Assembly (NCBI RefSeq): GCF_005145025.1 | Contig: NZ_CP039695.1 | Coordinates: 2,289,501 to 2,353,500 of the forward strand | Origin: Novosphingobium sp. EMRT-2 | Lineage (GTDB): Bacteria; Pseudomonadota; Alphaproteobacteria; Sphingomonadales; Sphingomonadaceae | Direction: 5' to 3' | DNA: 64,000 nucleotides | Shown here: piece by piece, positions 1 through 64,000 of the stretch | How positions within the stretch are numbered: the first letter of the stretch is position 1 | Layout: every line of letters starts with the position of its first letter | Made by a program: the position numbers and the translations under genes | The notes under the pieces: model-generated | What the model saw: only the letters and a program-made list of their open reading frames with translations | The model's database searches: none | What the model was told of the DNA's origin: nothing

Positions 1-984
1 GGCGAACGCAACGACGTGCGCTGCGTCTCGATCGAGCACAAGCTCGGCATCCACGCCTCCCCCACCTGCGTCATGTCCTATGGCGACCACGGCGAATGCA
101 TCGGCGAGCTGGTGGGCCACGAGAACGAGGGCCTGAAGGCCATGTTCACGATGATGAATTCGGCGCGCATCAACGTCGGCAGCCAGGGCGTCCAGATCGC
201 CGAGCGCGCCTATCAGCAGGCGCGGGCCTATGCGCGCGATCGCGTGCAGTCCGCCCGGGCCGGCGCGGCGGACAAGACGCCGGTGGCGATCATCGAGCAC
301 CCCGACGTGCGGCGGATGCTGCTGCGCATGCGCGCGCTGACCGAAGGCGCGCGCGCGCTGCTCTACTACACCGCCGGCCAGATCGACCGCGGGACGCTGG
401 GCAACGCAGCCGCGCAGAAGCGGGCGGAAGTGCTGGTGCCCATGCTCAAGGCCTGGGGCACCGATGTCGGCTGCGAGGTGACCAGTCTGGGCGTGCAGGT
501 CCACGGCGGCATGGGCTTCATCGAGGAAACCGGCGCCGCGCAGCACTATCGCGACGCGCGCATCGCCCCGATCTACGAAGGCACCAACGGCATCCAGGCC
601 GCCGACCTCGTCACCCGCAAACTGGGTTACGACAACGGCGGCGTGCTGCAGGCGCTGATGGCCGACATCATCGCGGAAATGGAAGACGTACCCGAAGTCG
701 CCGCACTGGCGAGGGACGTGGCCGCGATCGCCACTTGGATGACCACCAGCGCCACGCTGGATGACCGGCTGGCCGGCAGCGTGCCGTTCACCACGATGTG
801 CGCGGCGGCCGTGGCCGGCTGGCAGCTTGCCCGCCAGGCGCGGGCCACGGGCGATGACGCCAAGACGGCGGTGACGATGTTCTTCAACCGCACGATCGTG
901 CCCGAAATGCGCGGCCTTGGCTCGGCAGCCATGGCGGGCGCGGCGCTGGTCTATCAGCTGGATACCGACGCGCTGCTGGCATGA
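1..984 (+). CDS. acyl-CoA dehydrogenase, C-terminal part (5' end outside window)
   Basis: The reading frame is open from base 1, so the gene begins upstream and only the last 327 residues are present. They cover the middle beta domain end and the C-terminal helical domain of an FAD-dependent acyl-CoA dehydrogenase: the segment GHENEGLKAMF, the helix with NSARINVGSQG, and the QVHGGMGFIEETGAAQHYRDARI stretch with its IYEGTNGIQA flavin-contacting loop (around residues 165-200). The long tail after that loop is typical of the larger members related to 3-methylmercaptopropionyl-CoA dehydrogenase (DmdC). It oxidises an acyl-CoA at the alpha-beta position; the substrate cannot be told from sequence. 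The stop overlaps the next start in an ATGA, so the two genes are probably cotranscribed. Confidence 0.9.
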   Translation, partial: GERNDVRCVSIEHKLGIHASPTCVMSYGDHGECIGELVGHENEGLKAMFTMMNSARINVGSQGVQIAERAYQQARAYARDRVQSARAGAADKTPVAIIEHPDVRRMLLRMRALTEGARALLYYTAGQIDRGTLGNAAAQKRAEVLVPMLKAWGTDVGCEVTSLGVQVHGGMGFIEETGAAQHYRDARIAPIYEGTNGIQAADLVTRKLGYDNGGVLQALMADIIAEMEDVPEVAALARDVAAIATWMTTSATLDDRLAGSVPFTTMCAAAVAGWQLARQARATGDDAKTAVTMFFNRTIVPEMRGLGSAAMAGAALVYQLDTDALLA

Positions 985-1802
985 GTGACCATACCCCCTT
1001 GCTGACCCGCATCGCCGAGGCGCTGGAGCGGCTCGCACCGCCCCCGCCGCCGCCCGTCGACTGGCTGGCGCACCCCGCCTACGTCTGGCTGGGCCGCACG
1101 GCCCGCCCGGTCGCCCGGCTGGAGGCGCCCGCGCTGGACCTGATGCACGGCATCGACTTCCAGAAGGGCGCGGTGGTCGAGAACGTCGCCCGCCTGGCGC
1201 ACGGCGCGGCCGCGCACGACATGCTGCTGTGGGGTTCGCGCGGCATGGGCAAGTCGGCCTTGCTGCGCGCCGCCACGCTGGCCGCGCAGGCGGAACGTCC
1301 CGGCAGCATCGCGCTGGTGCAGGCCACGCCCGAGGCGGGCCTTGCCGACCTGTTCGCGCTGCTGCGCGGGATCGACCGCCGCTTCCTGGTATTCCTCGAC
1401 GACCTCGGCTTCGACGCGGCCGACGCCGACGGCGCGCGCCGGCTGCGCAGCTGGCTGGAAGGCGGCGTGGAAGCGCGCCCGGCCAACGTGCGCCTTGCCG
1501 TCACCTCCAACCGCCGCGCCATCGTGGAACGCCATCTCAGCGAACAGGACGACCCGATCAACCCGCGCGACGTGGTCGACGACCGGCTGGCGCTGGCCGA
1601 CCGGTTCGGGCTGTCGCTGGGCTTCCACAATTGCTCGCAGGACGATTTCCTGGCGATCATCGGCGGATACGCCGCGCATTACGGGCTGGAATGGGAGCCG
1701 GCCGACGCGCTGGAGTGGTCACGCCGGCGCGGTGGCCGCTCCGGGCGTGTGGCCTGGCAATATGTCAACGAACTGGCAGGGCGGACCGGGCGCGCGCTGT
1801 AA
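981..1802 (+). CDS. DUF815-type ATP-binding AAA protein
   Basis: A 273-residue protein with a P-loop GSRGMGKS at residues 85-92 and a Walker B segment FLVFLDDLGF around 134-143, followed by the arginine-containing sensor region (LAVTSNRR). This is the layout of the DUF815 family of small AAA ATPases, whose cellular role is not established. No signal peptide or membrane segment is visible, so it is cytoplasmic. The ATG overlaps the acyl-CoA dehydrogenase stop by four bases (ATGA), which supports this start and translational coupling. The N-terminus has a run of prolines (residues 20-25). Confidence 0.85.
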   Translation: MSDHTPLLTRIAEALERLAPPPPPPVDWLAHPAYVWLGRTARPVARLEAPALDLMHGIDFQKGAVVENVARLAHGAAAHDMLLWGSRGMGKSALLRAATLAAQAERPGSIALVQATPEAGLADLFALLRGIDRRFLVFLDDLGFDAADADGARRLRSWLEGGVEARPANVRLAVTSNRRAIVERHLSEQDDPINPRDVVDDRLALADRFGLSLGFHNCSQDDFLAIIGGYAAHYGLEWEPADALEWSRRRGGRSGRVAWQYVNELAGRTGRAL

Positions 1803-1829
1803 GCCACGCGCCCTGGTCTTTCCCGCATC

Positions 1830-3293
1830 TTACGGCTGCGGCTTGAGCAGGTCCGAATCTTCGTTGGGCTTGGCGATGAACTTGGCATCGGCCGGCGGCG
1901 GGGGCGGCATCGGCGTGGCCTTGATCGGCACGATCTCCGCCGCGGGCTTGGCGCCCGGCGCCACCACGCGCCAGATCACGCCGCCCACGTCGTCGCTGAC
2001 CAGCAGCGCCCCGTCCTTCGCGAAGGCGACCCAGGTCGGCCGGCCGTGCGCGCGGCCTTCGGGCGTGAGGAACCCGCTGAGGATCGTGACCGGCGGGGTG
2101 GGCTTCACGTTGCCGCGATCGTCGAAGCCGACGAAGACGACGTCATAGCCCGAGAGCGGGCGACGGTTCCACGAACCGTGGCGCGCGATGAATGCGCCCT
2201 GCGCGAAGCGATCGCCCATCACGTTGCCGCCGCGCGAAAACGCAAGGCCAAGCGGCGCGACGTGCGAACCCAGCGCGTATTCCGGCTTGCGCGTGTATTC
2301 GAGCATGTATTCGGGCATCGGCTCCTTGACGCGCCAGTCGATGTTCTTTTTCCAGTAGGCCCAGGGCCAGCCGTATTGCGCGCCCAGCGGCACGTTGGTG
2401 AGGTAATCGGGCACGAGATCGGACCCGAGCATGTCGCGCTCGTTGACCACCGTCCACAGTTCGCCGCTGTGCGGATTCCAGTCGAGGCCGTTGGGATTAC
2501 GCAGGCCACCGGCGAATTCGCGGCTGCGGTGCTTGGCGAAATCGTACTCGTGGATCGCGGCGCGGCCCTTTTCCTGGTCGATGCCGTTCTCCGCGATGTT
2601 CGACGAGGAGCCGACCGTGACATAGAGCTTGCTGCCATCGGCGCTGAGCAGCAGGTTGCGCGCCCAGTGGTTGCCGCCGCCGGGCAGGTCCATCAGCTTC
2701 TCGGGCTTGCCGGGAAGGGTCGTCTGGCCCAGCGCATAGGGGTACGACAGCACCGCGTCGTGGTTGGCGATGATCAGGCGGCCGTCGCGGAACACCATGC
2801 CGAACGGCGAATCGAGCGCGGGGTTGTCCATCACGAACTTCTGGTCGGCCTTGCCATCGCCATTGGTGTCGCGCAGCAGCACGATCTTGTTGGGCGAAGG
2901 CCCGCCAGCGCCCACCTTGCGGAACAGCCAGTTCATCACCAGACCCGTGATCCCGCCGGGGCCTCGGCCGGGAGGCGCGTTGGTTTCCGCTACCAGCACA
3001 TCGCCATTGGGCAGCACGGTCACCGCACGGGGATGATCCAGCCCGTCGGCGAAGCGGCCGACCGCCAGCCCCTGCGCCGCCACGGGCGCCTCGTTGGCGT
3101 TCCAGCCCACAGGTTCCGCCACCACGACCGTGGGTATGGTCTGCGCGCTGGGCTCGGCCAGCTTGGGCTTCGGCCCGGAAAGCTGGTCCAGCGTGTACTG
3201 TGCGGGATCGCCCCGCATGGCCCAGGCAATGAAAAGGCCGCCCGCGACGACGACGACGAGCAGCCCGATGAGGATCTTGCGCAAGAGAGTCAT
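1830..3293 (-). CDS. PQQ-type sugar/sorbosone dehydrogenase family protein
   Basis: A 487-residue beta-propeller protein of the soluble glucose/sorbosone dehydrogenase family. The N-terminus MTLLRKILIGLLVVVVAGG is a membrane anchor or signal segment, placing the enzyme in the periplasm. Family features visible are the GDVLVAETN loop, repeated DG/NGDG turns, GGNHWARNL, LYVTVGSSSN, the LRNPNGLDWNP motif, and GSWNRRPLSGY near the C-terminus. Family members oxidise aldose sugars using pyrroloquinoline quinone; the substrate here is unknown and no pqq synthesis genes are in the window. The frame is open further upstream, but the ATG at 3293 directly precedes the hydrophobic segment and is the sensible start. 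It converges with the DUF815 gene. Confidence 0.85.
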   Translation of the reverse strand: MTLLRKILIGLLVVVVAGGLFIAWAMRGDPAQYTLDQLSGPKPKLAEPSAQTIPTVVVAEPVGWNANEAPVAAQGLAVGRFADGLDHPRAVTVLPNGDVLVAETNAPPGRGPGGITGLVMNWLFRKVGAGGPSPNKIVLLRDTNGDGKADQKFVMDNPALDSPFGMVFRDGRLIIANHDAVLSYPYALGQTTLPGKPEKLMDLPGGGNHWARNLLLSADGSKLYVTVGSSSNIAENGIDQEKGRAAIHEYDFAKHRSREFAGGLRNPNGLDWNPHSGELWTVVNERDMLGSDLVPDYLTNVPLGAQYGWPWAYWKKNIDWRVKEPMPEYMLEYTRKPEYALGSHVAPLGLAFSRGGNVMGDRFAQGAFIARHGSWNRRPLSGYDVVFVGFDDRGNVKPTPPVTILSGFLTPEGRAHGRPTWVAFAKDGALLVSDDVGGVIWRVVAPGAKPAAEIVPIKATPMPPPPPADAKFIAKPNEDSDLLKPQP

Positions 3294-3380
3294 GCCGGCA
3301 AATCTAGGCGGCAAACGCCGTCCTGTCACCTGACAGGTTACCCGCATTCCATTCCGCCCCGGCCGTCCTATATCGGGTGC

Positions 3381-3863
3381 ATGTACGCCTTTGCCCCCAA
3401 CGCCGGCGCTTCGACCGCCGAGATCCATGCCGAGCTGCGCGAAGCGGCCGTGGCCATCACCGACAACGAGCCCGATGGCATCGCCAACATGGCCAATGTC
3501 GCCGCGCTGCTGGCGGAATTCCTGCCCGATCTCAACTGGGCCGGCTTCTACCGCATGGTGGAAGGCGAACTCGTGCTCGGTCCGTTCATCGGTAAGCCCG
3601 CCTGCATCCGCATTCCGCTGGACCGTGGCGTCTGCGGCGCGGCGGCGCGCACCGGAACCACGCAGCGGGTGGAGGACGTCCACGCCTTTCCTGGCCATAT
3701 CGCCTGCGACGCCGCCAGCCGGTCCGAACTGGTCGTCCCGGTGATTCGCGGTGGCGCGGTCATCGCCGTGATCGACCTCGACAGCCCGCTGCCCGGCCGC
3801 TTCACCGAAGAGGACGCCGCCGGCATAGAAGCGCTGGCAGAGGCGATCGCGGAACGGATCTGA
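3381..3863 (+). CDS. free methionine-(R)-sulfoxide reductase (GAF domain)
   Basis: A 160-residue single GAF-domain protein. The segments ACIRIPLDRGVCG and DVHAFPGHIACDAASRSELVVPV match the fRMsr (YebR-like) family, and all three catalytic/resolving cysteines are present at residues 75, 85 and 109. The family reduces free methionine-R-sulfoxide in the cytoplasm as an oxidative repair step, recharged by thioredoxin. The start ATG at 3381 lies 87 bases from the divergent sugar dehydrogenase start, leaving a short shared promoter region. Length agrees with the family. Confidence is high because the cysteine pattern is specific. Confidence 0.92.
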   Translation: MYAFAPNAGASTAEIHAELREAAVAITDNEPDGIANMANVAALLAEFLPDLNWAGFYRMVEGELVLGPFIGKPACIRIPLDRGVCGAAARTGTTQRVEDVHAFPGHIACDAASRSELVVPVIRGGAVIAVIDLDSPLPGRFTEEDAAGIEALAEAIAERI

Positions 3864-4004
3864 GAGAAAGAACCACCCGCCAATCTATCCCGTTTCGGCA
3901 CAGCGCCGGGAGCGGCCTTGGTACCCCCTGCCCGGCGATGATACGGTTCCGGAAACGTCCGGAATCCGGCCAGTCGCGCCGGCGCGCCGCAACAGGGGAT
4001 CACG

Positions 4005-4691
4005 ATGGCCCGAATCTACCAAGCACTTGCCGTTTCGCTCGCACTGGCGGGCGCCATGCCGGCCGTGGCCCACGAAGCGCCGCCCCCGCCGCCGCCCGCA
4101 CCGCCCGGCGGCTGGTATGCTCCAGCGCCATACGGCGCCGTGCCCGCCTGGCAGGGCGTCTATCCGGCAGCGCAGATGCCTGCCCCGCCGCCGGTGGACC
4201 CGGAGTACCAGCGGATGCTGGATCGCTGCCGCGTCAACAATCCGGATAAGCACGTCGGCGGCACCCTGATCGGCGGCGCGGTGGGCGGATTGATCGGCAA
4301 TCGTGTGGCATCGGGCGATCGCGTGCTCGGCACCGTGGCCGGCGCGGCGGTTGGCGCAGTCGCCGGCAACGTGATCGACAAGGCCGAGGACAAGGGGCGC
4401 GACCGCGAATGCGAGGAATTCTTCCGTCGCTACGGTCCACCGCAAGCCGCAGGCTATCCGGGCGGCTATGGCGCGGGATACCCCGGCTACGGCGGCGCCT
4501 ATCCGGGATACGCGCCCTATGGCTATGTCATGGTGCCGGTGATGATCCAGAACCAGCAGAAGCCCTGCGTCGAGACCACGACCGTGACCGAGGAATGGGT
4601 CAACGTGCCGGTCCGCCGCCGCGCGGTGCACCACCGCCCGGTGGTGCGCGACAAGCGCGTCAAGGAAAAGCGGGTCTATACCGGCAGCTGA
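4005..4691 (+). CDS. exported glycine-zipper 2TM domain protein
   Basis: A 228-residue envelope protein. Residues 1-22 form a signal peptide ending AVA-HE. A proline-rich linker follows (residues 25-70), then a glycine zipper at about 85-125 (GGTLIGGAVGGLIGNRVASG, then GTVAGAAVGAVAGNVID), which is the glycine-zipper 2TM domain seen in outer-membrane lipoproteins such as SlyB, although this protein lacks a lipobox. After the zipper comes a Gly/Tyr-Pro-rich segment (about 145-175) and a basic C-terminus. The function of such proteins is membrane integrity in studied cases; the exact role here is unknown. It stands alone, with an inverted repeat just downstream. Confidence 0.85.
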   Translation: MARIYQALAVSLALAGAMPAVAHEAPPPPPPAPPGGWYAPAPYGAVPAWQGVYPAAQMPAPPPVDPEYQRMLDRCRVNNPDKHVGGTLIGGAVGGLIGNRVASGDRVLGTVAGAAVGAVAGNVIDKAEDKGRDRECEEFFRRYGPPQAAGYPGGYGAGYPGYGGAYPGYAPYGYVMVPVMIQNQQKPCVETTTVTEEWVNVPVRRRAVHHRPVVRDKRVKEKRVYTGS

Positions 4692-4703
4692 GTTCCCAGT
4701 GCC

Positions 4704-4800
4704 CGTCGTCCCAGCGAAAGCTGGGACCTCAGGCCGCTGTAGCGCATTTTCGACAGGACCGGCCCAGCCGCACGAGATCCCAGCTTTTGCTGGGATGACG
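4704..4800. repeat. REP/BIME-like inverted repeat
   Basis: Two 27-base arms (4704-4730 and 4774-4800) are inverted copies with 24 of 27 matching positions. Each arm is itself a hairpin: gtcccagc-gaaa-gctgggac at 4708-4727 and atcccagc-tttt-gctgggat at 4777-4796. This nested palindrome design is that of bacterial interspersed mosaic elements. It sits downstream of the glycine-zipper gene, facing the convergent acyl-CoA dehydrogenase, and may act as a transcript-end structure. Confidence 0.8.
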
Positions 4801-4814
4801 CGCGACGTGGGCCG

Positions 4815-4830
4815 TGTTCCACGTGGAACG
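4815..4830. other. parS site A (ParB-binding)
   Basis: TGTTCCACGTGGAACG contains the perfect 14-base palindrome GTTCCACGTGGAAC, matching the bacterial parS consensus (B. subtilis TGTTCCACGTGAAACA). It is intergenic, 1.3 kb past the parB stop and about 12 kb from the proposed origin. Recognition by the ParB encoded at 6122-7084 is inferred. Confidence 0.88.
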
Positions 4831-4846
4831 TGCTAGGGTCCTGATC

Positions 4847-6001
4847 CTACAGCTTGCGGCCGATCAGTTCCTTCATGATCTCGTTGGTGCCGCCGAAAAT
4901 CCGCGTCACACGCGCGCTGCGCCAAGCGCGGGCAATCGCGTACTCGTTCATGTAGCCCGCGCCGCCGTGGAGCTGCAGGCACTTGTCCATCACTTCCCAC
5001 TGCAGCTCGGTATGCCACAACTTGGCCGCCGCGCCTTCTTCCGGCGTCAGTTCGCGCTTGAGATGGCGCGCCAGCGCCCAGTCGAGGTGCGCCCAGCCCA
5101 CCTGAAGCTTGGCCTTGATGTCGGCCAGGGTGAAGCGGGTGTTCTGGAAATCGAGGATCGGCTTGCCGAACGCCTTGCGATCACGCGTGAATTCCACGGT
5201 ATCGTCGAACGCGCGCTGCGCCGAGGCCTGCGCGCTGACCGCGATCGAGAGGCGTTCCTGCGGCAGTTCGCTCATCAGGTAGATGAAGCCCTTGCCTTCC
5301 TCGCCCAGGCAGTTGGTGATCGGCACGCGCACATCGTTGAAGAACAGTTCCGAGGTATCGGCTTCGTCCTGCCCGATCTTGTCGAGGTTACGGCCGCGTT
5401 CGAACCCTTCGCGATCGGCCTCGACCAGCACGATCGACACGCCCTTCCACGCCGGCTGGACCTCCGTATCGGTCTTGCAGCAGACCAGGATTAGGTCGGC
5501 GTTCTGGCCGTTGGTGATATAGGTCTTCGATCCGTTGATGACGTAGTGGTTGCCGTCCTTCTTGGCCGTGGTGCGCATGCCCTGAAGGTCGGACCCGGTG
5601 CCGGGTTCGGTCATCGCGATCGCGGTGATGGTCTCGCCCGAGACCATGCGCGGCAGCCACTTCTTCTTCTGCTCTTCCGAACCGTAGGAGATGAGATAGT
5701 TGGCGACGATGTCCGACTGGAGCGAAAAGCCCGTGGTTACGCGGCCATAGTACGCGCTTTCCTCGTCGACGATGGCGTTATAGCCGAAATCGAGGCCGAG
5801 CCCGCCGTACTCCTCGGGAACCGTGGGGCACAGCATGCCCAGTTCGCCGGCTTTGGGCCAGACTTCCTTGGGCACGATGCCGGCCTCCGCCCATTCGGCG
5901 GCGTGTGGCGCGATCTCGTCCTCCAGAAACCGGCGGACGGTCTGGCGGAAGGCTTCGTGATCCTCGTTGTACGCGGTGCGGGAAAGCGCATCGAGCGACA
6001 T
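4847..6001 (-). CDS. acyl-CoA dehydrogenase
   Basis: A 384-residue FAD-dependent acyl-CoA dehydrogenase of ordinary length for the family. Visible are the N-terminal helical domain, the TEPGTGSDLQGM flavin/substrate motif (around 130-140), ITNGQNADLILVCCKTD in the beta domain, and the C-terminal QLHGGAGYMNEYAIARAWRSARVTRIFGGTNEIMKELIGRKL, where the IFGGTNEIM loop is diagnostic. It catalyses alpha-beta dehydrogenation of an acyl-CoA, passing electrons to ETF. The chosen ATG at 6001 gives the usual N-terminus; an upstream frame extension has no family match. An 18-base palindrome lies 71 bases upstream, probably an operator shared with the thioesterase gene at 23902-24747. Confidence 0.93.
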   Translation of the reverse strand: MSLDALSRTAYNEDHEAFRQTVRRFLEDEIAPHAAEWAEAGIVPKEVWPKAGELGMLCPTVPEEYGGLGLDFGYNAIVDEESAYYGRVTTGFSLQSDIVANYLISYGSEEQKKKWLPRMVSGETITAIAMTEPGTGSDLQGMRTTAKKDGNHYVINGSKTYITNGQNADLILVCCKTDTEVQPAWKGVSIVLVEADREGFERGRNLDKIGQDEADTSELFFNDVRVPITNCLGEEGKGFIYLMSELPQERLSIAVSAQASAQRAFDDTVEFTRDRKAFGKPILDFQNTRFTLADIKAKLQVGWAHLDWALARHLKRELTPEEGAAAKLWHTELQWEVMDKCLQLHGGAGYMNEYAIARAWRSARVTRIFGGTNEIMKELIGRKL

Positions 6002-6071
6002 GGCATCTCTCCGGTTAGTCGTGACCTTTCCCACAGGGATAAGCGCCGCCGCCAAGCCGGGTCAATCGCTA

Positions 6072-6089
6072 TTTAATCAATCGATTAAA
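6072..6089. promoter_or_regulatory. putative operator upstream of acyl-CoA dehydrogenase
   Basis: TTTAATCAATCGATTAAA is an inverted repeat of TTTAATC around a 4-base centre in an A/T-rich island. It fits the pattern TTTAAT-N4-CGATTAAA and recurs at 24780-24797 upstream of a thioesterase gene. The spacing and symmetry suit a dimeric TetR/FadR-like regulator of acyl metabolism; the regulator itself is not in the window. Confidence 0.55.
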
Positions 6090-6121
6090 CTTTATGCGCT
6101 GCCCTCTCGGGCAAGTCCGCG

Positions 6122-7084
6122 TCAGATGCCGCCGCCGGTAAGCCGCTGGCAGATCAGGTCGAGCTGGTCGAGCGTCTTGTAGCGGATGGTCACCGACCCC
6201 GAGCTGGGATCGGCATCGGCATTGATCATGACCTTGAGGCCGAGGAACTCCTCCAGGTGCGCCTGCACCGCCGCAATATCGGCGCTTTGCGACGGATCGC
6301 GCACCGCGCGCGCCTTGCGCTGCGCGCATTCTGGCCGTCCGGCGCGCTTGGCCATGCGTTCCGCATCGCGCACCGAAAGCCCCTTCGCCACCACTTCGCG
6401 CGCGATGGGCAGCGGATCGGGCAGGGTTGCCAGCGCGCGCGCGTGGCCCATCGAGATCTCGTCGCGCTGGACCATGTCCAGCACTTCCTCGGGCAAGCTC
6501 AGCAGGCGCATGAGATTGGCGACATGGCTGCGCGACTTGTCGACGAAGGTCGCGATTTCCTGCTGGGTCAGGCCATCCTGTTCGGACAGGCGCTGATAGG
6601 CGCGCGCTTCCTCGACCGGATTGAGATCCTCGCGCTGCAGATTCTCGATCAGCGCCAGCGCCACAACTTCGCGTTCATCGAGCTTGCGCACGATCGCCGG
6701 AATCTCGTGGACGCGCGCGCGCTGCGCCGCGCGCCAGCGGCGCTCGCCCGCCACGAGCTGATAGCGGCCCGTGCCCACCGGCCGCACGATCACCGGCTGG
6801 ATCACACCCCGTTGCGCGATCGAACGGGCCAGTTCCTCCAGCGCGTCTTCGTCGAAATGGCGGCGCGGCTGATTGGGATCGGGTTCGATGTCCGACACGG
6901 ACAGCAGCGAAACCCCGCCTTCGCGGGGCAGCGCGGCCCCTTCCGGCGCGCCGGCCGAGACGCGGATCAGCGATTCCTCGCGCCGGGTTTCGCCGAGCAG
7001 CGCCCCCAGCCCGCGCCCCAGCGCCGCGCGCCGCACCGGCGCCGCTTTCACGCCATCGCCGGTCATGCCATCTTCGCTGCTCAT
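6122..7084 (-). CDS. parB: ParB chromosome-partitioning protein
   Basis: A 320-residue ParB. Residues 22-32 (LGRGLGALLGE) are the conserved N-terminal ParA-contacting motif. The CTP-binding ParB/Srx domain spans about 58-160, with GERRWRA at 113-119 and ENLQREDLNPVEEA at 147-160. A helix-turn-helix follows at 172-193 (LTQQEIATFVDKSRSHVANLMR), then a C-terminal dimerisation domain. ParB loads on parS, spreads as a CTP clamp, and with ParA segregates the newly copied origin. The ATG overlaps the parA stop (ATGA), so parA-parB are translationally coupled. Six parS sites in the window are its expected targets. Confidence 0.97.
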   Translation of the reverse strand: MSSEDGMTGDGVKAAPVRRAALGRGLGALLGETRREESLIRVSAGAPEGAALPREGGVSLLSVSDIEPDPNQPRRHFDEDALEELARSIAQRGVIQPVIVRPVGTGRYQLVAGERRWRAAQRARVHEIPAIVRKLDEREVVALALIENLQREDLNPVEEARAYQRLSEQDGLTQQEIATFVDKSRSHVANLMRLLSLPEEVLDMVQRDEISMGHARALATLPDPLPIAREVVAKGLSVRDAERMAKRAGRPECAQRKARAVRDPSQSADIAAVQAHLEEFLGLKVMINADADPSSGSVTIRYKTLDQLDLICQRLTGGGI

Positions 7085-7860
7085 GCAGCTTTCCTCCGTT
7101 CGGGCAGCCGGCCGATCAGTTCGCGCGCCAGCTTCATGTACGCCTGCGATCCCGGGCAGGCATGATCGTAGATCAACGCGGGCAAGCCGTGGCTCGGCGC
7201 CTCGGACAAACGGACGTTGCGCGGAATCACCGCTTCGAACACCAGATCATGCAGGCAGGACCGCACGTCGTCGGCCACCTGATCGGTCAGGCGGTTGCGC
7301 CGATCGAACATGGTGAGCACCACGCCCAGGATGCCGAGATCGGCGTTGAAGCGCTCCTGGACGCGCTCCACCGTCTGCAACAGCTGGCTCAGCCCTTCGA
7401 GCGCAAAGAATTCGCACTGGAGCGGCACCAGCAGCGTATCCGCCGCCGTCAACGCATTGAGCGTGAGCAGGCCGAGCGACGGCGGACAATCGATCAGGCA
7501 GATATCATGCCCAGCCCCGCCCTGCGAAAGTGCGCCGCGCAACTTTCCGGTGCGGTCCTCGACGCTGACCAGCTCCACTTCCGCGCCCGAGAGATCGACC
7601 GTGGCGGGCACGAGGTCGAGCCCGGGAATGCGCGTGGGCATCAGGCATTCGGCAACGGTCGCCTGATCGATGAGCAGGTCATACGACGAGCGTTCGCGCT
7701 CGTGCGGCGCCACGCCAATCCCGGTCGAGGCATTGCCCTGCGGATCGAGATCGACCAGCAGCACCTTCCAGCCGGTGGCGGCCAGCGCGGTGGCGATGTT
7801 GATCGCGGTGGTGGTCTTGCCCACGCCGCCCTTCTGGTTGGCGACAGCGATGGTAATCAT
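7081..7860 (-). CDS. parA: ParA chromosome-partitioning ATPase
   Basis: A 259-residue ParA/Soj ATPase of usual length. The deviant Walker A motif KGGVGKTT is at residues 10-17, and LLVDLDPQGNAS (about 34-45) and CLIDCPPSLG (about 120-129) are the A' and B motifs. ATP-bound dimers coat the nucleoid and pull ParB-parS complexes. It is the third gene of an overlapping set: its start overlaps the rsmG stop by four bases and its stop overlaps parB. This order (mnmE, mnmG, rsmG, parA, parB) is conserved near the origin in many bacteria. Confidence 0.97.
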   Translation of the reverse strand: MITIAVANQKGGVGKTTTAINIATALAATGWKVLLVDLDPQGNASTGIGVAPHERERSSYDLLIDQATVAECLMPTRIPGLDLVPATVDLSGAEVELVSVEDRTGKLRGALSQGGAGHDICLIDCPPSLGLLTLNALTAADTLLVPLQCEFFALEGLSQLLQTVERVQERFNADLGILGVVLTMFDRRNRLTDQVADDVRSCLHDLVFEAVIPRNVRLSEAPSHGLPALIYDHACPGSQAYMKLARELIGRLPERRKAA

Positions 7861-8540
7861 CGGCGAGTTTCCTTCCGGCGTTTGGCCTTTTGGACAACCG
7901 GGGGCTGGCCACCAAGGAGGCGACCAGCGATGACGCCCGCGTCGGGGTCTGTCAGCGATTGTTCCACGTGGAACATATGGCGCCAGGATTTCGGGAGCAT
8001 GTCCAATTCATGCTTTGCCTTGGCCCCTTTGGGCAACAGCCAAAGCGTGTCTGGTGTGGAAAAGCGCGCAGAAAGAAGCAACAGCTTGTCGAGAGGCGCG
8101 AATGCGCGCGCCGAAATCACGCTAGCCGTCCGTGCCGGTACATCTTCCACCCGCGCCAGAACGACCTCCACATTGGCCAGATCCAGCGCCGCTACGGCGC
8201 GTTCCAGCCATTCGGTGCGCAACCGCCGCGAATCGACTAGCGTTACGCGCCGTTCAGGCTGCAGCGCCGCCACCACCAGCCCGGGAAAGCCCGCCCCGGT
8301 CCCCAAATCAAGCCACGGCCCTTCCGGCACTGTTTCACGTGGAACATCGAGCAGCTGCGCGCTGTCGACGATATGCCGCTGCCAGACATGCGCCAGCGTC
8401 CCGCGTGCCACGAGGTTCTGGCGTTCGTTCTCCGCCACCAGCAGATCGACCAGCCGGGCCAGGCGCGCCATGCCGTCCGCATCAACCCCAAGCCGATCGC
8501 GCAGCCAGGCTTGGGCATCCGCTTCGCTGACGATCGTCAT
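7857..8540 (-). CDS. rsmG: 16S rRNA (guanine-N7) methyltransferase RsmG
   Basis: A 227-residue RsmG (GidB). The SAM-binding motif [10 protein letters not shown] is at residues 78-87, preceded by HIVDSAQLL. The enzyme methylates N7 of G527 in 16S rRNA, a change linked to streptomycin sensitivity. It overlaps the mnmG stop and the parA start. Two parS sites (7960-7975 and 8331-8346) lie within its coding sequence, giving the peptides MFHVEQ near the C-terminus and DVPRET at about 65-70, so the DNA sites constrain the protein. Confidence 0.95.
7960..7975. other. parS site B
   Basis: TGTTCCACGTGGAACA, a perfect 16-base palindrome matching the parS consensus. It lies inside rsmG, near its 3' end, and is read there as the codons for MFHVEQ on the minus strand. 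Confidence 0.93.
8331..8346. other. parS site C
   Basis: On the minus strand this reads TGTTCCACGTGAAACA, identical to the classic B. subtilis parS 16-mer. It is within rsmG, encoding part of DVPRET. It is the only site in the window that departs from the symmetric GTTCCACGTGGAAC core. Confidence 0.93.
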
Positions 8541-10381
8541 GCCGCGCGCCGCCGCGCATGGACCAGCAGGCTGGCGAGCGCCGCCGGGGTAATCCCGGCG
8601 ATCCGGCCCGCCGCCGCCAGGGTATCCGGCCGGGCGCGCTGCAACCGCTCCACCATCTCGTTGGAAAGGCCGGGCACCTCGGCGAAGGGAAAGTCGTCAC
8701 CCAGCGGCACCGCGTCGCTCGACCGCAGCTCGCGCAACTCCGCGTCCTGCCGCGCGAGATAGGGCGCATAGGCCGCGTCCTCCTCCACTTCCTCCACCAG
8801 CAGGGGATCGAACGCTTCATCCCCGACCCATGGCTGCAACGCCGCGAGCGTAACTTCGGGGAAACGCAACCATTCCATCAGGGATCGCCGGGTGCCATCG
8901 GCGCGCACCCCCATCCCCGCGCGCGCCAGTTCCGTCGGAGTGACTTCGACGGCTAGCGCGCGCTCCAGCCGCTCCCGCTGTTCCGAGCGCGCGACGAACC
9001 AGTCGGTGCGCTCCTTGCCCACACAACCCGCCTCCAGCGCCAGCGGCGTAAGCCGGGTGGAGGCATTGTTCGCGCGAAGGCGCAGGCGATACTCAGCCCG
9101 CGCGGTCAACATGCGATAGGGTTCGCTGACGCCATGAAGCGTGAGGTCGTCGATCATCACCGCCATGTAGCTCGATGCCCGGTCCAATGCGGCCGGCGCG
9201 CGGCCCAGCACCGCCGCCGCCGCGTGCATCCCGGCCACCAGCCCCTGTGCGGCGGCTTCCTCGTACCCCGTCGTCCCGTTGATCTGTCCGGCGCAGTAGA
9301 GCCCCGGAATGGCTTTCACTTCCAGGCTGCGCCGCAAGGCACGCGGATCGATGTGGTCGTATTCCACGGCATAGCCCGGCACGGTGATCTCCACCCGCTC
9401 CAAGCCCTCGATGCTGCGCATCATCGCCACCTGCACGTCGGTCGGCAGCGAGGTGCTGACGCCGTTCGGATAGACCGTGCGATCGTCCAGTCCTTCCGGC
9501 TCGAGAAACACCTGGTGCCCGTCGCGATCGCCGAAGCGGTGGATCTTGTCCTCGATCGAGGGGCAATAGCGCGGTCCCTGCGCGCCGATCGCACCCGTGA
9601 ACAGTGGCGAACGGTCCAGCCCGCTCCGGATGATGTCGTGCGTGCGCGCATTGGTACGCGCGATCGCGCAGAACACCTGCGGCACCGTGCGCATCGGCGT
9701 CAGTGGAGACATCGTCCAGGGTTCGGCGTCGCTCGGCTGCTCCGGCAGCCGCGCCCAGTCGATTGTGCGCCCATCCAGCCGGGGCGGTGTGCCCGTCTTC
9801 AGCCGCGCCATCGGCAGGTCGGCATCGCGCAACTGCTTGGCCAGCCGGTGCGCCGCGCTTTCGCCGATGCGGCCACCATCCATCCGCTCCTCGCCGCGAA
9901 ACAGCCGCCCTCCGAGGAAGGTGCCCGTACACAGCACGACCGCATCGGCCGCAAGCGCATCGCCGTTGCCCAGATCGATGCCTACCAAACGGCCGCCCTG
10001 CATCCGCAAGGCCGCCGCTTCGCCCGCAACCACGGTGAGGTTCGGTTGAGCCGCAATCATGCGCTGGATCGCGGCGCGGAACAGCTTGCGGTCCGCCTGG
10101 ACACGCGGCCCCTGCACCGCGCTGCCCTTGGAACGGTTGAGCATCCGGTAGTGAATCGCCGCCGCATCGGCCGCGCGCGCGATCAATCCGTCAAAGGCAT
10201 CGACCTCGCGCACGAGATGGCCCTTGCCCAGTCCGCCGATCGCCGGGTTGCAGCTCATCGCGCCGATCGTCTCCGGATCGAAACTCACCAGCGCCGTGCG
10301 CGCGCCCATCCGCGCCGAAACGGCGGCCGCCTCGACGCCGGCATGACCGCCGCCGACCACGATCACATCGAATTGCTGCAT
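8537..10381 (-). CDS. mnmG: tRNA uridine-5-carboxymethylaminomethyl modification enzyme MnmG
   Basis: A 614-residue MnmG (GidA). The FAD-binding [10 protein letters not shown] is at residues 10-19; further family segments are [20 protein letters not shown], the [10 protein letters not shown] region, [22 protein letters not shown] and [23 protein letters not shown]. With MnmE it installs the cmnm5 group on U34 of certain tRNAs, using FAD, NADH and methylene-THF. The C-terminal helical domain that contacts MnmE and tRNA is complete. It is followed by rsmG with a four-base overlap. A 69-base gap holding parS D separates it from mnmE. Confidence 0.96.
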
Positions 10382-10427
10382 GGGATGCCCGTTACAGGAG
10401 AGCGGGACTCACGTCAAAGTGCATCGA

Positions 10428-10443
10428 TGTTCCACGTGGAACA
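10428..10443. other. parS site D
   Basis: TGTTCCACGTGGAACA, a perfect palindrome in the short gap between mnmG and mnmE, about 6.6 kb from the proposed origin. Confidence 0.93.
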
Positions 10444-10450
10444 TTACGCT

Positions 10451-11740
10451 TCATTTGCCGATGCAGAACCGGCCAAACAGCGCGTCCAGCATGTCCTCGG
10501 TGCCGACACGCCCCACGAGCCGGTCGAGCGCCTGCCGGGCGAGGCGCAGCTCTTCCGCTGCCAGCAAGGGGTCCGGCATGGCCGCCGCCGCACCGAGAGC
10601 GGTCATCACCTCCCCCAGCAACCCCGCCTGGCGCGCATTCAGCGCCGCTTCGCCCGGAGCCGGCAACGCCGCGCGCGCATGATCCACCAACCCGGCGCGA
10701 AACGCCGACACGCCCTCCCCCGTCCGCGCCGAAAGCGCGAACCGCGCGCCGTGCTTGATCGCCCGGTCCGGACGGTCGATCCGTGTTTCGATTTCCCACA
10801 GCGAACGACCGGCAGGCCCGGCGCCCTCCGGGCCCAGCCACAACACCAGATCCGCGCGCTCGGCTTCCGCCAGCGCACGGGCGATGCCGATCCGTTCGAT
10901 CTCGCCGGCGCCGTCTTCGCGCAGGCCGGCCGTATCGATGAACGTGAAGGGCACGCCTTCAATCGCCACCGCGCGGACCAGAACATCGCGCGTGGTCCCC
11001 GGCTCGGCCGCCGTGATCGCGGCCTCGTCGTCGACCAAGGCGTTGAACAACGTGGACTTTCCGGCATTGGGCGGACCGGCGAGGACGACCCTGTAGCCCT
11101 CGCGCAAAGGCTCCGCGCGCGGCCGGGCGAGCCACGCGCCAAGATCGTCGGCCAGGGCAACCGCGTCCGCCGCGAAGCCGGCCGGAAGATCGGCTCCAAC
11201 ATCGTCCTCGTCCGAAAAATCGAGCGCGGCTTCCAGACGGGCGGAGAGCGCCAGCACCTTGTCGCGCCATCCAGCGACCAGACGCGACAACGCACCGTCC
11301 GCCATGGCCAGCGCGGCCCGCCGCTGCAACTCGGTCTCGGCGGTCAACAGATCGGCCAGCCCTTCCGCCTCGGCCAGATCGATACGCCCGTTGGCGAAGG
11401 CGCGGCGGGTGAATTCGCCGGGCAATGCCTGGCGGAATCCGGGCAGTGCCGCCAGCGCGGCCAGAACGGCGGCGACCACCGCGCGGCCGCCGTGGAGATG
11501 AAGCTCCGCGCTGTCCTCGCCCGTCGCCGTGCGGGGACCGGGCAGCCACAGCACCATGGTATGATCGAGTTCGGTACCGTCGCGCGGATCGATCAGCCGC
11601 GCCAGCGCGGCGCGGCGCGGTGCCGGGAGCTTGCCGGCAAGCGCCCGCAAGCATTCCCCGGCGTGCGGTCCACTGATCCGGACAACCGCGATGCCGGCGG
11701 GCGGTTGACCGGAAGACAGGGCGAAGATCGTGTCGGACAT
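10451..11740 (-). CDS. mnmE: tRNA modification GTPase MnmE
   Basis: A 429-residue MnmE (TrmE). The N-terminal tetrahydrofolate-binding domain (about 1-115, with GEFTRRAFANGRIDLAEAE at 108-126) is followed by a helical domain carrying the embedded G domain with P-loop GPPNAGKST at 222-230, and the protein ends in FCIGK, the conserved C-terminal CxGK motif whose cysteine is needed for modification. It partners MnmG. The ATG at 11740 gives the usual N-terminus; an extended upstream frame runs through the parS E site and is not credible. The family is usually slightly longer (about 450 residues). Confidence 0.95.
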   Translation of the reverse strand: MSDTIFALSSGQPPAGIAVVRISGPHAGECLRALAGKLPAPRRAALARLIDPRDGTELDHTMVLWLPGPRTATGEDSAELHLHGGRAVVAAVLAALAALPGFRQALPGEFTRRAFANGRIDLAEAEGLADLLTAETELQRRAALAMADGALSRLVAGWRDKVLALSARLEAALDFSDEDDVGADLPAGFAADAVALADDLGAWLARPRAEPLREGYRVVLAGPPNAGKSTLFNALVDDEAAITAAEPGTTRDVLVRAVAIEGVPFTFIDTAGLREDGAGEIERIGIARALAEAERADLVLWLGPEGAGPAGRSLWEIETRIDRPDRAIKHGARFALSARTGEGVSAFRAGLVDHARAALPAPGEAALNARQAGLLGEVMTALGAAAAMPDPLLAAEELRLARQALDRLVGRVGTEDMLDALFGRFCIGK

Positions 11741-11785
11741 GCCGGCGTCTCTAAACACCCACGCGCGCGCTGTCGAACGCCGCAA

Positions 11786-11801
11786 TGTTCCACGTGGAAC
11801 A
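11786..11801. other. parS site E
   Basis: TGTTCCACGTGGAACA, a perfect palindrome between the DUF6489 gene and mnmE, about 5.2 kb from the proposed origin. It is the origin-proximal site of the left-hand cluster. Confidence 0.93.
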
Positions 11802-11817
11802 TTCGGAACACGCGCGA

Positions 11818-12096
11818 TCAATCGTCCTTCTTCTTGGAACCCGAAACCCCGGCCTTGAACCCGGCCATCGCCGCACCGGCGCCCTGCTCCACGAACTGCT
11901 GGAACAGTTTGAGCCCCATCTCGCCCATTGGCGCGATCTGCTTGGCGTAGCCCTGGAGCTGATCGAGATTCGACACGCCCTGCATCGCCTTGGCGATGGC
12001 ATCGATATAGACGTCGTTCGCCTTGGAGACATCGGGCAACCCCAGAAAGCGGCGCGCTTCTTCCGGCGTGCAGTCGATCTCGACCTGAACTTTCAT
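11818..12096 (-). CDS. DUF6489 family protein
   Basis: A 92-residue cytoplasmic protein that opens MKVQVEIDCTPEEARRFLGLPDV and ends in a lysine-rich SGSKKKDD tail, matching the small DUF6489 family found in alphaproteobacteria. No catalytic motif, membrane segment or signal peptide is visible; the middle (about 50-80) is predicted helical and hydrophobic. Function is unknown. It lies upstream of mnmE in the same direction with a 77-base gap that holds a parS site. Confidence 0.8.
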   Translation of the reverse strand: MKVQVEIDCTPEEARRFLGLPDVSKANDVYIDAIAKAMQGVSNLDQLQGYAKQIAPMGEMGLKLFQQFVEQGAGAAMAGFKAGVSGSKKKDD

Positions 12097-12131
12097 GGAA
12101 TTCTCCCGATCAACGATGCTTCAGAGTGTCA

Positions 12132-12170
12132 CCGGAGCTTGGCAAAGTCCACTCGCGGGGCCAAGCTCGG
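12132..12170. promoter_or_regulatory. inverted repeat in divergent promoter gap
   Basis: GAGCTTGGC at 12135-12143 pairs exactly with GCCAAGCTC at 12160-12168 across a 16-base centre. It lies in the 128-base gap between the divergent DUF6489 and dienelactone hydrolase genes. No U-run follows, so an operator or a leader hairpin is more likely than a terminator. Function unproven. Confidence 0.4.
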
Positions 12171-12224
12171 TATCGACCAACGCATGATATCCGCAGGACA
12201 AACCAGTGAACAGGACGAACCACC

Positions 12225-12923
12225 ATGGGTGAGATGACGAGAATTCCAGCTTATGACGGCCAGGACGCGATCCCCGTCTATGTCGCCACGCCCGCGACCG
12301 AGGCGAAGGCCGCCATCATCGTCATTCCCGAGATCTTCGGCGTCAACGCCGGCATCCGCAAGAAATGCGACGATTGGGCCGCGCTCGGCTATGCCGCGCT
12401 GGCGCCCGACATTTTCTGGCGCTTCGCTCCGGGTGTCGAACTCAATCCCGATGTTCCGGAACAGTTGCAGGAAGCCTTCGGCTATTTCGGCCAGTACGAT
12501 GCCGATCTGGGCGTGCAGGACATCGAAGCGGCGATCCGCTGGCTGCGCAAGGAGCGCGGCGTGGCCAAGGTGGGGCTGGTCGGGTTCTGCCTGGGTGGCC
12601 GCATGGCTTATATGGCCGCCGCGCGCACCGATATCGACGCTTCGGTCGGCTATTACGGCGTGCTGATCGACCAGATGCTGGGCGAAGCCCATGCCATCGC
12701 CAATCCGCTGCTGCTGCACATCCCCACGGCGGATCACCTCGTCTCGCCCGAAGTGCAGGCAACGATCCACGCCGGGCTCGATCCGCATCCCAAGGTGACG
12801 CTCTACGACTACGAGGGGCTCGATCACGGTTTTGCCGCCGAAATGGGCAACCGCCGCGACGAGGAGGGTGCGCAACTCGCCGATAGCCGCACCCGCGCGT
12901 TCTTGGCGGAACACCTCGCCTAA
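12225..12923 (+). CDS. dienelactone hydrolase family protein
   Basis: A 232-residue alpha/beta hydrolase of the dienelactone hydrolase family. The nucleophile motif GFCLGG carries Cys122, and Asp170 (HIPTADHLV) and His201 (EGLDHGFA) complete the Cys-Asp-His triad. The conserved EIFGVN segment is at 36-41. Family members hydrolyse dienelactone in chloroaromatic breakdown, but many act on other esters; no aromatic-degradation genes are nearby, so the substrate is open. The length and the start ATG agree with the family. It is followed 89 bases later by an NTF2-like gene in the same direction. Confidence 0.9.
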   Translation: MGEMTRIPAYDGQDAIPVYVATPATEAKAAIIVIPEIFGVNAGIRKKCDDWAALGYAALAPDIFWRFAPGVELNPDVPEQLQEAFGYFGQYDADLGVQDIEAAIRWLRKERGVAKVGLVGFCLGGRMAYMAAARTDIDASVGYYGVLIDQMLGEAHAIANPLLLHIPTADHLVSPEVQATIHAGLDPHPKVTLYDYEGLDHGFAAEMGNRRDEEGAQLADSRTRAFLAEHLA

Positions 12924-13012
12924 CCACACTTCGCTCCGGTTGCGCTCCATCAATGCGAGCGCAACCGGAAGAGGCAAAATCGGATCGGCAATCAAAAGGG
13001 GAGACGAAGCCA

Positions 13013-13396
13013 ATGCAACTGGGACTGGCCGCCTGGCACCGCTACATGCTGGACAGCGATCCGGCGCTGCTGGAAGAGCTGATCGCGCCCGACGCGGTAT
13101 TCCACTCCCCTGTGGTCCACACGCCCCAGGAAGGGCGCGAGAAAGTGCTGATGTACCTAACGGCGGCGGCCGGCGTCTTCGGCAACGGCACCTTCGCCTA
13201 TGTCCGCGAACTGGTGGACGGACCGGAAGCCTGTCTTGAATTCACCGCGGAGATCGACGGGATCAAGGTCAACGGCATCGACCTGATCCGCTTCGATCTT
13301 GAAGGCCGGATCATCGATTTCAAGGTCATGGTCCGCCCGCTCAAGGCGATCAACGCCGTGTGGCAGAAGATGGCCGAGCAGCTCGAGAACACGTGA
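13013..13396 (+). CDS. NTF2-like/SnoaL-type small protein
   Basis: A 127-residue single-domain protein of the nuclear transport factor 2-like fold: an N-terminal helix (WHRYMLDSDPALLEELIAPDAVFHSP), a curved beta sheet, and DGIKVNGIDLIRFDLEGRIIDFKVMVRP near the end, the usual NTF2-like closing strands. Such proteins act as small-molecule isomerases or hydrolases, or have no catalytic role; nothing here fixes the substrate. The start ATG at 13013 follows GGGGAGACGAAGCC, a good ribosome-binding site. It is likely cotranscribed with the dienelactone hydrolase. Confidence 0.8.
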   Translation: MQLGLAAWHRYMLDSDPALLEELIAPDAVFHSPVVHTPQEGREKVLMYLTAAAGVFGNGTFAYVRELVDGPEACLEFTAEIDGIKVNGIDLIRFDLEGRIIDFKVMVRPLKAINAVWQKMAEQLENT

Positions 13397-13398
13397 TA

Positions 13399-13440
13399 CG
13401 AAAGAGGGGGCTGCGCCCGATGGCGAAGCCCCCTTCGTTT
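13399..13440. terminator. bidirectional terminator between NTF2-like gene and rho
   Basis: AGGGGGCT (13404-13411 region) pairs with AGCCCCCT (13426-13433 region), flanked by CGAAAG on the left and TTCGTTT on the right, giving U-rich ends in both directions. It separates two convergent genes. Confidence 0.8.
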
Positions 13441-13462
13441 CCTGTCCGCGTTGCGAACCGTT

Positions 13463-14719
<1,257 letters not shown>

Positions 14720-14882
14720 ATTCTTGGGTTCCGGATGGAATACTGGGAATGGCCGGCGGACCTTGGGGCTTGGAGAAAGCGGGTCCGGTCGCTGCCATGG
14801 TGGTGCGACCTCCGATGCCGGACGCACAGCGCGATATGCCTTGCCTCACGGCAAGTCAATCAGGACCGCAGCGCATCGAGGC

Positions 14883-15326
14883 TTAGAACGGCTTGAGAAT
14901 CACCAGAATGACGATCAGCGCGGCGGTCACGCCCGGCACTTCGTTGATCATCCGCAGGCGCCTGCCCGAAAGCCGGCGTTCGCCCGCCGCCAGCGCGCGG
15001 GCGTAGCCCGCCAGCCAGAAATGGTAAGCCGTCAGCGCCAGCACAAGGGCCAGCTTGGCGTGGAACCAGCCCTGCTGGAACGCGCCGGTCGTCATCGCCA
15101 GCGCCAGACCAAGCACCCACACGACGACAAGCGACGGCCACAGGATGATTTTCAGCAGCTTGCGCTCGCGATCGATCCACACCGCGTTCTCGGGCGATCC
15201 AGGCGCCGCTTCCTGATGATAGACGAAGTAGCGCGGCAGCATGAACAGCCCGGCCATCCAGAATATCACGAAGATGATGTGGCCGGCCTTGAGCCAGAGA
15301 TAGATCATCGCGAACACCTGCACCAT
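14883..15326 (-). CDS. hemJ: HemJ-type protoporphyrinogen oxidase
   Basis: A 147-residue four-helix membrane protein of the HemJ family (UPF0093). The N-terminal LKAGHIIFVIFWMAGLFMLPRYFVYHQ holds the conserved histidine and the LPR motif, and HAKLALVLALTAYHFWL is the second signature, with its conserved lysine. HemJ converts protoporphyrinogen IX to protoporphyrin IX, the penultimate haem step, in bacteria without HemY or HemG. It lies 0.5 kb from hemE, and hemB is also in this window. The start at 15326 could instead be the in-frame ATG at 15308, which opens MIYLWLKAGH. Confidence 0.9.
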   Translation of the reverse strand: MVQVFAMIYLWLKAGHIIFVIFWMAGLFMLPRYFVYHQEAAPGSPENAVWIDRERKLLKIILWPSLVVVWVLGLALAMTTGAFQQGWFHAKLALVLALTAYHFWLAGYARALAAGERRLSGRRLRMINEVPGVTAALIVILVILKPF

Positions 15327-15458
15327 GCGATCAAGGATAGCGCGTCAGCACGCATCCCGGAACGGGAGAATTGATCGGGAAAGCCTTTTGCCGCCGCTTG
15401 TCGGTAATGCAAGCCTCGAAAACCGCACCGTTATCCGGCCGGGATCGGCATCCCGCGC

Positions 15459-15785
15459 TCAGGCGCGGTGCGGACCGAACAGGATCACCGCGGCACCGGC
15501 AAGGCACAGCGCGGCGCCGCCCAGGTCCCAGCGATCCGGCCGCACGCCTTCGACGATCCACAGCCACAGCAAGGCGGACGTGATGTAGATCCCGCCATAG
15601 GCCGCATAGGCGCGCCCGGCGGCATCGCTGTCCACCAGCGTCAGCAACCACGCGAACAGGACCAGCGACGCGCAGCCGGGCACCAGCCACCACGCCGGCT
15701 TGCCCAGCCTGAGCCACGCCCAGAACGCGAAGCATCCCGTGATTTCGGCCAACGCCGCGCCCACAAAGACAAGCGGTGCCGGCAT
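15459..15785 (-). CDS. YnfA family inner-membrane protein
   Basis: A 108-residue protein, exactly the usual YnfA length, with four hydrophobic segments and the signatures [22 protein letters not shown] near the start and [20 protein letters not shown] in the middle, ending in a short basic tail. YnfA proteins resemble small multidrug-resistance transporters and have been linked to drug efflux in some enterics. Start chosen as the ATG at 15785; longer upstream frames lack family similarity. It is 34 bases downstream of the hemE stop on the same strand. Confidence 0.9.
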
Positions 15786-15819
15786 TGCCCGATGCTCCTT
15801 ACCGCGCCCTATCGCGCCA

Positions 15820-16857
15820 TTACCGTGACTGCCCCCGCCGCCAGCCACGCACCACGGTCAGCAGGTGCTCGACATGTTCGATCGGCGTGAACTGGCCGAT
15901 GCCGTGGCCCAGGTTGAACACATGGGGCCGGTCGGCGAACGCTTCGAGAATGCGGAACGTCTGCCGTTCCAGCTCGACCCCGCCCGCCAGCAGCAGCAGC
16001 GGATCGAGATTGCCCTGCACCGGCAGGTTTGCTGGCAGGTTCTTCGCCGCCCACAGCGGATCGATCGTTTCGTCGATGCCAATGGCGTCCACTTTCGTGC
16101 CCTGCGCATAGGCCACGAGCTTTTCACCTGCGCCCTTGGGAAAGCCGATCAGCGGCACGTGCCGGTAGCGTTTGCGGATCGCGGCGGCGATGCGCGCATT
16201 GGGTTCGATCACCCAGCGTTCGAACTGCGCCGGGGAAAGGCTGCCAGCCCAGCTGTCGAACAGCTGGAGCCCTTCCGCGCCCGCTTCGACCTGTCCGGCG
16301 AGATATTCCACGGTCACGTCCACGATCGCGTCTATGATCGCCTGGAAGGCCACAGGATCGCGATAGGCGTAGGCACGCGTGTCGTGCTGGTCGCGGCTGC
16401 CCTCGCCCGCCACCATGTACGTGGCGATCGTCCACGGCGATCCGGCAAAGCCCAGCAGGGTCTTGTCGCCTGACAGCTGGCTGCGCACCCGGCGCACGGT
16501 GTCGTAGATCGGCGTCAGGCGCTCAGGGACGGCCCGCAGTGCGGAAAGCTGGGCATCGAGCAGGCGCGGCGACAGGCGCGGCCCCTCGCCCGCCAGGAAC
16601 TCCAGGTTCTGCCCCATGGCATAGGGCACGATCAGGATGTCCGAGAACAGGATCGCGCCATCGAAGCCGAAGCGCCGGATCGGCTGGAGCGTGATTTCCG
16701 CCGCCGCCTCGGCGTCATATACCAGCTCCAGGAATCCCCCCTTGGCAGCCCGCAAGGCCCGGTATTCGGGCAGGTAGCGGCCGGCTTGGCGCATCAGCCA
16801 GACAGGGTGTGAATCAAGGTTTTCGCCGGAGAGCGAGCGGAGCAGCGGGCCGGGCAT
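15820..16857 (-). CDS. hemE: uroporphyrinogen decarboxylase
   Basis: A 345-residue HemE, full length. The signature [17 protein letters not shown] is at 17-33, with the substrate-binding arginines R23 and R27; the second signature [13 protein letters not shown] and the C-terminal [15 protein letters not shown] are also present. It removes four acetate carboxyls from uroporphyrinogen III to give coproporphyrinogen III. Its 5' end faces the proposed origin, as in Caulobacter, where oriC adjoins hemE. Its promoter must lie within or next to the origin sequence, so transcription and replication initiation may interact. Confidence 0.97.
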
Positions 16858-17198
16858 CGGTTCGGTCCAATCCTAAAAAATAGATTCTTTTAAAAAGGAT
16901 GATGGAATCTGTTGTGCTGTGGATAGCGGGGATGAGCGCGCTCTGCCCGATTTGTGCCGGAGCCTCCACAAAAAAGCGTGGACCGACTCTGCGGGGCCGG
17001 CGGTCAAGGCGAAGTTATCCCCGCAGTCCCCAGCCTGTGGGGAAGGCTTTCCACCTGTCGGCAAATGGCTTGTGGATTTGCGGGCTGCGGGGGTGAAATG
17101 GCAGGTCGAACTTGTCGTCGCATTCCTCCCGTGGTTTATCCTTGCGCTATCCACAGCCTCATCCCGGGGCGCCGGAAAAGACGGGGAAACGGGCCTCG
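16858..17198. other. oriC: chromosomal replication origin (oriC)
   Basis: This 341-base gap holds no gene. It has an A/T-rich block at 16872-16898 (candidate unwinding element) and DnaA-box-like 9-mers at 16918-16926 (minus strand CTATCCACA), 17015-17023 (TTATCCCCG), 17036-17044 (minus TTCCCCACA), 17071-17079 (minus AAATCCACA) and 17147-17155 (CTATCCACA). Three GANTC sites (CcrM methylation targets) lie at 16883-16887, 16905-16909 and 16985-16989. It sits next to hemE, genes diverge from it, and parS sites are nearby. These facts together make it the likely chromosome origin. Confidence 0.88.
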
Positions 17199-18044
17199 AT
17201 GACGCGGTTGCACCTGCACCTCCTGTCGGATTCCACCGGTGAAACGCTGGAGATGATCGCCAAGGCGGCGCTCGCGCAGTTCGACGATGCCGATATCGTC
17301 CGCCACTTTTGGCCGATGGTCCGTTCGCAGCAGCATCTCGACCGGATCATGGGGGAAATCGCCGCCAATCCGGGGCTTGTCCTGTTCACGCTGGTCAATG
17401 CGGAAACCCGCGAACGGCTGGAACAGCGCTGTGCCGCGCTCGGTTTGCCCAGCGTGGCCGCGCTCGATGCGGTGACCGATGCGCTGGAGGAGCAGCTTGG
17501 CCAGGAAGCGAAGGCGCGGCCCGGCCGCCAGCACATGATGGACGAGGCCTATTTCGCCCGGGTCGATGCGATTCAGTTCACGATCGCGCATGATGACGGG
17601 GTGGGCTGGGAAAACTGGGAGCAGGCCGACATCCTTCTGGCCGGTGTTTCGCGCTCGTCCAAGACGCCGACGTCGATTTACCTCGCCAACCGGGGATACA
17701 AGGTGGCGAACATTCCGATTGTCGTGGAAAGCCCGCCCCCTTCGTCACTGTTCAATCTGCGCCGGCCGCTGGTGGTGGGGCTGACGACATCGCCCGAACG
17801 GCTGATCCAGGTCCGGCGCAACCGGCTCCTCTCGCTCAACCAGTCGCCTGAAACGGCCTATGTGAACAGCGACCAGGTCGCGCGCGAGGTCCAGTACGCC
17901 CGGCGGATGTTCGCGGACAACGGCTGGCCGGTGATTGACGTTTCGCGCCGTTCGATCGAGGAGACCGCGGCGGCGGTGATCAACCTCTACAACGAACGCC
18001 AGGCCGCCGGCGGTTCGGAAACGCCCGGACCCAAGCCGATCTGA
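17199..18044 (+). CDS. pyruvate, phosphate dikinase regulatory protein (kinase/pyrophosphorylase)
   Basis: A 281-residue DUF299/PPSR protein. It begins MTRLHLHLLSDSTGETLEMIA, the family N-terminus, and has the unusual P-loop GVSRSSKTPTSIYLANRGYK near 150-170, then LFNLRRPLVVGLTTSPERLIQVRRNRL. Such enzymes switch pyruvate phosphate dikinase or PEP synthase off by ADP-dependent phosphorylation and on by phosphorolysis, setting the flux between pyruvate and PEP. The ATG at 17199 is chosen because upstream in-frame sequence is origin DNA. In Caulobacter too, this gene flanks oriC. It begins the rightward gene set. Confidence 0.93.
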   Translation: MTRLHLHLLSDSTGETLEMIAKAALAQFDDADIVRHFWPMVRSQQHLDRIMGEIAANPGLVLFTLVNAETRERLEQRCAALGLPSVAALDAVTDALEEQLGQEAKARPGRQHMMDEAYFARVDAIQFTIAHDDGVGWENWEQADILLAGVSRSSKTPTSIYLANRGYKVANIPIVVESPPPSSLFNLRRPLVVGLTTSPERLIQVRRNRLLSLNQSPETAYVNSDQVAREVQYARRMFADNGWPVIDVSRRSIEETAAAVINLYNERQAAGGSETPGPKPI

Positions 18045-18104
18045 AACCGATCTGACCATGGTTCGCACGCGGATCTTCGCCGATCCGCACGGGAGAAACC
18101 CACA

Positions 18105-18689
18105 ATGATAGTCCTCGCTTCGCAAAGCGCCTCGCGCAAGGCCATGCTCGATGCCGCCGGTATTTCCTACGAAGCGCGGTCGTCCGATGTGGACGAAGGC
18201 GCGATCAAGCGCGAGCTGATCGGCGTGCCGGGCGGAGACGTCGCCACGATCCTGGCCGAAGCCAAGGCCCTGCCCGTTTCCGTGAGCGCACCGGGCAAGC
18301 TCGTGCTCGGCGGTGATTCCCTGGTCGAAGTGGGCGGGCGGCAGTTCGACAAGCCGGTGAGCCGCGAGCAGGCGGCCGAACACCTGCGGTTCTTTTCCGG
18401 CCAGCGGATGAACCTGCACAGCGCCGCCGTGCTGGTGCGCGACGGGATGACGGTGTGGCGTCACTGCGAGACCGCCCGGCTTGACGTTCGACAGCTTTCG
18501 GACAGCTTTATCGACAGCTATCTCAACAGGGAATGGCCCGCCGTTTCGGGCTGTGTCGGCGTGTTCCGCATCGAGGCGCTGGGCGTGCAGCTGTTCGAAG
18601 GGATCGAAGGAAGCCACTTCACCGTGCTGGGAATGCCGCTATTGGCCGTTCTCGCTGCGCTGCGCGCGCAGGGAGAGCTGGAAGGCTGA
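18105..18689 (+). CDS. maf: Maf-like nucleoside triphosphate pyrophosphatase
   Basis: A 194-residue Maf protein. The signature [17 protein letters not shown] is at residues 4-20, the acidic cluster around DEGAIKREL at about 36-44 and [10 protein letters not shown] near 67-76 hold metal/substrate residues, and the [17 protein letters not shown] segment is typical. Maf enzymes hydrolyse non-canonical or modified NTPs and in some bacteria affect septum formation. It lies in the maf-aroE-coaE-dnaQ order conserved next to alphaproteobacterial origins. The start ATG at 18105 follows GGGAGAAACCCACA, a good ribosome-binding site. Confidence 0.93.
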
Positions 18690-18698
18690 GAAAGGGCC

Positions 18699-19396
18699 GT
18701 AACGTGGCGTCCAAACCCTATGCAGAGGTAATTGGCGATCCCATAACGCAATCCAAGTCGCCCGTTATTCACAATTTCTGGCTGAAGCAGCTGAAAATCG
18801 ACGCTGTGTATAACGCCTGTCACGTAACGGACGGCGATTTGGCGGCCTATTTGGCTGATCGCCGTAACGACGAGGCCTGGCGCGGCTGTAACGTTACGAT
18901 GCCGCACAAGCAAACGGTGATTCCGTTACTCGATCGGCTCGATTCCGGGGCCGAAAGGATCGGCGCGGTGAACACGATCGTGCGTGAACGTAACGGGATT
19001 CTGGTTGGCCGTAACACCGATGCCCCCGGATTCCTCGAACCGTTACGCCCGTTACTGGACAAAACGCACCTTTTCCGGATGGCGCGCGTGCTGGGCACCG
19101 GCGGAGCGGCGCGCGCGATCGTTACGGCATTGGCGGATGAGCACATGGTCATCGTGCTGGCCGGCAGAAATCCGCCAAAAGCACGGGCGTTACTCGATGA
19201 ACTGGACCCCGGCGGCGAACATCACGCGGTCGATATCGCGCACTTCGAATCTGTAACGGATTTTGCCTTTGACGACCGTGCCGGGTGCCTCGATCTGGTG
19301 GTCAACGCCTCTTCGCTGGGGATGAGCGGCCAACTGCCGCTGCTTTTCGACATGAGCCACGCGCCGCCGGGCAGCGTGTTCTACGATATCGTTACG
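18699..19396. repeat. dense cluster of GTAACG/CGTTAC motifs within aroE
   Basis: GTAAC or its complement GTTAC occurs 14 times here, starting at 18699, 18824, 18864, 18888, 18893, 18925, 18990, 19011, 19042, 19051, 19121, 19189, 19253 and 19391; 13 of the 14 extend to GTAACG/CGTTAC. The pair at 18888-18897 forms the perfect palindrome GTAACGTTAC. Both orientations are used. In the rest of the window I found only about five GTAACG/CGTTAC by eye. The codons are bent to fit: TTA for leucine in four motif copies, GTA for valine, CGT-AAC for Arg-Asn. This suggests protein-binding sites laid over the gene. Confidence 0.85.
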
Positions 19397-19579
19397 TCAC
19401 CGCTCGAAACGGACTTTCTCAAGGCGGCAAGCGCCGCTGGCTTTCGCACCGTGGATGGCCTGTCGATGCTGATCGGGCAGGCGGACCATGCCTTTGCCCA
19501 CTTTTTCGGCACGCGGCCGCCGCGTGACCGCGATGCCCACTTACGCCGGGCGATTGCAGGCCAGGAGATTGCAGGATGA
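18704..19579 (+). CDS. aroE: shikimate dehydrogenase
   Basis: A 291-residue AroE starting at GTG 18704 (preceded by AAAGGG). The shikimate-binding SKSP motif is at 17-20, the catalytic lysine is K69 in NVTMPHKQ, the second catalytic residue is D106 (GRNTDAPGF), and the NADP-binding GTGGAARA loop follows near 130. It reduces 3-dehydroshikimate to shikimate in aromatic amino-acid synthesis. Codon use is unlike its neighbours: five TTA leucines and several GTA, ATA and CGT codons, mostly created by a dense run of GTAACG motifs. The protein itself looks intact. It overlaps coaE by four bases (ATGA). Confidence 0.94.
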   Translation: MASKPYAEVIGDPITQSKSPVIHNFWLKQLKIDAVYNACHVTDGDLAAYLADRRNDEAWRGCNVTMPHKQTVIPLLDRLDSGAERIGAVNTIVRERNGILVGRNTDAPGFLEPLRPLLDKTHLFRMARVLGTGGAARAIVTALADEHMVIVLAGRNPPKARALLDELDPGGEHHAVDIAHFESVTDFAFDDRAGCLDLVVNASSLGMSGQLPLLFDMSHAPPGSVFYDIVTSPLETDFLKAASAAGFRTVDGLSMLIGQADHAFAHFFGTRPPRDRDAHLRRAIAGQEIAG

Positions 19580-20190
19580 GCCGGCCTTTCATTCTCGGCC
19601 TGACCGGCTCGATCGGCATGGGCAAGTCCGCCGTGGCGCTGATGCTGCGCGAACTGGGCGTGCCGGTGTTCGATGCCGATGCGGCGGTTCACGCGCTGCA
19701 GGGGCCGGGCGGCGCGCTTGTTCCGGCGATCGAGGCGGCCTTTCCCGGAACCACCGGCCCCGAGGGGGTGTTGCGGCAGGAACTGGGCGCGCGCGTGTTC
19801 GGCGATGCCGGGGCGCTCGCGCGGCTGGAAGCCATCGTCCACCCCGCGGTGGGCCGGATGCGCGAAGCGTTCCTGATCGAACATGCCGGGCAGCCGATCG
19901 TGGTGTTCGATATTCCGCTGCTGTTCGAGAAGGGCCATGGCGCTGGCCTCGACGCGGTGATGGTTGTCTCCGCCCCCGCCGCGGCGCAACGCGCGCGCGT
20001 GCTGGCGCGGTCGGGCATGACGCCGGAGAAGTTCGCCCACATCCTCGGCCTGCAGGTGCCGGACGCGGAAAAGCGCGCCCGCGCCGATTTTATCGTCGAT
20101 ACCGGCGTGACGCTGGAAGAAACGCGCGCGCAGGTGGCTGCGCTGGTCGGGCGCATCCGCAGCGGCGAATGGCAAAAAAACCCGCGTTGA
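19576..20190 (+). CDS. coaE: dephospho-CoA kinase
   Basis: A 204-residue CoaE of standard length. The P-loop GSIGMGKS is at 11-18, DADAAVHAL at about 34-42 supplies the conserved DAD, and FDIPLLFEKG near 113-122 is the lid/adenylate-binding region. It phosphorylates the ribose 3'-OH of dephospho-CoA, the last step of CoA synthesis. Its ATG overlaps the aroE stop, and dnaQ follows after 40 bases, so aroE-coaE-dnaQ are probably one transcript. Codon use returns to GC-rich here and the GTAACG motif is absent. Confidence 0.95.
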   Translation: MSRPFILGLTGSIGMGKSAVALMLRELGVPVFDADAAVHALQGPGGALVPAIEAAFPGTTGPEGVLRQELGARVFGDAGALARLEAIVHPAVGRMREAFLIEHAGQPIVVFDIPLLFEKGHGAGLDAVMVVSAPAAAQRARVLARSGMTPEKFAHILGLQVPDAEKRARADFIVDTGVTLEETRAQVAALVGRIRSGEWQKNPR

Positions 20191-20230
20191 AGCCTTGCCA
20201 GTGCCCGGCGACGGGTCAATATACCTAGTA

Positions 20231-20917
20231 ATGCGTGAGATCGTCTTCGACACGGAAACGACCGGTCTCGATCCCCGGAGCGGCGATCGGCTGGTGGAGA
20301 TCGGTTGCATCGAAATGGTCAACCGGGTGCCTACCGGGGACGTGTTTCATGCCTATTTCAATCCCGAGCGCGGCATGCCGGCCGAGGCGGAAGCCGTCCA
20401 CGGCCTGTCCGAGGCGTTCCTGTCCGACAAGCCGAAGTTCGCCGAACGGGCGGAGGAACTGATCGCCTTCCTGGGCGACAGTCCGCTGGTGGCGCACAAC
20501 GCCGGCTTCGATTTCGGCTTCCTCAATCACGAACTGGCGGCCTGCGGGCTGGAAGCGGTGGACCGCGATCGCATGGTCGATACGGTCGCCATCGCCCGGC
20601 GCAAGCATCCCGGCGCCAAGCTTTCACTGGATGCGCTGTGCACGCGCTATGGCATCGACCGGAGCCATCGCACCAAGCACGGCGCCTTGCTGGACGCGGA
20701 ACTGCTGGCGCAGCTCTACGTCGAACTCATGGGTGGGCGGCAGATCGGCCTGGAACTGGCCGCCGAGGCGGCCGCTTCCGTGCAGACGGAAGAACTGGCC
20801 ACCGTCGCCGTCACCCGCGTCTTCCGCACGCCCCGGTCCTATGCCGCGAGCGAGGCGGAACTGGCCCGCCATGCCGAGTTCATGGCGGGTTTCAGCGATC
20901 CCGTCTGGTCGCGCTAG
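20231..20917 (+). CDS. dnaQ: DNA polymerase III subunit epsilon
   Basis: A 228-residue DEDDh exonuclease. Exo I is DTETTG at residues 7-12, Exo II is HNAGFDFGFLNHEL around 92-105, and Exo III is HGALLDAELLAQLY around 155-168, with the catalytic histidine. It proofreads for the replicative polymerase. The ATG at 20231 starts MREIVFDTETTG, the usual DnaQ N-terminus; a longer in-frame extension has no similarity. The C-terminal part (about 180-228) would tether it to the alpha subunit. It is placed 3 kb from the proposed origin. Confidence 0.95.
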   Translation: MREIVFDTETTGLDPRSGDRLVEIGCIEMVNRVPTGDVFHAYFNPERGMPAEAEAVHGLSEAFLSDKPKFAERAEELIAFLGDSPLVAHNAGFDFGFLNHELAACGLEAVDRDRMVDTVAIARRKHPGAKLSLDALCTRYGIDRSHRTKHGALLDAELLAQLYVELMGGRQIGLELAAEAAASVQTEELATVAVTRVFRTPRSYAASEAELARHAEFMAGFSDPVWSR

Positions 20918-20956
20918 CGGCTGGCGCGGGATCGCCACAAGCGAGGAGAAGGGTTT

Positions 20957-21526
20957 ATGGATATTCGCGTTTCGGGCCACCAGGTCGAGACCGGTAGCGC
21001 ACTTCAGGCTCATGCCGAGGAGCGCCTTACGGGTATCGTCGACAAGTACTTTTCCCGCGCGCTTTCCTCGCAGGTCACGCTCGGCAAGGGGCCACATGGC
21101 GGTTTCCGATGCGATATCGTGACTCATGTGACGCAGGGCCTGATCCTGAAGGGCAGCGCGATCGCCCAGGATGCCCACGCCGCAGTCGATCAGTCGGCCG
21201 AAAAGATCGACAAGCAGCTTCGCCGCTACAAGCGGCGGATCAACGCCCGGCAGGACCAGGCCGATCACGCCCGCCGCGCGGAAGAAGCGGCCTACACCGT
21301 GTTCGTGGTCGAGGAGACCGAAGAAGAGCCCGAAGTCGCCGATGCGCCGCTGGTGATCGCCGAAACGCGCGTTGACGTGCCCACCGCGACCGTTTCCGAC
21401 GCGGTGATGATGCTCGATCTGCGCAATACCAACGCGCTGTTGTTCAAGAACGCGGGCACCGGCGTGCACAACATGGTCTATCGCCGTGGCGATGGGTCGA
21501 TCGGCTGGGTGGAACCCGCCAAGTAG
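20957..21526 (+). CDS. hpf: ribosome hibernation promoting factor, long form
   Basis: A 189-residue long-form HPF. The N-terminal S30AE domain (about 1-100) opens MDIRVSGHQVETGSALQAHAEERL and contains the basic helix DQSAEKIDKQLRRYKRRINAR. A linker leads to the C-terminal dimerisation domain (about 130-189) with VMMLDLRNTNALLFKN and HNMVYRRGDGSIGWVEP. Long HPF alone forms inactive 100S ribosome dimers in stationary phase. GGAGAAGG lies just before the start. A perfect hairpin follows the gene, and ptsN lies beyond, as in many proteobacteria where hpf and ptsN are neighbours. Confidence 0.95.
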   Translation: MDIRVSGHQVETGSALQAHAEERLTGIVDKYFSRALSSQVTLGKGPHGGFRCDIVTHVTQGLILKGSAIAQDAHAAVDQSAEKIDKQLRRYKRRINARQDQADHARRAEEAAYTVFVVEETEEEPEVADAPLVIAETRVDVPTATVSDAVMMLDLRNTNALLFKNAGTGVHNMVYRRGDGSIGWVEPAK

Positions 21527-21537
21527 AGGCTATCGGT

Positions 21538-21571
21538 CATGGCTTCCCGCCATTTTAGGCGGGAAGCCATG
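21538..21571 (+). promoter_or_regulatory. perfect 14-bp hairpin between hpf and ptsN
   Basis: CATGGCTTCCCGCC (21538-21551) pairs without mismatch with GGCGGGAAGCCATG (21558-21571) across a 6-base A/T loop. It starts 12 bases after the hpf stop. No U-run follows, so a strict intrinsic terminator is unlikely; an RNA-stabilising hairpin for hpf or an attenuator before ptsN fits better. Confidence 0.6.
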
Positions 21572-21658
21572 ATTCGGCACTTGCATGGCGGGGCTTTCGG
21601 GCGCATGGCGCGCCCGATTGATCGTGCCCGTGAGGCATGCTGACGGCTTTTCCAGTCC

Positions 21659-22120
21659 ATGACGGCTCTTTTTACCCTTGATCCCCTGGCGGTCCGTATG
21701 GTCCGCGCTGAAACCAAGCAGCAGATCCTGAGCGAACTCGCCGATTGCTTCGCCAGGGTCTATTCGCTCGATCGCGCCTCCGTGCTTGAACGGGTGGAAG
21801 AGCGCGAACGGCTGGGCAGCACCGGCTTCGGCCGTGGCGTTGCCATTCCGCACGCCCGGCTCGAAAATCTGCCGCGGCCCGTGGCGACGTTCTTCCGTCT
21901 GGAAAATCCGGTCGAATTCGAAGCGGCCGACGGCATGCCGGTGGATTGCGTGTTCGGCCTGCTTTCGCCCGAACAGGCCGGGGCCACGCACTTGCAGGCG
22001 CTGGCGGCGATCTCGCGGCTGATGCGGGACGAGCGGATGCACGAACGGCTGCTCGCCGCGCCCGATGCCGACGCGATCTACGCCCTGCTCGTCAACGTCA
22101 TCGACCGCGATGCCGCCTGA
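21659..22120 (+). CDS. ptsN: PTS IIA-like nitrogen regulatory protein (EIIA-Ntr)
   Basis: A 153-residue PtsN. The phosphorylated histidine is H65 in GRGVAIPHARLENL, and TGFGRG just before it is typical. It accepts phosphate from PTSP-NPr and its phosphorylation state regulates processes such as potassium transport and stringent response rather than sugar uptake. EI-Ntr (ptsP) is encoded at 48193-50472; the HPr/NPr protein is not in the window. Its stop overlaps the next gene's start region by 11 bases, so the downstream thioesterase is likely translationally coupled. Confidence 0.94.
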   Translation: MTALFTLDPLAVRMVRAETKQQILSELADCFARVYSLDRASVLERVEERERLGSTGFGRGVAIPHARLENLPRPVATFFRLENPVEFEAADGMPVDCVFGLLSPEQAGATHLQALAAISRLMRDERMHERLLAAPDADAIYALLVNVIDRDAA

Positions 22121-22607
22121 AGACGGGGCGGCCGGCGCGGCCCGCGAAGGCGCCCGGCTGCACTGGCGCGCGCTGGAAGGCCTCTATGCTTCGGCGCCGG
22201 TCAACCATCTGTTCGCGTCGCGCCTGGAAATCGTCGGGGAAGGGCGCTCGCGCATCGTGTTCGATGTCGATCCGAGCTGCTTTCACGCCGCCGGTGCGGC
22301 GCACGGCACGATCTATTTCAAGATGCTGGACGATGCCGCGTTCTACGCCGCCAATACGCTGGTGACGGATCGCTTCCTGCTGACGACCTCGTTCAACCTG
22401 TTCTTCAGCCGGCCCATCCACGGTGGCCGGGTCATCGCCGAAGGGCGCTGGGTTTCCGGCCGGCGCCGCGTACTGGTGGCGGAATCGCGGCTGGTGGACG
22501 AGGAAGGCGAGGAAGTGGGCCGGGGCACCGGCACGTTTCAGCGGTCGCGCATCGCGCTGGGCAGCCTGGAAGGCTATAATGCCGGCTTGCGCGGCACGGC
22601 TGCCTGA
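22110..22607 (+). CDS. PaaI-type hotdog thioesterase
   Basis: A 165-residue hotdog-fold protein. The segment HGTIYFKMLDDAAFYAANTLV (around 70-90) is the hotdog helix with the acidic catalytic position, and LTTSFNLFFSRPIHGGRVIAEGRWVSGRRRV is the following sheet, as in the PaaI/YiiD type of acyl-CoA thioesterases. It hydrolyses an acyl- or aryl-CoA; substrate not visible. The ATG at 22110 lies inside the end of ptsN, and the frame then runs to 22607. DUF1491 follows 20 bases later. Confidence 0.8.
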   Translation: MPPEDGAAGAAREGARLHWRALEGLYASAPVNHLFASRLEIVGEGRSRIVFDVDPSCFHAAGAAHGTIYFKMLDDAAFYAANTLVTDRFLLTTSFNLFFSRPIHGGRVIAEGRWVSGRRRVLVAESRLVDEEGEEVGRGTGTFQRSRIALGSLEGYNAGLRGTAA

Positions 22608-22627
22608 GCGGATCGGCCGCCGGGCTC

Positions 22628-22954
22628 ATGGCAACGCGCCTTCCCGCCCATGTCGAAGTCAGCGGACTGATCCGCCGCGCGCAGGCTCAGGGCGGCTTCG
22701 CGATGGTGCTGCACAAGGGCGAGCCGGACTCCGGCACCATCCTGATTGTTATGGTGGATAATCAGGGACTTGGAGCGCTCTATGAGCGGATGCCGCAGCG
22801 CGACGGCACGCGGGATTGGGCCAAGTCAAAGGTTCAAGATACTGATAATAAGCAGGAATTTGAGGATTACCTGACCCGCCGCCAGCGCCAGGACCCGGAC
22901 GTGTGGATTATCGAACTGACTGTCGCAGACGGGGAACGCCTGATCCGGACCTGA
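22628..22954 (+). CDS. DUF1491 family protein
   Basis: A 108-residue protein of the alphaproteobacterial DUF1491 family: it starts MATRLPAHVEVSGLIRRAQAQGGFAMVLHKG, then GTILIVMVDNQG, and ends with a DPDVWIIELTVADGERLI strand, the typical finish. No membrane or signal segment. Function is unknown. The ptsN-thioesterase-DUF1491 spacing (overlap, then 20 bases) suggests one transcript. The middle codons (CAAGATACTGATAATAAGCAG, about 22834-22854) are A/T-rich compared with neighbours. Confidence 0.85.
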   Translation: MATRLPAHVEVSGLIRRAQAQGGFAMVLHKGEPDSGTILIVMVDNQGLGALYERMPQRDGTRDWAKSKVQDTDNKQEFEDYLTRRQRQDPDVWIIELTVADGERLIRT

Positions 22955-22965
22955 CCTGTGCGGGG

Positions 22966-22994
22966 TTGACTCTGCCGCTTCGCCAAATAAAGGC
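22966..22994 (+). promoter_or_regulatory. possible promoter for the SleB-like hydrolase
   Basis: TTGACT at 22966-22971 is a good -35 hexamer; A/T-rich TAAAGG at 22988-22993, 16 bases on, is a weak -10. The gap 22955-23162 holds no gene. Prediction by eye only. Confidence 0.35.
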
Positions 22995-23162
22995 ACCCTA
23001 CCGCAATGCGAAGGCGGCGTGGTTCTGCGGGAGGCAGGACGCGCTAGCACGCAGACGGGGGGCAACCGTCATGGCTCTCCGGAGCAGGCCCGCGAGATGA
23101 AAGTCTTGCATGGGGCTTGCTTCCGCCATGCCCGGGTGTCCACCGCCGAATGACGATGATGG

Positions 23163-23819
23163 ATGAGTAAGCAGTTAAAGTATGCCAGCGCGATCAGTAT
23201 CTGCCTGACGCTGGTGACAACGATCTTTACCGCCGCCGGTTCCCGCGCGGCCGTGCAGGACCTTCAGGTTCCTGCGATCGAGGCCCAAGGCGCCTCTCCC
23301 GTGATTTTCCCCAGCCGGTCCGCCGCGTCTGTCCAGCCGGCTGCCGCACAACAGGCCGCCACGCATTCCGCGTCGAGCGCCGTTGATGCTCCGGAAGCGG
23401 ACGCCCCGGAAACGCTGGCCGAGCTGGTCGATGAAACCGCCGTTCCCGCCGCCTTGTCGAGCGAGCTGAACTGCCTGGCCGGCGCAATCTATTTCGAAGC
23501 CAAGAGCGAAACGCTGGACGGCCAGCTTGCCGTGGGCCGCGTGGTTGTCGAGCGCTCCAAGTCGGGCCGTTTCCCGGCAAGCTATTGCGGCGTGGTCTAT
23601 CAGCCTTCGCAGTTCTCGTTCGTGCGTGGACACGCCATGCCGCCGATCAACAAGGGCAGCCGTGACTGGGCGGAAGCCGTCAAGATCGCGCAGATTGCCG
23701 ACAAGGGCGCGTGGAAGAGCCCCGCCGAGGGCGCGATGTATTTCCATGCCGCGCGCGTTTCGCCGCGCTGGGGCAAGGTCCGCCTCGCCCGCGTGGACAA
23801 CCACATTTTCTATCGCTGA
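23163..23819 (+). CDS. exported SleB-like cell wall hydrolase
   Basis: A 218-residue protein with an N-terminal signal/anchor (about 1-30), a Pro/Ala-rich linker (about 40-95) and a C-terminal hydrolase_2 (SleB) domain at about 100-218. The domain signature is LNCLAGAIYFEAKSETLDGQLAVGRVVVER, where Glu112 is the catalytic glutamate of this lysozyme-like family; CGVVYQPSQFSF and AMYFHAARVSPRW follow. SleB enzymes cut peptidoglycan; in Gram-negatives without spores, homologues act in wall remodelling. It faces the convergent thioesterase across a strong terminator. Confidence 0.9.
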   Translation: MSKQLKYASAISICLTLVTTIFTAAGSRAAVQDLQVPAIEAQGASPVIFPSRSAASVQPAAAQQAATHSASSAVDAPEADAPETLAELVDETAVPAALSSELNCLAGAIYFEAKSETLDGQLAVGRVVVERSKSGRFPASYCGVVYQPSQFSFVRGHAMPPINKGSRDWAEAVKIAQIADKGAWKSPAEGAMYFHAARVSPRWGKVRLARVDNHIFYR

Positions 23820-23852
23820 TGCACCACCGGCCTCCGGCCCGCGTGGAACAGT

Positions 23853-23892
23853 GGAAAAGGCCGCCCGTGGATCGCCGCGAGCGGCCTTTTCC
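23853..23892. terminator. bidirectional intrinsic terminator
   Basis: GGAAAAGGCCGC (23853-23864) pairs perfectly with GCGGCCTTTTCC (23881-23892). The four A-U pairs at the base give U-rich ends on both strands. It lies between the convergent SleB-like and thioesterase genes. Confidence 0.85.
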
Positions 23893-23901
23893 GTGCCGGC
23901 A

Positions 23902-24747
23902 TCAGCTTTTCCGCGAAAGGCTGATGGCGCTGACGGAGATCGTCCCCAGCGGCCCGGCCGGATCGTGCAACGCGCACTGGCCCACCGCGATACCTTCCCG
24001 CGAGAGGTGCCCGGTCAGTTCGTAGCCCAGCCATTCACCCATCGGCAGGCGGTGCAGGTGGACGGTGAAATCGGTGTTCACGAAATCGATGCCGTGTTCG
24101 CTGCTGTGCGCCAGCGGGCTGGCGAAGTCCGCCGTCAGCGCGACATGGCCGAACGGTGTGAGCGCATGGCCGGCGACGATCTCGATCCCCGCGCGCAACC
24201 ACGCCTGGCGCGCATGCGGCGGCCCCATCGCGCCCAGCACCGAAGGATTGCCCCGTTCCGGCGCGCCACGCTCCTCGCCGCTCTCCGGGCTTTCGCGGCG
24301 GAAGCGGGGGTGATCGCCGACGGGCACGGGGCGCATTTCCCAGTTGCCGAAACGGCGCAGCGGCTCCAGCCCTTCCGGCGGCGGCGCTGGCCACGGCGGG
24401 CTTTGCCAGACCGGATTGTCCGGCTGTCGCGATTGCCGCGCCAGCTGGCAGGTGGCGCGGGCGCAGAGTTTGCCATCGGCGGAAAGGCTGGCTTCCACCA
24501 GCTTCAGCCGGCCACCGTCGTGGAGCACGCGCAACTCCACGCCGAGCGGCTGCGCCGGGGCCATGCGCAGCATATCCACCCCGAACCGCACCGGGACCAG
24601 TCCCGGTTCCATGACATCACGCTCGATCACAAAGCCAAGCAGCGATGCCATCGCGGCGCCGCTCAGGGTGCCAGGCTGCCAGTATCCCCGGCCGAGCCTG
24701 GTCGGCACGAACAGGTCGCCATCGGTTTCGAAAAAGCTATCCGGCAC
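23902..24747 (-). CDS. thioesterase family protein (TesB-like double hotdog)
   Basis: A 281-residue protein resembling the two-hotdog acyl-CoA thioesterase family: N-terminal GRGYWQPGTLSGAAMASLLGFVIE, then VPVRFGVDMLRMAPAQPLGVELRVLHDGGRLKLVEASLSADGKLCARATCQ, and a C-terminal second hotdog ending VGQCALHDPAGPLGTISVSAISL. It probably hydrolyses an acyl-CoA. The start is GTG 24747, with GGAGGGGAG upstream. Thirty-three bases before it sits a TTTAAT-N6-ATTAAA palindrome like that upstream of the acyl-CoA dehydrogenase at 4847-6001, which implies shared control and a role in acyl-CoA turnover. Confidence 0.82.
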   Translation of the reverse strand: MPDSFFETDGDLFVPTRLGRGYWQPGTLSGAAMASLLGFVIERDVMEPGLVPVRFGVDMLRMAPAQPLGVELRVLHDGGRLKLVEASLSADGKLCARATCQLARQSRQPDNPVWQSPPWPAPPPEGLEPLRRFGNWEMRPVPVGDHPRFRRESPESGEERGAPERGNPSVLGAMGPPHARQAWLRAGIEIVAGHALTPFGHVALTADFASPLAHSSEHGIDFVNTDFTVHLHRLPMGEWLGYELTGHLSREGIAVGQCALHDPAGPLGTISVSAISLSRKS

Positions 24748-24779
24748 GGCTTTCGTGCTCTCCCCTCCGTTGAAGAGGG

Positions 24780-24797
24780 TTTAATTGCACGATTAAA
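24780..24797. promoter_or_regulatory. putative operator upstream of thioesterase
   Basis: TTTAATTGCACGATTAAA: the outer TTTAAT/ATTAAA half-sites, the total length (18) and the CG before ATTAAA all match the palindrome at 6072-6089. It lies just before the start of the thioesterase, where a repressor would block transcription. Confidence 0.55.
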
Positions 24798-24799
24798 TA

Positions 24800-24832
24800 G
24801 CGATGGGAAGACGCCCTGCCCCCTCCCATCGC
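24800..24832 (-). terminator. terminator downstream of purH
   Basis: On the minus strand GCGATGGGA (24832-24824) pairs with TCCCATCGC (24808-24800), followed by TATTTAAT. It closes the rpe-heparinase-purH transcript; the U-rich tail overlaps the neighbouring operator. Confidence 0.55.
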
Positions 24833-24850
24833 GCGTTGGGCCATCGCCCG

Positions 24851-26440
24851 TCAGTGGCGGAAGTGGCGCATTCCCGTGAAGATCATGGCGAGGCCGGCTT
24901 CGTCCGCCGCCTTGATCACGTCCTCGTCGCGGATCGAGCCGCCCGGCTGGATCACCGCCGTGGCGCCGGCTTCCACCGCCGCCAGCAGACCATCGGCGAA
25001 GGGGAAGAACGCGTCGGACGCGACCGCGGAGCCGACCGTGCGCGGCGCGTCCCAGCCGTGCGTTTCGGCGGCTTCCCGGGCCTTGGCGGCGGCAATGCGC
25101 GAGGAATCGCGGCGGTTCATCTGGCCCGCGCCGACCCCGGCGGTGACTCCGTCCTTCGCATAGACGATCGCGTTCGACTTGACGTGCTTCGCTACGGTCC
25201 AGGCGAACAGGCAGTCCTTGAGTTCCTGTTCGGTCGGCTGGCGCTTGGTCACCACCTTGAGCGCATCGTCGGCCAGCGCGCCATTGTCGCGGTCCTGCAC
25301 CAGCAGGCCCCCGGCGATCGGCACCAGCGTCAGGCCGGGGCGGTGCGCGTCGGGAAGGTCGTTCACCAGCAGCAGGCGCAGGTTCTTCTTGCGCGCGAAG
25401 GCCTCCTTCGCGGCCTCGTCAGCCCCGGGGGCGACGACCACTTCGGTAAAAATCTCGCAGATCGCGTTGGCGGTCGGGCCGTCGAGCGGCTGGTTGACCG
25501 CGACGATGCCGCCGAACGCCGATACGGAATCGCAGGCCAGCGCCTGGTGCCAAGCTTCCAGCAGCGTGTCGGCCGTGGCGACGCCGCAGGGGTTGGCGTG
25601 CTTGACGATCACCACGGTCGGCTTGTCCGTGGCGAATTCGGCCACGAGCTCCAGCGCGGCGTTGGCATCGTTGTAGTTGTTGTACGACAGTTCCTTGCCC
25701 TGCACCTGCTGCGCCTGGGGCAGGCCGGCGGTCGCCGGCCGGTTGGGCACATAGAGCGCCGCGTTCTGGTGCGGATTCTCGCCATAGCGCAGCGTCGTCA
25801 CCAGCTTGCTCGAGAGATTGAGCGTGGCCGGGAAGCGCTGCCCCTGGTCGGCGAACGCGAACCAGCTGGAAATCGCGGCGTCGTAGGCGGCGGTCGCGGC
25901 GAAGGCCTTGGCCGCCATCGCCTTGCGGAATGCCAGCGTGGTGGCGCCGCCGGACTGTTCCAGCTCGCCCAGCAGCGTGGCGTAGTCGGCGGGATCGGTG
26001 ACGATGGTGACGAAAGCGTGGTTCTTCGCCGCCGAACGGACCATCGAAGGCCCGCCGATGTCGATGTTCTCGATCACTTCGTCGCGGTCCGCGCCCTTGG
26101 CCACGGTCGCCTCGAACGGATAGAGATTGACGACGACGAGGTCGATCGCGCCGATGGCGTGCGCGTCCATGGCGGCGGCATGTTCGGGATTGTCGCGCAC
26201 CGCCAGCAGGCCGCCGTGGACCATCGGGTGCAGCGTCTTGACGCGGCCGTCCATCATTTCGGGAAAGCCGGTCAGGTCGGACACGTCGCGCACGGCCAGC
26301 CCGGCGTCGCGCAGCGCCTTGGCGGTGCCGCCGGTGGAGACCAGTTCCACGCCGCGTGCCGCCAGCGCCTTGCCCAGATCCGCCAAACCGGATTTGTCGG
26401 ACACCGAAAGCAGCGCCCGCTTGATCGTCACCTCACTCAC
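24851..26440 (-). CDS. purH: bifunctional AICAR transformylase / IMP cyclohydrolase
   Basis: A 529-residue PurH, full length. The N-terminal MGS-like IMP cyclohydrolase domain (about 1-200) opens [21 protein letters not shown] and has [12 protein letters not shown] and [17 protein letters not shown]. The C-terminal AICAR transformylase domain has [28 protein letters not shown] (catalytic Lys-His) and the closing [30 protein letters not shown]. It carries out the last two steps of de novo IMP synthesis. Start is GTG 26440. It is the last gene of a leftward operon after the heparinase-like gene, with 9 bases between them. Confidence 0.97.
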
Positions 26441-26449
26441 AGGGATTTC

Positions 26450-28483
26450 CTATCTCATCTTCTTGAGCAGCCAGGAGAATGTCTCTCCGCTGCGGGGAAT
26501 CTTGGCCTGGATGACAAGCTGGCGCGTCCCCATGGGGCGCCCCTGCCCGTCTGCCCACAGGCTTTCCTCGACCGAAACGGGGTCACGGCCGGACCGGAAC
26601 TGCCACAGGCTGCCGTCGGGAAGGGCCAGAGTCACCCCCAGACCGTCCTCGCCGGCGGCCAGCTCGATATTCGGACCGAGGTGGAAGCGCAAGGCGACGC
26701 CGATGGTACCGCGCTTGCCCTTGCGGCCCGCGGGCACCAGCAAGTCCTCCCCGCGCAGCTCGGTGCCGTCGTCGCGCAGGATCAGGATGCGCTGGTGCGA
26801 CAGGCCGTAGCGCGTGACATAGCCATTGTGGCTCGCCTCAATCCGGGTTGCGCCGCCACCCTTGTCGCCGCGCAAGGTGCGTCGGTCGATCTCGACCTCG
26901 GACACGCCCGAGCCGAGCTTGCCGTTGATGAGCACGGCGGTAGAGTTGAAATCGTCGATCGTCAGCGTGGAATGCGCCGCCGTGGCGCGCAGCCCCTGCG
27001 CCAGCCGCAGCGGGATGAGGCCGCCGGCAAAGGCTGCGCCGCCGCAGTTGACGATGATCCGTTCCGCGCCATGGCTCAGTTCGAACGCCAGCGTGGAGGC
27101 GCAGCCATCGCGGGTGTGGCGGGCCACCGGCGGGGGCGCCGCATCGACCTGAAGCACGGACTTGCCGGCATTCACGCGCTGATAGCCCCACTGGCGGGCA
27201 TCGCGCAGCGGCCGGGTGCGCACGCCGCTGGCCTTGACCAGCGCTTCTATCCGCGCGGCCGGGACGGCGCCGGCCCCCTGCCAGCTTCCCAGCCCGCCAT
27301 CGCCGTGCAGCAGTGCCAGCAGCGGCGGAACCAGCAGGTTGAGGATGGTATCGATCTGCGGCGGCGCATCACTGCGGACGGCGGCGTAGCAGGCCTTCAG
27401 CCGCACCAGCAGCTCGATCACCTCGATCTGGCCGAGAGGGCTGCGGGAAAGCACGCCGCCATCGTCGCCGATCAGATCGCCCACCGCGCGCATCAGGCCG
27501 GCTTCGCCGAACAGCCGGCGGGGATGGCCATCCGCCAGCAGAAGCCCGGCGGCGGTGATCGCGGTCCAGCCGGCGGTTTCGGCCAGCTTGTCGCCCGCCT
27601 TGCCGACGTTGCGGTCCAGCCAGCGCGCGGTTTCCTCGATCACCAGCAACATGCGCCCACGCGCCTTCTTGTCCGGGCCGGACAGCAGCAGCGGCGCGTG
27701 GATCAGCCAGGACAGCAGGCGGTGGCCGACGTTGCCTACGTCCCACGCCGGGGTGGCGTTGGGCTTGGGGTTGGCCGCCATCCAGATCTGCAGCACCCGT
27801 TCGGCAACCTGGGTGCATTGCTGGCGCGGCGCGCAGGCTTCGAGGTCAGCCAGCCAGCCAAAGCCATGGATCAGCCGCTCGAACGGGGGCGACAGGCGCG
27901 GGCCGCTGAACTCGACATCCGCGATCGGCGCCTTCACCCCGTGGAGCAGGAAATGGCCGGCGCGCAACGCGGTGCCGGCGGCCGTGTCACCGGGCAGTGG
28001 ATTGGCGACCGTTGCTGTCAGGCGCGGCCGCGCCCGCTTGCGGAACGGGTTGAGCGCGCCCGCCGGCAGCCCCATGCGATAGGCGAAGCGCACGAAGCGA
28101 TCGCCCGCGCCCACCGCGGGAGGGGAGAAATCGGCGAGCGCCAGCGCGCGGCCGGGCTCGATCGTTTCGGGCGTGGGCGTCAGTTCGGGCTCGGCTTCGA
28201 CCATGGCCAGGCGCTCCGGGGTCGGCGCTTCCGTCACAGGCGTTGCGGCTGGCGTTGGCTCGGCCGGCGTTGCTCCGGGCATGGACAGCAGTGGTTCCTC
28301 TCCCGGACCCAGCGGAATGGCCGGGCCTTCGCCGTGGCGAGCACCGGGATGGAAGGAACCACGCTTGATCCGTCCGTTGCCTTCCGTTGCCGGCACAGCC
28401 TCACCCCGTCCAACGCGCGAACCGGCCTCATTGTTTCCGGCGGCGCCAAAGGCGCGGGCGAAGGAAAGGCCGTTTTCGTTCAC
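26450..28483 (-). CDS. heparinase II/III family protein
   Basis: A 677-residue protein. The first ~120 residues are low-complexity (Ala/Pro/Glu/Thr-rich, e.g. PAEPTPAATPVTEAPTPE), then comes the family start GDRFVRFAYRMGLPAG, a helical toroid domain (about 180-400, with NHWL-like WDVGNVGHRLLSWLIH), and a beta-sandwich lyase domain (about 430-660, with NCGGAAFAG, HSTLTIDDFNST, SHNGY-RYGLSHQR). Homologues beside purH are common in alphaproteobacteria; they may act on envelope polysaccharide, but the substrate is unknown. The start GTG 28483 is 5 bases from the rpe stop; an internal ATG at 28204 would remove most of the disordered part. Confidence 0.82.
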   Translation of the reverse strand: MNENGLSFARAFGAAGNNEAGSRVGRGEAVPATEGNGRIKRGSFHPGARHGEGPAIPLGPGEEPLLSMPGATPAEPTPAATPVTEAPTPERLAMVEAEPELTPTPETIEPGRALALADFSPPAVGAGDRFVRFAYRMGLPAGALNPFRKRARPRLTATVANPLPGDTAAGTALRAGHFLLHGVKAPIADVEFSGPRLSPPFERLIHGFGWLADLEACAPRQQCTQVAERVLQIWMAANPKPNATPAWDVGNVGHRLLSWLIHAPLLLSGPDKKARGRMLLVIEETARWLDRNVGKAGDKLAETAGWTAITAAGLLLADGHPRRLFGEAGLMRAVGDLIGDDGGVLSRSPLGQIEVIELLVRLKACYAAVRSDAPPQIDTILNLLVPPLLALLHGDGGLGSWQGAGAVPAARIEALVKASGVRTRPLRDARQWGYQRVNAGKSVLQVDAAPPPVARHTRDGCASTLAFELSHGAERIIVNCGGAAFAGGLIPLRLAQGLRATAAHSTLTIDDFNSTAVLINGKLGSGVSEVEIDRRTLRGDKGGGATRIEASHNGYVTRYGLSHQRILILRDDGTELRGEDLLVPAGRKGKRGTIGVALRFHLGPNIELAAGEDGLGVTLALPDGSLWQFRSGRDPVSVEESLWADGQGRPMGTRQLVIQAKIPRSGETFSWLLKKMR

Positions 28484-28487
28484 GGCG

Positions 28488-29150
28488 TCAGCCCGCCCCC
28501 TTCAGCGCGGCGATATTGGCCGCGTAATGGCTCGGTCCGCCACGGAAACTGGCGGTTCCGGCCACCAGCACGTCCGCGCCGGCCCCGGTGCACAGCCGGG
28601 CGGTTTCGAGATCGACCCCGCCATCCACTTCGAGGTGAATCGGCCGGCCGGTCTTATCGATCATCTTGCGGACCGCCTCGATCTTGCGAAGCTGGCTGGA
28701 AATGAAGCTCTGCCCGCCGAAGCCGGGGTTGACGCTCATGATCAGCACCAGGTCGATCTCGTCGATGAGGTAGTCGAGCATCTTGGCCGGCGTCGCGGGG
28801 TTCAGCGAGATGCCGGCCTTCTTGCCCAGCGCCCGGATCGCCTGCACCGTGCGGTGGACGTGCGGGCCGGCTTCGGGGTGGACGGTGATGATGTCGGCGC
28901 CGGCGTCGGCAAAGGCCTGCAGGTAGCCATCGACCGGCGAGATCATCAGGTGGACATCGAACGGCTTCGCCGTGTGCGGACGCAGCGCCTTCACCACGCC
29001 GGGGCCGATGGTGATATTGGGCACGAAGTGGCCGTCCATCACATCGACATGAATCCAGTCCGCGCCGGCGGCATCGATAGCGCGAACTTCCTCGCCCAGA
29101 CGGGCGAAGTCCGCGGAAAGGATCGAGGGCGAAATCAGCGGAACAGCCAT
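28488..29150 (-). CDS. rpe: ribulose-phosphate 3-epimerase
   Basis: A 220-residue TIM-barrel Rpe. Metal and catalytic residues are in place: SILSADF at 9-15, [12 protein letters not shown] at 34-45 (H34, D36), H67 in DVHLMI, and the C-terminal EVDGGVD with its catalytic aspartate, followed by [12 protein letters not shown]. It interconverts ribulose 5-phosphate and xylulose 5-phosphate. It heads the rpe-heparinase-purH operon, so a pentose-phosphate enzyme that feeds PRPP is cotranscribed with purine synthesis. A structured RNA element with an intrinsic terminator lies 75 bases upstream on the same strand. Confidence 0.97.
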
Positions 29151-29225
29151 GGACGGGAACGATCTTCGCTGCCTGCGGTCTTGCGAACCTGTTTCGGGAT
29201 ACCGTGAACTGTGGACGGCGGGTCG

Positions 29226-29366
29226 GAAAAAACCGGTCTGATGGGACCGGGCGATTTCTTCACGCCGCGTTCGGGCTTACCGGCGGCGAATCGCCCGAAC
29301 AAGCGTGAATCCGCCGTTTTCCACACGGATTAGGCCAGGTTGCACACTTTGCCGGCTCCCTGCCGG
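29226..29366 (-). ncRNA. structured RNA ending in an intrinsic terminator (sRNA or rpe leader)
   Basis: The gap 29151-29525 has no credible gene. Read on the minus strand, it contains a compound stem: CGCC/GGCG outer pairs (29312-29315 with 29250-29253), TTCACGC with GCGTGAA (29309-29303 with 29265-29259) and GTTCGGGC with GCCCGAAC (29300-29293 with 29276-29269). This is followed at once by CCGGTC-N6-GACCGG (29250-29233) and six Us (29232-29227), a textbook terminator. A further hairpin with an AGGGA loop is at 29352-29366. The 5' end is not visible; rpe starts 75 bases downstream. It is either a free sRNA or an attenuator. Confidence 0.6.
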
Positions 29367-29525
29367 ATTAAGCGCGCGTTCACGGCCCGAATTGGATATG
29401 GCGGGGGCGCGAAACCCGCATTACAGGGGCATCGCGACAAAAGGTCAGGCGGTTTCGGTGGTCGGCCGGCAAGAGCGGGCTCCGAAAGCGATGTTGACGG
29501 GAACAGCAACTGGGATTGAAGCGAT

Positions 29526-30014
29526 ATGACCTTGCCGAGACGTATCCGCGCCGCGGCCGCAGCCGTCCTTGCGCTTGCCGGATCGAGCCTGTTCGCCAGT
29601 TCCGCGCAAGCCGCGCCGAATTGCGCCGGCCCCGCGAGCGATACCTGGATCAACATCGTGGTGGATGGCCTGCGCAACGGCAACGGCCTGATCGCAGTGA
29701 CGCTGTACGAGGACGATTCCCGCAAGTTCCTGGTCAAGCACGGATCGCTCTATGTCGGGCGGGTCGATGCCGCCGCGCCCGAAACGCGCCTGTGCCTGTT
29801 CGTGCCGCGGCCCGGCGTCTATGCCATTGCGGTCTATCACGACGAGGATTCGTCGGGGAAGATCAACCGCAGCGGCGTGCTCGGCATCCCCACCGAAGGC
29901 TTCGGCTTTTCCAACAATCCGCCGACCATCGCCAGCCTGCCCGCGTTCCGTTCGGTGCGGATCAGCATCCCGCGCAGCAACCTGTCCACGCGGATTCACC
30001 TGAAATATCCCTGA
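29526..30014 (+). CDS. exported DUF2141 domain protein
   Basis: A 162-residue protein. Residues 1-29 are a signal peptide (RIRAAAAAVLALAGSSLFASSAQA-AP), so it is periplasmic or secreted. The rest matches the DUF2141 beta-sandwich: NIVVDGLRNGNGLIAVTLYEDD, then FVPRPGVYAIAVYHDEDSSGKINRSGVLGIPTEGFGFSNNP. DUF2141 proteins are of unknown function and recall carbohydrate- or ligand-binding sandwiches. It has a divergent promoter region with the ncRNA/rpe side and converges with the NTP transferase gene at a 9-base gap. Confidence 0.88.
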   Translation: MTLPRRIRAAAAAVLALAGSSLFASSAQAAPNCAGPASDTWINIVVDGLRNGNGLIAVTLYEDDSRKFLVKHGSLYVGRVDAAAPETRLCLFVPRPGVYAIAVYHDEDSSGKINRSGVLGIPTEGFGFSNNPPTIASLPAFRSVRISIPRSNLSTRIHLKYP

Positions 30015-30023
30015 GGGGGCGGT

Positions 30024-30770
30024 TCAGCCCGGCACGCCGTTGAACATCGGCGCGAGATGCCAAGGCGCCAGTTCTTCGGCCAGCGCGTGCGCGCGCGGGT
30101 CGTCGACGTCCATCCACCAGGCATCGTCGATGTCCATCGTCGCCGCGCGGCCGCGATCGGCCAGAACCTGCATGCCGTCCGAAAGGCTGCCCGCCTTGCC
30201 CGCTGCGATGGCCTCGCGGATCGCCGTGGCCAGCTCCGGCGTGGCCAGGAACGCGCCGCAATCGACCGCGTCATAGGGCTCGATGGTCTTGCCGATGGCG
30301 GTGATGAAGCCCCGATCGTCCAGCCGCACCCAGGTGGCGTCGTCGGGATCGACCAGCGGATTGTCGAGCCGGCGGTCGATCGCCAGCGTCACGCCCCGGT
30401 CGGGCGCGTCCTGCGCCAGCAGGCTGGCCAGGATCTCGGCCTCGAACATGTGGTCGGCCATCATCAGCAGGTAGTTGCCTTCGCACCGCGTGGCGCCGGC
30501 CATCACCGAATGGCCGTTGGGCGTGGACCAGTCGGCCAGGCGCACGGGCACGATTTCCACCGCCAGCCGCTGCGACAGATCGGCCAGGAACGCCTCGACC
30601 ATCTCGGCGCGGTGGCCGGTGACCACGACCACGCGGGTCACCCCCGCGATCATGGCCTGCCGCACGCCGATTTCGATCAGCGGCACCCCGGCGACCGGCG
30701 TCAGCGGCTTGGAAGGGGAAAGGTCGGCAAGCCGGCTGCCATAGCCGGCGGCGATGATGAGCGCGTCCAT
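30024..30770 (-). CDS. sugar/inositol-phosphate nucleotidyltransferase
   Basis: A 248-residue nucleotidyltransferase. The signature MDALIIAAGYGSRLADLSPSKPLTPVAGVPL has the GxGxRL nucleotide-binding loop and the conserved SKPL lysine; LLMMADHMFEAEIL is the metal-binding D-x-x region. Because it is beside inositol-3-phosphate synthase and a CDP-alcohol phosphatidyltransferase, it may be an inositol-1-phosphate cytidylyltransferase, which makes CDP-inositol from CTP as in the archaeal di-inositol-phosphate route. The family alone only shows NTP plus sugar phosphate. Start is ATG 30770. A strong terminator lies between it and the upstream ino1, so it may be transcribed separately or by read-through. 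Confidence 0.8.
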   Translation of the reverse strand: MDALIIAAGYGSRLADLSPSKPLTPVAGVPLIEIGVRQAMIAGVTRVVVVTGHRAEMVEAFLADLSQRLAVEIVPVRLADWSTPNGHSVMAGATRCEGNYLLMMADHMFEAEILASLLAQDAPDRGVTLAIDRRLDNPLVDPDDATWVRLDDRGFITAIGKTIEPYDAVDCGAFLATPELATAIREAIAAGKAGSLSDGMQVLADRGRAATMDIDDAWWMDVDDPRAHALAEELAPWHLAPMFNGVPG

Positions 30771-30809
30771 GATCCTGGGCTTTGCCTCTCTGGGATTCCT
30801 GCCGGGCTG

Positions 30810-30860
30810 AAAAAGCAGCGGGCCGGCCGAACGTCCAACGTCCGGCCGGCCCGCCCTGTT
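30810..30860. terminator. strong terminator downstream of inositol-3-phosphate synthase
   Basis: GCGGGCCGGCCG (30818-30829) pairs perfectly with CGGCCGGCCCGC (30843-30854). On the minus strand the stem is followed by TGCTTTTT, ending the ino1 transcript. The plus-strand side has CCTGTTTTG. Confidence 0.85.
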
Positions 30861-30877
30861 TTGTCGCGTCGGTCCGC

Positions 30878-31978
30878 TTACTCGGCGGCGAGCGCCTGGT
30901 CGGAAACGTATTCCTCGACCATCTGCGCGGCGACGTCGTCGTTGAACTGCTGCGGCGGGTGCTTGCAGAAGTAGGCCGACGGGCCGATCAGCGCACCGCC
31001 CTCGCCACGTTCCAGCGCAACCTTGCAGCAACGGATCGCGTCCATCACGCAGGCGGCCGAGTTCGGGCTGTCTTCCACCGAAAGGCGGAGTTCGAGGTTC
31101 ATCGGCACGTTGCCCCACTGCGCGCCTTCCAGGCGCAGGAAGCACAGCTTGTTGTCCTTCTGCCAGGGAACATAGTCCGACGGGCCGACGTGGATGTTCT
31201 CGTCCTCAAGGCGCTGGGCCAGCATGGCCTGCACCGCCTCGGTCTTCGATTCCTTCTTGCTGCCCAGACGCTGGCGGTCGAGCATGTTCATGAAATCGGT
31301 GTTGCCGCCGGTGTTGAGCTGGTAGGTGCGCTCCACGGTCACGCCGCGCGCGCCGAACAGGCTGGACAGCACGCGGTGGACGATCGTGGCGCCGACCTGC
31401 GCCTTGATGTCGTCACCCACGATCGGGATGCGCTTGGCGCGGAACTTTGCTTCCCATTCGGGACGGCTGGCGATGAACACCGGCATGCAGTTGACCACCG
31501 CGACGCCGGCTTCGAGCGCGCATTCCATGTAGAATTCGGTCGCGTCCTGCGAACCGACCGGCAGGAAGTTCAGGAGAACCTCGGCGCCCGTTTCCTTGAG
31601 CGCGGCGACGATCGATTCCTTGGTCGCTTCGGGCGCGTCGGCCACGATGAAGCCCTTGTCGCCCATGCCGGTCATGTGATCGGCAACGCCATCGAGCTTC
31701 TTGCCCATGATGACCTTGGCGCCGGTGGCCGGAACGTCGGGGAAGAACACGGCGGTGCAGTTCGGACCGGCGAAGATGGCTTCGCTGATGTCCTTGCCCA
31801 CCTTGCGCGCGTCGACGTCGATGCCGAGCACGAAGTCCACGTCACCCGCGCCGTAGCCACCGATCCGGTCATGGATCAGGCCCTGCGACGAGTTGTTGTT
31901 CCGATAGTGATAGACCCCCTGGACCAGCGAGCTGGCGCAGTTGCCCACGCCGATCACGGCGACCTTGATTGGCTTCAT
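30878..31978 (-). CDS. inositol-3-phosphate synthase
   Basis: A 366-residue myo-inositol-1-phosphate synthase of the short bacterial/archaeal type. The Rossmann NAD-binding segment VAVIGVGNCASSLVQGVYHYR is at the N-terminus; GDDIKAQVGATIVHRVL and the NTGGNTDFMNMLD motif are family hallmarks, with lysines at SKKESKTEAV in the active-site region. It isomerises glucose 6-phosphate to L-myo-inositol 1-phosphate using NAD. Start ATG 31978. Neighbouring NTP transferase and two CDP-alcohol phosphatidyltransferases suggest the product goes into an inositol lipid. Confidence 0.95.
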   Translation of the reverse strand: MKPIKVAVIGVGNCASSLVQGVYHYRNNNSSQGLIHDRIGGYGAGDVDFVLGIDVDARKVGKDISEAIFAGPNCTAVFFPDVPATGAKVIMGKKLDGVADHMTGMGDKGFIVADAPEATKESIVAALKETGAEVLLNFLPVGSQDATEFYMECALEAGVAVVNCMPVFIASRPEWEAKFRAKRIPIVGDDIKAQVGATIVHRVLSSLFGARGVTVERTYQLNTGGNTDFMNMLDRQRLGSKKESKTEAVQAMLAQRLEDENIHVGPSDYVPWQKDNKLCFLRLEGAQWGNVPMNLELRLSVEDSPNSAACVMDAIRCCKVALERGEGGALIGPSAYFCKHPPQQFNDDVAAQMVEEYVSDQALAAE

Positions 31979-32074
31979 GAATCTCGATCCCTTCACACAG
32001 GCGCCAAGCGGCGGCTGTAACTAAATTGCCTCATTTCCATTTCGCGCGGCAAATGCAAGCACATTTCCCTGACG

Positions 32075-33202
32075 TCATGCTTGCGTAGGCCGCAGGGCAA
32101 GGATGACAGCGACCAGCCATCCCCCGGCAGCAACCGCAAACAGGGCAAGCACCAGCGGAGCAAGCCCGAACGCAATGAGCAATGCGAAAGCCAGTGCGAA
32201 GAAATCCCGGCTAGTAAGGTAAGTCAGCCCCTGCATCAAGCGCGATGGCTCACCGTTCGTACCTTGCCGACGGTAATGGTCCTTCACCACGTCAAAACTG
32301 AACGGCGCCTGACTGCGCGCGGCGGCCCGGCCGATCATCACCAGTCCGCTGGCCAGCAGGACAAGGCCGGCATAGCCGAACGTCGCATAGACCACTTCGC
32401 CGCGCATCTGCAGGTTGATGGCCACGCCCAGCAGGAACGACAGATTCGTCGCGGCATCCACGAGGCTGTCCATCTTCGCGCCCGCCGGCGAGCTGCGGAA
32501 GGTGGCGCGCGAAATTTCCCCGTCAACCCCGTCGAAGATCGATGCGGCCTGAAACAGGATCGCCCCCACCACCAGCCCGGTCGCTCCCCAGAACAGCAGG
32601 CTGGCGAACATTGCGGCGGCGATCAGCCCGGTGCCGACGGTTGCGTGAACCGGGCGGATTCCCGGAAAATGCAGCAACAGCGCGGAAATCGCCTGCGAGA
32701 TGGGCCGGTTGAGATGGCGCGAGACGATTCCGTCGGTCGGCTTGGCGGTGGAGCGCACGACGGCGCGCGCGGCGGCGGCCAGCCGGCGCGACGATTCCGC
32801 ACCCTGGGCGGTCATCCGTCCGGCGACCTGGTTGGCTTCCTCCTGCGGCACGACCTGCACCAGATCGGCCTGCGTGATGCCGTCGGGTTCGGCGATCGCG
32901 CGCAGGATCGCCTCGGCGGCCGGCTGCCGATCGCCGGGAATCATCGCCACCCGGTCGAACCCGCCTTCGACCGCGAGGGCCGATCCGTTGCCGAAATGCA
33001 CGTCCATGCCATCGGCCAGCCGGTCGATCTCGGCGCGCGTCGCCGCCGAAGGTTCCCATCCCGCGCCGGCGGTGACCCAGCATACCGAAAGGCCCGCGCG
33101 CCGTGCCTCGCGCACCGAACGCGCGGCGGCGGGAACGCCCGCGACCAGCCGCTCGGCATCGCGCCCCGATGCGAAAACGATGACTCCCAGCGGCAATTTC
33201 AT
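32075..33202 (-). CDS. CDP-alcohol phosphatidyltransferase with N-terminal transferase-like domain
   Basis: A 375-residue protein in two parts. Residues 1-150 form an alpha/beta domain that recalls a degenerate nucleotidyltransferase, without the glycine-rich nucleotide loop. Residues 155-375 are a membrane CDP-alcohol phosphatidyltransferase: DGIVSRHLNRPIS at 157-169, and the catalytic pattern D224-xx-DG-xx-SR-x8-G241-xxx-D245-xxx-D249, with an alanine-to-serine change before the arginine. Five or six membrane helices follow. The two-part layout resembles the archaeal IPCT/DIPPS fusion. It would join phospho-inositol, or another phospho-alcohol, to a membrane lipid. It lies 97 bases upstream of ino1. 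Confidence 0.82.
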   Translation of the reverse strand: MKLPLGVIVFASGRDAERLVAGVPAAARSVREARRAGLSVCWVTAGAGWEPSAATRAEIDRLADGMDVHFGNGSALAVEGGFDRVAMIPGDRQPAAEAILRAIAEPDGITQADLVQVVPQEEANQVAGRMTAQGAESSRRLAAAARAVVRSTAKPTDGIVSRHLNRPISQAISALLLHFPGIRPVHATVGTGLIAAAMFASLLFWGATGLVVGAILFQAASIFDGVDGEISRATFRSSPAGAKMDSLVDAATNLSFLLGVAINLQMRGEVVYATFGYAGLVLLASGLVMIGRAAARSQAPFSFDVVKDHYRRQGTNGEPSRLMQGLTYLTSRDFFALAFALLIAFGLAPLVLALFAVAAGGWLVAVILALRPTQA

Positions 33203-33319
33203 CTATTCGATCCCCAGGGCTGGCCGAATGAACGCATCCACCCTGTTCAGTAAGTGGCGCGGCTTATATAGCCGCCATCGGCGGTCGCCAAGGTGGCGAA
33301 ACGTCGGGAGGTATTTCGG

Positions 33320-34237
33320 ATGATTACGCGCGCAGTGGAACCTCGTCGGCCGCAACGGCCGCGCGAAATGCAGGATCCGCTGAACCTGTACCTCTATCAT
33401 CCGCTGTCCTGGCAGCTGGCGCGCCGGCTCGCGCACACGCCGGTGACGCCCAACATGGTTTCGGTGGCCGGGGGCCTATTCGTCGTGGCGGCGGGTTTCT
33501 GCTACTGGGGCGTGCCGTGGCCGCTCGGCGCGGCGCTGGGCATGGCGCTGCACATGACCTGGCATATCGTCGATGGCGCGGACGGCGATCTGGCGCGGGT
33601 TACCGGCAAGTCCAGCCCGCTCGGCGAAATGGTCGACGGCATTTGCGACTATACCAGCCATATCGTGCTCTACGTGCTGCTCGCCTTCGTGCTCACGCGC
33701 ACGATGGGGGCGGGCTGGGCCTGGTTCTGGACGCTGGCGGCGGGCGCCAGCCACATCGTGCAGTCGAACCACGTCGAAGTGCAGCGGCGCTTCTACCAGT
33801 ACTGGATGTACGGCGTGCCCTGGCTGCACAACGCCAAGGGCGACCAGCCGGGCCTGTTCGAGGAGAAGCGCGGCCCCTGGCGCATCTTCCTGCAGACCAT
33901 CGTGCGGCTTTACCTGCGGCTGGCGGCGGGCATGTCGCCCCACGCGCTGGTGATCGACGGCGCGGTCAAGGCGGCGCAGGCCGATCCCGCGCGGCTGGCG
34001 GCGATCCGGGCCGAAGTGCGGCGCGAACAGCAGCCCTTGCTGCGCGTCCTGAAGCTGCTCGGCCCCAACCCGCGCGCAATCGTGCTGGGCCTGGCGATGT
34101 TCGCGGGCAGCCCGCTTTACTATTTCCTGTACCAGACGGTGGTGCTGAACCTGCTGATGGCCGTGTCCGTCCAGCTTCACAACGCGGCGGCGATGCGCAC
34201 CGCGCAGCGGCTGGAGGCCGAGGGGCTGACGGCCTGA
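33320..34237 (+). CDS. CDP-alcohol phosphatidyltransferase
   Basis: A 305-residue integral membrane enzyme with the complete catalytic motif D85-xx-DG-xx-AR-x8-G102-xxx-D106-xxx-D110 (WHIVDGADGDLARV and GEMVDGICD). The N-terminal QDPLNLYLYHPLSWQLARRL is the typical entry helix. Several hydrophobic segments (about 47-82, 110-145, 240-270) span the membrane. It transfers a phospho-alcohol head group from or to a CDP-activated partner. Its start ATG 33320 follows GGGAGG; it is divergent from the other phosphatidyltransferase, the two promoters sharing 117 bases. Confidence 0.88.
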   Translation: MITRAVEPRRPQRPREMQDPLNLYLYHPLSWQLARRLAHTPVTPNMVSVAGGLFVVAAGFCYWGVPWPLGAALGMALHMTWHIVDGADGDLARVTGKSSPLGEMVDGICDYTSHIVLYVLLAFVLTRTMGAGWAWFWTLAAGASHIVQSNHVEVQRRFYQYWMYGVPWLHNAKGDQPGLFEEKRGPWRIFLQTIVRLYLRLAAGMSPHALVIDGAVKAAQADPARLAAIRAEVRREQQPLLRVLKLLGPNPRAIVLGLAMFAGSPLYYFLYQTVVLNLLMAVSVQLHNAAAMRTAQRLEAEGLTA

Positions 34238-34251
34238 GAGCCTGACTCCGG

Positions 34252-35754
34252 TTACAGCACCCGGAAGCGCGCCATCGAGAGTACGCCGGGGCGCAGCGTC
34301 GTCCACAGGCGGATCGTGAGGCCATAGACCGCCAGCGCCAGCAGCGGCGTGGCGATCGCCTCGATCCGCGCCGGCGCCCGGAACACATCGGCCAGCGCTT
34401 CCTGGAGCAGCAGCCCCGCCGCGCCGCCGGCCAGCGCGCCGATCACGGGGGCGGCGGCGTGGAGCGGAGGTTGCCGCACGCCCAGTTGCTTGAGCCAGTG
34501 CCGGCGCAGCAGCGTGGCGACGACCGCCGCCAGCAGCATGGCGGCCGACGCGCCGAGTATCCCGAACGCCGGCGCCAGCAGCGGAACCAGGATGGCGGCG
34601 ATAGCGATCAGTACCACGTTGATCAGCAGCGCCAGCGCCGGCCGGCGATAGTAGAGGATCAGTTCGCCCACGCCGAACGCGCCGTTGACCGTTTCGGCCA
34701 GCACCATGACGATCAGCGCGTGATAGCCGACGACGTAGTGCGGGCCGAACAGGGCCAGCAGCGGTTCGCCTGCCGCGGCCATCAACAGCACGATCGCGAG
34801 CTGGATCGTCAGGATCAGCCGCGTCGCGGCGGCGGTGGCTTCGCCGGTCACGACATCGCCGGCGGCGCGCATCGTGCGCGCAATCAGCGGGGTCAGGATG
34901 CCGTCGAACGACTGGCGCACTTGCGTGATCGGCGTGCGCAGCTGGCGCAGCACGCCATAGACGCCGGCGGGCGCATCCCCCAGCAGGAAGCCGACGAGAT
35001 AGAGGTCGATGCGCTGCGCCAGCGAGGTCAGCAGGTCGCTGCCGCTGGCGGGCAGCAGCGAACGGGCGCGCTGCGTCAGCGCGCCGGCATGGGGGCGCCA
35101 CCGGGCAAGACGCAACGGACCCAGCGAATGGCGCGCGCTCCACAGCGCGGTGCCCGCCAGCGCCAGGCTGCCGGCCCAGTAGCCGAACAGCAGGCCGGTT
35201 TCGGTAAAGCCGGCATACCAGGCGGCGAACGTCACCGCCGTGGCGACGTAGGGCTCGATCACGCCGCGCGCCATGACTTCATAGCGCATCATGTGGGTCC
35301 AGCGCGTGGCGGCCAGGGCGACATCGCCCGCGGCCTGTCCCAGCACCGCCGGCGCCAGCACGGCCAGTGCGAAGCGAAGATGGTCGGACACCATGGCCGC
35401 GGGCAGCACTTGCGCGCCGAGCGCCACCACGCCCGCGATGCCAAGGCCGGACAGAACGGTCAGCAGCAGCGCATCGAGCAGGACATGCGTGGCCGGCCGC
35501 GCATCGGCGGCGCCGGTATTGGCTTGCTCCTCCAGCCACGGGAAAATCATCCGCTTCAGCCCGAGGCTGGCGACCGGGACCATCAGTTCGACCACCGCCA
35601 CCGCCAGGCTGAACACGCCATAGGCCGCCGCGCCATAGAGCCGCGCCCCTATATAGAGGAACGAGGCCCGTGCCGCGAAACGGATGATGAAGCTGAAGGC
35701 ATTGGAGCCCACGCCCCTGGCAATAACCTTCTGGGGCGTCCCTTCTGCCGTCAT
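34252..35754 (-). CDS. polysaccharide/lipid-linked oligosaccharide flippase (MATE/Wzx-like)
   Basis: A 500-residue protein with about 12-14 membrane segments and few charges between them, in the oligosaccharide flippase (Wzx/MOP) group. It begins MTAEGTPQKVIARGVGSNAFSFIIRFAARASFLYIGARLYG, the usual entry, and has LTSLAQRIDLYLVGFLLG and GILTPLIARTM in the middle. It would move a lipid-linked sugar or related lipid across the inner membrane. It converges with the phosphatidyltransferase (14-base gap), closing the putative inositol-lipid locus. Confidence 0.82.
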   Translation of the reverse strand: MTAEGTPQKVIARGVGSNAFSFIIRFAARASFLYIGARLYGAAAYGVFSLAVAVVELMVPVASLGLKRMIFPWLEEQANTGAADARPATHVLLDALLLTVLSGLGIAGVVALGAQVLPAAMVSDHLRFALAVLAPAVLGQAAGDVALAATRWTHMMRYEVMARGVIEPYVATAVTFAAWYAGFTETGLLFGYWAGSLALAGTALWSARHSLGPLRLARWRPHAGALTQRARSLLPASGSDLLTSLAQRIDLYLVGFLLGDAPAGVYGVLRQLRTPITQVRQSFDGILTPLIARTMRAAGDVVTGEATAAATRLILTIQLAIVLLMAAAGEPLLALFGPHYVVGYHALIVMVLAETVNGAFGVGELILYYRRPALALLINVVLIAIAAILVPLLAPAFGILGASAAMLLAAVVATLLRRHWLKQLGVRQPPLHAAAPVIGALAGGAAGLLLQEALADVFRAPARIEAIATPLLALAVYGLTIRLWTTLRPGVLSMARFRVL

Positions 35755-35814
35755 GACGGCGCGATAGGACGGCCCATCGGCACTGGCAAGCTCCCCCGTG
35801 AGTATGGGGTGGGG

Positions 35815-37152
35815 TCAGGCGTGGTGCGAAGGCGTGCGCAGCGGCGTGCGCATCAGCAGCACGCACAGCACCACGGCCCCGATCGCCAGCGCTTCCACCA
35901 CGATCCACGCCAGCCAGTGCGAATGGTTGTAGAGCCACACCCCGATCGCCGGCGCGACGATATAGGCCGAACCGTTGACCGCCGCGACGATCCCCGCCGC
36001 CTGCCCTTGTTCGGCGCGGCCAACGGCCAGGCTCGCGCCCGAGGTGAAGCCGGGCCGGAACAGGCCGAAACCCAGCGAGCAGATCGCGAAGCCGACGGTG
36101 ATGGTGTGCAGGTCCAGCCCGGTCGCCAGCGGCACGGTGCCGATGCAGCACAGCCCCATGCCCCACAGCGTGGAGGCGCGCGGCCCCAGGCGCAGCATCG
36201 GGATCAGCCCCCATTGCGCCAGCAGCGTGGCGATCGCGCCGCACATCAGCACCAGCCCGATCGATCCGGCGGCGGCGTCCGGCTGGTGGCGCAGGCCCAG
36301 CCGGTCGAGCAGGAGAAAGCCGATCACGCCCAGCAGGATCGACTGCGCGTGGCCGCCCAGCACGCCGGCGGCAAGCCAGCCGCGCAGGCGCGGGTCGCTC
36401 CAGCGCAGCCGGTCGCCGCCCGCGTGCTGTGGCTCGGCCTCGGGCAGTTCCTCGGGCGATCCGTCGGGATGATCTTCCACCATGCGCGGGTTGGACGAGG
36501 CGCTGAACGGCGCCGCCATGACTTCACCGCGCCCGGCGAAGCGCGGATCGTCATCGGGCAGGCGCAGGCGCAGCGTGACCAGCACGAGCAGGGCGAACAC
36601 CGAAAAGGCCGCGAAAGGACCGATCAGGCCCAGGCCGGGAACGATCAGCAGCGGCGCCAGCGCCGGCCCCAGCACGGTGCCGAGGCCGAAGCTCGACGCC
36701 ACCAGCGACAGCGCCTGCGTGCGCTCTTCCGGGCCGGTGCGGCTGGCGACATAGGCCTGCACCGCCGGCGGGGAGGCCGATCCGAACATGCCGTAGAGCG
36801 AACGGGCGGCGGCGAAGATCAGGATGGTGGCGGTGCCGCCGAACACGCCGTGCAGGCCGGCGAACAGCGTCAACCCGCACAGCGAGAACGACAGCGCGAA
36901 GGCGGCCATGCCCAGCGCCATCATCGCCTTGCGGCCGCGCCGGTCCGACCGGCGCGCCCAGTAGGGCGCCATCAGCATCCACAGCAGCGCGGACCAGGAA
37001 TAGGCGAGGCTGACCCACACGTCGGCGATGCCAAGGTGCGTGCCGATCGACGGCATCACCGATTGCATCGCGGTGTTGCCCGCCGCGGTGACCAGCATGA
37101 CCGCGAACAGCAGCGCCATGCGTTCCGGCGGCAAGTGGTCCTTCTCGTGCAT
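35815..37152 (-). CDS. MFS transporter
   Basis: A 445-residue major facilitator with twelve hydrophobic segments. The loop after helix 2 (GARRSDRRGRKAMM-like, LLMAPYWARRSDRRGRK) is the MFS signature A, and a charged loop of about 40 residues (SSNPRMVEDHPDGSPEELPEAEPQHAGG) separates the two halves. Substrate unknown; drug or metabolite efflux is likely from the DHA1-like pattern. Start ATG 37152, MHEKDHLPPERMALLF; upstream in-frame residues are Gly/Pro-rich and unlikely to be protein. It diverges from the PmtA-like methyltransferase across 212 bases. Confidence 0.88.
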   Translation of the reverse strand: MHEKDHLPPERMALLFAVMLVTAAGNTAMQSVMPSIGTHLGIADVWVSLAYSWSALLWMLMAPYWARRSDRRGRKAMMALGMAAFALSFSLCGLTLFAGLHGVFGGTATILIFAAARSLYGMFGSASPPAVQAYVASRTGPEERTQALSLVASSFGLGTVLGPALAPLLIVPGLGLIGPFAAFSVFALLVLVTLRLRLPDDDPRFAGRGEVMAAPFSASSNPRMVEDHPDGSPEELPEAEPQHAGGDRLRWSDPRLRGWLAAGVLGGHAQSILLGVIGFLLLDRLGLRHQPDAAAGSIGLVLMCGAIATLLAQWGLIPMLRLGPRASTLWGMGLCCIGTVPLATGLDLHTITVGFAICSLGFGLFRPGFTSGASLAVGRAEQGQAAGIVAAVNGSAYIVAPAIGVWLYNHSHWLAWIVVEALAIGAVVLCVLLMRTPLRTPSHHA

Positions 37153-37364
37153 CGCGTTTCCGCTCCCTCGCCCTCTCGGCCCCGGACCCGGCCCCAGGCC
37201 CGATCCGGCCATTTTTGCGCCCCAGCGACCGGTGTTTTCCCCCGATCTCGCCGTATCTGGTTCGTTCGTTTGCGGTAAGGTGCTTGTCGCGCCCTTGCAA
37301 TGACAAGACAAATTTGCGACGCGCGGCTTACAGGCCAGTTCAGGAAAAGGGACCCCGCCTCAAT

Positions 37365-37991
37365 ATGACTTCCACGCAGGCAGCGCGCGAGCCCCTGGTG
37401 CAGAGGGCGAAGCGCAAGGCGGAACGGTTGCTCGGCCCCTTCGGCATCTTTTTCAAGGGCTTTCTCAAGCATCCCGTGATGGTGGGCGCGATCGTGCCGT
37501 CGTCGGGGCGCACGATCAGCCGTGTGCTGTCGAAGGTCGACTGGGACGAATGCCGCCTGTTCGTGGAATATGGCCCCGGCGTGGGCACGTTCTGCCGCCC
37601 GGTGCTGGAGCGGCTGCGCCGCGACGGGCGCCTGATCGTGATCGACACGAATCCCGATTTCATCGAATACCTGTCGAAGACCATCGGCGACAGCCGGTTC
37701 ATCGCGATCAACGGCTCGGCTGCCGATGTGGAGGATATCGTCCGCGCCCACGGTTTCGAAAATGCCGATTACGTGCTTTCGGGCCTGCCGTTCTCGACGC
37801 TGCCCGAAGGCGTCGGACCCGCGATCATGGCCGCGACGCAGCGGGTGCTGCGCCCCGGCGGCGCATTCCTGGTCTATCAGTACACGGCGCGCGCGCGGGA
37901 TCTGATGGGGCGCTATTTCCGCCGTATCGACAAGGGCTTCGAGCTGTGGAACGTGCCGCCCTGCGTGATTTCGTGGGGCTGGAAGGAATAA
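37365..37991 (+). CDS. PmtA-like class I SAM methyltransferase
   Basis: A 208-residue methyltransferase. The SAM-binding EYGPGVG is at 68-74, preceded by the FLKHPVMVGAIVPSSGRTISR segment that is typical of bacterial phospholipid N-methyltransferase (PmtA) and related rRNA-adenine-methylase-like enzymes; VIDTNPDFIEYL and VLSGLPFSTLP follow. PmtA converts phosphatidylethanolamine to phosphatidylcholine. The family assignment is good; the phospholipid substrate is an inference, though its place beside a lipid locus supports it. Start ATG 37365. Confidence 0.82.
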   Translation: MTSTQAAREPLVQRAKRKAERLLGPFGIFFKGFLKHPVMVGAIVPSSGRTISRVLSKVDWDECRLFVEYGPGVGTFCRPVLERLRRDGRLIVIDTNPDFIEYLSKTIGDSRFIAINGSAADVEDIVRAHGFENADYVLSGLPFSTLPEGVGPAIMAATQRVLRPGGAFLVYQYTARARDLMGRYFRRIDKGFELWNVPPCVISWGWKE

Positions 37992-38810
37992 CTACTGGAA
38001 CGTCGCGATGATTTCCGGTCCGGTCGGGCCGGACAGCAGATGATGCATCGCGGCCAGCATCGCCGTCAGATAGACCATCGCCCCCGACGTGATCGCGCTG
38101 GATACGGCCGCACCCAGCGCGCGCTGCAGCTCACCGCCCGTGGTCAGCACCAGCACCACGCCCACCAGCATCATGATCAGGCCATAGATCACGAAGAACA
38201 CCAGCCCCGCCAGCGTCAGGAACACCCCGATGCGCGCGGTGTTGCCGCGCGTGAGCGCCCAGCTCCGGCGAATCGCGGCCACGGGATTGCGCAGGTTCTC
38301 GGTGGCGATGACGGGGGCGATCAGCATCACCCGCAGTCCGCAATAGACCATCACCGCGAAGATCATCAGCACGGCGGCGGCGGCCAGAGCCTGGATGCCG
38401 GTCAGCGACATCAGCGAAACGAACAGCACGAACGCCCCGCCCAGGGTCAGCCCGATCAGGAGCTGGGCCAGGAGATAGGGACCGGTCATGACGAAGCCGC
38501 GCCGGATTGCCTGCGCCACGGTCGGCCGGTCGTGCGCGGTCATCACCACCAGCACGGTCAGCGTGCCGGTGATCTGAAGCACGGACACCAGCAGCAGGAA
38601 GGGCATGGCCCGGCCATAGGCATCGCCCAGCAGCGTCATCATCTCGCGCGGGGGGAGTCCTGCGGGAATCTGCGGTTCGGGCACCAGGATGGCGAAGGCC
38701 AGCGTCGGCAGCAGGAAGAACACTCCGGCGATGGCGGCAAGCACGTCGCGGTTGGCGGAGACCAGCCGGGTGGCCAATGCCCACGCGGCGCTGCTGTCCA
38801 GTCTGATCAC
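37992..38810 (-). CDS. multi-pass membrane protein, GPDPase-membrane-domain-like
   Basis: A 272-residue integral membrane protein with about six hydrophobic helices. RNPVAAIRRSWALTRGNTARIGVFL is the re-entrant amphipathic signature seen in the membrane domain of glycerophosphodiester phosphodiesterase-type proteins, and the upstream LRVMLIAPVIATENL agrees. No catalytic domain is attached. Function unknown. I chose GTG 38810 because AAAGGGAC lies 6 bases before it; an in-frame ATG at 38864 would add an unlikely 18 residues. Its stop abuts the end of the convergent methyltransferase gene. Confidence 0.7.
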   Translation of the reverse strand: MIRLDSSAAWALATRLVSANRDVLAAIAGVFFLLPTLAFAILVPEPQIPAGLPPREMMTLLGDAYGRAMPFLLLVSVLQITGTLTVLVVMTAHDRPTVAQAIRRGFVMTGPYLLAQLLIGLTLGGAFVLFVSLMSLTGIQALAAAAVLMIFAVMVYCGLRVMLIAPVIATENLRNPVAAIRRSWALTRGNTARIGVFLTLAGLVFFVIYGLIMMLVGVVLVLTTGGELQRALGAAVSSAITSGAMVYLTAMLAAMHHLLSGPTGPEIIATFQ

Positions 38811-38959
38811 GATGCGTCCCTTTCGATGGACGCTCTCCGTAAGCCGCGCGGACAAATTCCACAATGCCGCGGTTTCCCTGCAAACAGGTCCGGCGCGTAT
38901 GCCCGCTCGAAGGCGTTTGGCACTTGCCAGAGCGCCCTGCCGGGGCCACCTGACGCTCC

Positions 38960-39646
38960 ATGAAGCCCTTGCAGGATATCGAAGTGCGCGTGGAGAGCGC
39001 GCCCGTGCCCTATCGCGTGGCGCTGGAGGCGATGGCGGCGCGCAACGCCGCCATCGCCGAAGGCACGGCGTCGGAACTGATCTGGCTGCTGGAGCATCCG
39101 CCCGTCTATACCGCCGGCACCAGCGCCGATCCGGCGGAACTGCTCGATCCGCGTTTCGAAGTGGTCGAGGCCGGGCGGGGCGGGCGCTATACCTATCACG
39201 GGCCGGGGCAGCGCGTGGGCTATATCCTGCTCGACCTGCGCAAGCGCGCGCGCGACGTGCGCGGGTTTGTCCATGCCGTCGAAGGCTGGGTGATCGATAC
39301 GCTGGCCGATTTCGGCGTGGCCGGCCGCCGCGCCGAAGGGCGCATCGGCATCTGGGTAGACGGGCCGGAGCGGAATGGCCTGCCCGGCGGCGAAGCCAAG
39401 ATCGGCGCGATCGGCGTGCGCATCCGCCGCTGGGTGACGATGCATGGCTTTTCCGTCAATCTGTCCCCCGATCTCGCGCATTTCGGCGGCATCGTGCCTT
39501 GCGGGATCGAGGAATTCGGCGTCACCAGCATGAAGGATCTGGGGCTGGAGGTTGCGCCGGAGGTATGGGATCGGGCATTGCTCGCCCGCGCCGGAGATTT
39601 CCTTGCCCGGCTTGACGTGCCATGCCCGCCGGAGACCGCCCGATGA
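38960..39646 (+). CDS. lipB: lipoyl(octanoyl) transferase
   Basis: A 228-residue LipB. The signature [22 protein letters not shown] holds the lipoate/octanoate-binding histidine; the catalytic lysine is in [12 protein letters not shown] and the catalytic cysteine in GIVPCGI. It transfers octanoyl from acyl-carrier protein to lipoyl domains, so lipoic acid can be made by LipA. Start ATG 38960. The stop overlaps the start of the lipoprotein gene (ATGA), so the two are translationally coupled. Confidence 0.95.
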
Positions 39647-40080
39647 AGCGCAGAGTACCGACCATTTCCGTAGCCCTGGCACTGGTTGCCTGCGCCACGC
39701 TGGCGGGGTGCGGCAAGAAGGCGGGGAACGACAACGGCAAGGCCCAGGCCGCGGGGGGCGAAGTGCTGCCCGGCACGGTCAGCGACGCGATGATCGATCT
39801 CGACCGGTCGCAGGCCGAAGCGCCGCTTCAGGCCCCGAAGCCCGGCGAGGCGGCCAAGGCCGGCGCTGCCGCGCCGGTGGCGGATGCGAGCGCGGCCGTG
39901 GATGAGTCTGTCCCCGATGCGGCACCGGGCGTGCCGACTCCTGCGGCCGGGGCCGCGGCACCCGAGCCAAAGCCTGCCACCTCCGCCACGCCCAGGCCGG
40001 CCAGTACGGCGAAACCGGCGGTCAAGCCGACCCCGAAGCCTTCGCCCAAGCCTTCACCGACCCGCTCCGGCGGAAACTGA
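39643..40080 (+). CDS. putative lipoprotein, Pro/Ala-rich
   Basis: A 145-residue protein with a lipobox (LAGC, Cys23) after a hydrophobic signal (about 8-22), so probably anchored in a membrane. The mature part is low complexity: charged and Ala-rich to about 90, then Pro/Ala/Lys repeats ([32 protein letters not shown]), typical of a periplasm-spanning or wall-binding linker. No catalytic domain is visible and the function is unknown. It is coupled to lipB by an ATGA overlap. Confidence 0.72.
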
Positions 40081-40095
40081 CCGGAAACGCAACGG

Positions 40096-40983
40096 TCAGG
40101 CGATGCCCAGCAGCTGCCGTGCCTGTTTGAGGTGCGGCTGGTCGATCATCCGCCCGTCGATCTGCAGCGTTCCCGCACCGGGATTGGCGGCGAAGGCGTC
40201 GACGATGGCGCGGGCGTGGGCCAGTTCCGCGTCGGTGGGCGCGAAGGCGGCGTTGATCACCGGCACCTGCGCCGGATGAATCGCCAGCATTCCCGCAAAG
40301 CCGTCTGCCCGCGCGGTTTCGGCGGCGGTGCGCAGGCCGGCTTCGTCGCGGAAATCGGCATGCAGCGTATCGACCGGCCAGACCTCCAGCGCATGCGCGG
40401 CAAGTAGCGTCTGCGCGCGCACGAAGCGGAAGGTATCGGTCCAGCGGCCGGCGGCATCGCGCTTGCGCGTGGCGCCGAGCACCGCGGAAAGGTCTTCCGC
40501 GCCCCAGGTCAACCCGGCGAGGCGCGGCAGCGATTGCCCGACATAGGCGGGAATGGTCAGCGCGGCGCCGGCGGTTTCGCTCACCAGCGGCAGCAGGCGC
40601 GTGGAACCGGGGGCAAGGCCGTGGCGCTGCTCCAGCGCATCGAGTTCGGCGGAAACCAGCCGGACCTGGTCCGGTCCTTCGGTCTTGGGCAGCACGATGC
40701 CATCGGGCGCGCCGGCCATGATCGCGGCCAGGTCTTCGCGCCACAGGCTGGTATCGATGGCGTTGATCCGCAGCCACCGCGCCTGGCGGGTGCCGGCATG
40801 TCCGGGGTCGGCGGCGCGGCGCGCTTCCAGCCAGCCGCGCGCTACCTCGCGCGCGGCGGCCTTGGCGGCGGGCGCGACCGCGTCCTCCAGATCGACGATG
40901 ATCGCGTGCGCCCCCGTTTCAGGCGCCTTGGACAGCTTCTTCTCGCTGTCGCCGGGCACGAACAGCCAGGAACGGGGGGGCAT
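40096..40983 (-). CDS. HpcH/HpaI (CitE-like) aldolase/lyase family protein
   Basis: A 295-residue TIM-barrel protein of the HpcH/HpaI family, CitE branch. The N-terminus PRSWLFVPGDSEKKLSKAPETGAHAIIVDLEDAVAP holds the conserved acidic metal ligand, and WLRINAIDTSLWREDL and the closing AIHPAQVPVINAAF are characteristic. Members include citrate-lyase beta, malyl-CoA and beta-methylmalyl-CoA lyases and (3S)-malyl-CoA thioesterases; the exact reaction is unresolved. Start ATG 40983. It is 13 bases from the old-yellow-enzyme gene, with which it forms a two-gene operon. Confidence 0.88.
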   Translation of the reverse strand: MPPRSWLFVPGDSEKKLSKAPETGAHAIIVDLEDAVAPAAKAAAREVARGWLEARRAADPGHAGTRQARWLRINAIDTSLWREDLAAIMAGAPDGIVLPKTEGPDQVRLVSAELDALEQRHGLAPGSTRLLPLVSETAGAALTIPAYVGQSLPRLAGLTWGAEDLSAVLGATRKRDAAGRWTDTFRFVRAQTLLAAHALEVWPVDTLHADFRDEAGLRTAAETARADGFAGMLAIHPAQVPVINAAFAPTDAELAHARAIVDAFAANPGAGTLQIDGRMIDQPHLKQARQLLGIA

Positions 40984-40995
40984 CGCTTTCTCCTG

Positions 40996-42105
40996 TCAGA
41001 CGGTTTCCCGCGCCGTCTGCTGCGCCAGCGTGGGGTAGTCAATATAACCTTCGGGACCGGGGAAGTACCAGCTACGCGGCGCGTTGACGTTGGGCGCCAG
41101 TTCCGCGCCGATGCGGAAGCGTTCGACCAGATCGGGGTTGGAGATGAACGGCCGGCCAAAGCTGACCGCGTCGCACCGGCCCGAAGCGATGTCGGCGGCG
41201 GCCTGCTCGGCGGTATAGTCGCTGTTCAGCACAAGCGGGCCGGTGAACAGGCTGCGGATCAGTGCGTCCTGCTGGGGCACGTCGGTGGAGCCGAACGTGC
41301 CGTTCGGGCCGGGCTGGCGCAGTTCGAGGAAGCCAAGGCCCAGCGCCTCGATCGTGCGCGCCGCCTCGCTGAAGATCGCGGCCGGATTGCTGTCGTCGAC
41401 GCCCTGCGTATCGCCGTTGGGCGAAAGCCGGATCGACACGCGGCCCTTGCCCCAGACCGCGATCAGCCGTTCCAGCACTTCGCGCATCAGCCGCACGCGG
41501 TTTTCGGGCGAACCGCCGTAATCGTCGTCGCGCAGGTTGGCCTTGTCGCGCAGGAACTGGTCGATCAGGTAGCCGTTGGCGCCGTGAAGCTGCACGCCGT
41601 CAAAGCCGGCGCGCTTCGCGTTTTCCGCGGCGTGGCCGTAATCGTCGACGATGCGCGGCAGTTCGTCCAGCCGCAGCGGGCGGGCGACCACGAAATCCTT
41701 GGTGCCGGAGGGCGTGTGGGCGTGGCCCGGCGCGCGCGTGGCGGAGGAGGAGACCGGCAGTTCGCCGTCGAGGAAATCGGGGTGGACGATGCGGCCCATG
41801 TGCCAGAGCTGGCAGACGATGCGGCCGCCGGCGGCGTGGACCGCTTCGGTCACCGGCTTCCAGCCTTCGACCTGCGCGTCGGTCCAGATGCCCGGCGCGC
41901 TGGGCCAGCCCAGCCCTTCGCGGCTGATCCCGGTCGCCTCGCTGATAATGAGGCCCGCGCCGGCGCGCTGGCGGTAGTATTCGGCCATCATCGCGTTGGG
42001 CACGAAGCCCGGATCGGCGCGGCCGCGCGTCAGCGGCGCCATCAGGATGCGGTTCGGCGCCTCGATGGCGCCCAGGGTGATCGGCTGGAACAGGGAATCA
42101 TGCAT
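40996..42105 (-). CDS. old yellow enzyme family alkene reductase
   Basis: A 369-residue FMN protein. APLTRGRA-type N-terminal loop, HGANGYLIDQFL with the catalytic HxxN-like His, DDYGGSPENRVRLMREVLE (the OYE signature) and the C-terminal DAVSFGRPFISNPDLVERF are visible. It reduces the C=C bond of alpha,beta-unsaturated aldehydes, ketones or nitro compounds with NAD(P)H. Start ATG 42105; upstream in-frame residues are basic and not family-like. It is cotranscribed with the CitE-like gene. Confidence 0.93.
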   Translation of the reverse strand: MHDSLFQPITLGAIEAPNRILMAPLTRGRADPGFVPNAMMAEYYRQRAGAGLIISEATGISREGLGWPSAPGIWTDAQVEGWKPVTEAVHAAGGRIVCQLWHMGRIVHPDFLDGELPVSSSATRAPGHAHTPSGTKDFVVARPLRLDELPRIVDDYGHAAENAKRAGFDGVQLHGANGYLIDQFLRDKANLRDDDYGGSPENRVRLMREVLERLIAVWGKGRVSIRLSPNGDTQGVDDSNPAAIFSEAARTIEALGLGFLELRQPGPNGTFGSTDVPQQDALIRSLFTGPLVLNSDYTAEQAAADIASGRCDAVSFGRPFISNPDLVERFRIGAELAPNVNAPRSWYFPGPEGYIDYPTLAQQTARETV

Positions 42106-42191
42106 GGACAGGACATCTCCGGAATGGGAAGGAGACCAGTAAAGGAGCCTGCGTTTCCTTTTGCAACTGACTTTGGGCTTTAGTGATCCCC

Positions 42192-43079
42192 ATGAAAACT
42201 TCCCGGCCCGAAACACCGACGCACTCCGGCCCGAAGCCGCTGCACTATGCCGCGCTCCTGCTGGGCAACGTCGCCCTGGCGCTGGGACCGCTGTTCGTGC
42301 GCGTGGCGGATTCGGGGGCGGTTTCGGCCGGCTTCTGGCGCCTGTTCCTGGCGCTGCCGCTGCTCGCGCTGTTCGCGCGGTGGAATCGCCAGCCGCTGTT
42401 CGGCTACAGCCGCCGCGAACTGGGGCTGGTGACGATCGCGGGCGTCTTCTTCGCGCTCGATCTGGCCAGCTGGCATATCGGGATCGAGCGCACGCGGCTG
42501 GGCAACGCCACCCTGTTCGGCAATTCGGGCAGCGTGATCCTGATGATCTGGGGCCTCGTGGCGATCCGCCGGCGCCCCCGCGCGATCGAGGTGCTGGCCG
42601 TGGTCATGGCCACGGTGGGCGCGGTGGTGCTGCTGGGCCGGTCGCTGGAGATCGGCGCGCGCACGTTGGCGGGCGACCTGTTCTGCATCGTCGCCGGCCT
42701 GCTCTATGTGGTCTATATCCTGGTGATCCAGCAGGCGCGGGGCCGGTTCGGCAGCTGGTCGCTGCTGTTCCTGTCGAGCCTTGCCGGAAGCCCGGTGGTG
42801 GCGGGCATCGCCCTGGCGATGGGCGAGCCGTTCTGGCCGCACGACTGGGGACCGCTGATCGGCCTGACGTTGGCCAGCCAGATCGTCGGGCAGGGCCTGC
42901 TGGTCTATGCGCTGCGCCACTTCCCGCCGCTGGTGGTGGGGTTGGCGCTGCTGACGCAGCCGATCGTGTCGGTGCTGGTCGGCTGGCTGGCGCTCCACGA
43001 AGTGCTGTCCGGACCGGATGCGCTGGGCATGGCGCTGGTCGGCGCCGCGCTGGTGCTGGCGCGGCTGGCGGATCGCTAG
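42192..43079 (+). CDS. EamA/DMT family transporter
   Basis: A 295-residue protein with ten hydrophobic helices in two repeats, the EamA drug/metabolite transporter layout. The first repeat opens HYAALLLGNVALALGPLFVRVAD, and the second has LYVVYILVIQQARGRFG and GQGLLVYALRHFPPLVVGLALLTQPIVSVLVGWLAL. Substrate not known. The start is ATG 42192; a GTG nine bases upstream is less likely. It converges with nadA across a dispersed repeat. Confidence 0.88.
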   Translation: MKTSRPETPTHSGPKPLHYAALLLGNVALALGPLFVRVADSGAVSAGFWRLFLALPLLALFARWNRQPLFGYSRRELGLVTIAGVFFALDLASWHIGIERTRLGNATLFGNSGSVILMIWGLVAIRRRPRAIEVLAVVMATVGAVVLLGRSLEIGARTLAGDLFCIVAGLLYVVYILVIQQARGRFGSWSLLFLSSLAGSPVVAGIALAMGEPFWPHDWGPLIGLTLASQIVGQGLLVYALRHFPPLVVGLALLTQPIVSVLVGWLALHEVLSGPDALGMALVGAALVLARLADR

Positions 43080-43102
43080 GGTAGGATCACATCGCCCTCG
43101 CT

Positions 43103-43184
43103 CGTCATTGCGAGGGGCAAAGCCCCGAAGCAATCCAGAGCCGCGCGCGGAACTCTGGATTGCTTCGCTACGCTCGCAATGACG
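43103..43184. repeat. inverted repeat of a dispersed alphaproteobacterial type
   Basis: The left arm 43103-43140 (CGTCATTGCGAG ... GAAGCAATCCAGAG) and the right arm 43153-43184 (CTCTGGATTGCTTCG ... CTCGCAATGACG) are inverted copies with a 12-base CG-rich centre. The CGTCATTGCGAG-type sequence is a familiar dispersed repeat in these genomes. It lies between convergent EamA and nadA genes, where it may act as a transcript end. Confidence 0.75.
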
Positions 43185-43233
43185 AAGCCGATCAGACGGA
43201 AGCCTTCAGGCTTTGGACTGCTTCCGGCGACGT

Positions 43234-44220
43234 TTACGCCCGGCCCAGATCGCCCTTGCCCACCGTCCCCGCCGCCATCTCGAGCATCGCGTCGAGGCTC
43301 TTCTTGGCGGCAAGGCGCAGGTCCTCCTCGATCTCGATGCGCGGCGTCAGGTCGCGCAGCGCGAGGTAGAGCTTCTCCAACGTGTTGAGCGCCATGTAGG
43401 GGCAGATGTTGCAGTTGCAGTTGCCGTCCGCCCCGGGCGCGCCGATGAAGGTCTTGCCCGGCATCGCCAGTTCCATCTGATGGATGATGTGCGGCTCGGT
43501 CGCCACGATCAGCGTGTCGCCGGTCATCGCCTTGGCGTAATTCAGGATGCCGCTGGTCGATCCGACATAGTCGGCATGGTCCACGATGTGCGGCGGGCAT
43601 TCCGGATGCGCGGCGATCGGCGCGCCGGGGTGCTGCGCCTTTAGCTTGAGCAGCTCGGTCTCGCTGAACGCCTCATGGACGATGCACACCCCCGGCCACA
43701 ACAGCATGTCGCGCCCGAACTTGCGGTTGAGATAGCCGCCCAGATGCCGGTCCGGGCCGAAGATGATCTTCTGTTCGGGCGGGATCTTCGACAGGATCGT
43801 TTCCGCGCTGGACGAGGTGACGATCACGTCCGACAGCGCCTTCACCTCGGTCGAACAGTTGATGTAGGTCAGCGCGATGTGATCGGGATGCGCCTCGCGG
43901 AAGGCCTTGAACTTGTCGGGCGGGCACGAATCCTCGAGGCTGCAGCCGGCGTCGAGATCGGGCAGGACCACGATTTTTTGGGGCGAGAGAATCTTCGCCG
44001 TATCGGCCATGAACTTCACGCCGCAGAACGCGATCACGTCCGCGTCGGTTGCCGCCGCCTTGCGCGAAAGCTCCAGCGAATCGCCGACGAAATCGGCCAG
44101 ATCCTGGATTTCCGGCCGCTGGTAATAGTGCGCGAGGATGACGGCGTTGCGCTCCTTGCGCAGGCGCTCGATCTCGGCGCGCAGGTCGAGGCCGGACAGG
44201 TTGGTGGGCTGGGCGGTCAT
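43234..44220 (-). CDS. nadA: quinolinate synthase A
   Basis: A 328-residue NadA. The three [4Fe-4S] cysteines are visible in INCSTEVKAL, WPGVCIVHEAF, and the GNCNCNICPYMALNTLEKLY cluster near the C-terminus; AVILAHYYQRPEIQDLADF and VGDSLELSRKA are the N-terminal signatures. It condenses iminoaspartate with DHAP to make quinolinate for NAD synthesis. nadB and nadC are not in the window. Start ATG 44220. The next gene upstream on this strand is a membrane protein 55 bases away. Confidence 0.95.
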   Translation of the reverse strand: MTAQPTNLSGLDLRAEIERLRKERNAVILAHYYQRPEIQDLADFVGDSLELSRKAAATDADVIAFCGVKFMADTAKILSPQKIVVLPDLDAGCSLEDSCPPDKFKAFREAHPDHIALTYINCSTEVKALSDVIVTSSSAETILSKIPPEQKIIFGPDRHLGGYLNRKFGRDMLLWPGVCIVHEAFSETELLKLKAQHPGAPIAAHPECPPHIVDHADYVGSTSGILNYAKAMTGDTLIVATEPHIIHQMELAMPGKTFIGAPGADGNCNCNICPYMALNTLEKLYLALRDLTPRIEIEEDLRLAAKKSLDAMLEMAAGTVGKGDLGRA

Positions 44221-44275
44221 CGGCGTGGGTTCCCTTTCGCGGCCGGTGGAAAGGCGCCCGGCCCGCGAGGGGGAC

Positions 44276-45025
44276 TTAGGCGGCGTACCCGCCCGCCGCA
44301 ATACCCTCCGCCCAGCCGACGAACGGCGCGAAGCCCGCCAGCGCCATGATCGCGAGGTGCACCGCGACCAGCGCGGCGGCGCTCCACCACGTTGCCGGAT
44401 GGACCTTGCCCAGCACCTTGCGGTCATGCCGGGCGAGAATGGCCAGCACGCCCAGTTGCACGGAAAGTTCCGCCCAGGGGGCGAAACCGCCGAGCAGCGG
44501 CATGGGCAGGATGCGGCCGATCCCCGGCTCCATCACGATCACCGTCGCGCCCAGCATCAGCCGCCGGTGCCAGTCGGTGCGCCGGCGCAGCGCGATCGCC
44601 GCCGCGAACAGGCCCACGAACGTGAAGACTTCGCCGAGGCTGAGCGCCAGCATGTAGGCATTGGTGAAGAACGGCGGAACGCGGTGCAGTTCCACCGCCT
44701 TGACTACGGTGAGCGGCCCCAGTACCGCGATCGCGCCGACCAGCAGCAGGCTGGACCAGCCCAGGCGTCGGTGCAGCGCGGTGTTGCCGCCCGCCGCCAG
44801 CAGGTTCTGCGTGACCATCAGGCCCAGCCAGCCGACCATCGCCGCGCCGTGCAGGTGGACCCAGAACGGCACGCGTGCCGGCTGCACGAAACCGCGCGCG
44901 AACCATTGCAGGAAGCCGAACACGACCAGCGCGGCGATGCCCGCCGCCATGCGGACGAAGAACGCCTGATCGGCGCGATAGGAAAGGGGGCGGGATTCGG
45001 AAAGAAACGGGAACGCGGTAGCCAT
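44276..45025 (-). CDS. multi-pass membrane protein of unknown function
   Basis: A 249-residue protein with about seven hydrophobic helices. Paired histidines in and next to the second and third helices (HLHGAAMVGWLG and LHRRLGW) suggest bound haem or metal, as in other small four-to-seven-helix redox-type membrane proteins. No known catalytic motif. Start ATG 45023-45025. It lies upstream of nadA on the same strand. I do not recognise the family. Confidence 0.6.
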   Translation of the reverse strand: MATAFPFLSESRPLSYRADQAFFVRMAAGIAALVVFGFLQWFARGFVQPARVPFWVHLHGAAMVGWLGLMVTQNLLAAGGNTALHRRLGWSSLLLVGAIAVLGPLTVVKAVELHRVPPFFTNAYMLALSLGEVFTFVGLFAAAIALRRRTDWHRRLMLGATVIVMEPGIGRILPMPLLGGFAPWAELSVQLGVLAILARHDRKVLGKVHPATWWSAAALVAVHLAIMALAGFAPFVGWAEGIAAGGYAA

Positions 45026-45093
45026 CGGGGAATCTCCGATCAGTCCAGGCGCGTCCCGATATTATAAGGGTGCGCGCGGACCAATGACGCCCG

Positions 45094-45813
45094 TCACCCC
45101 GGATTCGGTTCTCCGTCGAAAAGTACCACGACCTTTACTTCGCCGTAACCGGCAACCTGCAGCGGAATACCCAGATTTTGCCGGATAGCTTCTTTCGCCG
45201 CGCCGCGCGCCAGGGTCATCAGCACCGGGTTGCCGGCCTGTTCCACCGCGATCTGTTCGGCCAGCCGGGTGTTGTCGCGCGTCAGCTTGTCCTGCGCGTC
45301 GCGCGTGATCCACACCCCTTCACGCAGGTATTGCGCGCGCGCCTCGTCCAGGTTGGGGCGGCTGACGGTAAGCGGCGGCAGACGCACCGACAGCGTCTTG
45401 GTCGCGGCGTCCCACTTCATCCGGTCGCGCCCCACCTGATCTAGCGCGATCGTATAGTCGACGCGCGCCGGAATCACCGCGACCTGCTTCGATTTTACCA
45501 GCCCGAACAGCCGCGCGTCGTCGCTCGACACCACCGGCGCGAGCTGCGCGCTGAACACGGTGAGCTTGTCCTGCTTCTCGAACGCGATCAGCGAGGTGGC
45601 GAGCGGATCGCCGAGGTCCGCCGGGCGGAACTGCCGCCACGCCAGCCAGGCCGCGATGACCGTGACCACCAGAAACAGCAGCCAGGGCAGGGCGGAAACA
45701 CGCGCCAACGCCGGTGGCCGCGATGACGGCGCGGATGGAGCCGACGCGGGCGGGGGCGGGGCACCGCTTCCGGAAGTGGCCGGTCGGTCGGAGGTCAGGA
45801 AAGGCTCGTCCAT
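45094..45813 (-). CDS. DUF4230 domain-containing membrane-anchored protein
   Basis: A 239-residue protein: a Pro/Ala/Ser-rich N-terminus (about 8-42), one membrane helix (LPWLLFLVVTVIAAWLAWRQF, about 45-65), and a C-terminal DUF4230 domain outside (LTVFSAQLAPVVSS, then ARVDYTIALDQVGRDRMKWDA, then LSVRLPPLTVSRPNLDEARAQ). DUF4230 is an uncharacterised domain often anchored in the membrane. Its first 19 bases overlap the end of the MBL gene, so the two are coupled. Confidence 0.85.
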   Translation of the reverse strand: MDEPFLTSDRPATSGSGAPPPPASAPSAPSSRPPALARVSALPWLLFLVVTVIAAWLAWRQFRPADLGDPLATSLIAFEKQDKLTVFSAQLAPVVSSDDARLFGLVKSKQVAVIPARVDYTIALDQVGRDRMKWDAATKTLSVRLPPLTVSRPNLDEARAQYLREGVWITRDAQDKLTRDNTRLAEQIAVEQAGNPVLMTLARGAAKEAIRQNLGIPLQVAGYGEVKVVVLFDGEPNPG

Positions 45814-46757
45814 ACGTCCCCCGAACGCGCGACACGGCCCTGCCGTTCCAGATCGATCAGATGCGCCAGCACTGAACGGCCGGCGGCGCCGTGCAGCCTA
45901 GGGTCGAGGCCCTTGTACATCGCGGCGACCATGTCCTCGATCGTCCTCGGCGCGCTTTCCAGCAGGGTCACGATCTGCCGTTCGCGCTGGCGGCGATGTC
46001 CCAGCATGCCGCGCACGAACTGGCGCGGGTTGGGGATCGCCGGGCCGTGCGCGGGATAATAGATCCTGTCGTCGCGGTCGAGCAGCTTCTGCAGGCTGGC
46101 CATGTAGGCGGCCATGTCGCCATCGGGAGGGGAGACGACCGAGGTCGACCAGCCCATCACGTGATCGCCGGTGAACAGCGCGCTGCTTTCGCGCAGGGCA
46201 TAGCACACGTGGTTGCTGGTGTGCCCTGGCGTAGCGACCGCTTGCAGCGTCCAGCCCGTGCCGGACAGCGTTTCGCCGTCCTCCAGCACCCGGTCGGGGC
46301 GATAGGTCGGATCGAAGGCCGCGTCCGCGCGCGGCCCCGTGTCCTCGATCACCAGCGGCGCGCAACCGATCACCGGGGCGCCGGTCGCGGCGCGCAGGGG
46401 ATGGGCGGCCGGGCTGTGATCGCGATGGGTGTGCGTGCACAGGATCGCGACGAGGCGCGCGTCGCCGATCGCGGACAGAATGGCCTCGATATGGCCATCG
46501 CCCTTCGTGTCGGCATGGCCCGCGACGCCGGTGCCGTTCGGACCCGGATCAATCACCGCCACCTCGTCGCCGGCGCCGATGATGTACGTTCCGGTCCCGG
46601 TGAAGGTGTAGGGCGAGGGGTTGGGCGCCAGCACGCGCCGCACCAGCGGTTCCAGCGCTTCGGCCACGCCTGTGTTCCACGTGGAACGGTCGGCGGGATC
46701 GACTGCTGGATTGGCGGCAGAATTGGCGGGGGCGCCCTGCGTTTCGGTACTGCTCAT
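45795..46757 (-). CDS. MBL-fold metallo-hydrolase
   Basis: A 320-residue beta-lactamase-fold protein. The zinc motif HTHRDH is H109, H111, D113, H114; AVIDPGPNG at about 67-75 and ATPGHTSNHVCY are further metal-binding turns, and the C-terminal winged-helix segment (GMLGHRRQRERQIVTLLE) belongs to the LACTB2-like branch. It hydrolyses a phosphodiester, thioester or lactone; substrate unknown. The first 50 residues are variable. A parS palindrome (46673-46688) lies across codons 24-28 (RSTWN). Confidence 0.88.
   Translation of the reverse strand: MSSTETQGAPANSAANPAVDPADRSTWNTGVAEALEPLVRRVLAPNPSPYTFTGTGTYIIGAGDEVAVIDPGPNGTGVAGHADTKGDGHIEAILSAIGDARLVAILCTHTHRDHSPAAHPLRAATGAPVIGCAPLVIEDTGPRADAAFDPTYRPDRVLEDGETLSGTGWTLQAVATPGHTSNHVCYALRESSALFTGDHVMGWSTSVVSPPDGDMAAYMASLQKLLDRDDRIYYPAHGPAIPNPRQFVRGMLGHRRQRERQIVTLLESAPRTIEDMVAAMYKGLDPRLHGAAGRSVLAHLIDLERQGRVARSGDVWTSLS
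46673..46688. other. parS site F (outlying)
   Basis: TGTTCCACGTGGAACG contains the perfect palindrome GTTCCACGTGGAAC at 46674-46687. It is about 30 kb from the proposed origin, on the side opposite the other five sites, and lies in the coding sequence of the MBL hydrolase. Confidence 0.85.
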
Positions 46758-46825
46758 CCCCAAGCTATGGGGATTGCCGGACGGTGGCGCAACCGTTCGC
46801 GCGGGCCGGGGGGGGGGAGGGGGCG

Positions 46826-47422
46826 TCAGCCGGCGGTTCCGGCGAACCGTTCGTCCAGGCGTTCCCGCAGGCGGTCGATGACGCTGACGTTCTGCCCGCC
46901 CCCATTCCGCCCGTCCTCGCTCCGCCATGCCCGTTCGAGCCGGGTAATCCGCTCGTACAGCCGCTCGCTTTCATGGACCAGCAGGCGCGCGTCGGCGGGC
47001 AGCATGTCCAGCGCGGCCGGATCACTGGCGGGATAGTTGGCGATCAGCCGGCCGTGACGGCGCAGTTGCAGCTCGGAAAGCTCGCCCGCGAAATAGGCGC
47101 GATGGTTGAGCAGCCAGGCCAGGCAATGCATCACGCGCGTCGTCGTGCGCAGCGCCTCGCAGGAAAACTGCACGCGCAGCAACTCGTCCTCGGTGGCCGA
47201 GGCATCGTTGCGCAGCCTTTCGAAGCGTTCGCGCAGCACATCGGCGAGGACGAGGGCCTCGCTGTAGAGCGCTTCGACGATGCGCGGATGAATGCTGGGC
47301 ATGAGCGGCATGAAGCCCGCATAATCCGCCGCGCCGGCACTCGCCAACAGGGCCTTGGCGAAGGACCTGTTCAAAGATGGTTCTGTATCGTTCCGGCACA
47401 GGCGCGCGAACGGGAGCGGCAC
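46826..47422 (-). CDS. DUF1465 family protein
   Basis: A 198-residue protein whose middle matches DUF1465: HPRIVEALYSEALVLADVLRERFE, then LLRVQFSCEALRTTTRVMHCLAWLLNHRAYFAGELSELQL, and the terminal RLLVHESERLYERITRLERAW. It is predicted all-helical and cytoplasmic. Function unknown in general; a cell-cycle regulator of Caulobacter has been placed in this family, so the gene is of interest. Start GTG 47422 follows GGGGGAGCG; an internal TTG (LNRSFAK) is an alternative. It lies 27 bases beyond the DUF465 gene. Confidence 0.8.
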   Translation of the reverse strand: MPLPFARLCRNDTEPSLNRSFAKALLASAGAADYAGFMPLMPSIHPRIVEALYSEALVLADVLRERFERLRNDASATEDELLRVQFSCEALRTTTRVMHCLAWLLNHRAYFAGELSELQLRRHGRLIANYPASDPAALDMLPADARLLVHESERLYERITRLERAWRSEDGRNGGGQNVSVIDRLRERLDERFAGTAG

Positions 47423-47449
47423 CGCTCCCCCGGCGCAGGGCCTTGTTTT

Positions 47450-47647
47450 TCAGGCTATAATGTCGGGGATCAGATAGTCTTCGAGAATGGCGATCTGATC
47501 GCGCAGCAACAATTTGCGCTTCTTCAGCCGGGCGATCTGCAACTGGTCGCGCACCCCGGCGTTGGTCAGCGCATCGATCGCCGCGTCAAGATCGCGGTGC
47601 TCCAGACGCAACGCTTCCAGCCGCTTGCGCATTTCCTCTTCGGTCAC
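47450..47647 (-). CDS. DUF465 (YdcH-like) small protein
   Basis: A 65-residue, coiled-coil, highly charged protein of the DUF465/YdcH family: EALRLEHRDLDAAIDALTNAG, then QIARLKKRKLLLRDQIAILEDYLIPDIIA. Small helical hairpin, function unknown. Start GTG 47647 with AGGGC and GGAG before it, or the nearer ATG at 47632. A second, divergent DUF465 gene begins 246 bases away at 47893. Confidence 0.85.
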   Translation of the reverse strand: MTEEEMRKRLEALRLEHRDLDAAIDALTNAGVRDQLQIARLKKRKLLLRDQIAILEDYLIPDIIA

Positions 47648-47892
47648 GCCCTAACACTCCGTGGCGCGGCGGGTGGTTCCTTTCCCGCGACGTACGGTCG
47701 ATCCCGTATTCGCAGCATCCCGGCGCGGATTAACTTGCAAGATACGGGGAATGTGAAAGCATGACAACGCAGCCGCCGCAGAGTCGGCGATTGTATCACC
47801 GGCGGGGTGTCCCGCGGGACACGACAATAGCGGGAAACGCCCGCCAGCAGGAAGCCACGTGCGGGGATAGGCCCCGCAAGGAGGACAAACGC

Positions 47893-48051
47893 ATGGAAAC
47901 GTCGCATATCAGCGCATTGCGGACGAAACACGCCGGTCTGGAACGCCAGATCGAGCAGGAAATGGCCCGTCCGGTGCCTGATGATACCCTCCTGCAGGAC
48001 CTCAAGAGGCGAAAGTTGCGGATCAAGGAAGAGATCGCGCAAATCCACTGA
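47893..48051 (+). CDS. DUF465 (YdcH-like) small protein, second copy
   Basis: A 52-residue protein of the same DUF465 family: METSHISALRTKHAGLERQIEQEMARP then LLQDLKRRKLRIKEEIAQIH. AAGGAGG lies just before the ATG at 47893, an unusually good ribosome-binding site, which supports expression despite the small size. It is divergent from the longer copy at 47450-47647 and is followed by a hairpin terminator. No function known. Confidence 0.82.
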   Translation: METSHISALRTKHAGLERQIEQEMARPVPDDTLLQDLKRRKLRIKEEIAQIH

Positions 48052-48062
48052 CGCCAAGCGCC

Positions 48063-48090
48063 GGCCGCCCTCGAAAGGGGCGGCCTTTCG
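48063..48090 (+). terminator. terminator after the small DUF465 gene
   Basis: GGCCGCCC (48063-48070) pairs with GGGCGGCC (48078-48085) across a 7-base loop, then TTTCG. It ends the DUF465 transcript and separates it from ptsP. Confidence 0.6.
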
Positions 48091-48192
48091 CTTGGAGGAG
48101 CGGCAGACGCCCGCTCCCTTATCCCGTCGCATACGAATTATGCTAAACCGGCGGCGGTCGACGTTTCCAAACCGGCCGTGCTGCGCTAGGCC

Positions 48193-50472
48193 ATGGCCAT
48201 GCAGTCCGCCGTTGCCGCCGCCCGCGCTATCCTGACATCGCTTCACGAGGTCATGGCCTCGCGCGCCGGCGCGCAGGCCAAACTCAACCAGGTCGTCGAG
48301 GTCATCGGCGAAAGCCTGAACAGCGAGGTCTGTTCGATCTATCTTCTGCGCGAGGGGATGCTCGAACTGTTCGCGACGCGCGGGCTGAACCAGTCGGCCG
48401 TCCACGTCACCCGGCTGGCGGTGGGCGAAGGCCTGGTCGGCACGATCGCCGAGCGGTCGGAGACGCTGAACCTTGCCGAAGCGGCAGCCCATCCGGACTT
48501 CGCCTTCCGCCCCGAGACGGGCGAGGAAAAGTTCCATTCCTTCGCCGGCGTGCCGATCGTGCGGCGCGAACGGGCGGTGGGGGTGCTGGGTGTTCAGCAC
48601 GTCGACCCGCGCCGTTACGAGGAAGTCGAGATCGAGGCCTTGCAAACCGTGGCCATGGTGCTGTCGGAACTGATCGCCAATGCCGAACTGATCGACGAGG
48701 AGGAAACGCTGGGCGTGCCCGCGCACCTCACCGGCCCGGAACGGCTCAAGGGGCTGACGCTGGTCAAGGGGCTGGGGGCGGGCATGGCGGTGTTCCACCA
48801 GCCGCGCGTCACCATCGAACATATCGTCGCCGAAGACATCGAGGCCGAGCGGCAGCGCGTCTATCTGGCGTTCGACAAGATGCGCGAGCAGATCGAGCGC
48901 ATGGCCCAGCAGGCCGAATTCGGCGTGGGCGGAGAGCACGAGGAAGTGCTCGAGACCTACAAGATGTTCGCCTACGACGAGGGCTGGAGCCGTCGCATCA
49001 ACGAGGCGATCGATTCCGGCCTGACCGCCGAGGCCGCGATCGAGCGCGTGCAGCAGCGCACGCGGATGCGGATGCGCCAGATCGACGACGCGCTGCTGGC
49101 GGACCGGATGCACGATCTGGAGGATCTGTCCAACCGCTTGCTGCGCATCGTGTCGGGCCAGCTGGGCACGGCGGCGTCGCACGGGTTGCGCGGGGACACG
49201 ATCCTGATCGCGCGCAATCTCGGCCCCGCCGAACTGCTGGAATACGACCGGCGGCGCCTGAAGGGCGTGATCCTGGAGGAAGGTTCGCTCACCGCGCACG
49301 TGGTGATCGTGGCGCGGGCGATGGGCGTGCCGGTGATCGGCCGCGTCCGGGGCATGCGCGGCATGGTGCGCGAAGGCGATCCGCTGCTGCTCGATGCCGA
49401 CCAGGGCGTGATCGACGTGCGGCCCACGCCGGCGATGGTCGAGGCGTTCGAGGGGCGCTTCGCCCGCAACCGCGAGCGCCAGCAGGCCTATGCCGCGATG
49501 CGCGATCTGGAGCCGGTGACGCGCGACGGCCAGCGGATCACGGTGATGATCAACGCCGGCCTGCGCGATGACACGCCGATGCTCAGCCTGACCGGGGCGG
49601 ACGGAATCGGCCTGTTCCGCACCGAATTCCAGTTCCTCGTTTCCGCCACGCTGCCCGCGCGCGAACGGCAGACGCGGCTCTACCGCGATGTGCTGGACGC
49701 GGCCGGCGATCGCCCGGTGGTGTTCCGCACGGTCGATATCGGCGGCGACAAGGTGCTGCCCTATCTGCGGCACAACGATGGCGAGAGCGAGGAAAACCCC
49801 GCGATGGGCTGGCGCGCGCTGCGCGTCGCGCTGGAGCGGGACGGGCTGCTCAAGGTGCAGGCGCGCGCGCTGCTGGAAGCGGCGGCGGGGCGCACGCTCA
49901 ACGTCATGTTCCCGATGGTTACCGAGCCGTGGGAGTTTGATGCGGCCAAGGCGGTGTTCGATGGCCAGATCGCCTTCCTGCGCCGGCAGAAGAAAATTGT
50001 CCCCGAAGCAGTGCGCTATGGCGCGATGCTGGAAGTGCCGGCGCTGGCCGAGTGCCTGGACGTGCTGGCGCCACGCCTGGCGTTCCTGTCGATCGGCACC
50101 AACGATCTCACGCAATTCCTGTTCGCGGCCGACCGCGCCAATCCCAAGCTGGCCGAACGCTACGACTGGTTGAGCCCCGCGATCCTGCGCTTCCTGCGCC
50201 GCGTGGTCACCACCGTCGCGCCGCATGGCACGCTGGTGACGGTGTGCGGCGAAATGGGCGGCCGGCGGCTGGAAGCGCTGGCCCTGCTGGGCCTGGGCAT
50301 CGACCGGCTGTCGATCACCCCGGCGGCGGTCGGGCCGATCAAGGAACTGGTGCGCCAGATCGATACCGCCGAAATCCGGGCCGCGATGGACGGCTGGCTG
50401 GCCGCGCCGCCGCCGTCGATGCGCGCCGCGCTGCAGGAATGGGCCGCCGCGCGGGGAATCGATTGCGAATAG
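48193..50472 (+). CDS. ptsP: phosphoenolpyruvate-protein phosphotransferase, nitrogen PTS EI
   Basis: A 759-residue EI-Ntr. An N-terminal GAF domain (about 15-165) is the mark of PtsP rather than PtsI. Then come the PEP-utilising N-terminal region (about 185-300), the swivelling phospho-histidine domain with H369 in EGSLTAHVVIVARAMGVPVIG, and the PEP-binding TIM barrel (about 430-740) with IGLFRTEFQFL, DIGGDKVLPY, GTNDLTQFLFAADR and VCGEMGG. It starts phosphotransfer from PEP through NPr to EIIA-Ntr (ptsN at 21659-22120). The GAF domain may sense glutamine, as in E. coli. A lone promoter region of about 140 bases is upstream. Confidence 0.96.
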   Translation: MAMQSAVAAARAILTSLHEVMASRAGAQAKLNQVVEVIGESLNSEVCSIYLLREGMLELFATRGLNQSAVHVTRLAVGEGLVGTIAERSETLNLAEAAAHPDFAFRPETGEEKFHSFAGVPIVRRERAVGVLGVQHVDPRRYEEVEIEALQTVAMVLSELIANAELIDEEETLGVPAHLTGPERLKGLTLVKGLGAGMAVFHQPRVTIEHIVAEDIEAERQRVYLAFDKMREQIERMAQQAEFGVGGEHEEVLETYKMFAYDEGWSRRINEAIDSGLTAEAAIERVQQRTRMRMRQIDDALLADRMHDLEDLSNRLLRIVSGQLGTAASHGLRGDTILIARNLGPAELLEYDRRRLKGVILEEGSLTAHVVIVARAMGVPVIGRVRGMRGMVREGDPLLLDADQGVIDVRPTPAMVEAFEGRFARNRERQQAYAAMRDLEPVTRDGQRITVMINAGLRDDTPMLSLTGADGIGLFRTEFQFLVSATLPARERQTRLYRDVLDAAGDRPVVFRTVDIGGDKVLPYLRHNDGESEENPAMGWRALRVALERDGLLKVQARALLEAAAGRTLNVMFPMVTEPWEFDAAKAVFDGQIAFLRRQKKIVPEAVRYGAMLEVPALAECLDVLAPRLAFLSIGTNDLTQFLFAADRANPKLAERYDWLSPAILRFLRRVVTTVAPHGTLVTVCGEMGGRRLEALALLGLGIDRLSITPAAVGPIKELVRQIDTAEIRAAMDGWLAAPPPSMRAALQEWAAARGIDCE

Positions 50473-50540
50473 AACTGAACTGGAGGGATTCGTCTCCAGA
50501 ACTGCCGCAATGTGACGCAAAACCGTTGACTTTCGCGCAA

Positions 50541-50569
50541 TTGCAACGAAGCCCTGCGCATTGGGATAA
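50541..50569 (+). promoter_or_regulatory. possible promoter of the RodZ-like gene
   Basis: TTGCAA (50541-50546), a 17-base spacer and GGATAA (50564-50569). A transcript from here would begin near 50576, which fits a start at 50609 and not the earlier GTG at 50582. Confidence 0.4.
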
Positions 50570-50608
50570 CCCTGCATAAACGTGCCTGCAAAAACTGGGA
50601 GTCGCACC

Positions 50609-51628
50609 GTGGCCGAAGCCGACGGTAACGAATTTGTCGGCACGGATGCCGAAGCGAATGCCGCGCCCTCGAAGGCGGGGGAAACGATGGCCGCCGATGC
50701 GACGGGCAACAGGACGGTCGGTGCACGGCTGCGCGCGGCGCGCGAAGCCGCCGGGCTGAGCGTCGCCGATCTTTCCACGCGAACGCGCATCACCACGCGC
50801 CATGTCGAATCGCTGGAAGCCGGCGACTACGCAGCCCTGTCCGGCCGTCCCTATGCCCTGGGTTTCGCGCGCAGCTATGCCCGCGCCGTGGGGCTGGACG
50901 ACAAGACGATCCTCGCCGATCTGCGCGCCGAGCTGGACCGGCAGGAGCCGACCGCCCCGCCCCGCGAGATTCACCAGTTCGAGGTGGGCGATCCGGCCAA
51001 GACCCCGTCGCGCCTGCTGAGCTGGCTGGCCGGCGTTCTGGTGCTGATCGTGATCGCGCTGGGGCTGGTGTTCTGGCGCAGCTCGTACTGGCCCGCGGCG
51101 GAACTGCCCCCGCTGGTCGGGCCGTCTCCCGAAGCTTCACCGGTGGCTCCGGCCCCGTCCGCCCCGGCGGCGGCCGCGCCCGCAGCCTCCGGCCCGGTCG
51201 TGTTTACCGCGCTGGACGATGGCATCTGGGTCAAGTTCTACGATGGCGCGGGCGTGCAGCTGCTCCAGAAGCAGCTGGCCAAGGGCGAAAGCTGGACCGT
51301 GCCCGCCGGGGTGCAGGAGCCCCGGCTGTGGACCGCGCGGCCTGATGCGCTGGCGATTACCGTGGCTGGTCAACCGGTGCCCCGCATCGCCGATACGCAA
51401 CGCATCGTGAAGGATGTGCCGGTATCGGCGGCCGCGCTGCTGGCCCGCGCTGCGCCGCCGCCGGGTGCGCAGCAGCCCCAGGCCCCGACCCAAGCCCGGC
51501 TCCAGGCATCGCCGCCGCGCCCTGCGACGGGCAATGGCCAGGCGGAGCGCGCGGCGCCCGCCGCGATCGCGCCGGCCGAAACGCCGGCCGCCGCTGCCGC
51601 GCCTCCGGCGGCGTTACCCACCCCTTGA
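50609..51628 (+). CDS. RodZ-like helix-turn-helix membrane protein
   Basis: A 339-residue protein with RodZ layout: an N-terminal HTH (VGARLRAAREAAGLSVADLSTRTRITTRHVESLEAGDYAAL, roughly 36-85), a single membrane helix (SWLAGVLVLIVIALGLVFW), a Pro/Ala linker, and a periplasmic DUF4115 domain (FTALDDGIWVKFYDGAGVQLLQKQLAKGESWTVP). RodZ links MreB to the wall machine and sets cell shape. The C-terminal ~80 residues are Pro/Ala-rich. I chose GTG 50609 (GGGAG before it); GTG 50582 and an internal ATG in AGETMAAD are alternatives. It precedes cpoB. Confidence 0.85.
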   Translation: MAEADGNEFVGTDAEANAAPSKAGETMAADATGNRTVGARLRAAREAAGLSVADLSTRTRITTRHVESLEAGDYAALSGRPYALGFARSYARAVGLDDKTILADLRAELDRQEPTAPPREIHQFEVGDPAKTPSRLLSWLAGVLVLIVIALGLVFWRSSYWPAAELPPLVGPSPEASPVAPAPSAPAAAAPAASGPVVFTALDDGIWVKFYDGAGVQLLQKQLAKGESWTVPAGVQEPRLWTARPDALAITVAGQPVPRIADTQRIVKDVPVSAAALLARAAPPPGAQQPQAPTQARLQASPPRPATGNGQAERAAPAAIAPAETPAAAAAPPAALPTP

Positions 51629-51781
51629 TTGCGCGGACCCGCTCGACTTCGAGAGCGGCCTGAGGCAACACGCGGGAACGGCGGGCCGCGTTCTGGCGGC
51701 GTGACGCCATCCGCAGGGGGTTGTTGCGCGTGACGCGCGCATTTTCCCGGCACGGGGCCGGGCGGACAGACGGGAGTGACG

Positions 51782-52747
51782 ATGAAGACGAAGTTCCGCA
51801 GCCGTGGTTCGCTGGTGGCGCTGGCCTTGCTCGCGATGGCCGCCGTGGCGCCGAGCCTTGCCGTCGCGCAGGCGCAAGAAACCGTCGAGAACCGCCTGAA
51901 GCGCGTCGAGACGGAGCTGCGCGCGGTGCAGCGCAAGGTGTTCCCCGATGGCGCCGGCAAGACCTTCGCGCCGGAAATCACCGCCGCCGCCGCGCCCGCC
52001 CCTGCGGCCGTCGGCACGCCCGCTGCCGGCGCGGTGACGGACTTGCTCAGCCGCATGGACGCGGTGGAGCAGCAGTTGCAGCGCCTGACCGCGCAGACCG
52101 AGGAAAACCAGAACCGGCTGGGCAAGCTGGAAGCGCGCCTGACCGCGCTGGAGCCGGCTCCCGCGCCCAGCCCGGCACCCGAAGCGGCGGCATCGACGCC
52201 GGCAACGCCGGCGGGCGCTGTTACCCTCCCGCCGGTGACGACAAAGCCCGCCGCCAAACCGGCCCTCGCGCCTGCCGCTTCGGCAACCCCGACGCCGGCA
52301 GCTCCGTCGGCCGATCGGGTCGCGGCGGTGCGCGCGATCGAAAAGCCCAAGTCCAACGATGCCGGCGAGGACGAATACCTCTACGGCTATCGCCTGTGGG
52401 AAGCGAAGTTCTATCCGGAAGCGGCGCAGCAGCTGCAGAAGGTGGTGGACCAGTATCCGCGCCACAAACGCATCAGCTATGCCCGCAACCTGCTCGGGCG
52501 CGCGTGGCTGGACGATGGCAAGCCGGGCACGGCGGCGCAGTTCTTCCTGCAGAACTACCTGGCCGACAAGAAGGGTGATCGCGCGTCCGACAGCCTGCTC
52601 TACCTGGGCGTGGCGATGACGCGGATCAAGGATACCAAGCGGGCCTGCGGCGCGTTCCAGGAATTCCGCGCGACCTATCCGCAGGATGTCGAAGGCCGGC
52701 TCAAGACGCAGTACGAAGCCGCCACGCGGGGGGTGAAGTGCGATTGA
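51782..52747 (+). CDS. CpoB/YbgF-like periplasmic TPR protein
   Basis: A 321-residue exported protein. Signal peptide about 1-28 (ending AVAQAQ), a coiled-coil region with heptads (VENRLKRVETELRAVQRKV; LLSRMDAVEQQLQRLTAQTEENQNRLGKLEARLTALE), a Pro/Ala linker (about 125-185) and C-terminal tetratricopeptide repeats (EDEYLYGYRLWEAKFYPEAAQQLQKVVDQYPRH and following). This is the layout of CpoB, the Tol-Pal partner that couples outer-membrane constriction to PBP1B. The tol-pal genes are not here, so the gene name is withheld. Start ATG 51782, GGGAG upstream. It leads directly into tilS. Confidence 0.85.
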   Translation: MKTKFRSRGSLVALALLAMAAVAPSLAVAQAQETVENRLKRVETELRAVQRKVFPDGAGKTFAPEITAAAAPAPAAVGTPAAGAVTDLLSRMDAVEQQLQRLTAQTEENQNRLGKLEARLTALEPAPAPSPAPEAAASTPATPAGAVTLPPVTTKPAAKPALAPAASATPTPAAPSADRVAAVRAIEKPKSNDAGEDEYLYGYRLWEAKFYPEAAQQLQKVVDQYPRHKRISYARNLLGRAWLDDGKPGTAAQFFLQNYLADKKGDRASDSLLYLGVAMTRIKDTKRACGAFQEFRATYPQDVEGRLKTQYEAATRGVKCD

Positions 52748-53708
52748 CGCGGCGCTGACCCGCTTTTCGGGCGACTGGGAACGGCTCTGGCCCGAAGCGA
52801 CGCCCGTCGGGCTCGCGGTTTCGGGCGGGCCGGACAGCCTTGCCCTGATGCTGCTGGCCGCTGCGGTGCTGCCGGGGCGTTTCGCGGTCGCCACCGTCGA
52901 TCACAGCCTGCGCGCCGAAAGCGCGGGGGAAGCCGAAATGGTCGCCCGACTGTGCCGCGAACGCGGCGTGGCGCATCATACGATAACGCTGGCGCTGCCC
53001 GGCGGCGCGGGGGTGCAGGCGCGGGCGCGGGCGGCGCGCTACGCCGCGCTGGGCGACTGGCTGCGGGCCGAGCGGCTGGGCGCGCTGGTTACCGCGCACC
53101 ATGCCGACGATCAGGCCGAAACTTTCGTCATGCGGCTGAACCGGGGGGCGGGCGTGCGCGGCCTGGCCGGGATGCGCGCCCGTGCCGCGGTGCCCGGCCA
53201 TCCCGATCTGCCCCTGCTGCGGCCCCTGCTCGGCTGGCGCCGGGCGGAGCTTGCCGCGCTGGTCGCCGGGGCCGGAATCGCGCCCGCCGATGATCCCTCG
53301 AACCGCGATCCCCGCTTCGAGCGCGTGCGCGTGCGCGAAGCCCTGGCCTCGGGCGGAGGGCTGGAGATCGACGGGCTGATCGACAGCATGGCGCATCTGG
53401 CCGATGCCGATGCGGCGATCGACTGGATGGCGGCACGCGCCTTCGCCACCGCGCGGCGGGATGCGGACGGACTGGTCTGGACGATCGCCGTCCCGCGCGC
53501 GGTGGCGTTGCGCGTGCTGGAACGGATCGTCGCCGAACTGGGCGCGGGGCGGCCGCGCGGACCGGAACTGGCGCGCTGGCACGATGCGCTGGCGGCGGGC
53601 GGCATTGCCACGCTGGCCGGCGTAAGGGGCGAAGGCCGGGGAGCGGCCGGCCACGAGATGGATTGGCGCTTCACCCGCGCCGCGCCCCATCGCGGCGGCG
53701 ACAAATAG
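52743..53708 (+). CDS. tilS: tRNA(Ile)-lysidine synthase, unusual start codon
   Basis: TilS with PP-loop SGGPDSLALMLLAAA and the VATVDHSLRAESAGEAEMV and ALVTAHHADDQAETFVMRLNRGAGVRGLAGM motifs, which bind ATP and tRNA. It makes lysidine at C34 of tRNA-Ile(CAU), an essential step. The frame has a stop at 52734-52736, and no ATG, GTG or TTG follows in frame before the PP-loop; the first ATG (52848) would remove the ATP-binding motif. The best initiators are ATT 52743, overlapping the preceding stop region, or CTG 52755. The protein is about 321 residues, without a TilS C-terminal domain. Confidence 0.88.
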   Translation: MDAALTRFSGDWERLWPEATPVGLAVSGGPDSLALMLLAAAVLPGRFAVATVDHSLRAESAGEAEMVARLCRERGVAHHTITLALPGGAGVQARARAARYAALGDWLRAERLGALVTAHHADDQAETFVMRLNRGAGVRGLAGMRARAAVPGHPDLPLLRPLLGWRRAELAALVAGAGIAPADDPSNRDPRFERVRVREALASGGGLEIDGLIDSMAHLADADAAIDWMAARAFATARRDADGLVWTIAVPRAVALRVLERIVAELGAGRPRGPELARWHDALAAGGIATLAGVRGEGRGAAGHEMDWRFTRAAPHRGGDK

Positions 53709-53827
53709 CTCTCCGGCAACGAGAATTGCCTTTCCGGCGGTTCGGAGAGTAATCTGCGTCACAGCATCGGCTGGTCTGCTTCGTCCATGAACCGGCCATG
53801 TCGCGATTTCCGATTCGGGGGCCTTCG

Positions 53828-54787
53828 ATGAACAAGCTTATTCCGTCCGTTGTCCTGCTGTCGTTGCTGACGACGCCTGCCTATGCCGAGCCGAAGCAGG
53901 CCAAGCCTTCCAATGCCGAGCAGCTTCAGCGCCAGGCGGCGAACGACGTGCCGCATTGCGTGCGCAAGCTGGGCACGATCTCGATTGTCGACGGCGATGA
54001 TCCCTATGGCTGGACGCAGTACAATCTGGCGCCGCCGCAGAAGCTGCTGAAAGTGATCGTGCAGCGTTCGGGCTGCTTCAACCTGGTCGATCGCGGCACC
54101 GGCTTGAGCGCGGCGCAGCGCGAGCGCGACATCGGCGCCAACCTGGGCCACCAGCGCGGGTCGAACGTCGGCCAGAATCAGATTCGTGCGGCGGACTACG
54201 TGCTGGTCGCCGAAGTGCAGGGCGCCAACCGCAATTCGCAGGGGAGCGGCGCGGCCGGTGCGGTCGGCGGCCTGTTCGGCGGCGCGGTCGGCGGCTTGCT
54301 GGGCGGGATCAAGAGCCGCAAGCTGGAAGCCAACACGGTGCTGTCGGTCACCAATGTCCGCACCACCGAAACCATCGCCACGGTCGAAGGCTATGCTGCG
54401 AAGAACGACATCAGCTTCGGCGCCGGCGGTGGCTTCTTCGGCGGCGTGGGCGCGGGCGTGGTCGGTGGGGGCTACGACAACACCGACATCGGCCGGATCG
54501 TCACGCTGGCGTTCATCGATGCCTACAGCAAGCTGGTGACCGAACTGGGCGGCGTCCAGGCGGGTTCCGCGGGAACGGCCGAGGCCGCGCCGACGCGCAG
54601 CTTCACCGCGTTCGCCCCGGTCACGATGCGGCGCACGCCGGCGGCGGGCGGCGCGGTGGTCCGCACGCTTCCCCCCGGCGCGATCGTGTTCCCCACCGGC
54701 AACAAGCAGGGCCTGTGGTGGGAAGTGGCCGACGAGAACGACAACGTCGGCTGGGTGCTGAACACCAAGCTGCAGCCGTCGCAGTAA
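53828..54787 (+). CDS. exported CsgG-like protein with C-terminal SH3 domain
   Basis: A 319-residue protein. Signal peptide 1-20 (PAYA-EP). The middle (about 55-250) resembles CsgG/curli-assembly-type periplasmic proteins: KLLKVIVQRSGCFNLVDRG, then IRAADYVLVAEVQG, a glycine-rich membrane-spanning loop (GAAGAVGGLFGGAVGGLLGGI, then GAGGGFFGGVGAGVVGGGY) and ALAFIDAYSKLVTELGG. A bacterial SH3 module follows (about 265-319, VTMRRTPAAGGAVVRTLPPGAIVFPTGNKQGLWWEVADENDNVGWVL). Curli genes are not present. It may be an outer-membrane-associated factor that binds wall or ligand through SH3. It precedes ftsH. Confidence 0.8.
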   Translation: MNKLIPSVVLLSLLTTPAYAEPKQAKPSNAEQLQRQAANDVPHCVRKLGTISIVDGDDPYGWTQYNLAPPQKLLKVIVQRSGCFNLVDRGTGLSAAQRERDIGANLGHQRGSNVGQNQIRAADYVLVAEVQGANRNSQGSGAAGAVGGLFGGAVGGLLGGIKSRKLEANTVLSVTNVRTTETIATVEGYAAKNDISFGAGGGFFGGVGAGVVGGGYDNTDIGRIVTLAFIDAYSKLVTELGGVQAGSAGTAEAAPTRSFTAFAPVTMRRTPAAGGAVVRTLPPGAIVFPTGNKQGLWWEVADENDNVGWVLNTKLQPSQ

Positions 54788-54916
54788 GCCGGGGGCCGAA
54801 GGGCGGGCCGGCGGCTACCGGAATTTCGCACTTTCGGTTATATTGCTATTCACCCTCGCGCTCCTACATTGATGGGAGCGCGGGCGGGACGAGTCCGCCC
54901 TTTCGAAGGCATTGCG

Positions 54917-56860
<1,944 letters not shown>

Positions 56861-56919
56861 AGGGGCGCGCGAAATTCGCTTGATCCGGTCCGCCCTTTCC
56901 CCCTCTTGAGGCCCCTGCC

Positions 56920-57900
56920 ATGACCCAGACCACCCAAGCGATCGTCATCCGTGCCTATGGCGGGCCGGAGGCCATGGTGCTGGAGGACGTGCCGCTGCCG
57001 CCACCCGGTCCGGGTGAACTGCTGGTCCGGCAGACCGCCGCCGGCGTGAATTTTCACGACATCTACGTCCGTTCGGGATCGTACCGCACGCTGGCGCTGC
57101 CGGGGGTTCCGGGGCTGGAAGGCGTGGGCGTGGTGGAGGCCATGGGCGAGGGCGTGATCGGTTTCGCGCCCGGCGACCGCGTGGCCTATATCGAGCGTAA
57201 GTACGGCGGCTATGCCCGCGCCCGCGTGGTCGATGCCGCGCTGGCGGTGCCCGTGCCCGCCGGCGTTGACGATGCCGTGGCGGCGGCGTGGTATCTGAAG
57301 GGCCTGACCGCGCACGCGCTGGTCGCCGATGTCCATCCCGTCTCGCCCGGCGCGAACGTGCTGGTGCAGGCGGCGGGCGGCGGCGTGGGCCAGCTTGTCG
57401 CGCGCATGGCGAAGTTGCGCGGCGCAACTGTGATCGGCACCGCCGGATCGGCGGAGAAGGTTGCGCTGGCGCAGGCCGCCGGGTGCGACGCGGTGATCCG
57501 CTATCGCGAGGAGGACGTGGTCGCGCGCGTCATGGAACTGACCGGCGGCGCGGGCGTGGAAGTGGCCTATGACGCGGTGGGCAAGGATACCTTCGACGGA
57601 TCGCTGGCGGTGCTGGCGACGCGCGGGCATCTGGTCAATTACGGGCAGGCCTCGGGCACTATCCCGCCGCTCGATATTTCCCGGCTGGGCGCGAAGTCGC
57701 TTTCGCTGACGCGGCCGTTCCTCTGGGCCTATGTCGGCACGCGCGAGAAGCTGGTCACGGCATCGGCCGCGCTGTTCGATGCCATGGCATCGGGCGCGCT
57801 GCCGCTGGCGATCGGCGGGCGGTTCCCGCTGGAGCGCGCGGCCGATGCCCATGCCGCGCTGGAAGCGCGCGGAATCGGGCCTTACGTGCTGGATTGCTGA
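56920..57900 (+). CDS. NADPH:quinone oxidoreductase family protein
   Basis: A 326-residue medium-chain dehydrogenase without structural zinc. The GroES-like start AIVIRAYGGPEAMVLEDVPLPPPGPGELLVR and PGLEGVGVVEAMGEGV are typical of the quinone oxidoreductase (QOR) branch, and the Rossmann LVQAAGGGVGQLVARMAKLRGATVIGTAGSAEK follows, with IRYREEDVVARVMELTGGAGVEVAYDAVGKD. It reduces quinones or enones with NADPH. It converges with the DUF3667 gene. Confidence 0.94.
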   Translation: MTQTTQAIVIRAYGGPEAMVLEDVPLPPPGPGELLVRQTAAGVNFHDIYVRSGSYRTLALPGVPGLEGVGVVEAMGEGVIGFAPGDRVAYIERKYGGYARARVVDAALAVPVPAGVDDAVAAAWYLKGLTAHALVADVHPVSPGANVLVQAAGGGVGQLVARMAKLRGATVIGTAGSAEKVALAQAAGCDAVIRYREEDVVARVMELTGGAGVEVAYDAVGKDTFDGSLAVLATRGHLVNYGQASGTIPPLDISRLGAKSLSLTRPFLWAYVGTREKLVTASAALFDAMASGALPLAIGGRFPLERAADAHAALEARGIGPYVLDC

Positions 57901-57925
57901 CGCCCGGCGCGCTGGCCGGAAAGGC

Positions 57926-58768
57926 TCAGGCGCCGGTTTCGGCCAGGACGAACAGGGCAAACAGCACCAGCGCGGTGAAGGCGACGATGCCGAGCGCCAG
58001 CGTGCGCCAAAGCGCGCCGAAGCGCGAAACGCCATAGGCCCCGCGCACCTGCCGGTAGAGGTGGAGCGGCGGCGCCAACGCCGCCACGATCGCGATGCCC
58101 GGCAGATGCGCAAGGCTGGCCAGCATCAGCACCGTGGCCAGCATGGTCATGAAACTGATCGAATAAGTCACGAACACGGTGTGGTCGTAGAGGTGGAAGC
58201 GCCGGCTGAACGGAAACAGCAGCCACACGAACGGCACCGAGATCGGGATCAGCAGCCAGCTGTACTTGTAGGCGTACGTCTGCACCTTGTAGAGCGCGAG
58301 GCCGGGGTTGGCCTTGAACTTCTGCAGGACGTGGTCGATCGCCGGAATGTCGCTGGAAACGGCGTTGATCTCGTTGTCGCCGACGATCTGCGCCTTGCCG
58401 TCGGCTTCGATCTTCGTTTGTGGCGTGACGTCGCCTGCGGTCTGCTTCATCACCGCGAACATCAGGAACACGGCGAACAGGAACAGCGCCAGCGGCGAGA
58501 CGAAGCGCGCGCGCTCGCCCGCGACATAGCGGCGGGTGAGGTCGCCCGGCCGCCACGCCAGCATCGGCAGCGTGCGCCAGATCCTGCCCTCGAAATGGAA
58601 CACGCCGTGCAGCAGATCGTGAAAGAAAGCGCCCAGCGTGCGGTGGACATGCGCCGCCTGCCCGCAGGCGTGGCAATGGCTGCCGATCAGCGTGGTTCCG
58701 CAGTTCAGGCACGCGGTTTCGTGCGTATGGCCATCGCCCGCCGCGCTTGCCGGCACTTTCTCGTTCAT
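57926..58768 (-). CDS. DUF3667 zinc-finger membrane protein
   Basis: A 280-residue protein that starts with a treble-clef-like Cys/His site, CLNCGTTLIGSHCHACGQ (about 20-37, four cysteines), then the conserved FHDLLHGVFHFEGRIWRTLPMLAWRPGDLTRRYVAGERARFVSPLALFLFAVFLMFA, and ends in four or five hydrophobic segments. This is the DUF3667 family, whose role is not known. Start ATG 58768. It lies between two convergent/divergent single genes and has no clear operon. Confidence 0.85.
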   Translation of the reverse strand: MNEKVPASAAGDGHTHETACLNCGTTLIGSHCHACGQAAHVHRTLGAFFHDLLHGVFHFEGRIWRTLPMLAWRPGDLTRRYVAGERARFVSPLALFLFAVFLMFAVMKQTAGDVTPQTKIEADGKAQIVGDNEINAVSSDIPAIDHVLQKFKANPGLALYKVQTYAYKYSWLLIPISVPFVWLLFPFSRRFHLYDHTVFVTYSISFMTMLATVLMLASLAHLPGIAIVAALAPPLHLYRQVRGAYGVSRFGALWRTLALGIVAFTALVLFALFVLAETGA

Positions 58769-58883
58769 GCTGCCCCCGTCGTTGCGTGAAGGAATAGCCA
58801 AGTCGCGCGCGAGTGACTACCGTCCGCGCCGACGATTTGCGCCGAACCCGATGAGGCGGCCGCACAACGAAGGGACGGGAGCC

Positions 58884-59270
58884 ATGAAGCGTATCGCCAT
58901 TGCCGCCGCAGCCAGCCTGCTGTGCCTTGCCATGCCGGCGACGGCCGCGCCCGGCGACATGACCGTCGCCACGTTTCTGTCCAAGGCCGATGCGTTGCGC
59001 GCGAAGGGGCCGCTGGCGCTGATGTCGTCGGACTATTCGCTGCTCAAGGGCGAAGTGACCGGGGCCGCGCAGGCCTATCGCGCGCGCCTGCGCGGCGAAC
59101 AGGCCGCCGGCCGGCCCAGCAGTTGCCCGCCCACGGGCCGCGCACCGTTCAACAGCGACGACGTGATCGGCCAGATGCGGACCTACCCGGTCGGCGCGCG
59201 CGGCCAGACCACGGTGGCGACGGCCGTGGCCGACCTGTTCCGCAACCGGTATCCCTGTCCTGCCAGATAA
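58884..59270 (+). CDS. exported small protein of unknown function
   Basis: A 128-residue protein with a signal peptide (1-22, LLCLAMPATA-AP), a helical body (DMTVATFLSKADALRAKGPLALMSSDYSLLKGEVTGAAQAYRARL) and two cysteines near the C-terminus (PSSCPPTG and RYPCPAR), likely disulfide-bonded. Such secreted small helical proteins resemble Rap1a-type or other uncharacterised families in alphaproteobacteria, but I cannot assign one with confidence. Start ATG 58884, GGGACGGGAGCC before it. Confidence 0.7.
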   Translation: MKRIAIAAAASLLCLAMPATAAPGDMTVATFLSKADALRAKGPLALMSSDYSLLKGEVTGAAQAYRARLRGEQAAGRPSSCPPTGRAPFNSDDVIGQMRTYPVGARGQTTVATAVADLFRNRYPCPAR

Positions 59271-59392
59271 TCCGCCAACAATGACCCGCGCCCGACGAGA
59301 GTTTAACGCGGTCTTTACCTTGAAGGTGCAGGGCTGAGGCGAACTTTCCCGGCGGATTGATCGCGGCCGGGCGCAGGAAAGGAGCAGCCGGA

Positions 59393-60985
59393 GTGTTCGG
59401 TCCGCGCGAGGGACTGGCAGGGTCGGGGAACGTGGTGTTCGGCCGCGCGCGCCCGCTTGCGCCTGTCCCGCCCGCGACCATAGCGGCGCCCGTTCCCGAG
59501 CAGCCGTCCGCCGCGCCTCGCCCGGTTCCGTCTCGCCCGCCGTCGCCTCCGCTTTTTCCGGGCCTTGCCCGGCGCTGGAACGATCTGTGCCGGCGCGTGG
59601 AGCGCTGGACCCGCGCGCATGACCTGACGCCCGATCTGGCCGAGGACATCGGCAGCGCCCGCTGGTTTCGCGGGCTGGGCACGATGCTGGGGCTGGCCTG
59701 CGCCGCGCTGCTGTTCTGGCCCAGCTTTGCCCCGCTTTCTGCCGCGCCGCTGGTCACGCTCGACGATACCGCGCGCGCCGAATTCCGCGCGCAGGCGATC
59801 CGCCCGTTCGCCGCCGGCGCGGGCAATGGCCGCCATTTCGCCGCTACCGAGGCGGTCATCCGCCTCGATTCGGCCCCTGAACGCCCCGTGATCCAGCTTG
59901 CCGCGACTCTGGGCGAAAGCGACACGCTGGGCCGCATGCTGCAACGCGCGGGCGTGGCCACGGGCGATGCCGACCGGGTCACCGCGCTGGTGGCCGATGC
60001 GGCCGGGACGGCGGCGATCGCGCCGGGCACGCGTTTCGACATCACGCTGGGGCCGCGCGCCGGACCGTCCGAGCCGCGCCCGTTGCAGGCGATCGGTTTC
60101 CGCCCGCGCTTCGATCTGGCGCTGGCCATCCGCCGCGAAGGCGCCGGGCTGGTGCTGGCGAAAATGCCGATCGCGGTGGACAGCAGCCCGCTGCGCATCC
60201 GCGGGATCGTGGGGACCAGCCTTTACCGCTCGGCCCGCGCCGCCGGCGCGCCGCCCAGCACGGTGCAGGATTACCTGCGCACGATCGACCAGTATCTTGC
60301 GTTCGAGGACATCGCGCCCACCGACGAGTTCGACCTTGTCTTTACCGACCGGCGCACCGCCGACGGGCAAAGCCAGCCGGGCGACCTGATCTATGCCGGG
60401 GTGACGCGCGACGGCAAACCGCGCGTGCAATTGCTGCGCTGGGGGCCGGACGGCGGTTTTCTCTCGCTCGACGGGATGACCGGCGGAGAGTCGAGTGATT
60501 CCGCAATGCTCGGCGCACCGGTCGCGGGACGGATCACGTCGGGCTATGGCCTGCGCCGCCATCCGATCCTGGGCTTCACCCGGATGCATGCCGGCATCGA
60601 CTTCGGTGCGGCCTGGGGATCGCCGGTCTATGCGGTGACCGATGGCACGGTGAGCTATGCCGGCTGGCACGGCGGCCACGGCAATTACGTGCGGCTGGAT
60701 CACGGCGGCGGCATCGGCACCGGCTATGGCCACATGAGCCGCATCGCGGTTTCGCCGGGGATGCAGGTCCGGCGCGGGCAGGTGATCGGCTATGTCGGCT
60801 CCAGCGGCCTTTCGACCGGCCCGCACCTGCACTACGAACTCTATCGCAACGGCCAGACGGTCGATCCGATGTCGGTCCGCTTCGTGGTCCGTCGCCAGGC
60901 GGTCGATGCCGGCCAGCTCGCCGCCTACAAGGCCCGGCTGCGGCAGGTTCTGGCGCTGAAGCCGGGACTCTCCCGCGCGCACTAG
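59393..60985 (+). CDS. M23 family metallopeptidase, membrane-anchored
   Basis: A 530-residue protein: an N-terminal proline-rich part (about 12-60), one membrane helix (ARWFRGLGTMLGLACAALLFWPSFA, about 90-115), a helical/beta middle with LysM-like structure, and a C-terminal peptidase M23 domain. The zinc ligands are H399 and D403 in HAGIDFG and the HLH pair at 478-480. It cuts peptidoglycan cross-links or acts as an amidase activator. GTG 59393 follows AAAGGAG at the usual distance. It lies 69 bases upstream of hemB. Confidence 0.88.
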   Translation: MFGPREGLAGSGNVVFGRARPLAPVPPATIAAPVPEQPSAAPRPVPSRPPSPPLFPGLARRWNDLCRRVERWTRAHDLTPDLAEDIGSARWFRGLGTMLGLACAALLFWPSFAPLSAAPLVTLDDTARAEFRAQAIRPFAAGAGNGRHFAATEAVIRLDSAPERPVIQLAATLGESDTLGRMLQRAGVATGDADRVTALVADAAGTAAIAPGTRFDITLGPRAGPSEPRPLQAIGFRPRFDLALAIRREGAGLVLAKMPIAVDSSPLRIRGIVGTSLYRSARAAGAPPSTVQDYLRTIDQYLAFEDIAPTDEFDLVFTDRRTADGQSQPGDLIYAGVTRDGKPRVQLLRWGPDGGFLSLDGMTGGESSDSAMLGAPVAGRITSGYGLRRHPILGFTRMHAGIDFGAAWGSPVYAVTDGTVSYAGWHGGHGNYVRLDHGGGIGTGYGHMSRIAVSPGMQVRRGQVIGYVGSSGLSTGPHLHYELYRNGQTVDPMSVRFVVRRQAVDAGQLAAYKARLRQVLALKPGLSRAH

Positions 60986-61054
60986 AGGCGGGTGAGGCAA
61001 TTCGTCCTGACCCTGCCCATTGCGCCGGCGCGCGAAAGTCCTAGGAAGGCTGGC

Positions 61055-62039
<985 letters not shown>

Positions 62040-62047
<8 letters not shown>

Positions 62048-62597
62048 ATTCCGGATCGAAACGCCCCGGCTTGTCCTGCGCGACTGGCGCGGGGAAGACT
62101 GGCCGCCGTTCTTCGCGGGAACCAACACGCCCGCCGTCATGCGCTGGCTGGGCGGCGTGCTGGACCGTGCGGCCGAGGGCGGGGCGCGGGCGCGGCTGGA
62201 GGGCTACGCGCGCGATCACGGCCACACGTTCTGGGCGGTGGAGCGCAAGGCCGATGGCGCGATCCTGGGGTTCTGCGGGTTGAAGAAGTGCAACCAGGCG
62301 GGCGGGCCGCTGGGGGACTTCGAGATCGGCTGGCGCCTGCGCGAGGATGCCTGGGGGCAGGGCTATGCGCGCGAAGCGGCCGAGGCCGCCATGGCCGCCG
62401 GGTTCGAGCATTTCGGCGCGCCGCATATCGTTGCCCTGACGGTTGAGGGCAATGCCGCGAGCTGGGGCCTGATGCGCCGGCTGGGCATGGAGCGCCGCGC
62501 CGACCTGGATTTCGCCAACGGTGATTTCGATCCGGTGAGCGGGCGAATCATCGTCTATGCGATCACGCGCGCGCAATGGCAGGCAGGTCGCGCGTGA
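62040..62597 (+). CDS. GNAT family N-acetyltransferase
   Basis: A 185-residue acetyltransferase of the RimJ/RimL type: it opens FRIETPRLVLRDWRGEDWPPFFAG, has ILGFCGLKK and EIGWRLREDAWGQGYAREAAEAAMAAGFEHFG (acetyl-CoA loop), then NAASWGLMRRLGMERRADL. It transfers acetyl from CoA to an amine, perhaps on ribosomal protein N-termini or a small molecule. The start ATG 62040 lies within the last codons of hemB, coupling translation. Confidence 0.88.
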
Positions 62598-62660
62598 TCG
62601 CCCCCTTGCGCCGTCATGTTCTCTACCGCATCCAGCGCCCCTGATCGTGCGGGAGGGACC

Positions 62661-64000
62661 ATGACGGATCGAGCCAGCCGGACGCGCTTCGTCATCACCA
62701 TCCTGGTCGGCAGCTTCCTGCTGTTCCTGGTGCAGCCGATGGTGGCGCGCGCCGCGCTGCCGCGCCTGGGCGGGGCGCCGAACGTGTGGAACAGCGCGAT
62801 GCTGGTCTATCAGGCGCTGCTGCTGGGCGGCTATGCCTATGCCCACTGGCTGGGACGGTTCCCGATCCGCCGGCAGGCCGCGATCCACCTCGCGCTGCTG
62901 GCGCTGGCCGCGATGACGCTGCCGGTGCGCCTGGCCGATCTGCCGCCGCCCGCGCGGGGGTGGGAGCCGCTATGGGTGCCCGCCCTGTTCGCGGTCTCGA
63001 TCGGGCCGGTGTTCTTCCTCGTGTCCGCGCAAGCGCCGCTGATGCAGCGCTGGTTCGCCGCCGATCCCGCCGCCGGCAACCCTTACGCGCTCTACGCCGC
63101 GTCCAATCTCGGCAGCTTCGCCGGGCTGATCTGCTATCCGCTGCTGGTGGAGCCGCTGCTGCCGCTGAAGGCGCAGGGCTGGGGCTGGAGCGCGGGCTAC
63201 GCGCTGCTGATCGCGCTGGTCGCGGCCTGCGCCGTGGTGCGGCGGGGCGCGGCCGGCGCGCCGGGCGTGGCGGTTCCGGTGGGTGGGCCGGCGGGCGATT
63301 CGGTGCCGGCGGGACGCGTGGCGCTGTGGCTGGCGCTTGCCGCCGTGCCTTCGGGGCTGATGCTCTCGACCACCACCTTCCTCACCACCGACATTTTCGC
63401 GATGCCGCTGCTGTGGGTGATTCCGCTGGGGCTGTATCTGCTGAGCTTCAGCATCGCCTTCGCGGAGAATCGCGCGCTGGCGGGCGCGATCCTGCGCGCC
63501 GCGCCGCTGGTGGTGGTGCTGGCGGGCGGGATGGCGGTCAGCTCGCGCTCTTCGGGCACCATGGCGCAGGCCGGCGCGGCCGTGGCGCTGCTGTTCGTGG
63601 TGGCGGTGGCGCTCCACACCCGGCTCTATGCGCTGCGCCCCGCGCCGGAACGCCTGACCTTCTTCTATCTGGTCATGAGCGCGGGCGGCGCGCTGGGCGG
63701 TGTGTTCTGCGCGCTGATCGCGCCGCTGGTGTTCGACTGGGTGTGGGAACATCCGCTGCTGGTGCTGGCCGCCGCCGCGCTGCTGCCGCGCGTGCCGCTG
63801 CTCGACTGGTCGGGCATCGAGGACATTCCCCCGCGCGTGCGGCAGGGCGGCGTGCTACTGGTGGTGATCGTCGCCTTCGCGCTGGGCTGGTCGATGAGCG
63901 GCCTGGATCCGCGGCGCGATGCCCTGCTGGTGCTGATGGCCGCGCTGGCGATCGCCGCCTGCGGGGTGATCGTGTTCGCGCGGCGCTGGGCTTTCGTGCT
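62661..64000 (+). CDS. multi-pass membrane protein, spermidine-synthase-like N-terminal domain (3' end outside window)
   Basis: Open frame from ATG 62661 (AGGGACC before it) to the window end, 446 codons visible. It has ten or more hydrophobic helices. LLFLVQPMVARAALPRLGGAPNVWNSAMLVYQALLLGGYAYAHWL is the hallmark of proteins that fuse an MFS-like membrane part with a spermine/spermidine synthase-like domain. The catalytic domain, if present, lies past the edge, so enzyme activity cannot be judged. A single gene following the GNAT acetyltransferase by 63 bases. Confidence 0.78.
   Translation, partial: MTDRASRTRFVITILVGSFLLFLVQPMVARAALPRLGGAPNVWNSAMLVYQALLLGGYAYAHWLGRFPIRRQAAIHLALLALAAMTLPVRLADLPPPARGWEPLWVPALFAVSIGPVFFLVSAQAPLMQRWFAADPAAGNPYALYAASNLGSFAGLICYPLLVEPLLPLKAQGWGWSAGYALLIALVAACAVVRRGAAGAPGVAVPVGGPAGDSVPAGRVALWLALAAVPSGLMLSTTTFLTTDIFAMPLLWVIPLGLYLLSFSIAFAENRALAGAILRAAPLVVVLAGGMAVSSRSSGTMAQAGAAVALLFVVAVALHTRLYALRPAPERLTFFYLVMSAGGALGGVFCALIAPLVFDWVWEHPLLVLAAAALLPRVPLLDWSGIEDIPPRVRQGGVLLVVIVAFALGWSMSGLDPRRDALLVLMAALAIAACGVIVFARRWAFV

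Follow-up and report, generated by a model that had tools for sequence, protein, structure and literature searches.

A dense, clade-specific array of GTAACG motifs over aroE in Novosphingobium sp. EMRT-2

Background

HIP1 of cyanobacteria is a short palindromic word that is very frequent in coding sequence throughout the genome, and sites of the matS/MatP and SlmA type are short palindromes for an architectural protein that are dispersed singly over large regions. DnaA titration clusters near oriC, such as datA and DARS of Escherichia coli, consist of many short sites and are suited to act as a sponge (PMC12371093, in excerpt). Subsites of the Pseudomonas putida regulator CbrB are printed as TGTTAC or GTAACA, one of them as GTAACg, and the CbrAB system is called exclusive of pseudomonads in the excerpted parts of that source (PMC6296734). 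Many transcription factor sites can lie within genes, those of PhoB being an example (PMC10294691, in excerpt).

Here we describe an array of the word GTAACG/CGTTAC laid over aroE, the shikimate dehydrogenase gene, in Novosphingobium sp. EMRT-2; "the window" below is the whole 64-kb stretch of DNA that was analysed. Like HIP1, this is a short palindromic word inside coding sequence, but HIP1 is found genome-wide, whereas the array word is scarce across the genome and concentrated at single loci; the dispersion of matS/MatP and SlmA-type sites likewise contrasts with the dense clusters at few loci seen here. The array resembles datA and DARS in its many short sites and its suitability as a sponge. 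As far as the excerpts of that work extend, the array departs from them in having a word other than the DnaA box, in being located within a housekeeping gene and in its restriction to one clade, with sister clusters away from oriC. The CbrB subsites share the GTWAC core of the array word, but are described in the excerpts as few and placed in promoters, in contrast to many copies inside a gene; CbrB is the nearest printed recognizer of this core that we saw, and is taken as a lead. Compared with intragenic sites of the PhoB type, as excerpted, a single gene is here filled nearly to the limit set by its protein. Among the best matches in the openly licensed literature, neither such an array nor a factor binding CGTWACG was described for sphingomonads.

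Results and discussion

The aroE array

An earlier note on this DNA had described fourteen GTAAC/GTTAC copies, 13 of them GTAACG/CGTTAC, in about 700 bases over aroE beside oriC. A direct count confirms these figures: the window contains 31 GTAAC/GTTAC, with 14 in 18699-19395 and 17 outside the array, and 18 GTAACG/CGTTAC, with 13 in the array and exactly five outside it, at the positions that the note had listed (8241, 10390, 48613, 50625 and 51612). The flanking genes maf and coaE contain zero copies each, the palindrome at 18888 is present, and the cost in rare codons that had been pointed out is visible as TTA in four copies, GTA in two and CGT-AAC in three. The position of aroE and the gene order are the same in six loci compared. 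The features of the gene are as follows (conservation refers to the three genomes described below).

18704..19579, + strand: aroE (shikimate dehydrogenase), the array-bearing gene; Pfam Shikimate_dh_N 5.1e-27; GTG start assigned at 18704
18699..18704, + strand: GTAACG copy 1, in the maf-aroE gap, its final base being the first of the GTG start codon; conserved in 3/3 genomes
18824..18829, + strand: GTAACG copy 2, Val-Thr, GTA-ACG; conserved
18864..18869, + strand: GTAACG copy 3, Arg-Asn, CGT-AAC; conserved
18888..18893, + strand: GTAACG copy 4, Cys-Asn, left half of the palindrome GTAACGTTAC; conserved
18892..18897, - strand: GTAACG copy 5, Val-Thr, right half of the palindrome GTAACGTTAC; conserved
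18924..18929, - strand: GTAACG copy 6, Pro-Leu-Leu, TTA codon; conserved
18990..18995, + strand: GTAACG copy 7, Arg-Asn; conserved
19011..19015, + strand: GTAAC copy 8, followed by A; Arg-Asn-Thr, G being unreachable without a protein change; conserved
19041..19046, - strand: GTAACG copy 9, Pro-Leu-Arg, TTA codon; conserved
19050..19055, - strand: GTAACG copy 10, Pro-Leu-Leu, TTA codon; conserved
19120..19125, - strand: GTAACG copy 11, Val-Thr; conserved
19188..19193, - strand: GTAACG copy 12, Ala-Leu-Leu, TTA codon; conserved
19253..19258, + strand: GTAACG copy 13, Val-Thr; conserved
19390..19395, - strand: GTAACG copy 14, Val-Thr, the last synonymous hexamer place in AroE; conserved
18743..18748, + strand: ATAACG variant
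18763..18768, - strand: ATAACG variant, overlapping the DnaA-box-like TTATTCACA at 18765
18810..18815, + strand: ATAACG variant, overlapping the minus-strand TTATACACA at 18805
19338..19343, + strand: the sole independent synonymous hexamer place left empty in AroE

The two strands are used equally (seven GTAAC copies on each). No fixed spacing or orientation was seen among the array copies, helical phasing was absent whether 14 sites (p 0.69) or 17 (p 0.80) were considered, and the trend in orientation along aroE is not significant (p 0.07).

Clustering and null models

The EMRT-2 genome (G000; five contigs, 4.77 Mb) contains 772 GTAACG (357 + 415), a rate far below the array density of 18.7 per kb. 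At the genome rate, 0.11 copies are expected in 697 bp, with a Poisson probability of about 7e-23 for at least 13. Across 397 genomes of the family, GTAACG reaches at most approximately 0.42 per kb (using rounded genome sizes), and a genome-wide word of the HIP1 kind was rejected on these counts. Codon shuffling of aroE, which the earlier note had proposed as a null model, never yields the 12 copies observed in the coding sequence. In 20,000 sequences for each of three synonymous nulls, the mean and maximum are 2.7 and 9 with the gene's own codon usage, 0.64 and 5 with the codon usage of its neighbours, and 4.3 and 11 when codon choice is conditioned on the previous base and trained on aroE itself.

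In an all-word scan of the window, the array is the strongest cluster at word lengths 5, 6 and 7, though not at 8. A hexamer-cluster scan of 101 loci of at least 8 kb, run without hexamers of two letters, placed the window and three loci of two close relatives at ranks 1-4. The array is also the top hexamer cluster in the 2.45 Mb of its own genome that was read (C2-C5 whole and parts of C1). The maximum in C1:1-1.326 Mb is 2 GTAACG per 700 bp (forward-strand places only), and C1 outside the parts read may contain a further array.

Saturation and extent of the recognized unit

The hexamer can be written at 18 positions of AroE without a change in protein; five of them are second ways of writing a Val-Thr that is already counted, which leaves 13 independent places, and 12 of the 13 are filled. 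By this statistic, which is post hoc in that it was defined after the array was seen, the close relatives fill 12/13 (L031) and 12/14 (L003). The 84 other aroE orthologues fill only 18/637 (binomial 3e-18 versus the own 12/13), and none of the 38 reachable positions in seven neighbouring genes carries GTAACG. The 3' limit of the array coincides with the last place at which AroE permits a synonymous hexamer. EMRT-2 AroE offers 13 opportunities versus 5-11 in the orthologues, and some amino-acid changes may therefore have been recruited: Val184, at motif copy 13, is Val in 0/84 other orthologues. Overall, motif codons show no significant excess of unusual residues (5/26 vs 25/248, p 0.18).

Among the 13 coding copies, where the protein permits, the left flank is C in 11/12 and the right flank G in 9/9. 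The C just beyond the hexamer is present in 8/9 possible cases versus 316/848 in a genome sample (p 0.0022). Because these flanking bases are preferred, the full unit is probably CGTWACG, a quasi-palindrome with the core GTWAC that is symmetric except at its centre. One-base variants in aroE are filled at 3/4 (ATAACG), 1/1 (GTAACA), 2/4 (GTCACG), 1/2 (GTTACG), 1/3 (GTGACG) and 1/1 (GAAACG) of their reachable places, and at 0 for the remainder.

Conservation and distribution

Among the genomes searched, the array is present only in G000, G067 and G074, with 14/14 GTAAC at identical positions. Between these genomes, which are approximately 95% identical across the window, GTAAC is kept in both relatives at 14/14 places in the array versus 8/17 elsewhere in the window (Fisher p 0.0013), and two of the five isolated GTAACG are conserved. 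Variable bases in the array span number 0/81 within motifs versus 35/616 outside them (p 0.012); for sites with synonymous freedom, the figures are 0/30 and 27/215 (p 0.024). Each of these tests is weak by itself because only three genomes, so similar to one another, carry the array. A single locus with many sites that are nearly identical and better conserved than the background has the character of a homotypic binding-site cluster, binding itself being predicted here.

An aroE match was found in 194/195 genomes of the genus that were searched. Among the matches listed, a close AroE (97% identity) occurs only in G000, G067 and G074, the next being 77% identical (78% over part of its length). 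The 84 other unique orthologues, drawn from 110 loci (30 loci of one search and the best 80 of 472 of another), have 0-3 GTAAC each, with GTAACG absent from 69, single in 12 and double in three. That the array belongs to aroE or to oriC in general is thus not supported. Orthologues lacking enrichment, which the earlier note had named as evidence against its reading, are the rule in the rest of the genus but not within the three-genome clade, where the array is intact.

Clusters at other loci

The aroE array is real, highly unusual and clade-specific, and is one of several CGTWACG-type clusters across Novosphingobium. A second cluster in the same clade (C1:1,798,061-1,799,240; L241:8061-9240), approximately 0.51 Mb from the oriC region, contains 10 GTAAC/GTTAC, including four GTTACGTAAC palindromes. 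It spans the end of a Sigma-54 activator gene, the adjoining gap, and a frame with Pfam RecF/RecN/SMC matches that we take to be recF; the activator gene is presumably pspF, since a PspA-like reading frame adjoins it. All 10 positions are common to G000, G067 and G074, and the bases between the palindromes partly differ in the latter two. The matching 4 kb of seven relatives contains 0-3 GTAAC; these relatives, also used for the crtB comparison below, were hand-picked from the genus hit list and are not a random sample. Coding saturation is low at this locus (1/8 in recF and 1/7 in pspF), and the unit may differ between loci, because just 4/10 copies are CGTWACG.

Not far from the pspF-recF cluster (1.80 Mb on C1), five more zero-spaced GTWAC pairs (L246:10728, L246:13044, L247:10757, L243:13388 and L245:17685) occur within approximately 80 kb (1.84-1.92 Mb). 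The 12 pairs in G000 are completed by three at 2.308, 2.654 and 2.697 Mb.

In six of the seven relatives, the word is instead grouped in a carotenoid region, identified by Pfam matches to lycopene cyclase and phytoene synthase; the remaining carotenoid gene names are our assumption.

L281 (G025:C28:27001-36500), L283-L286 and L290: crtB-region loci

Within crtB and 1.5 kb on each side (3.95 kb), there are 5, 5, 10, 5, 8 and 7 GTAACG in G025, G079, G088, G005, G172 and G107, respectively (1.3-2.5 per kb, inside and between genes), versus 0, 1 and 0 in G000, G067 and G074. The seventh relative, G184, has zero around crtB and no recF cluster. One motif position, intergenic in G025, precedes crtB by an equal distance in five of these six relatives, and 14/50 reachable places are filled across seven genes of the G025 region. 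In G079, a 5.5-kb stretch adjacent to flagellin contains 19 GTAAC, 15 of which are CGTWACG (L280:617-3882; on G079:C2, a second contig of 1.16 Mb). These copies are mostly outside the flagellin frame, in DNA that is apparently non-coding.

A search for GTWACGTWAC found groups at other places in the relatives. This zero-spaced pair is not over-represented in whole genomes (12 in G000 versus 10 for the backward-read control; 2-10 versus 7-21 in nine other genomes), and therefore the signal is one of clustering, not abundance.

Very few GTAACG occur in genus g31 of the family, 63-141 in each of G224, G306, G365, G410 and G446. Four of these five genomes have it 6 to 16 times less often than the backward-read control, and may possibly avoid the word.

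A putative binding array

The array appears to be favoured at the DNA level and, because both strands are used equally, is most likely bound as double-stranded DNA. We consider it probable that the copies in aroE are homotypic sites for a sequence-specific protein recognizing CGTWACG, with the core GTWAC: symmetry, use of both strands, varied spacing, lack of helical phase and near-saturation suit a double-stranded DNA-binding protein for which local density matters. Such a protein would bind the CGTWACG sites in aroE, and the favoured property would be high local occupancy, as no spacing, orientation or phase is fixed and nearly every permitted place is used. A single genus-wide protein may serve all of the clusters. 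The dense bound patch would most likely act on the locus that it covers, by regulating or silencing transcription, and may also coat it; the closest alternative is that the patch titrates the protein. Counting against a binding array are the ordinary genome-wide frequency of the zero-spaced pairs, the much lower filling of coding sequence at the other loci, and G184, with no cluster at crtB or recF.

A broader proposal, which we put forward tentatively and hold to be somewhat less likely than its opposite, is that Novosphingobium possesses an undescribed DNA-binding or chromatin-like system, whose CGTWACG sites accrue by point substitution until the permitted places are nearly full, and whose locus switches between clades. 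The loci would be, for most of the relatives viewed, the carotenoid region; for the present clade, aroE and pspF-recF; and for one other genome, the neighbourhood of flagellin. On this view, codon choice in a housekeeping enzyme would yield to selection for a high density of sites, which might also have recruited amino-acid changes.

Should a protein indeed bind these arrays, they would be a striking example from nature of how a binding signal in DNA can override the choice among synonymous codons along a housekeeping gene, and of how arrays of this kind can change position among related genomes. The arrays could be used directly as bait for the protein, and within the genus, loci that have the word can readily be set against loci that lack it. 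The arrays would also warn that a codon-usage anomaly in a gene can mean a binding array instead of a foreign origin.

Proximity to the replication origin

The likely origin is the hemE-ppsR intergenic region, and the lowest cumulative GC skew of the 12-24 kb stretch is near 16.5 kb.

16858..17200, no strand: hemE-ppsR intergenic region, likely oriC; DnaA-box-like sites; GC-skew minimum nearby; no array copy

A position of oriC near hemE is described for Sphingomonadaceae in the excerpted part of PMC4741004. The earlier note had suggested a bound array (titration locus, nucleoid anchor or initiation regulator) 2 kb from the origin. The DNA-level array stands; the origin role fares less well, with clusters approximately 0.5 Mb away and, in relatives, at crtB or flagellin. 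An origin-linked titration or anchoring array, lying 1.5-2.5 kb from oriC for the sake of early duplication or of position, as with DnaA-titrating loci, is in our estimation unlikely, although it is the most plausible of the alternatives. The array begins approximately 1.5 kb from the hemE-ppsR region, and its lack of a spacing or phase requirement is expected of a sponge; the second cluster, too, involves a gene of replication and repair, recF. The array contains two exact TTATNCACA words (18765 and 18805), the only two in the window versus 11 in 1.60 Mb of other sequence of this genome, and these DnaA-box-like words leave some room for the origin reading. Both overlap ATAACG variants, however; at least two such words arise in 37/5,000 synonymous shuffles, the second (18805) is inexact in G067, and the NNNTNCACA words in 78 sphingomonad hemE-ppsR regions are mostly TCCACA. 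The array is also clade-specific, as the 0-2 GTAACG in other orthologues show. Because clusters occupy different loci in different clades, mostly away from oriC, a specific origin role is less likely, and the nearness of the array to oriC is probably incidental.

Several known types of element were rejected. A DnaA-box titration locus of the datA/DARS type does not fit: by the criterion used for a DnaA box (TTWTNCACA-like), none of the 14 array copies qualifies, and there are only the two exact TTATNCACA. Sites with at most three mismatches from the 16-bp parS palindrome consensus TGTTCCACGTGGAACA are found at 4815, 7960, 8331, 10428, 11786 and 46673, with none in the array, which is thus not a parS/ParB centromere. 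The isolated GTAACG at 8241 and 10390 are within 90 bp of the parS-like sites at 8331 and 10428; this closeness is probably due to chance, because the 8241 copy is not conserved in the two relatives. Nor does the array appear to be one of plasmid iterons: in C2-C5, read whole, no 700-bp window has more than three GTAACG, and the repeats at presumed origins (four guessed places) are other words.

DNA modification

The CGTWACG unit of the putative protein-bound array, a short interrupted palindrome with a central W and two-fold symmetry, resembles the kind of site that a DNA modification system recognizes, and zero-spaced core pairs occur in all orientations. That the clusters are recognition sites for methylation or a similar modification, marking or timing a locus, is nevertheless improbable. 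In a comparison of two methylase families, PF01555 and PF07669, across ten genomes, G000 has a single N6_N4_Mtase (PF01555) match, of a kind present in all ten, and has no Eco57I-type (PF07669) match, which 8/10 genomes have at some level. Modification alone gives no reason for filling one gene.

History of aroE

Acquisition of aroE from a donor genome full of the word, or a codon or word bias, would account for several anomalies of the gene: its GC3 is 0.70, against 0.79-0.84 in eight neighbours, and it has more rare codons than they do. In trees of aroE and of six neighbours (74/82 loci kept), its stem branch is 0.247 versus 0.132 for the neighbours. A search of 5.8 billion proteins found the clade's own cluster (40 members) and then proteins of at most 77% identity, with none between 98% and 77% among the best 120 of 4,308 matches. 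We nevertheless regard this origin as very improbable. The three codon-based nulls stay below 12, the family-wide ceiling on GTAACG is far below the density of the array, gene order is conserved in the loci compared, and the motif words resist change between relatives. The aroE tree places the gene among Novosphingobium, with weak support (0.144), and the neighbour-gene tree likewise puts the clade there. There is no apparent sign of aroE transfer in these sequences, only of some acceleration. The earlier note had argued that a foreign origin would not by itself favour one hexamer; neither foreign origin nor codon bias explains the array.

A second AroE-like protein, of 36% identity, is encoded at G000:C3:540440-541243 on the 757-kb replicon and is also present in G067; in G074, the matches listed include just a short weak AroE-like match besides aroE.

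An RNA-level element in the aroE mRNA (a structure, a regulatory RNA or a ribonuclease site) is the least credible explanation, since, although GUAACG and CGUUAC can pair, with three motif-motif stems in the predicted fold, and the array spans the transcript from the start codon, both strand forms are equally used, the fold is no better than 20 shuffles (z -0.27), and the word occurs in the apparently non-coding DNA of one relative.

Candidate binding proteins

For the putative protein recognizing CGTWACG, 20 window proteins were compared with Pfam: ParB, which has its own parS sites, is the sole clear sequence-specific DNA-binding family, and 3/20 scanned frames are without a Pfam family. MucR/Ros was rejected as a clade-specific binder, as its 2-4 matches in ten genomes do not set the clade apart. 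CbrB carries a Fis-type domain, and matches to the Fis-type HTH_8 number 9, 10 and 9 in the clade versus 7-8 in seven other genomes; the one or two extra HTH_8 proteins in the clade are possible leads. Judged by frame length, one Fis-type HTH (G000:C3:614714-614833, in a 326-aa frame) has a same-length counterpart in the three clade genomes and another (G000:C1:888400-888519, 205 aa) in G000 and G074, with neither found in the seven others. The 326-aa frame adjoins an aldehyde dehydrogenase-like frame, and its 20-kb stretch contains 2 GTAAC.

A DnaA-domain search gave 32 matches in G000; nine other genomes have 1-6. Identical scores are shared by many of the additional matches, which at a guess are perhaps insertion-sequence ATPases multiplied in this strain.
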